Source: Myxococcales bacterium (GTDB lineage: Bacteria; Myxococcota_A; Polyangia; Haliangiales; Haliangiaceae). Taken from it: a DNA stretch of 24,152 nt. The translations under genes and the position numbers were made by a program. The notes beneath the pieces were generated by a model that saw only the letters and a program-made list of their open reading frames with translations, was not told where the DNA came from and ran no database searches. Of the stretch, positions 1 through 24,152 are shown piece after piece; position 1 is the stretch's first letter, and each line of letters begins with the position of its first letter. The stretch covers positions 1-24,152 of the forward strand of contig JADKKI010000003.1 of the NCBI GenBank assembly GCA_016720595.1. The letters are read 5' to 3'.

Positions 1-645
1 GGTAACTACCTGGTCTGTTCTCGACCGGAGACCGGCCAGAACGATCCGAACATCACGTCGCTGTACGACCTCCCCGACCTGATGGCGAAACCGCTACGGT
101 CCGCTCGGCCTCGATCGTCCGCACAACGTCAAGGTCGACGGGTTCTACCAGTTCGATCTCAAGATTTGCGGGCGTCCCTGACCGCGGGCGGTAGCTTCCG
201 CGCGCAGTCCGGCATCGCGCACAACGTGCTCGGCGCTCGCAGCACCCGGGCTACGGTCCGGGCGCGAGTCGTACCTCCTGCCGCGGTGGCGCGGCGACCT
301 GGTCGCCCTAGACCTCGCAGCTCGATATCCGAGGGCCACGGCTACAAGATCAACAAGCACACGATGCTCGAGGCTTCGTCAACGTGTTCAACCTGTTCAA
401 CCAGCAGGACCAGCTCAACGTCGACGAGAACTACACGCAGGACTCGTGAACCCGATCCTCGGTGGTGGTGACCCCGAGGACCCTGAAGCACGTGAAGACC
501 CTCGACGAGGTCTCGGGCGCCGGATCAACGCCTCGCCGATCAAGAACAAGAACTACAACCACACCCCGGGACCAGCAACGCGACCATCACCGGCGCCCAG
601 CAGGCTCCGCGCGCGGTGCAGCCCGGGTTCCGGCGGCCGTTCTAG
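1..645 (+). CDS. TonB-dependent receptor, C-terminal fragment (frameshifted, 5' end outside window)
   Basis: This is the tail of an outer-membrane TonB-dependent receptor, probably of the Oar-like type common in myxobacteria. It is recognised from beta-barrel strand motifs spread over several frames: SLYDLPDLMA, HNVKVDGFYQFDL, TAGGSFRAQSGIAHNVLGA, YKINKHTMLE, then FVNVFNLFNQQDQLNVDENY and NPILGG, and finally QAPRAVQPGFRRPF followed by TAG at 643-645. The VFNLFNQQ strand and the terminal Phe are typical of the last strands of these barrels, where the final aromatic residue is used for BAM-dependent insertion. Frames change near 88, 165, 235, 370 and 450, so at least five indels are needed to restore one protein. 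The plug domain and TonB box lie left of the window. The substrate cannot be told. I take the shifts as sequence errors, although a decayed gene is possible. Confidence 0.72.
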
Positions 646-669
646 ACCCCGACGTTCTTGGGTGAAGAA

Positions 670-690
670 GGGCCTGGGAAACCCGGGCCC
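670..690 (+). terminator. Hairpin terminator after the TonB receptor
   Basis: GGGCCTGGG (670-678) pairs with CCCGGGCCC (682-690) across an AAA loop, with one G-U pair in a 9-bp stem. It lies 24 nt after the receptor stop codon. Only a short weak T-run (GTTT) follows, so intrinsic termination would be imperfect. Confidence 0.5.
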
Positions 691-753
691 CCCACGTTTC
701 AGGACGGCTAACGCCAGTAGATCGAACCACCATCATGGCGTTCATAGACCTCC

Positions 754-1815
754 ATGGACATCCGGTTTGGCGATCACGCGTCGTTCCACAAGGCAGCCCT
801 CGGCATGGTCGGCGGCTCCGCTCTCCTCGGACTGGCCCTTCACCCGGTGACCGCTGGCGCCGATCGCGGGTGGCATCCTCGGCATCGCGGCCGGCGCCGC
901 CTGGGCGCACGGCAAGGCGACCTGGCGGATGGCCGCCGCGGGCGCTGCGGTGATCCCGCTGTTCGCGCTCTCGCCGAGCTGGCCGATGCTCGCGGGGGTG
1001 AGCTCGATGCTCGCGCTCGGGCTCGCGATCGGTGGCCCGCGCGGCGTGCGCGGTGCGCTGGGTGGCGCTCGGCGATGACCGCCCTGGTGGCGATGTGGTG
1101 CGCGCTGCGGATCGATGGCGCGAACCAGACCGCGCAGTGGCCGTTGTGGGTGAAGCACGCGACGAGCGCCGCTGCGATGGGCATGGTCGGCGTCCTCGCG
1201 ATGCTCCCGCGCCACCTGAAGCTCGCGCTCGATCCGGTGCAGGCCGCGCTGCGGAAGCTGCCGAGCTCGCTCGACGCCGAAGTTCGCAACCTGGTGCGAT
1301 CGCTCGGTCGCGATCTGGGACTCCACGAAGGACCGCCTGTCCGACACCGACTCCCGGCAAGAACCTCGTCCGCGATGGCGTGCTGCAAGACCATCGAGGT
1401 CGCCGCCAAGAGCGCGGACGTCAAGCTGACGGGCGCCAACGACACCGAGCTCACCGCCCGCATGGAGGAGCTTCGATAAGCGGATCGCCGCGGCGACCGA
1501 CGCCGAGGTCAAGACCCAGTACACTGGCGCGCGCCGCTCTCGATGACCAGCGCCGCTATCGCGCGCAGATCCGCCAGGGGACGCGAGCGCGTGGTCGCCC
1601 GGATGCACAACCACGTCGCCGCGCTCGAGAAGTTCCAGCTCGCCGCCACCGGGCTCGAGGCCCAGCGCGTGGCCGCCAGTGGCGCGACCAAGCAGCTCGA
1701 CGAGCTCTCGCAGGAGGTCGCCGCGAGCGGCGAGGCGCTGGCGGAGATGGAGCTCGGGCTCGCCGCGAGTGATCCCGCGACCGCCGCCCCGGTGACGGCG
1801 ACCGCCGAAGCCTGA
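754..1815 (+). CDS. Unknown multi-pass membrane protein with cytoplasmic coiled-coil tail (frameshifted)
   Basis: I do not recognise the family. Joining frames gives an N-terminal half with about four or five hydrophobic segments: ALGMVGGSALLGLAL, PIAGGILGIAAGAAW, PMLAGVSSMLALGLAIGG, MTALVAMWCALRI and ATSAAAMGMVGVLAML. A charged C-terminal half follows, rich in Ala, Glu, Arg and Gln (for example ELTARMEELDKRIAAATD and KQLDELSQEVAASGEALAEM), which should form long coiled-coil helices. The frame changes near 860, 1070, 1310-1360, 1475, 1530 and 1575, and the protein ends at TGA 1813-1815. The ATG at 754 opens the first good frame, but no clear ribosome binding site precedes it, so the start is uncertain. 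The gene lies between two terminator-like hairpins and is probably monocistronic. Such an architecture suits a membrane-anchored structural or signalling scaffold, which is inference only. Confidence 0.55.
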
Positions 1816-1837
1816 ACCAACCCCGGAAGTCCCGCAG

Positions 1838-1861
1838 CACCCGCATCGTCGCGGGTGTTTT
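1838..1861 (+). terminator. Rho-independent terminator
   Basis: CACCCGC (1838-1844) and GCGGGTG (1851-1857) form a 7-bp GC-rich stem with a 6-nt loop. A TTTT run follows at once, 22 nt after the stop codon of the membrane protein gene. This is the best intrinsic terminator in the window. Confidence 0.8.
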
Positions 1862-1970
1862 GCAGTTTCGGGCGTTTTGCCCCGCTGAATATCCACGAGT
1901 TGGCGGCCGTCGGACCCGAGCAGGTAACCTGCGGGGCCCATCGGCCACTTCTGATAGGCTGGACACTCGT

Positions 1971-1976
1971 AGGAGG
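1971..1976 (+). promoter_or_regulatory. Ribosome binding site fixing the TPR protein start
   Basis: A perfect AGGAGG stands 4 nt before ATG 1981. It selects this start over in-frame codons further upstream, and the translation from here begins with a normal signal peptide. Confidence 0.8.
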
Positions 1977-1980
1977 AAGC

Positions 1981-2950
1981 ATGCGTCTCGCCCGGATCCT
2001 GTTCGCGCTCGGTACCTTGGTCGCGGTCCCCGCCGTCTCGTTCGCGGAGGACGCGGACGCCTATTACAAGCAGGGGCTCGCCTACAAGCAGCAGGGCAAG
2101 AACGACGACGCCATCTCGGCGCTCGAGAAGGCCGTGGCCGCCAACCCCAAGCACGGGATGGCGTGGTCGTCGCTGGGCAACCTGTACAAGCAGAAGGGCG
2201 ACATCACCAGGGCCGTCGCGGCCTACGAGGCGGCGACGGCGGTGATCAGGAAGGACAAGGTCCTGTGGTCGAACCTCGGCATGGCGTACTACCGCGCCGG
2301 CGAGAAGCTCGACAAGGACGCCAAGGCCAAGCAGATCGACAAGGCGATCGCCGCGCTCGAGCAGGGCAAGACGCTCGCGCCGAATGACGCCGAGATCCGC
2401 GGCAACCCCGGCACGATCAAGCGCCAGAAGGGTGACCTCCCAGGAGCTATCGCCGAGCTCGAGGTCGCGACCAAGAACAAGCCCGACGACGCGAACTACT
2501 GGAACAACCTCGGCGTCGCGTATCGGATGTCCAAGCGCGACGATGATGCGCTCAAGGCGTTCGAGAAGGCCGTCGCGATCTCGCCGAACGATCCGCAGCT
2601 CCACTTCAACCTGGGCGTGGTCTACCGCCGCAAGGGAGGAGGTCGACAAGGCGATCGCGGAGTACGAGAAGGCGGTGGGGCTGCAGCCCGACTACGTCGA
2701 CGCCTGGTACGACCTCGGCCACGTCTACAAGGCCAACCACGAGAACGACAAGTCGATCAACGCGTTCCAGAAGTACCTCGACCTCAACAAGGGCAAGGAT
2801 TCGCTGGGGCAGAAGAAGGCCGAGGAGGAGCTGGCGGGCATGGGCGGTGCGAAGGACCCAAAAAAGGATCCGAAGTCGGATCCCAAGAAGGATCCGCCCA
2901 AGGCCCCGAAGTCGGGCACGCCCAAGAAGCCGGTTCCCAACAAGAAGTAG
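1981..2950 (+). CDS. Exported tetratricopeptide-repeat (TPR) protein, one frameshift
   Basis: The protein of about 322 residues begins with a Sec signal peptide (MRLARILFALGTLVAVPAVS, then FAED). About six TPR units follow, with the usual W-LG-Y and A-FEKA spacing: YYKQGLAYKQQGKNDDAISA, WSSLGNLYKQKGDITRAVAA, WSNLGMAYYRAGEKL, YWNNLGVAYRMSKRDDDALK, HFNLGVVYRRKG and WYDLGHVYKANHENDKS. It ends in a low-complexity tail rich in Lys, Asp and Pro (KDPKKDPKSDPKKDPPK). The frame changes near 2635 within a run of G and A (AAGGGAGGAGG), and removing one base restores RKGEVDKAIAEYEKAV. TPR arrays bind protein partners, so a periplasmic or cell-surface scaffold role is likely, but the partner is unknown. 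The gene stands alone between a terminator and a 40-nt gap to the next gene. Confidence 0.85.
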
Positions 2951-2990
2951 GTTCCCCGCGGGTCGGGTGGTGGGTGCTACGCTGGCAGAC

Positions 2991-3741
2991 ATGCGGATCA
3001 GCTGGCTCTCCGCCGAGGAGATCGCTGCCGCCCGGGCCGCGTTGACGGCCGACGGGGCGACGTGGGACTCGCACTTCGTCCCCGAGTTCACGCTGCCACC
3101 CCAGCCCGCGGACTCCATGATCCTCGACTGGGCCGGGACGCTCGAGCACGTGGCGCGCGCCGAGCGGGTCAGCCAGGTGGTGCGCGAGCTTGGGCTCGAC
3201 GAGGCGCGGCGCCGGTTCGGCGCGGCGCCCGCCGCCATCGAGGCAGCGACCCTGGCCGCGGCCGCCCACGAGGGCGATGCGCCCGGGCTCCCCCGAGGTG
3301 CTGGGCGTGCTCGAGCGGCCGATCGACAACTACGTGTTCTACGCGCCGTTCCTCGAGCTGGCGATCTCGCTCGGGAAGCGTGATCTGGATCGAACCATCC
3401 CAGCGTACGAGCAGTTCGTCACCGCCTATGCCTACGCCCTCGATCGCGTCCCCCACGGCGCCGAGCGGATCGGTGCGGTCAGGGACGGCCTGGCGGACTT
3501 CTATGTCAGCGCGGGCCGCACCGAGCGTGCCGAGGCGCTGTTCGAGCAGCGCCACGACGAGGACCAGGGTGATGTCGCCGTCGCGCTGTCCGCGAGCCGG
3601 GCGTTCCTCGCGGCGGGCGTCGTCAGCCACGCGGTGCGATGGCTCGGTGTAGGTGCGGCGCGTGCGTCGGCGCTCGGGCGCGAGGAGCTAGCCCAGAAGC
3701 TGCGGGCGAAGCAAGAGTCCGTGCGCAAGCGCCTCAGCTGA
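2991..3741 (+). CDS. Hypothetical helical protein, one frameshift
   Basis: The family is not recognised. About 249 residues are encoded once a single extra base near 3290 (in the run CTCCCCC) is removed. The N-terminal part reads MRISWLSAEEIAAARAALTA and the C-terminal part contains YVFYAPFLELAISLGKRDLD and AYEQFVTAYAYALDRVP. It then has a TPR-like pair of helices (LADFYVSAGRTERAEALFEQ, followed by the segment ending LSASRAFLAAG) and a basic end (AKQESVRKRLS). No signal peptide or membrane segment is seen, so it should be cytoplasmic. The ATG at 2991 lies 40 nt after the TPR gene stop without a terminator between them, so the two may be co-transcribed. The helical-repeat character suggests protein binding, but nothing more can be said. 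Confidence 0.7.
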
Positions 3742-3901
3742 GCGATCGGGGCGTGGCGTCCGCGACCGGCGAGGCGTGGACGCTCACCGTGGTGGTCGGC
3801 GTAGCCTGTGGATCGACCATGGCGCGGCCGTCGGAGTCTGCAGCTCGCTGTCGGGCGACCTCGGCCCGGGCGTGGTGCTTGCTAAGGACATGTTGGGTCC
3901 C

Positions 3902-4777
3902 ATGCTCAACTACAACCACCTCTACTACTTCCATGTGGCCGCCCTCGAGGGCTCGGTGGCCGCAGCTGCGGTGCGGCTCGGCGTGACGCAGCCGACCGTC
4001 AGTGAGCAGGTGAGGGCGCTCGAGCGCGCACTCGAGGTCTCGCTGTTCGAGCGCCAGTCGACGGGCCTCCGGCTGACCGAGGCAGGACGACTCGCCTTCG
4101 AGCACACGCAGGTGATGTTCCGCGCGAGCGAGCACCTTTCGGAGGCGCTGGGACACGGCCCGCGCGCGCTGCCGAAGACGTTGCGGATCGGCCTCTCCGG
4201 TGCGGTGGCGCGGACCACCAGCACCGATTTCTTGCTGCCGTTGCTCGAGCTCGAGGGGTGCATCCCTTCGATCCGCGCGGCAGATACGACCGAGCTGCTG
4301 CGGGACCTGCGCGGCTCGGAGCTCGATCTCGTGCTGTGCGAGACCGAGCCACCCGAGGCTGGCCGCCGCGGGCTCGAGATCGTGAAGCTCGCGACCATGA
4401 CCTTGATCGCGGTGGGACCGCCGTCGCTCGTCCTCGCGCCCGACTGGCAGGACGCGAAGCTCATCAACTACCGTGTGAGCTCCGCGCTGCGCTGGGATGT
4501 CGATGCGTACCTCGAGGCCAAGGGCCTGCGGCCGAGGCTGGTCGCCGAGAGCGACGATGCCCTGTTCCTGGTCGAGGCCGCGGCACACGCCGGCTATGTC
4601 ACGTTCGTGCCGCGTTCGATCGCGCGCGACGCGATCGCCAACGGCCGGCTGGCGGTGATCGCGGAGCTCGGTCCTTCGCACGCTGGCGTGTTCGCGCTGT
4701 ACCAGGATGGCAGCTCTGCGGACCTGGCCCGACGGGCCGTGGAGCTGCTGGTGGCGCACCTCCGCGCCGTCACCTGA
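3902..4777 (+). CDS. LysR-family transcriptional regulator, NhaR-like
   Basis: The N-terminus MLNYNHLYYFHVAALEGSV closely resembles NhaR, whose N-terminus has INYNHLYYFW. The winged helix-turn-helix lies at residues 17-37 (AAAAVRLGVTQPTVSEQVRA), followed by LFERQSTGLRLTEAG. The rest is the two-lobed effector-binding domain. The length of about 291 residues fits the family (NhaR is near 300). NhaR activates the Na+/H+ antiporter gene nhaA in response to sodium. No antiporter is next to this gene, so its target is unknown. The longest frame begins with GTG at 3776, but that adds 42 residues absent from relatives. ATG 3902 or ATG 3890 is preferred, with a weak AAGGA at 3884-3888. The 148 nt upstream hold no clear promoter. 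The frame is intact. Confidence 0.85.
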   Translation: MLNYNHLYYFHVAALEGSVAAAAVRLGVTQPTVSEQVRALERALEVSLFERQSTGLRLTEAGRLAFEHTQVMFRASEHLSEALGHGPRALPKTLRIGLSGAVARTTSTDFLLPLLELEGCIPSIRAADTTELLRDLRGSELDLVLCETEPPEAGRRGLEIVKLATMTLIAVGPPSLVLAPDWQDAKLINYRVSSALRWDVDAYLEAKGLRPRLVAESDDALFLVEAAAHAGYVTFVPRSIARDAIANGRLAVIAELGPSHAGVFALYQDGSSADLARRAVELLVAHLRAVT

Positions 4778-4829
4778 GCCGAGGATCGTCCGATCGGTTC
4801 GTCACACCCGTCTGGTAAGACCGGAGGGT

Positions 4830-6200
4830 ATGGGCAAGATCAAGCCCCTCAAGCCGCGCAGCATTCACCGCTGCCAGGCGTGCGGCCACGTGGAGTCCAA
4901 GTGGCAGGGCCGGTGTCCTGCGTGCCAGGAGTGGAACTCGCTCGTCGAGGAGATGGACGCGGCGGGGAACGCGCGCACCAGCGCCTCGGGGATCGCCGAT
5001 GGCCACGCGCCGATCTCGATCGTCGACGTGCGCGAGATCAGCGCCTCGGATCGGCAGTCCACGCAGATCGGTGAGCTCGATCGTGTCCTCGGTGGAGGCC
5101 TGGTCGCGGGCAGCCTCGTCCTGCTCGGCGGTGATCCAGGCGTGGGCAAGTCCACGTTGCTGATCCAGGCCCTGGCGGGGCTCGCGCGGGGTGGCCGCGT
5201 GCTGTACGCGACCGGCGAGGAGAGCGTGGCTCAGACGGCGATGCGCGCACGCCGGGTCGGGGCCTCCGACGCGCGGCTCGCCGTGGTCGCGGAGACGGAT
5301 GTCGAGAAGATCCTCGCGCACGCCAAGGCGGAGCCGCCGGCGATCCTCGCGGTGGATTCGATCCAGACGATGTACACGCCGTTGCTCGACTCGATCCCGG
5401 GCTCGCTCGCGCAGGTCCGCGAGTGTGCGAGCCGCCTCATGCAGTATGCGAAGACCTCCGGCGTCCCCACGATCCTCGTCGGTCATGTCACCAAGGATGG
5501 TGGCCTCGCCGGTCCCAAGACGCTCGAGCACCTCGTCGATGTGGTGCTGCAGCTCGAAGGCGACGGTGGTCCGTACCGGATCCTCCGGGCGCACAAGAAT
5601 CGGTTCGGTTCCACGCAAGAGATCGGCGTGTTCGAGATGCGCGGCGCCGGGATGGCCGAGGTCACCAATCCGTCCGCGCATCTGCTCGCGGAGCGCCCGA
5701 TCGGCGCGCCCGGCTCGGTGGTCGTGGCCTCCGCCGATGGCGCGCGCCCGTTGCTGGTGGAGATCCAGGCGCTGGTAGCACCAGCCAGCGCGGGCGTCGG
5801 GCGGCGGACCGCCGCGGGGGTGGACGGCAACCGGGTCTCGCTCCTGCTCGCGGTGCTCGCGCAGCGTGCGAGCTGCGATGTCCTCGATCGGGACGTGTTC
5901 GTCAACGTCGCCGGTGGGTTGCGCCTCGCGGAACCCGCGATCGATCTCGGCGTGGCCTGCGCGATCGCGTCATCGGCGCGCGGCCGCGCGATCGACGCGA
6001 AGACCGTGGTGTTCGGCGAGGTCGGGCTCGCAGGCGAGGTTCGTGCGGTGCCGCTGTGCGAGCAACGGCTCGCGGAGGCCGCACGGCTCGGCTTCACCCG
6101 GGCGCTGATCCCTGCGCAGAACCGGCTACGGATCGAGAACCCGATGGGGCTCGAGTTGGTGTTGATCGATCGCCTCGTGACCGCGCTCGCCGAGCTCTGA
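4830..6200 (+). CDS. radA: DNA repair protein RadA (Sms)
   Basis: RadA is a RecA-like ATPase that promotes branch migration and processing of recombination intermediates in the cytoplasm. All family marks are present in 456 residues (E. coli RadA has 460). There is a C4 zinc finger at residues 15-32 (CQAC...CPAC) and a Walker A motif GGDPGVGKST at about 100-109. These are followed by the ATPase core with ILAVDSIQT, the RadA-specific KNRFGST motif, and a C-terminal Lon-protease-like domain (GNRVSLLLAVLAQR, AIDLGVACAIASS, VGLAGEVRAV). ATG 4830 is chosen because the protein from here matches the family N-terminus. A GGAGGG sits very close to it (4823-4828). The gene lies 52 nt after the LysR gene, so read-through is possible. 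The frame is intact. Confidence 0.97.
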   Translation: MGKIKPLKPRSIHRCQACGHVESKWQGRCPACQEWNSLVEEMDAAGNARTSASGIADGHAPISIVDVREISASDRQSTQIGELDRVLGGGLVAGSLVLLGGDPGVGKSTLLIQALAGLARGGRVLYATGEESVAQTAMRARRVGASDARLAVVAETDVEKILAHAKAEPPAILAVDSIQTMYTPLLDSIPGSLAQVRECASRLMQYAKTSGVPTILVGHVTKDGGLAGPKTLEHLVDVVLQLEGDGGPYRILRAHKNRFGSTQEIGVFEMRGAGMAEVTNPSAHLLAERPIGAPGSVVVASADGARPLLVEIQALVAPASAGVGRRTAAGVDGNRVSLLLAVLAQRASCDVLDRDVFVNVAGGLRLAEPAIDLGVACAIASSARGRAIDAKTVVFGEVGLAGEVRAVPLCEQRLAEAARLGFTRALIPAQNRLRIENPMGLELVLIDRLVTALAEL

Positions 6201-6275
6201 GCGTCGCCCAGAAGCTCGCGACCTTCAGCTGCGCTTCGTCACAATCCAGCTGTGGAGCTCGACAGGTTCCGGAGG

Positions 6276-6360
6276 TTTAAACCCAGGAAGCCAGGAACCA
6301 AGGTCGGAGACTTTTTCCAGATCAGTCCGCTGCCTTGCTTCCCAGCTTCCTTGGTTTGAA
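6276..6360. repeat. Imperfect 28-bp inverted repeat between convergent genes
   Basis: The left arm 6276-6303 (begins TTTAAACCCAGGAAGCC) matches the reverse complement of the right arm 6333-6360 (ends AGCTTCCTTGGTTTGAA) at 23 of 28 positions. The 29-nt loop carries CTTTTT. It lies between the radA stop (6200) and the porin stop (6431), where a bidirectional terminator is expected. It is less GC-rich than its surroundings. The size is larger than a usual terminator, so a small mobile or REP-like repeat is an alternative. Confidence 0.6.
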
Positions 6361-6430
6361 CTCCTGGCACACGCGCGCCTGAGTGCAATCAACCGAGCTG
6401 ATCCGCGCCAGGTTGCCGGACGGGGCGGTC

Positions 6431-8306
6431 TCAGAACGTCAGCATCATGCGCGCCTGGATCGTGTGCGCGGTGCCGGCATCGCCGGTATTGGTCGCGCCC
6501 GTGTCCGCATCGGTGCCGTAGCCAAAGGTCGTGCCGCCGACCTCGTCGGCCGGGTGCGCCATCGCGCCGAACGGGAACAGGACGCCGTACGAGATGCCGA
6601 TGGTGAAGCCGTTGTTGGTGTATGCGACGTCGGAATCGAACTCGGTGCCGTACATGCGCGAGTTGCCGGGCGTGGCGATCGGCTTGAGTGCGAACGACGT
6701 GACGTTCGCGACCTTGAAGGTGATCGACTTGGTCAGGTCGTACTGGAGGTACGGCTTGACGTAGCCCGCGTTGGTCACGGCGCCGATCAGGTGCCGGAAC
6801 AGGATCATGTCGACCTTGTACTCGCGGTTGAAGATGAACTGGCTGAGCTTCGAGTCGGTGGGGCAGGAGGCGCCGGTGGGGCAGGTCCCGGAGCAGGTTC
6901 GCGTACGCGATGTTCGTGTTGCCCTGCGGGGTGTTGTCCCACTGGTCTCCGGAGGCGGCGCCCGTCTCGAGACCGAGACGGAGCTTGCCTTCGAGGCCCT
7001 TCCACCCGACGCGGCCGGTGCCGCCGTACTTGCGGATGTCGACGGTCCCCAGCTTGTTGAGATCGTCGACCCGGGAGATCTTGCCGAGCTGAGCGACGAA
7101 CTCGCCTTCGAGCGACCAGCGGCCGTAGCCGAGCTTGCCCCACAGATCGGGGGTGTAGGTCTTCATGCCGCGCGGCACGTAGCCCGCGATCGGATCGAGC
7201 GAGCCCCCGAGGGTGAAGCCGTTGAGGTTGTTGTCCCAGCTCTGGGTCTTGTACTCAAAGTACACGCCGTAGTTGAGCGCGACATCGCCGCGGTCGACGG
7301 TGTCCTTGAACTCCTGTGGTGAGTCCATCTTCGAGATCACCGCGACCCAGCCGTCCTGGTCATCGCTGTCGTCGAGATCGAACGGGTGACCCTCGTGGCC
7401 CTTGTTCTGTGCGGTCTGGTTCGACGTGAGGCGCGTGATGCCCCAATCTGCGGCGAGCATCGCGCGCAGCTGCGTGCCGGGGATCTGGGCCGAGAAGCTC
7501 ACGCGATCGACGGTGTCGCCGTAGTCCGCGTCGAGATCGTAGGTGCCGGCGATCGGATCGTGGCCGCCACCGTTGTGGAACATGCCCATGCCCCAGTGAT
7601 CGGGCTGGCGTCCGAACTTCAGGATGCCGAGTGGGATGGCGACCTCGGCCCACGCGCGCTTGACCGTGATCGCATCGCGGTTGCTGTTGACGCCTGCGGT
7701 CGGCGGATCCTGCGTGCTGCCGAAGGCGCCGAGCGGCGGCAGGTTCGTGTCGCTGTAGACGCCGGTCAGGTCCGTGCCGGTCGGGGTCGAGCCGAGCACG
7801 AGGTTGTCGAGGACGTCGGCCTGGACGTGGACCGAGGTCCCTTCGTCGATGTTGATCGTGGGCTCGAGCCGGAGCCGCATGTTGGCGCCCGACAGGTTCC
7901 CGCACGGGTGATCCAGGTTGTCCGAGTAGCAGCCGAGTGCGCGCGGGAACGGCGCTCCACCGAGGCTCGAGCCATCCTGGGCCCGATCGTAGAAGCCGAG
8001 GTTGAAGTTCTTGAACCAGTCGGTCCGCAGCCGGAAGTAGCCGTCGATCTCGAACAGCTTCCAGCGCTTCCGCCGGCCCTTCGGCGCAGGGAGCGCGGGC
8101 GTGGTCGGGAGCAGACCCGGCGTCTTGGGGGCCTCCTCGGCGACGCCTTCTTTTTTCTCTTCGCCCGATGGCTGCTGGCCCATGCCGGGCCCCATGCCGC
8201 CACCCGGAGAGATCTGCGCCTCGGCGACCCCAGTAGTCACCACCAGGAGAGCGACGATGATGCGCGAATTTTTGTAAGGCATGGGAATCACGTGGGATTT
8301 GGCCAT
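6431..8306 (-). CDS. Outer-membrane beta-barrel porin-like protein (TIGR04551-like), one frameshift
   Basis: The precursor has a signal peptide (KNSRIIVALLVVTTGVAEAQ) and a Gly/Pro/Glu-rich linker. A large beta-barrel domain follows, starting near LFEIDGYFRLRTDWFKNFNL and ending in ...HTIQARMMLTF, with the C-terminal Phe typical of outer-membrane barrels. Segments such as MRLRLEPTINIDEGTSVHVQ and VLDNLVLGSTPTGTDL match my memory of the myxobacterial family TIGR04551, which I cannot verify here. Porin-like features include EVAIPLGILKFGRQPDHWGM. The frame changes near 6886, after YANLLR, where the correct reading resumes as GTCPTGASCPTDSKLSQFIF. The start could be ATG 8306 or ATG 8282. Both keep the signal peptide, and 8306 fits better with the promoter. 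Substrate unknown; the role as channel or structural barrel is inferred from fold. Confidence 0.8.
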
Positions 8307-8330
8307 CAGGCGACCGCTCTCAGGCGGCGG

Positions 8331-8360
8331 ACTATAGACAGGCGATGGAAGGCGGGTCAA
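8331..8360 (-). promoter_or_regulatory. Sigma70-type promoter for the porin gene
   Basis: Read on the minus strand, TTGACC (8360-8355) and TATAGT (8336-8331) are separated by 18 nt. Each differs from the consensus -35 and -10 boxes at one position. Transcription should start near 8324, leaving a short leader of roughly 18 nt before ATG 8306, or about 42 nt before ATG 8282. Confidence 0.65.
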
Positions 8361-8435
8361 ACGCGCTGGCAACGAAGTCATCCCCAGGGCAACCAAGATC
8401 GCGCGTCTAGAATCCAGAGGTTATGGTTCCTGTCG

Positions 8436-9365
8436 ATGCCTACTGACCATCTCGCGCCGCATTGTGTTGCCTGGCTCGCGCTGGTGTTGGCCCAGAGCGG
8501 TTGCGCCGCCATGCGGCCCCCAACGCCACCCCCCGAGCCGGGCCCGGTCGGCAAGCTCGAGCCCAAGCGCAGTGGCCCGACCAACGGGCGGCAGGTGATG
8601 GTCGGCGAGATGTGCCCGCAAGGCGCAGGTGGCCGGCCCGCCGTGCTGCCACTGATGATGCGGACGATGCAGTGGAACGACACGGCGACCGAGGTCTCCG
8701 ACGTCGTCGAGCGTGGGAGCGTTCCGCGCTGGGTCGTGTTCGGCACCGACGGTAAGGCCGCGGGTACGTTCGACACGCTCGGGGTCGCCGACGTCGGCAT
8801 GGCTCAGTCGGTCGCCGCGGGGACCTATGTCGGCGCGTCGCCGTGCACCGCCGACGCCGGTGGTGGGCAGCGCACCGAGGAGCCCGCCTGTGTCGGGGCG
8901 ACCGAAGCGTGTGGGCTGGCGGTCGGTGAGCTGACGCGCCCCGATGATCCGCCGTCGACACCCACGTTCGCGACGGGTGGGGCGTGTCTGTCGGGTGATG
9001 CGATCGCGATCGATATCGATGGCGATGGCGTGATCGAATCCTTCCCGCTCGCGAGCGTGCTCGATGGCGTGCGTGGCCCGGCCGAGGAGTGGTCGGCCGC
9101 ACCAACGGCGAGCGCCGTGTGCAAGCCGACGTTCAAGCTGTTCGACATCAAGCTCGTCCGCCCACCCGAGCCGGGCAAGCCGGTGGATCCGAAGTCGCTG
9201 GTGGTGCTCGACGTGCTCGGCGTCGTCGATCTCGATGGCGATGCCCGCAAGGAGCTGGTGCTCGCGCTGCGGTTCGCGACGGTGCGCACCGTGGTGATCT
9301 ACGCGGCACAGGGATCCGCCCAGCGGCTCGAGCTCGTGGCCGAGGGCCAGTCGTTCTCGAGGTAG
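8436..9365 (+). CDS. Putative exported protein or lipoprotein of unknown function
   Basis: The 309-residue protein starts MPTDHLAPHCVAWLALVLAQ, followed by SGCAAMRPPTPPPEPGP. This looks like a short signal sequence, a possible lipobox Cys with an atypical Gln at -3, and a Pro-rich linker. The mature part has a number of Cys residues, a calcium-loop-like DIDGDGVIESFPL, and DLDGDARKELVLALRF, which resembles FG-GAP/VCBS-type acidic loops. No enzyme motif is visible. It is divergent from the porin gene with a 129-nt shared intergenic region. ATG 8436 is chosen because the hydrophobic signal follows at once; an AGAGG at 8416-8420 is rather far upstream. The frame remains open for about 1 kb upstream, across the porin gene, but that part is an antisense shadow. 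Intact, function unknown. Confidence 0.75.
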   Translation: MPTDHLAPHCVAWLALVLAQSGCAAMRPPTPPPEPGPVGKLEPKRSGPTNGRQVMVGEMCPQGAGGRPAVLPLMMRTMQWNDTATEVSDVVERGSVPRWVVFGTDGKAAGTFDTLGVADVGMAQSVAAGTYVGASPCTADAGGGQRTEEPACVGATEACGLAVGELTRPDDPPSTPTFATGGACLSGDAIAIDIDGDGVIESFPLASVLDGVRGPAEEWSAAPTASAVCKPTFKLFDIKLVRPPEPGKPVDPKSLVVLDVLGVVDLDGDARKELVLALRFATVRTVVIYAAQGSAQRLELVAEGQSFSR

Positions 9366-9385
9366 GTGCGGGTACGTCGGTGGCG

Positions 9386-9402
9386 CGCCAACATCGTTGG
9401 CG
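9386..9402 (+). terminator. Small hairpin after the putative lipoprotein gene
   Basis: CGCCAAC (9386-9392) pairs perfectly with GTTGGCG (9396-9402) across a 3-nt loop, 20 nt after the stop codon. A G-run rather than a T-run follows, so it may be an mRNA 3'-end stabiliser rather than a true terminator. Confidence 0.35.
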
Positions 9403-9493
9403 TAGGGGGGCGCGGCCGTCACCCCAAATGCACTCGCATGCGAGCGGCTCCGCCAGGTTAGCCGCTGGAACCTTCGTTGCAGGATGGTCGGTC

Positions 9494-10830
9494 ATGGGTC
9501 GACTCAGCTCGCTGGCGATGATCCTCGGGTTGTCCGCGTGCAACTCGGGGCCGGACGAAGGAGCGATCCTGACGTTCGAGAGCCCGGAGGGCCCGATCTC
9601 GGCCACGCGGATCGAGGTCGTCCTCGCCAACGCCGCACCCACCGCGATCGCGGACGTGGACAACCAGCGCCGCGCGCCCGGCTCCGAGGCCGACGACGCG
9701 GTCCGCTACTATCGCCAGCGCGCGCTCGGCGGCGTGGTCGAGGGCATGAAGGGCGTCGCCGGCTTTCAGCTCCGCATCGAGCCCGATATCACCACGTCGA
9801 CCGACAAGGCGTTCATCCCGCTCGTGTTCGTCTATGACGGTGACGCGCTGGTCGGCGTCGGCGCCGTGGAAGATGCCCTGGGAGATCCTGCCGCGGTCCA
9901 GATCACGCCGGGCATGATCACGCGCTACCCGTGGTGGTGACCGGCGTCTCGCTGCTCACCGACCCGGCCGCCCCCATCGAGCGAGGGACCGCGCGGACGG
10001 TGAGCTGCTCGAGCAGCCGTGACCAGGAGCCGTGGCGAAGCGGCGTGGCGTGGTTCCCCGTCGTCGATCCGGCGCGCCCCGAGGGCCGCGCGCATCAGCT
10101 GCGGTTGCTGTTGCCCGACGTCTCCGTGGATCCGGCCGCCACCGATGCGTCTGCCCGCGAGGCCGATCTCGACTGCGACCAGCACCCGGCCGCGAACAAC
10201 GACTGCGACGACCTGCGCAGCGCCTACTACAACGGCGCGGCCGAGAGCTGCGACGGCTTCGACACCAACTGCGATTCGCAGCGGTTCATCCCGCAGGGGT
10301 GCACGCCGACGAACGCGGCCTGCAACGTCAGCAACCCGGCCACGGCCGGCGTCCAGATCTGCGACGACACGGCGGGCACGCTCACGGCCTGCACGCCGTC
10401 CGCTGCATGCCTGTGCAGCAGCGCGGGTGGCTCGGCGTACTGCACGAAGTGCACGGTCGACTTCACGGGGAGCGCGGCCACCAAAGCCGCGTGTTCGCCA
10501 TCGGTCGGCAAGGTGACGCTCACCGCGTGCGAGGCGACGGCGTGCGATGTCGAGGTGGTGGGGGCGACCACTGGCTGGCGCGCGTTCATCGGCACCGCGG
10601 AGACCGGCCCGTTTACCAACCGCGTGGTCGGGGTTCACAACGTGTACCTCGAGGCGAAGTTCGGTCCGATGCTCGCGCCCACGACCGGTAGCATCGGCGA
10701 GATCTACCTCCGGCTGACTTCGGCCTCCGGCACCACGCTGATGCCGATCCAGATGGAGATGGGGGCGGATGGTCAGTGCGCGCCGATCCCCAACGGCATG
10801 GGGACGTCGCGGATGACCTGCTCGCCGTGA
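9494..10830 (+). CDS. Lipoprotein with MopE-like metal-binding motif, one frameshift
   Basis: The start MGRLSSLAMILGLSAC carries a good lipobox (L-S-A-C), so the protein should be a lipid-anchored envelope protein of about 445 residues. The frame changes near 9930, where one G is missing from a GTGGTGGTG run; the true reading is ITRYPVVVTGVSLLTDP. The centre contains DLDCDQHPAANNDCDD followed by ESCDGFDTNCDS. This is the Asp/Cys-rich pattern of the MopE-type putative metal-binding motif frequent in myxobacterial surface proteins. A Cys-rich stretch follows (CTPTNAACN, ACLCSSAGGSAYCTKC), probably disulfide-bonded. The C-terminal part (about 10,520-10,820) is beta-rich and unrecognised. No catalytic motif is seen. 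The next gene starts 17 nt downstream, which suggests an operon with the GH3 enzyme. Confidence 0.8.
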
Positions 10831-10847
10831 GCTGCTAACGTCGCCGC

Positions 10848-11969
10848 GTGCGCGACGATGTCGGTCAGCTCCTGTGGGTCGGATTTCCGTCGACGACGGT
10901 GCCGCCCGCGCTCGCGGCCAAGCTCGACGCCGGTCAGGTCGGTGCGACGATCCTGTTCCAAGCGCAACCTCACGATCGAGATCAGTGCGGGCTCGGGCGT
11001 CAGCCAGGAGGTCTGTGACCTCGATGCGCTGGTGGCCCTGAATGCCGCGCTCCATCGCAGTGCGCCCGATGGGACGCCCGCGTTGATCGCGGTGGATCAA
11101 GAGGGCGGCCTTGTTCAGCGCGTCCGCGCACCCGCCACCCAGTGGCCGCCGATGCGTGCCCACGATGGCCTCGCTGCTCCCGACGACACCGCGCTGGCGG
11201 AGCAGGTCGGGCGTGCGATGGGCGACGAGCTCCGCGCGCTGGGCTTCGACATCGACTTCGCGCCGATCCTCGATGTCCACACGAACCCGGCCAACCCGAT
11301 CATCGGAGACCGCGCCTTCGGCGTGCTCCCCGAGACGGCGGCGCGCCGCGCGCTCGCGTTCGCGCGCGGGCTCGATGCCGCGGGATCCTGGCGTGCGGCA
11401 AGCACTTCCCCGGGCATGGCGACACCGCGACCGATAGCCACCTGGAGCTGCCGCGGATCGATCACGACTGGGATCGGCTCGAGCGCGTGGAGCTCCTGCC
11501 GTTCGAGCGCGCCGCGGCCGCCGGCCTCCCGATGCTGATGACCGCGCACGTGGTGTTCGCGGCGCTCGATCCTTCGCGCCCGGCGACGCTCTCGGACCAG
11601 GTCATCACGGGCCTGTTGCGCGGCAAGCTCGGCTATCGCGGCGTGATCGTCAGCGACGATCTCGACATGAACGCGATCGCCTCGCACATGGGTGCGGACG
11701 TCGCTGCCGTGGCTGCGATCCGCGCGGGCTGCGATGCCTTGCTGCTGTGCCGCAACGAGGAGCACCAGGCCGCCGCCGAGGTCGCGCTGATCCGCGAGGC
11801 CGAGCGAGACTCCACGTTCCGCGCTCGCGTGGGCGATGCCGCGGCGCGGATCCGCGCGATGAAGCGCGCCCACGTCGCGAATCAGGCGAGCCGGCCCGCG
11901 CCGGCCCGCGCGATCGTCGGCAGCTTCGAGCACCGCCGCCTGGCGGACCGGCTCGCCGGTCGCGCCTGA
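10848..11969 (+). CDS. nagZ: Glycoside hydrolase family 3 beta-N-acetylhexosaminidase, NagZ-like, two frameshifts
   Basis: NagZ removes terminal N-acetylglucosamine from peptidoglycan turnover products in the cytoplasm. Diagnostic motifs are present: ALIAVDQEGGLVQRV, FAPILDVHTNPANPIIGDRA, the GKHFPGHGDTATDSH loop with the Asp/His acid-base pair, and YRGVIVSDDLDM with the nucleophilic Asp. The rebuilt length of about 373 residues is normal for the family. An extra C near 10962 (TTCCAAGCGC) and a missing G near 11388 (GCGGGATCC) shift the frame twice and cancel out. GTG 10848 is chosen because VRDDVGQLLWVGFP matches the family N-terminus, and no signal peptide is present. It follows the MopE-motif lipoprotein by 17 nt. 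Assignment to GH3 is firm; the precise substrate is inferred. Confidence 0.88.
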
Positions 11970-11992
11970 CGCGTGCCCGTCGCGCCTGACGC
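11959..11992. repeat. Short 14-bp direct repeat spanning the nagZ stop codon
   Basis: GTCGCGCCTGACGC occurs at 11959-11972 and again at 11979-11992, a 20-nt period with a 6-nt spacer. The first copy contains the nagZ stop TGA (11967-11969). Replication slippage or an assembly duplication could produce it. Confidence 0.6.
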
Positions 11993-12010
11993 TCTGGCTA
12001 CTGCCAGAGC
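11991..12010. terminator. Hairpin shared by two convergent genes
   Basis: GCTCTGGC (11991-11998) and GCCAGAGC (12003-12010) form a perfect 8-bp stem with a TACT loop. The stop codon of the minus-strand YXWGXW gene (11998-12000) lies in the hairpin. There is no T-run on either side, so terminator function is uncertain. Confidence 0.45.
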
Positions 12011-13207
12011 CCGGCGGTGAAGGTCCACCTGCCGCCGACGTTGTCCCAGTGCGCGTCGACCCAGCGCTTGTTCGCGCGCTCGCGCTCCCAGTGCCCGGCG
12101 ACCCACTCGTAGTCGCCGTTCTTCCACTCGAAGCCACCCTTGATCCAGAGGAAGCCCGCGCGGCTTCACGATCTCGACCGGGGGCGCAGGCGGCGCAGCG
12201 TCGGGCTCCTTGGGAGCATCGGCCCAGAGGCCCGCACTGAACTGCCACTTGCCGCCGGTGTTCTCCCACCGGCCCTCGCGGAACCGCTTGCCGTTCTTGC
12301 GGGCCTCGAGGTGACCGGGCTGCCACTCGAAGCTGCCGTCCTCCCACTTCCAGTACCCGGGGATCCACGTCGAGCCCCGGCGGAACTGCGGCGTCTCGTC
12401 GATCGCCTTGGGAGGAGCCTCGGGCTCCTTGGGCGCATCGACCCACATCCCTGCGGTCAGCGTCCACTTGCCACCGGCGTTGCCCCAGTGCGCATCGACC
12501 CAGCGCTTACCGCGCGTTCGCCGCTCGAGGTGACCGGGGACCCAGTCGTACGAGCCATCGGCCCACTGCCAGTAGCCCTTGATCCACACCATGCCGCGAC
12601 CGCGCTGCTCGGTCTCGGCGAGCAGCGCCGGTGGGGCGTCTGGCTCCTTCGGTGCGTCAGTCCACAGCCCTGCGGTCAGGGTCCACTTGCCGCCGACGTT
12701 GTCCCAGTGTGCATCGCTCCAGCGCTTGCCACGCTGCCGGCGCTCGAGGTGACCCGGCACCCAGTCATACGAGCCATCGGCCCACTGCCAGTTGCCCTTG
12801 ACCCACACCATGCCGCGGCCGCGTTGCTCGGTCTCGGCGATCGGTGCCGGCGGCGGATCGGGCTCCTTGGGCGCATCGTTCCAGGTCCCAGCGAGCCAGA
12901 CGTAGCGATCACCCTGCTTGTCCCAGCGACCGGTATTCCACCGCTTGTTCTTCTTGCGGCCCTCGTAGTGGCCGGGCTTCCAGTCCCACTTGCCTCCGCG
13001 CCACTCGTAGCTCCCGGCGACCCAGACCTGGCGGCGACGAGGGCTCCACTTCTCATCGCGCGGTGCGGGTGGCGCCTCGCGCGGACCATCGTCGACGCGC
13101 CGGCCGCGATCGGGACCGCCGCGGTCGCGATCGCCGGGTTGAGCGGAAGCGGTGATCGGCGCGAGCACGAGGCTCGCGACGACGAGAGAGCTGATCCAGC
13201 TGCGCAT
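11998..13207 (-). CDS. Secreted YXWGXW-type tandem-repeat protein, one frameshift
   Basis: A Sec signal peptide (MRSWISSLVVASLVLAPITA, then SAQ) is followed by an Arg/Asp-rich linker. Five tandem units of about 65-70 residues come next, related to the Trp-rich YXWGXW repeat family. The unit reads approximately: W(V/I)xGxWxWxxGxYxWxPGH, then ExRxxxKRW, W-N-GGKW, AGxW-DAPKEPD, and a Pro-rich linker. The last unit is in another frame: a shift near 12155 makes the raw reading run on as an Arg-rich tail, while the correct frame ends FTAGLWQ and TAG at 11998-12000. The total is about 402 residues. Function of such repeats is unknown; a beta-rich, aromatic, extracellular or periplasmic structural role is inferred. 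It is convergent with the nagZ-like gene and appears to be monocistronic. Confidence 0.82.
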
Positions 13208-13213
13208 GTACGT

Positions 13214-13218
13214 CCTCC
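13214..13218 (-). promoter_or_regulatory. Ribosome binding site of the YXWGXW gene
   Basis: On the minus strand GGAGG is followed after 6 nt (ACGTAC) by ATG at 13207. It selects MRSWISS as the start and rejects the longer in-frame reading from 13291. Confidence 0.75.
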
Positions 13219-13314
13219 GTTGGTTGCGGACGAACGATGACACCCTCCGCGCGTCTTGCCTCGAGGGCGGACGCTCGGACCCTTGGTTCACATACGATCT
13301 CGCTGTGAGCTAAC

Positions 13315-13330
13315 CGAGCGCTGGCGCTCG
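13315..13330 (-). terminator. Hairpin directly after the giant gene
   Basis: CGAGCG (13315-13320) pairs with CGCTCG (13325-13330) around a 4-nt loop. It abuts the stop codon of the giant minus-strand frame (13331-13333). No T-run follows, so it may serve as an mRNA end stabiliser. Confidence 0.4.
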
Positions 13331-16300
13331 CTACTTCTCGAGCGTGTCCGCGCCCGGCCCGGTCGGCTTCACGGTGACCCCCGCGCCTCCGATGATCGTG
13401 AACTCGACGCGGCGGTTCGTGGCGCGGCCTTCCTTCGTTGCGTTCGTCGCCTTCGGGACATCCTCGCCAAAGCCCTGCGCCTCCAGCCGATCGGGCGCGA
13501 TGCCCTTCTTGATCAGGTAGGCCATGACGGCCGCCGCGCGGCGCTGCGACAGCTTCTTGTTGGAGATGTCGTCGCCCTGACTATCGGTGTGACCCTCGAC
13601 GCGGATCTTGGTGATCTCGGGATGGGTGGAGAGGACCCGGGCCACATCGTCGAGGAGCGGGAACGAGCGCGGCTGGATCAGCGCCTTGTTCAAGGCGAAG
13701 TACACGATGTCGAGGATCTCGAGCTTGCCGTCGCTGATCTTCACCAGCTGCTTTGCCTTGCATCCCTGGTTCTCCACCGGGCCGGGCTCGTCGGGGCAGT
13801 TGTCCAGGCGGTCGACGACGGTGTCTCCATCTCGATCCGGATCGGGGCAGCCCTTCATCGCGACCAGACCAGGGACGTCGCGACACGCGTCGTCAACATC
13901 GAGCACGGTGTCGTTGTCGTTGTCGGGATCCGGGCAGCCGTTGGCGTCCTCGAAGCCGTCGACGTCCTCCGCCTGCAGCGGGCACTGATCAGCCGTGCCG
14001 AGGATCCCATCCTTGTCCGGATCGGGATCATCGGGGCATCCATCGTCGTCCTCGAACGAGTTCACGTTCTCGGGCTCCTTCGGGCATCGGTCGACCGAAT
14101 CTACGAAGCCGTCGCCATCGGTGTCGAGGATCTTGATCGGCTCGCGCTTCGCCGCGGCCGGACCGGTGCCCACGCGGACACCCGCGAGGACGCGCCAGTC
14201 AGGCGTGCCGAACCCCTCCGCGAGGCCGACGCCCGCCACGCCGAACAGGCGCACGTTGCGGGTGGCATCCGCCGCGAGACCGCCACGCAGCTCCGCGTGG
14301 TTGCGGTTGAACGCGCCGAGGACATCATTCGCCGCGGTCGCGAGATCGAATGTGCCATCGAGCTCGAGGTTGTTCGCGAACCGGTACCCCGCGCCGGCTT
14401 GCGCATACACCTCGTCATCGACGATCAGGTTGAGCGCGCGCGAGGTGGGGCGCGCACGGTAGCCGCCGCCGATCGAGATCCGGCTGCCGCGTGAGCGGCC
14501 GCGCGAGATCGCGATCGCGGGGCTGACGGTGACGCCGTTGTCTCCCGCGTAGTCATCGCTGGTCGAGGTCGGCAGCGTGACGCCGACGAGGATCGCCACC
14601 GCGACGGGAGACCGGCCCTGCCGGATCACCTGGACCTTCGGGGTGATCCGGAGATCTCCGAGACCAAAGCCGCTGAGGCTCCCGTTGGGGTTCATCAGGC
14701 CGTTGAGATCGGAGGACTGTGCGACGATCAGCGGGGCGCCGAGATCGAGCTCGAGTCGGTCGTACAGGTGGATCGAGCCGACGAGCTCGCCGCCGACCCG
14801 GTTGTGGACGAACGCGGCGACGCGATCGCCGTTGCTCATCTGATAGACGTTCAGCGGATCGTTCGCGTAGCCGAGCCACAGCGCCGCATCGATCGTGAGG
14901 TGACCCTTTACCTCGGCCCACTCGACGCCCAGGATGCCGTCGCGGTGCGCGGCGAGCTGGAACCGCTCGGCCGGGTACGTGGTCGCGACCTGCGCCGCGG
15001 CCGGGCGCGCGCCGAGCCCGATCCACGTCGCGATCAGGAGCGCCGCGATGCCCGTGGCCCGCCGGCGCCGCAAGGTGAGCATCGCGCCCAGGCCGAGGAC
15101 CAGCACGAATCCGGCCCCGTTGCCGCCGGTGCTGCAGCCACCACCCTGGAGACCGAGGTCGTCGTCGAAGCCATCGCCGTTGTCATCGGGATCGCACTCG
15201 TTGCCGAGGCCATCGCCATCGGTGTCGAGCTGGTCGTCGTTCGCGAGCACACGACAGTTGTCGGTGAAGTCGGTGATCGTGTCGTTGTCGCTGTCGGGAT
15301 CCTGGAAGTCCGGCTTGCCGTCGCCATCGGTATCCACGGGGTTGGTCGGATCGTCTCCGGCCTCGTCGTGGTCGCTGATCTGGTCGCCATCGGCGTCGAG
15401 ATCGCGCTGGTCGGGCGTGCCGTCACCATCGGTGTCGAGGCCAGGGCTGCCGCCGCCGAACGCGGGGTCGGCATCGACCGTGGTCTTGATGCCGTCGTGA
15501 TCCACGTCGTCTCCGTCGACCTTGCCGTCGTCGTTCGCATCGAGGCTGCCGTGGCCCGCCTCGTCGAGATCGAAGATGCTGTCGCCGTCGGAGTCTAGAT
15601 CGCGATAGTCGGGGAGGCCGTCGCCATCGGTGTCGGGCGGGGTGGTGTACCCGCCGGCGCCAAAGCCGTTCGTGTGATCGGCCGAGGCGGGGATGCCATC
15701 CTTGTCCGGATCGTTGCCGTCGCACACGCCGAGCGCGGGGGTATCGGTGCACGTCGTGCCGTTCTCCGCGAGGTCGGTGATGCCGTCATCGTCCGAATCG
15801 AGATCGCGGAAGTCCGGGATCAGATCTCCGTCGGTGTCGATCGGCGGCTGCTTCGCGGTGCCGCTATCCGGGGCGGTCTCGACGGCATCGCACAGCCCGT
15901 TGGCGCCGAAGCCACCCGGGCAATCGCCGCGGCCATCGTGATCGGCGTCCACGAGGCCGTGACCCGCCTCGGCGACATCGGGGAGGCCATCGTTGTCGCT
16001 GTCGAGATCGTGATCGTCGGTCACTCCATCGCCATCCGTGTCGACGCCACCCTCGACGCTGTCGGGGATGCCGTCGTTGTCGTCATCGAGATCGATGCTG
16101 TCCGAGACGCCATCGCTATCGAGATCCGCCTTGGTGCCGAACCCGGCGAAGCCATCGGCTTGATCGACCACGCCGTCGCCATCGGTGTCGGGCCCATCGC
16201 AGCGCTGGTTTGCCGGCGTGGTGTCCGTGCACCCGCTGACCAGGGTGTCGGGCATGCCGTCGTTGTCCCGATCGAGGTCGCGATAGTCAGGTTCGTCCAT

Positions 16301-19300
16301 GCCGTCGGTGTTGGTCGGCGTGGTCGGCGAAGGATCGCCGAACGTCATCGCCCCATCGATCGAGTCCGCGATGCCATCGTGGTCGGTATCGGGCCCGTCG
16401 CACACCGCGTTGCCATTGAGGTCGACGCAGCCGCTGCCGCCTTCGCTCAGATCGGTCAGGCCGTCGTCATCGGAGTCGAGATCGCGAAAGTCCGGAACCG
16501 GGTCGAGATCGCCGTTCGGCGGAGCGACCAGCGTTGCCGAGTCCGCGAGGCCATCGCCGTTGGCATCGGGGCCATCGCAGACCGCATTGGCCGGTGTGGT
16601 GTCGGTGCAGCCGGAGCCGCCCTCGACGCGATCTGGCAGGCCGTCGTTGTCGGTGTCGAGATCGCGGAAGTCCACCGCGCCGTCGCCATCGGTATCTGGC
16701 GGGACCTGGTTGGTCGCGGCGTCGGCGAGGCCGTCGTTGTTCGCGTCCGGACCATCACAGCGACCGTTGCGCGGCGTGGTGTCCGCGCAGCCGCTGCTGC
16801 CCTCGATCACGTCGGGGATGCCATCGTTGTCGGCGTCGAGGTCGCGGAAGTCCGGCCGGCCATCGCCATCGGTGTCGACGAGCCCCTCAACGTTGTCGCG
16901 GAGGCCATCGCCATCGGCGTCGAGATCGCGGTAGTCCGGGCGGCCGTCGCCATCGGTATCGGGGCGGGTCGCGGCGGCGTCGTCGGCCACGCCATCTCCA
17001 TTCCCATCGGGGCCATCGCAGGCACCGGCCGGGGCCACCGTGTCGGCGCACGCCGAGTTGCCCTCGACGAGATCCTGGATGCCGTCGCCGTCGGCGTCGC
17101 GGTCACGGAAGTCGGGGGTGTTGTCGGCGTCGGTGTCGGGGCGGTCGGGGTAGGTCTGGACGCCGAGGCCATTCGCACCGTCGCGCGCGTTGACCACGCC
17201 ATCGCCATCGGCGTCGGCGCCGTCGCAGCGGCCATCGGCGGGGCCGGTGTCGGCGCACGCCGAGTTGCCCTCGTCGAGATCGTGGATGCCGTCACCATCG
17301 CTGTCGAGATCGAGGAAGTCGGGGAGCCCGTCCCCATCCGTGTCGAGCGCCGCATCGGGGCCCATCTGGTCGTTGTTCCAGTCCACGATCGCGTTGTCGG
17401 GCGCCGTCTCCACGGAGTTGCACAGGCCGTTGGTGCCCGTACCGCCACTACAGTCGAGGCGACCATCGCGGTTGGCATCGGGGAGCGAGCGCGCCACCTC
17501 GACGACGTCGAGGATGCCGTCGTTGTCGCTGTCGAGATCGAGGTGGTTCGGCGTGCCGTCGCCATCTCGATCGAAGTCGAGGCCGAGCGAATCACAGACG
17601 TTGTCGAGGTTGGCGTCGGGGCATACCTGCGCCATCCCGTCGCCTCGATTGTTTCGATCGCGGAAGTTGGGGACACCGTCTGCGTCGGCATCGGCGGTGG
17701 GGGCGATCCCGAACAGGTTCTCCTGCTTGTCGGGGATGCCGTCGTCGTCGTCGTCGAGATCGATCGTGTTGGGTGTGCCGTCGCCATCGGTGTCTCCACC
17801 GGTGCTCGTGATCGTGGTGGTCTGCGACGACGAGTTGTTCGTGAGGTCGGGATCGGCCGTCGCGGCGGACACGGTCGCGGTCGTGCTGAGGACGGTGGGG
17901 GCCGCCGGCGCCGTGACGACGATCGAGATCTGAGGCGCCGCGCCGGCGGCGAGCACCGCGCGGGTGCAGGTCACGGTCGCGCCGGCGAGGGTGCAGGTCC
18001 AGCCGGTGCCGGTTGCGCTGACGAACGTGGTGCTGGCCGGAACACCGAACACGGCGCTGACCGTGCTCGCGGCCTGGGGCCCGAAGTTCGTGATCGCCAG
18101 CGTGTAGGTCAAGGGCGCGCTGGTGGCGGCGGGATCGGGCGAGTCGCTGAGCGTGATCGCGATGTCCGCCGAGCCCACCACGGTGGTGGTCTGCGTCGCC
18201 GTGTTGTTCGCGGCACTCGGGTCCGCCGAGGTCGACGCGACGGTCGCGGTGTCGGTCACCACCCCGCCGGTGGCCGGCATCGTTGCGACGATCGTGATCG
18301 GCGGTGCGGCGCCCGGGACCAAGGTCGCGCGGGTGCAGGTCACGACGAGCACCGCGGCCGAGCACGCCCAGCCGGTGCCGGTCGCGCTGGTGAACGTCGT
18401 GCCCGCGGGCAGGGTGTTGGTGACGGTGATCCCCGCCGCGTTGCTCGGACCGAGGTTGGTGACGGCGACCGTATAGGTCTCGGTGCCGCCGCTGCTCACG
18501 GGATCGGTGGCGTCGGTCACGGCGATCGTGAGGTCGCTGCTCACGGTGATCTGGTCGGTGTCGGTGGCGGAGTTGTTGCCCGGTGTCAGATCGACGATGC
18601 CGGCAGGTGCGGTGACGGTCGCAGTGGTGGCGAGCGTGCCGGTCGTCGCGGGATCGATCGTCCCGGTGACGGTGAAGGTCACCGTGCCGGCGTTGGCCAC
18701 GGTGACGAGGCTGTTGAGGTTGCCGGTCCCGCTCGGCGCGCTGCAGCTGCCACCCGCGCTCGCGACGCAGGTCCAGGTGACGTTGGTCAGGGCCGCAGGG
18801 AACACCTCGGCGACCGTGGCTCCGACGACGACGTCCGCGCCTGCGTTGGTGACGCGCACGGTGTAGGTGACCGTGCTGCCGGCCGCCGCGCTCGCGACGC
18901 CATCGCTGTTCGTGATCTGGAGGTCATCGGTGGTGCAGATCGGCAGCTGGCCGAGCGTGGCGCTGGTGAGCCCCTGCGCGCCGCGCGTGGCACCGTTGGA
19001 AGGAAACTCGGTCACCGTCGGGCGGTTGGCCGTGCCACCGAGCGAGCCGACCACGGTGGCGGTCACCGCACCGCCCGAGGTGGCCACGAACCCACCACCA
19101 CCGCCGCCGCCGGGGCCCTCGGCCTCGAGGTTCGCCGACAGGGTCTGGTTGCCACCCACGCCGCCGTCCGCGTGAATCGCCACGCCGGAGAGGCTGGTCG
19201 CCTGCACGATCACGCTGCCACCCGCACCACCACCACCGGGCGCATCGCCCGGATCGTGCGCCGAGTTCACGCCGGGTGCTCCGTTCGCCGTGATCGATCC

Positions 19301-20500
19301 GGTGCCCGAGACCGTGGGCGCGACGAGTAACACCAAGCCACCACCCGCACCGCCCGCGCCGGCTGCCGTATTGTTGCCGTCGCCGGCACCGCCACCGCCA
19401 CCGAGGAACACGCGCGAGGTCGCGATCGCCGCGAGCGGACGGCCACCGAGGCCGCCGACGTTGCGCCGGTTATCGCCGCCCCACGACGCGGTGCCCGGGC
19501 CGACGGTCAGCGCGTTCTGATCTGCGCCGGAGAACGTGTATCCGCCACGGCCACCACCAGACGAATTGGTGAGGGCGTTTCCGTTCGCGGCGAAGTCCGG
19601 ATCCACGGTCCACGCGGCGCTGCCGGTGACCGCGTTATCCATCACACCGGCACCCGTCCAGGGGCGCGCGTTGTCGCCGTTCGCGCCGCCACCACCGCCT
19701 GCGTTGTGGGCATCGCCGCCGCCGCCGCCGTTGGCCGGTGCGCCGCGGCCGAACCGTCCGTTGAACGCGGTGTCGTACCGGCCCTGATAGCCGGCGATGC
19801 TCTCGCCCTTCTCGCCGCCGCTCGCGTTGCTCGCCGAACGGATCGTCGTGGTGCCTGGCGGGTTCGTCGTCACGTCATCAGCCGCGCCGCCGCGGAACCC
19901 ACGCCCCGTGACGTCGATGCCCGCGCCGCCGACCGTGGCGCTCGCTTGCGCATGAACCGCGAGCACGCCGCCACGCGCGCCGTCCCACGTCCGTGCGGTC
20001 AGCGAGCCCGCGCCCGAGATCGTCAGCGTGGTTGCCTGCGGCACGCGGATCACCTGCGTCGCACCCGCGGTGGTGTACGCGAACCGCAGGCCGCTACACC
20101 CGGCCTCGAGGTTGATCGTTGCGCCGACCACCGAGGCGACGTGCACCAGCTCGTACGTGCCAGCACCACCGAGCGCCGTGACGCTGCCATAGGCTACCGT
20201 GTCGGTGGCGTCGATCGTCGTACCCTGTGGCTGGTACAGCATCACGAGATCGCCGGCGGCGAGCCCGGTGGTGAACGGCGCTGTCGCCGTGAAGTCGTTG
20301 ATGTTGGTGACCGTGATCGACAGCGCGCCAGCGGCGGCGTTGGCGGCGAGCACACCGTATTGATTGACGATCGTGTTCGCGGTGGTGATGGAGAGGGCAC
20401 CGGTCTGCCCGGTCAGCGGGCTGTCGTCGACGCTCTCCTCGATCGGCTCGGGACCACCGCAGGCTGCGAACAGCAACGCCAGGACAAGGTAGGAGCGCAT
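13331..20500 (-). CDS. Giant lipobox-DUF11-TSP3-MYXO-CTERM-OmpA fusion protein (2389 aa)
   Basis: A single uninterrupted frame encodes, in order: a lipoprotein-type signal (MRSYLVLALLFAAC, Cys14); a beta-rich, very Gly-rich region to about residue 515 (poly-Gly around 255-275); three DUF11-like Ig-fold repeats at about 518-895; a large thrombospondin type 3 (TSP3) calcium-binding array at about 899-1780; a MYXO-CTERM-like tail (GGGCSTGG with Cys1789, a hydrophobic stretch, then RRRR 1811-1814); a second signal-peptide-like segment ending ARPAAAQ (1831-1837); an outer-membrane barrel at about 1838-2115; a second TSP3 stretch at about 2122-2255; and an OmpA-type peptidoglycan-binding domain (EGHTDSQGDD, NKKLSQRRAAAVMAYL). 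An in-frame TAG lies 15 nt before ATG 20500 and fixes the start. Such segments are normally two genes. Either this is a natural polyprotein or a stop was lost. Confidence 0.85.
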   Translation of the reverse strand: MRSYLVLALLFAACGGPEPIEESVDDSPLTGQTGALSITTANTIVNQYGVLAANAAAGALSITVTNINDFTATAPFTTGLAAGDLVMLYQPQGTTIDATDTVAYGSVTALGGAGTYELVHVASVVGATINLEAGCSGLRFAYTTAGATQVIRVPQATTLTISGAGSLTARTWDGARGGVLAVHAQASATVGGAGIDVTGRGFRGGAADDVTTNPPGTTTIRSASNASGGEKGESIAGYQGRYDTAFNGRFGRGAPANGGGGGDAHNAGGGGGANGDNARPWTGAGVMDNAVTGSAAWTVDPDFAANGNALTNSSGGGRGGYTFSGADQNALTVGPGTASWGGDNRRNVGGLGGRPLAAIATSRVFLGGGGGAGDGNNTAAGAGGAGGGLVLLVAPTVSGTGSITANGAPGVNSAHDPGDAPGGGGAGGSVIVQATSLSGVAIHADGGVGGNQTLSANLEAEGPGGGGGGGFVATSGGAVTATVVGSLGGTANRPTVTEFPSNGATRGAQGLTSATLGQLPICTTDDLQITNSDGVASAAAGSTVTYTVRVTNAGADVVVGATVAEVFPAALTNVTWTCVASAGGSCSAPSGTGNLNSLVTVANAGTVTFTVTGTIDPATTGTLATTATVTAPAGIVDLTPGNNSATDTDQITVSSDLTIAVTDATDPVSSGGTETYTVAVTNLGPSNAAGITVTNTLPAGTTFTSATGTGWACSAAVLVVTCTRATLVPGAAPPITIVATMPATGGVVTDTATVASTSADPSAANNTATQTTTVVGSADIAITLSDSPDPAATSAPLTYTLAITNFGPQAASTVSAVFGVPASTTFVSATGTGWTCTLAGATVTCTRAVLAAGAAPQISIVVTAPAAPTVLSTTATVSAATADPDLTNNSSSQTTTITSTGGDTDGDGTPNTIDLDDDDDGIPDKQENLFGIAPTADADADGVPNFRDRNNRGDGMAQVCPDANLDNVCDSLGLDFDRDGDGTPNHLDLDSDNDGILDVVEVARSLPDANRDGRLDCSGGTGTNGLCNSVETAPDNAIVDWNNDQMGPDAALDTDGDGLPDFLDLDSDGDGIHDLDEGNSACADTGPADGRCDGADADGDGVVNARDGANGLGVQTYPDRPDTDADNTPDFRDRDADGDGIQDLVEGNSACADTVAPAGACDGPDGNGDGVADDAAATRPDTDGDGRPDYRDLDADGDGLRDNVEGLVDTDGDGRPDFRDLDADNDGIPDVIEGSSGCADTTPRNGRCDGPDANNDGLADAATNQVPPDTDGDGAVDFRDLDTDNDGLPDRVEGGSGCTDTTPANAVCDGPDANGDGLADSATLVAPPNGDLDPVPDFRDLDSDDDGLTDLSEGGSGCVDLNGNAVCDGPDTDHDGIADSIDGAMTFGDPSPTTPTNTDGMDEPDYRDLDRDNDGMPDTLVSGCTDTTPANQRCDGPDTDGDGVVDQADGFAGFGTKADLDSDGVSDSIDLDDDNDGIPDSVEGGVDTDGDGVTDDHDLDSDNDGLPDVAEAGHGLVDADHDGRGDCPGGFGANGLCDAVETAPDSGTAKQPPIDTDGDLIPDFRDLDSDDDGITDLAENGTTCTDTPALGVCDGNDPDKDGIPASADHTNGFGAGGYTTPPDTDGDGLPDYRDLDSDGDSIFDLDEAGHGSLDANDDGKVDGDDVDHDGIKTTVDADPAFGGGSPGLDTDGDGTPDQRDLDADGDQISDHDEAGDDPTNPVDTDGDGKPDFQDPDSDNDTITDFTDNCRVLANDDQLDTDGDGLGNECDPDDNGDGFDDDLGLQGGGCSTGGNGAGFVLVLGLGAMLTLRRRRATGIAALLIATWIGLGARPAAAQVATTYPAERFQLAAHRDGILGVEWAEVKGHLTIDAALWLGYANDPLNVYQMSNGDRVAAFVHNRVGGELVGSIHLYDRLELDLGAPLIVAQSSDLNGLMNPNGSLSGFGLGDLRITPKVQVIRQGRSPVAVAILVGVTLPTSTSDDYAGDNGVTVSPAIAISRGRSRGSRISIGGGYRARPTSRALNLIVDDEVYAQAGAGYRFANNLELDGTFDLATAANDVLGAFNRNHAELRGGLAADATRNVRLFGVAGVGLAEGFGTPDWRVLAGVRVGTGPAAAKREPIKILDTDGDGFVDSVDRCPKEPENVNSFEDDDGCPDDPDPDKDGILGTADQCPLQAEDVDGFEDANGCPDPDNDNDTVLDVDDACRDVPGLVAMKGCPDPDRDGDTVVDRLDNCPDEPGPVENQGCKAKQLVKISDGKLEILDIVYFALNKALIQPRSFPLLDDVARVLSTHPEITKIRVEGHTDSQGDDISNKKLSQRRAAAVMAYLIKKGIAPDRLEAQGFGEDVPKATNATKEGRATNRRVEFTIIGGAGVTVKPTGPGADTLEK
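15032..15160 (-). other. Internal MYXO-CTERM tail joined to a second signal peptide
   Basis: Residues 1786-1793 (GGGCSTGG), the hydrophobic stretch GFVLVLGLGAMLTL and RRRR (1811-1814) have the form of a MYXO-CTERM C-terminal sorting tail: Gly-Cys motif, transmembrane helix and Arg cluster. The chain then runs straight into TGIAALLIATWIGLGARPAA, a normal signal-peptide core with an Ala-X-Ala site (AAA|Q at 1836/1837). ATG 15082 (Met1807) could start an independent OmpA protein of 583 residues that uses the same Arg cluster as its n-region. No clear ribosome binding site precedes it. Confidence 0.7.
15161..17806 (-). repeat. Thrombospondin type 3 (TSP3) repeat array at DNA and protein level
   Basis: The array is made of DTDGDGxPDxxDLDxDxDGI units. 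On the plus strand this appears as repeated GCCGTCGCCATCGGTGTCG-like words, for example near 15319, 15620, 16173, 16682, 16947 and 17779. A higher-order unit recurs about seven times: PDFRDLD, D-GI-D, EGxSxC, DTxP, then CDGPDxxGDG. Asp side chains in such repeats bind calcium. The array is prone to recombination and to assembly collapse or expansion. Confidence 0.85.
17816..18949 (-). repeat. Three DUF11-like Ig-fold repeats in the giant protein
   Basis: Three units of about 120-130 residues each follow the DUF11 pattern. Each opens with a stretch like DLTIAVTDATDPVSSGGTET and YTVAVTNLGPSNAAG, passes through TLPAGTTFTSATGTGWAC, and ends with TVASTSADPSAANNTATQTT. Such repeats are beta-sandwich stalk modules of surface proteins and lift outer domains away from the membrane. 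Confidence 0.8.
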
Positions 20501-20504
20501 GAAC

Positions 20505-20546
20505 CCGGCACCCTACCCAACGAGCAGGTAGCTCCGCCGGTGCCGG
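20505..20546 (-). promoter_or_regulatory. Leader hairpin that could mask the giant gene's ribosome binding site
   Basis: On the minus strand CCGGCACC (20546-20539) pairs with GGTGCCGG (20512-20505). Inside it, CTACC (20531-20527) pairs with GGTAG (20517-20513), leaving a 9-nt loop and a 7-nt bulge GGCGGAG. The 3' arm GGTAGGGTGCCGG ends 4 nt before ATG 20500 and contains the only purine-rich Shine-Dalgarno candidate nearby. Confidence 0.5.
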
Positions 20547-20583
20547 ACGGGTATCGAGGGGGTAGCGAAGTCCAAGAACGCCG

Positions 20584-22697
20584 TCAGCGTTGGACCAGCA
20601 GACCTTCGGCCAGGAGCAAGAGCAGCAGGGCCGCAGCCAGGGCATGCCACAGCTCGATCCGTCGGGTGTGATCGGCCGGCGCGGGCGAGTTGCCGGCGCC
20701 CGACGGAGGGAGCTCTGCCGCGGTCGCGGCCGCGAGATCGGAGCCGTGCGGGTCGAGGTTCACGACGAAGCCGAGCTCGTCGCGCTCGTGCGTTGCGCCG
20801 GTCTGATCGGTGCCGATCACCCGATAGATCCCCGGACGCTCGGTGCGGCTGAAGCGCACCGTCGATCGACCGACGAGACGATCGCCCTCGAACACCGCGC
20901 CGAGGCCATCCGGTCCGCGGACCTCGAGCTTCTTCAGATCGCCTGACGGCAGCGCGACCGAGCTCCCCACGGTGTGGGTGGTGTCACCAAACGCCGCGTG
21001 CTTGCGCGCGAGGTGGCGCATCGCCTGCTGCATCAACGGCAAGAAGCCAGGGTGGATCGGGAGATCGTTCCAGTCACGGTCGAGCGTGGACGTATAGAGG
21101 ATGGTGCGGCCCGAGCCGATCGAGCCTTCGACCAGCGCGGCGGCCCCGTTCGTGAAGCGCGCGAGGACCTTGCGGTCCGCGGTGGCGGTGGTGGGGCCGA
21201 GCAGGGAGATCTTGAAGAACCTCGCGTCAGCGAGCTCGCGTCAGTCTTCGAGAACGGTGTGAAGATCGGGTGGTCAGCCTCCCACTTCACCAGGTGGAGC
21301 GCGAGAGTCCTTGTCCTCGGCTTGCGCGCCCCAGGTGGTGTCGACAGGATCGCGCAGGCTCTGCGGCATCAGCGGCAGCATCGTTCGGTCGTACGCCGCG
21401 GGATCCACCTGATCGCCGGGGGCGACCAGGATGCCGCCGCCGGCGCGGACCCACTGGGCGATCACATTGACGCGCTCGACGGGGAGCGCGGCGACGTTTG
21501 CGAGGACGATCACGTCGAAGTTCTCTAGCTCGATCGCTCCCCGAGGTCCCCTTCGTCTTGGGATCGATGCCCGCGAGCTCCTCCGACGTGATCAGGCGGA
21601 TCTGCGTGCCCGAAGTCCTCTCGATCACCCGGGCGGAGGGCGGCCTCGACGTAGAACAGCTCGTCATCGTGACGCACGGTGCGCGGATCACCGTCGACGA
21701 GCAGCACCCGGACCTCGTCCCGCAGCGAGGCGCGAACCCAGCGGCGATCGTCGATCAGGAGCGCATCACCATTGATCGAGACGCTCGCATCAGACGCACG
21801 TGCGCCGGCGGGGAGCAAGGCGAGGAAGCGCTTGCTGCGCTTCTCGTTCAGGGCGAGATCCAGGCTGGCCACGCGCGACCACGCGATCGGCGATCGAGGC
21901 GAGAGCTCGAGCTTCGCAGGCGTATCCAGAAGTTCGCGACCTCTGCATCGAACGCCACGCCGCGGGATCCGGCCCCCGGCTCGGCATCGACCCGGAGCGA
22001 GGTGACCGCGACGTTGGGCAGCTTCGCGGGGCGCACGTCGAGCACCACCAGCTCCGGACCGTCCTTGCCCCACGGCGGATCGTCGGGGCGCAGCCCCGTG
22101 CGCGCGGCGAGGGAGACCAGGTAGACCGTCTTGCGCAGATGGCTCGAGGCAGCGAGCAGCTGGGCCGCACGGCCGAGCGCGCGGGTGGTGTCGGCGGGGC
22201 GCGCGCTCGGCTCGAGAGCGAGCAGCTGATCGCGGAGCCGGAGGTGATCGCGCGTTAGCTCGGTGGGGTGATCGGCGCCCTCGGCGGTACGCACGATCGC
22301 GACCTCGGCCTCGGGGCCGAGCTGCTGGGATCCGCCGCGCCTCGGCGGTGGCGCGCGAGCCACGGCTTGCCGTCGACCAGGTAGCCGGCGGCGGGCAGGT
22401 CATCGATCCACGAGGACCGCGGCCTGCGGCCCGCGGGTGACCTGCGGCCCTTGCGTTCGCACGAGGTGAACGGCTTCGCGAGGGCGAGCGCGACCGCCGC
22501 GCAGGCGACGACGCGGACGATCAGGAGCAGGCGCTCGCCGGAGGCGGAGCCGGCGCGCGGTGCGGCGCTTGGTGGCGAGGAGAAGTCAGGCGCAGCGAAC
22601 TCACGATCTTCGCGCGGCGGCGACCGTCAGGTGGATCGCGATCGGCACCGCGAGCGCGGCGAGCCCCCGCGAGCATCAGTGGCGCCAGGAACCCCAT
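20584..22697 (-). CDS. BatA-like membrane protein with glutamine-amidotransferase-like domain (heavily frameshifted)
   Basis: The N-terminus MGFLAPLMLAG, LAALAVPIAIHLT and RRRAKIVSSLRL, then a second helix LLLIVRVVACAAVALALAKP, is the BatA (aerotolerance) N-terminal double-transmembrane domain. The rest is a large periplasmic region (LPNVAVTSLRVDAEPG, RVLLVDGDPRTVRHDDELFY). A class-I-amidotransferase-like fold follows (VIVLANVAALPVERVNVIAQ, WVRAGGGILVAPGDQ), then GSIGSGRTILYTSTLDRDWN. The protein ends with a C-terminal membrane helix LAAALLLLLLAEGLLVQR. The rebuilt length is about 700 residues. The frame changes at least ten times between 21235 and 22670, so it cannot be translated from this sequence as given. 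It follows the DUF58 gene by 36 nt. Bat proteins are thought to form an envelope stress or chaperone-like complex with a MoxR ATPase. Confidence 0.78.
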
Positions 22698-22733
22698 GCC
22701 CAGCCGGCCACTGCGTGCGGGGCCGAGCCGGGT

Positions 22734-23628
22734 TCAGGCTACGAGCAGATCGAGCAACGTGGTCTCGAGCGGCCGATCCGTGGTCGTGAAGTGGTAGTCG
22801 ACGCCAGCCCCGGTGAGCGTGGACTTGCAGCAGGTGAGGAAGGCCTGCATGCGCGCGAGGTAGTCGCGCCTGATCGCGATCAGGTTGACCAGCATCTTGT
22901 TCGTGGTCTCGGGAGACTCGAACTGGGTCAGGCCGTCGTGCGGGAACGTGGTCTCGTGCGGATCGAGGATGTGGAGGACGGAGACATCGTGGTGCTGGGC
23001 GCGGAGCTGAGCGAGGAGGCCGAGGGTCTCGTCGCCGGGATCGACCAGATCGCTCGCGAGGATGATCAGGGAGCGCCGGCGCGGAGAGCTCGGCGATCCT
23101 GCGCAGCGCCGTGGCCGGTGATTCGTCGCCGCGACCACCCTTGGCCATCACTGTGTCGAGCACGGAGAGCAGATCGTGGAGGTGAGTGGTGCGCGCCCGG
23201 GGAGGGACGAGGGTCTCGATCGCGCGATCTCCGGAGGCGACCAGGCCGACCTTGTCCTGCTGCTGGATCGCGAGTACGCCGGCACTGCGAGAGACAGGCC
23301 GGCGTACTCCGACCAGCGGGATCCGCCGCCCGCGAACGCCATCGACGCGGAAGCGTCAGGCACGAATGAATCGTGAGCTGCGATTCCTGCTCGAACTGCT
23401 TCACGTAGTAGCGATCGACCTTCGCGTACGCCTTCCAGTCCACGTGCGGGAGCTCGTCGCCGGGCGAAGTACTCATGGTGCTCGGCGAACTCGACCGACG
23501 AGCCGTGGGCGAAGCGCGGTGCATGCCCGACAGCGCGCCCTCGACGATCACGCCGGGCCTTGATCGGCAGGCTGCCGAGGCGCGCGAGCTGCGTCCGGAT
23601 CGATCCGCTCGGCCGGATGTGCTCGCAT
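22734..23628 (-). CDS. DUF58 domain protein of the Bat/MoxR system (frameshifted)
   Basis: The DUF58 signature is clear: SSVEFAEHHEY, then HVDWKAYAKVDRYYVKQFEQ, followed by DASASMAFAGGGSRWSEYAG. This last part is a VWA-like fold with a degenerate metal site (DxSxS). The C-terminal half contains SLIILASDLVDPGDETLGLL, HHDVSVLHILDPHETTFPHD and the end LLDLLVA with TGA at 22734-22736. The start is taken at ATG 23628 (MRAHPAERIDPDA), 11 nt after the MoxR stop, as expected for the operon. About 298 residues are rebuilt. The frame changes near 23565, 23505, 23470, 23375, 23260 and 23080. DUF58 proteins are partners of MoxR ATPases in assembling or activating other proteins. No signal peptide is seen, so it is probably cytoplasmic. 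Confidence 0.82.
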
Positions 23629-23639
23629 GGGCGGGCGGC

Positions 23640-24152
23640 CTACGGCAGGACCATCGACGGCAGCCGAGCCACCACGTCACCCGCACGCAGCCCTTCGGCC
23701 TCGGCGCGGTAGTTGAGGATCAGCCGGTGCTGGAGGGTGGGGCGGGCGAGGGCGGCGACGTCGTCGACGGCGACCGCGAACCGACCATCGAGGATCGCGC
23801 GCGCCTTGGCGGCGAGGATCAGGAACTGCGAGGCGCGAGGCCCGGCGCCGTACGAGACGCTCTCCTTGATGAACGCGCCGGCGCAGTGGGGACGATGGAC
23901 GCGTGGCGCGGGCGAGCGCGACGGCGTACTTCACGACGTGATCTGCGACCAGGACGCGGCGAAGACGAGATCCTGGCTGCGCGATCCGCTGAGGCGAGAG
24001 CACGCGGCCAGGCTCGGGTCCGGTGATCGCTCGTCTGCTGGCGGACGATCTCCTCCTCCTCGGCCTCGCTCGGGTAGTCGGCGTCGACCTGGAACAAGAA
24101 GCGATCGAGCTGGGCTTCGGGCAACGGATAGGTGCCCTCCTGCTCGATCGGG
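23640..24152 (-). CDS. MoxR-family AAA+ ATPase, C-terminal part (5' end outside window, frameshifted)
   Basis: The visible part begins just after the Walker B region with [20 protein letters not shown] and [16 protein letters not shown], a hallmark of MoxR proteins. It continues with [40 protein letters not shown] and [19 protein letters not shown]. It ends [20 protein letters not shown] and [11 protein letters not shown] with TAG at 23640-23642. MoxR ATPases act with DUF58/VWA partners as chaperones for protein complexes. The ATP-binding Walker A and B motifs lie beyond the right edge. The frame changes near 24030, 23960 and 23885. It is the first visible gene of the minus-strand operon. Confidence 0.85.

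Follow-up and report, generated by a model that had tools for sequence, protein, structure and literature searches.

A putative natural polyprotein of Myxococcota: a MYXO-CTERM surface protein running in frame into an internal signal peptide and an outer-membrane barrel

A single reading frame in the stretch of DNA analysed here (24,152 nucleotides, the whole of which we call the window) joins an adhesin-like protein with a MYXO-CTERM sorting tag to an internal signal peptide, a beta-barrel and a peptidoglycan-binding domain. We consider it quite probable that this gene specifies a natural polyprotein, with an Arg-looped hairpin at which a myxosortase and signal peptidase I both cut, the latter replaced by LspA in lipoprotein variants. 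Both cleavages, as well as the lipidation, the surface export and the pairing of adhesin with anchor, are what we infer from this arrangement. Cleaved polyproteins are uncommon in bacteria; if the reading is true, a single ORF would give rise to two outer-envelope proteins by way of two different membrane proteases, products that annotation and proteomics based on one mature protein per ORF would overlook.

Results

Architecture of the reading frame

The longest frame of the window (13331..20500) starts with ATG and encodes 2389 residues without a stop; it lies on the minus strand, as do all of its features described below. Its N-terminus reads MRSYLVLALLFAAC|GG, a lipobox-like signal peptide (LLFAAC14|GG, 20459..20500) of a type that a simple rule also assigns to other proteins of the same length class (61 of the 120 listed fused-length proteins, the window protein among them). 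Residues 30-275 (19676..20413) form an AgmC-N-like region, matched by NF047640 at 167.6 bits, which is below the cut-off of 275. Three stretches match the DUF11 repeat (PF01345, E = 1.7e-45 as a whole-protein value), the best of them being residues 656-771 (18188..18535). A stalk of Asp-rich, TSP3-like repeats, recognised by eye from the translation, extends over approximately residues 905-1780 (15161..17788), a region for which a Pfam search at E 0.001 returned zero matches.

The C-terminal part opens with a beta-barrel of about 12 predicted strands (residues 1870-2111, 14168..14893), modelled by AlphaFold2 with pLDDT of 70-91 in most 10-residue blocks and compared with solved structures by Foldseek, where its best matches are the COG4313 channel 4rl8 and FapF (5o68). 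A putative periplasmic linker follows (about residues 2117-2250, 13751..14152), Asp-rich and TSP3-like by eye, with conserved D columns and low to middling model confidence, and then an OmpA-like peptidoglycan-binding domain (residues 2267-2363, 13412..13702; PF00691, 74 bits against a gathering cut-off of 27.2) with structural matches to OmpA-type domains in PDB 5wtp, 3td3 and 5u1h. The model of the C-terminal part as a whole has a mean pLDDT of 70 and a pTM of 0.47. The N-terminal barrel of the outer-membrane protein OmpA has 8 strands. The preliminary description of this DNA had spoken of an OmpA barrel, a name that holds for the peptidoglycan domain and has to be given up for the barrel itself, which is approximately 12-stranded and COG4313/FapF-like instead of 8-stranded. 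The best NCBIfam model for the C-terminal part is TraB (NF033763), matched in two stretches of which the better covers the repeat and OmpA region (residues 2187-2382). At 240.9 bits the match falls short of the cut-off of 700, which rules out calling this part TraB; by sequence it appears distantly TraB-like.

Only 39 bases past the polyprotein stop, on the same strand, lies an ORF with WXXGXW repeats (11882-13291, minus strand) that is perhaps co-transcribed with the polyprotein gene. Elsewhere the window holds ordinary neighbours, namely a LysR-type regulator (3776-4777, plus strand) and a gene for an ATPase with AAA_25, LapB-type zinc ribbon and ChlI domains, which we name RadA-like (4707-6200, plus strand).

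A sorting tag that shares its Arg cluster with a signal peptide

The internal MYXO-CTERM tag occupies residues 1786-1814 (15059..15145) and comprises Cys1789, a first hydrophobic helix and RRRR 1811-1814. TIGR03901 matches residues 1786-1814 at 25.8 bits within a 50-residue segment and still gives 22.2 bits on a 101-residue stretch that includes the signal peptide (cut-off 20 in both cases), while TIGR03382 scores the segment 1786-1814 at 20.0 bits against a cut-off of 15.85. The Cys motif, transmembrane helix and Arg-rich end typical of such tags are thus all present, at an internal site with 575 residues beyond RRRR1814 where a MYXO-CTERM tag would ordinarily be C-terminal. From the tag the frame runs stop-free into ATGIAALLIATWIGLGARPAAA|Q1837. 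By sequence and loop statistics, the Arg cluster (15059..15070) would serve both as the cytoplasmic tail of the tag and as the n-region of a signal peptide whose h- and c-regions (residues 1815-1836, 14993..15058) end in AAA|Q1837. Judged by eye and by simple rules, RRRR-ATGIAALLIATWIGLGA-RPAAA|Q has the basic n-region, h-region and AxA site of a type I Sec signal, situated internally (residues 1811-1836) instead of at an N-terminus, and it lines up with the signal peptides at the N-termini of standalone relatives. The codons of Cys1789, RRRR and Gln1837 start at 15136, 15070 and 14992, so that the cysteine, the Arg cluster and the AAA|Gln1837 site lie at exactly the residues where the preliminary description had placed them, in a frame free of stops. 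Base composition by codon position remains coding-like over the junction, with a third-position GC of 0.94 for residues 1780-1850 and 0.83-0.89 in the four other stretches compared.

Recurrence of the junction

Using residues 1780-2389 as query against proteins of similar total length we obtained 639 matches and examined the best 120, a set that was no random draw and that includes the window's own protein (P0001). The nearest other protein among the matches listed, P0002, is 84% identical across the queried stretch and comes from a different contig. Cysteine, hydrophobic helix, Arg cluster, second helix and cleavage site were found in all of the best 120 of 639. This count comes from a revised rule that accepts only junctions with a Cys close to the helix and gives preference to Gln at +1, and its tally of Gln (118) is biased for the latter reason. 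A first rule had passed 111 of the 120; its misses were seven proteins in which an Arg/Lys cluster is evident by eye, P0028 with a TAD-type site, and P0101, a fused relative with a long, odd linker separating tag from signal peptide. By a simple rule, [AVSTG]x[AG]|Q is present in 119 of the 120 listed proteins, the exception being P0028. In the listed proteins the two helices are separated by a loop of 5 residues (median) whose Arg/Lys content averages 84%, and in the loci the second helix has the hydrophobicity of a signal peptide; the hairpin topology suggested in the preliminary description fits these figures.

Two helices and an Arg loop would also make a plausible stable hairpin, and one could imagine that the protein is never cut and that both helices remain in the inner membrane as a permanent double anchor joining adhesin and barrel. 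We regard this as very unlikely, since the outer membrane is where a 12-stranded barrel carrying a peptidoglycan domain belongs, and the barrel could hardly arrive there while held in the inner one, and since a hairpin of this kind sits poorly with a peptidase site kept in 119 and a tag cysteine kept in 120 of the 120 listed proteins.

At the DNA level 149 distinct barrel N-termini were retained, and 51 of these 149 barrel genes are fused: 53 loci were parsed as fused, from which L148 and L162 were removed by eye, and eight further loci with long open frames upstream that lack such a junction were counted as not fused. Because 60 of the loci (L128-L187) were selected by frame length or genome, the remainder (L001-L127) give a less biased share, with 24 fused, 14 adjacent and 55 other among 93; some of the loci labelled 'other' may conceal distant upstream partners. 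A specificity scan for the junction placed 40 of 40 matches inside barrel ORFs, a scan blind to lipoprotein variants because it required a type I site and drew on loci fetched by their barrel. L172 (G005:C81) contains a giant fused frame, of 7,322 residues in the genome search, and six of the fused barrel genes in the loci fetched belong to this genome, G005.

These data bear on a more trivial explanation, that assembly or sequencing error has fused two neighbouring genes in the window, whose protein is known from a single contig of 24,152 bases. The identical layout of the junction recurs in P0002 on its other contig, in the other listed proteins, in fused genes located on contigs of 13.76 and 10.33 Mb that are nearly whole genomes (L170 and L141, respectively), and in a fused locus of Myxococcus xanthus AM003 (L168, 1863 residues). 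In addition, related fused genes were compared in 22 pairs, which overlap in their members, and in 20 of these the junction has a pN/pS below 1. For the window an artefact is therefore scarcely credible, and for the family as a whole that reading is already excluded: the junction of the family is no artefact. The preliminary description had proposed a search for the same fusion in relatives, and had held that relatives always split, or an indel at the junction, would refute it; this refutation fails, as the in-frame junction recurs in 120 of the 120 listed proteins and in 51 of the 149 barrel genes.

Split counterparts and possible internal initiation

Standalone relatives of the C-terminal part carry an N-terminal signal peptide that ends near the same alignment position, with [AVSTG]x[AG]|Q in 69 of 82 and a looser site in 78 of 82. 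Measured uniformly in the loci, median signal hydrophobicity is 2.50 in fused genes (50 loci), 2.51 in standalone genes (76) and 2.46 in adjacent pairs (20), three rows without a recognisable site having been omitted. An apparent excess of hydrophobicity of the internal helix over standalone signals in the protein set (2.52, n=120 versus 1.91, n=80) was dropped, as the loci showed no such difference. Sufficient upstream DNA was available for 88 non-fused loci, and 20 of these have a separate upstream frame on the same strand with a MYXO-CTERM-like end by a simple rule. Of these 20 frames 16 stop within 180 bases of the ER anchor of the barrel, and in 8 of the 20 adjacent pairs a candidate start (ATGA, GTGA or TTGA) overlaps the upstream stop by exactly four bases. 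The traA-traB loci show a four-base overlap in L188 and L189 and, by eye, an overlap of one base in L190.

Mapped onto a tree of 150 barrels, the fused label requires 24 changes compared with a mean of 43.3 after shuffling, and at least 14 of the 24 fused/non-fused changes are forced by starred branches. The fused state is therefore inherited, yet has changed many times; this is a quick LG+G4 tree built with no mixture model and accompanied by long-branch warnings, on which gain and loss are indistinguishable. Repeated changes between fused and split are as expected if both states yield the same two proteins.

The overlapping candidate starts of the split relatives also lend some appeal to internal initiation. 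If translation began anew within the tag (ATG at 15082 or TTG at 15073), the barrel would be made with an ordinary N-terminal signal, and the long frame would be incidental or a by-product. In the window Met1807 (ATG) lies just ahead of the Arg cluster, where a start would yield MLTLRRRRATGIAALLIATWIGLGARPAAA|Q, and Leu1810 (TTG) is a second codon well placed for an independent start; ATG, GTG or TTG occurs between the Cys and the signal h-region in 51 of the 53 loci scored as fused, ATG in 31 of them. However, such a Met is not conserved, being no more than 6 residues from the Arg cluster in just 38 of the 120 barrel-type proteins and in 4 of the 11 of the amidase type (the latter described below; in P0247 the stretch picked is not its junction), and a Shine-Dalgarno-like start, matching in at least 5 of 6 positions, is present at 5 of 53 fused junctions (two of the 53 being later dropped as misparsed) compared with 32 of 64 standalone genes. 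Moreover, internal initiation leaves the absent upstream stop unexplained: because the upstream frame has no stop, the upstream protein must continue into the second. We consider internal initiation unlikely, and prefer to read the long frame as the precursor of both proteins.

Other tags that run into lipobox-like signals

Sampling TIGR03901 in 9 genomes at E 10 gave 476 matches, of which 138 were inspected with high scores favoured; one of the 138, L251, was a deliberate positive control. Among these 138 tags 125 end within 10 residues of the protein's end, 2 at 11-40 residues, and 11 run on for more than 40. Four of the 11 are of the barrel type, with barrel profile scores of 54.8 (L245), 187.8 (L251), 170.1 (L285) and a weak 16.7 bits (L316), and two in genome G163 (7047552 and 7084542) have no evident signal behind the tag. 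A lipobox-like signal was recognised by eye after the tag in 5 of the 138, two of them in G163 and the others in L256, L267 (G160) and L274 (G168), where the MYXO-CTERM tail continues in frame to the signal.

The first of the G163 cases (L233:2747-4771, minus strand) is an N-acetylmuramoyl-L-alanine amidase with a MYXO-CTERM tag, followed in frame by a lipobox-like signal and a second, lipoprotein-like part. All 11 relatives found, at identities down to 36%, keep the Arg cluster and a helix with a lipobox-like end, the ends being judged by eye and P0250 having Trp at -2; three of the relatives, P0249, P0250 and P0251, have more residues between Arg cluster and helix than the rest. One such relative is annotated as Sandaracinus amylolyticus. 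The amidase type was matched in 7 of 10 genomes of the family, and the same kind of junction is seen in five other genomes of the family (L293-L297). In the second case (L232:3022-7380, plus strand) a Cys-rich surface protein with a MYXO-CTERM tag and Arg cluster runs into a lipobox-like signal and a second Cys-rich repeat protein, a fusion that recurs in L300 and L301 (3 of 10 genomes searched).

With barrel, amidase and Cys-rich fusions in hand, the logic of the junction would therefore serve at least three protein pairs and, judging by motif, two kinds of signal peptidase. We lean towards the view that Myxococcota use a general polyprotein junction. A single Arg cluster would belong both to the sorting tag that closes one protein and to the signal peptide of the protein that follows, and the hairpin thus formed would be discarded after cleavage by myxosortase at one end and by signal peptidase I or LspA at the other. 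Such junctions would have arisen repeatedly from overlapping two-gene pairs and would join unrelated partners (adhesin with barrel, amidase with lipoprotein, Cys-rich protein with lipoprotein), fixing the 1:1 delivery of two envelope proteins.

Discussion

Taken as a polyprotein, the window's frame suggests the following sequence of events. The N-terminal signal would direct the adhesin-like part, with its DUF11 domains and TSP3-like stalk, into the periplasm, until the MYXO-CTERM helix acts as a stop-transfer sequence and enters the inner membrane from outside, like known myxosortase substrates. The Arg cluster would form a very short loop that stays on the cytoplasmic side, and export would restart at the second helix, acting as an internal signal peptide. 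Cleavage by signal peptidase I at AAA|Q1837 would release a 553-residue barrel/OmpA-domain protein, which could then insert into the outer membrane and bind peptidoglycan. A myxosortase would cut just behind Cys1789, the residue that is lipidated in the published model, releasing the adhesin for surface display, and a hairpin of about 47 residues would be thrown away. The outcome would be one adhesin per anchor, produced at the same site of synthesis, in the fashion of TraA/TraB from one ORF. Given its lipobox-like N-terminus, the adhesin part may carry lipid at both ends, in which case the second lipid may be redundant.

In genomes other than that of the window, a homologue of the myxosortase MrtX accompanies fused genes in 25 of 26 cases, compared with 0 of 14 control genomes. 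The MrtX family cut-off is exceeded in 3 of the 26, and one genome, G139, gave no MrtX match at E 1e-10; the assignment of the enzyme is therefore by homology. As far as the sections of Guo, Haft & Wall (2025, PMC11980579) drawn on here relate, MrtX cuts the tag of TraA, in E. coli as well.

If the polyprotein reading is right, it describes a route for pairing adhesins with anchors throughout Myxococcota. The frequent changes between fused and split genes would amount to a natural experiment on tying two proteins to one ribosome, and the precursors would offer size-separable substrates for tests of myxosortase and of the lipidation step.

The Bradyrhizobium cytochrome b/c1 precursor FbcH is a bacterial polyprotein cut at an internal signal peptide; it differs from the present case in that a sorting tag is absent and both products are respiratory subunits.

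A single fusion case resembling the window protein is already known. MXAN_5598 of Myxococcus xanthus, of which our AM003 locus (L168) is likely the counterpart, carries its MYXO-CTERM internally, with a large adhesin part ahead of it and a beta-barrel/OmpA part behind, and is presented in the consulted sections of PMC11980579 as an atypical, rare fusion for which the authors propose gene fusion and processing of the N-terminal part. In a table of OMV proteins in PMC4158809, MXAN_5598 is entered simply as an 'OmpA domain protein'. The abstract, fifth Results section and Discussion of that paper, together with a term search of the rest, do not refer to a signal peptide inside the protein, to a second cleavage, to a family or to lipoprotein variants. 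Likewise, within the consulted parts of PMC11980579, PMC3325183, PMC13184517, PMC12045341, PMC12288465 and PMC6372800 (a scope that left subscription journals and supplements aside), we found no description of these features, of how broad the family is or of repeated fusion. The archaeal protein HVO_0405 of Haloferax volcanii is also a fusion with a central sorting tag cut by a sorting enzyme, but this enzyme is ArtA instead of MrtX and the fusion is strain-specific; the parts of PMC7157517 consulted for these points mention no internal signal peptide.

A close functional parallel is TraA/TraB, in which a MYXO-CTERM surface receptor is directly followed by a barrel/TSP3/OmpA partner. The M. 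xanthus traA and traB ORFs overlap by four bases (PMC3325183, in the part used here), and in one survey the traA/traB orthologues form an overlapping two-gene operon in all cases examined (PMC6372800, likewise in part); this, together with the many changes of the fused state on the barrel tree, indicates that fusion is not required. The window differs in having one ORF in place of two genes, and its adhesin part is DUF11/TSP3-like, where TraA has PA14 with Cys repeats. It nonetheless combines in one locus, here in fused form, the two elements of a TraAB-like system, a MYXO-CTERM protein and a barrel partner with an OmpA domain.
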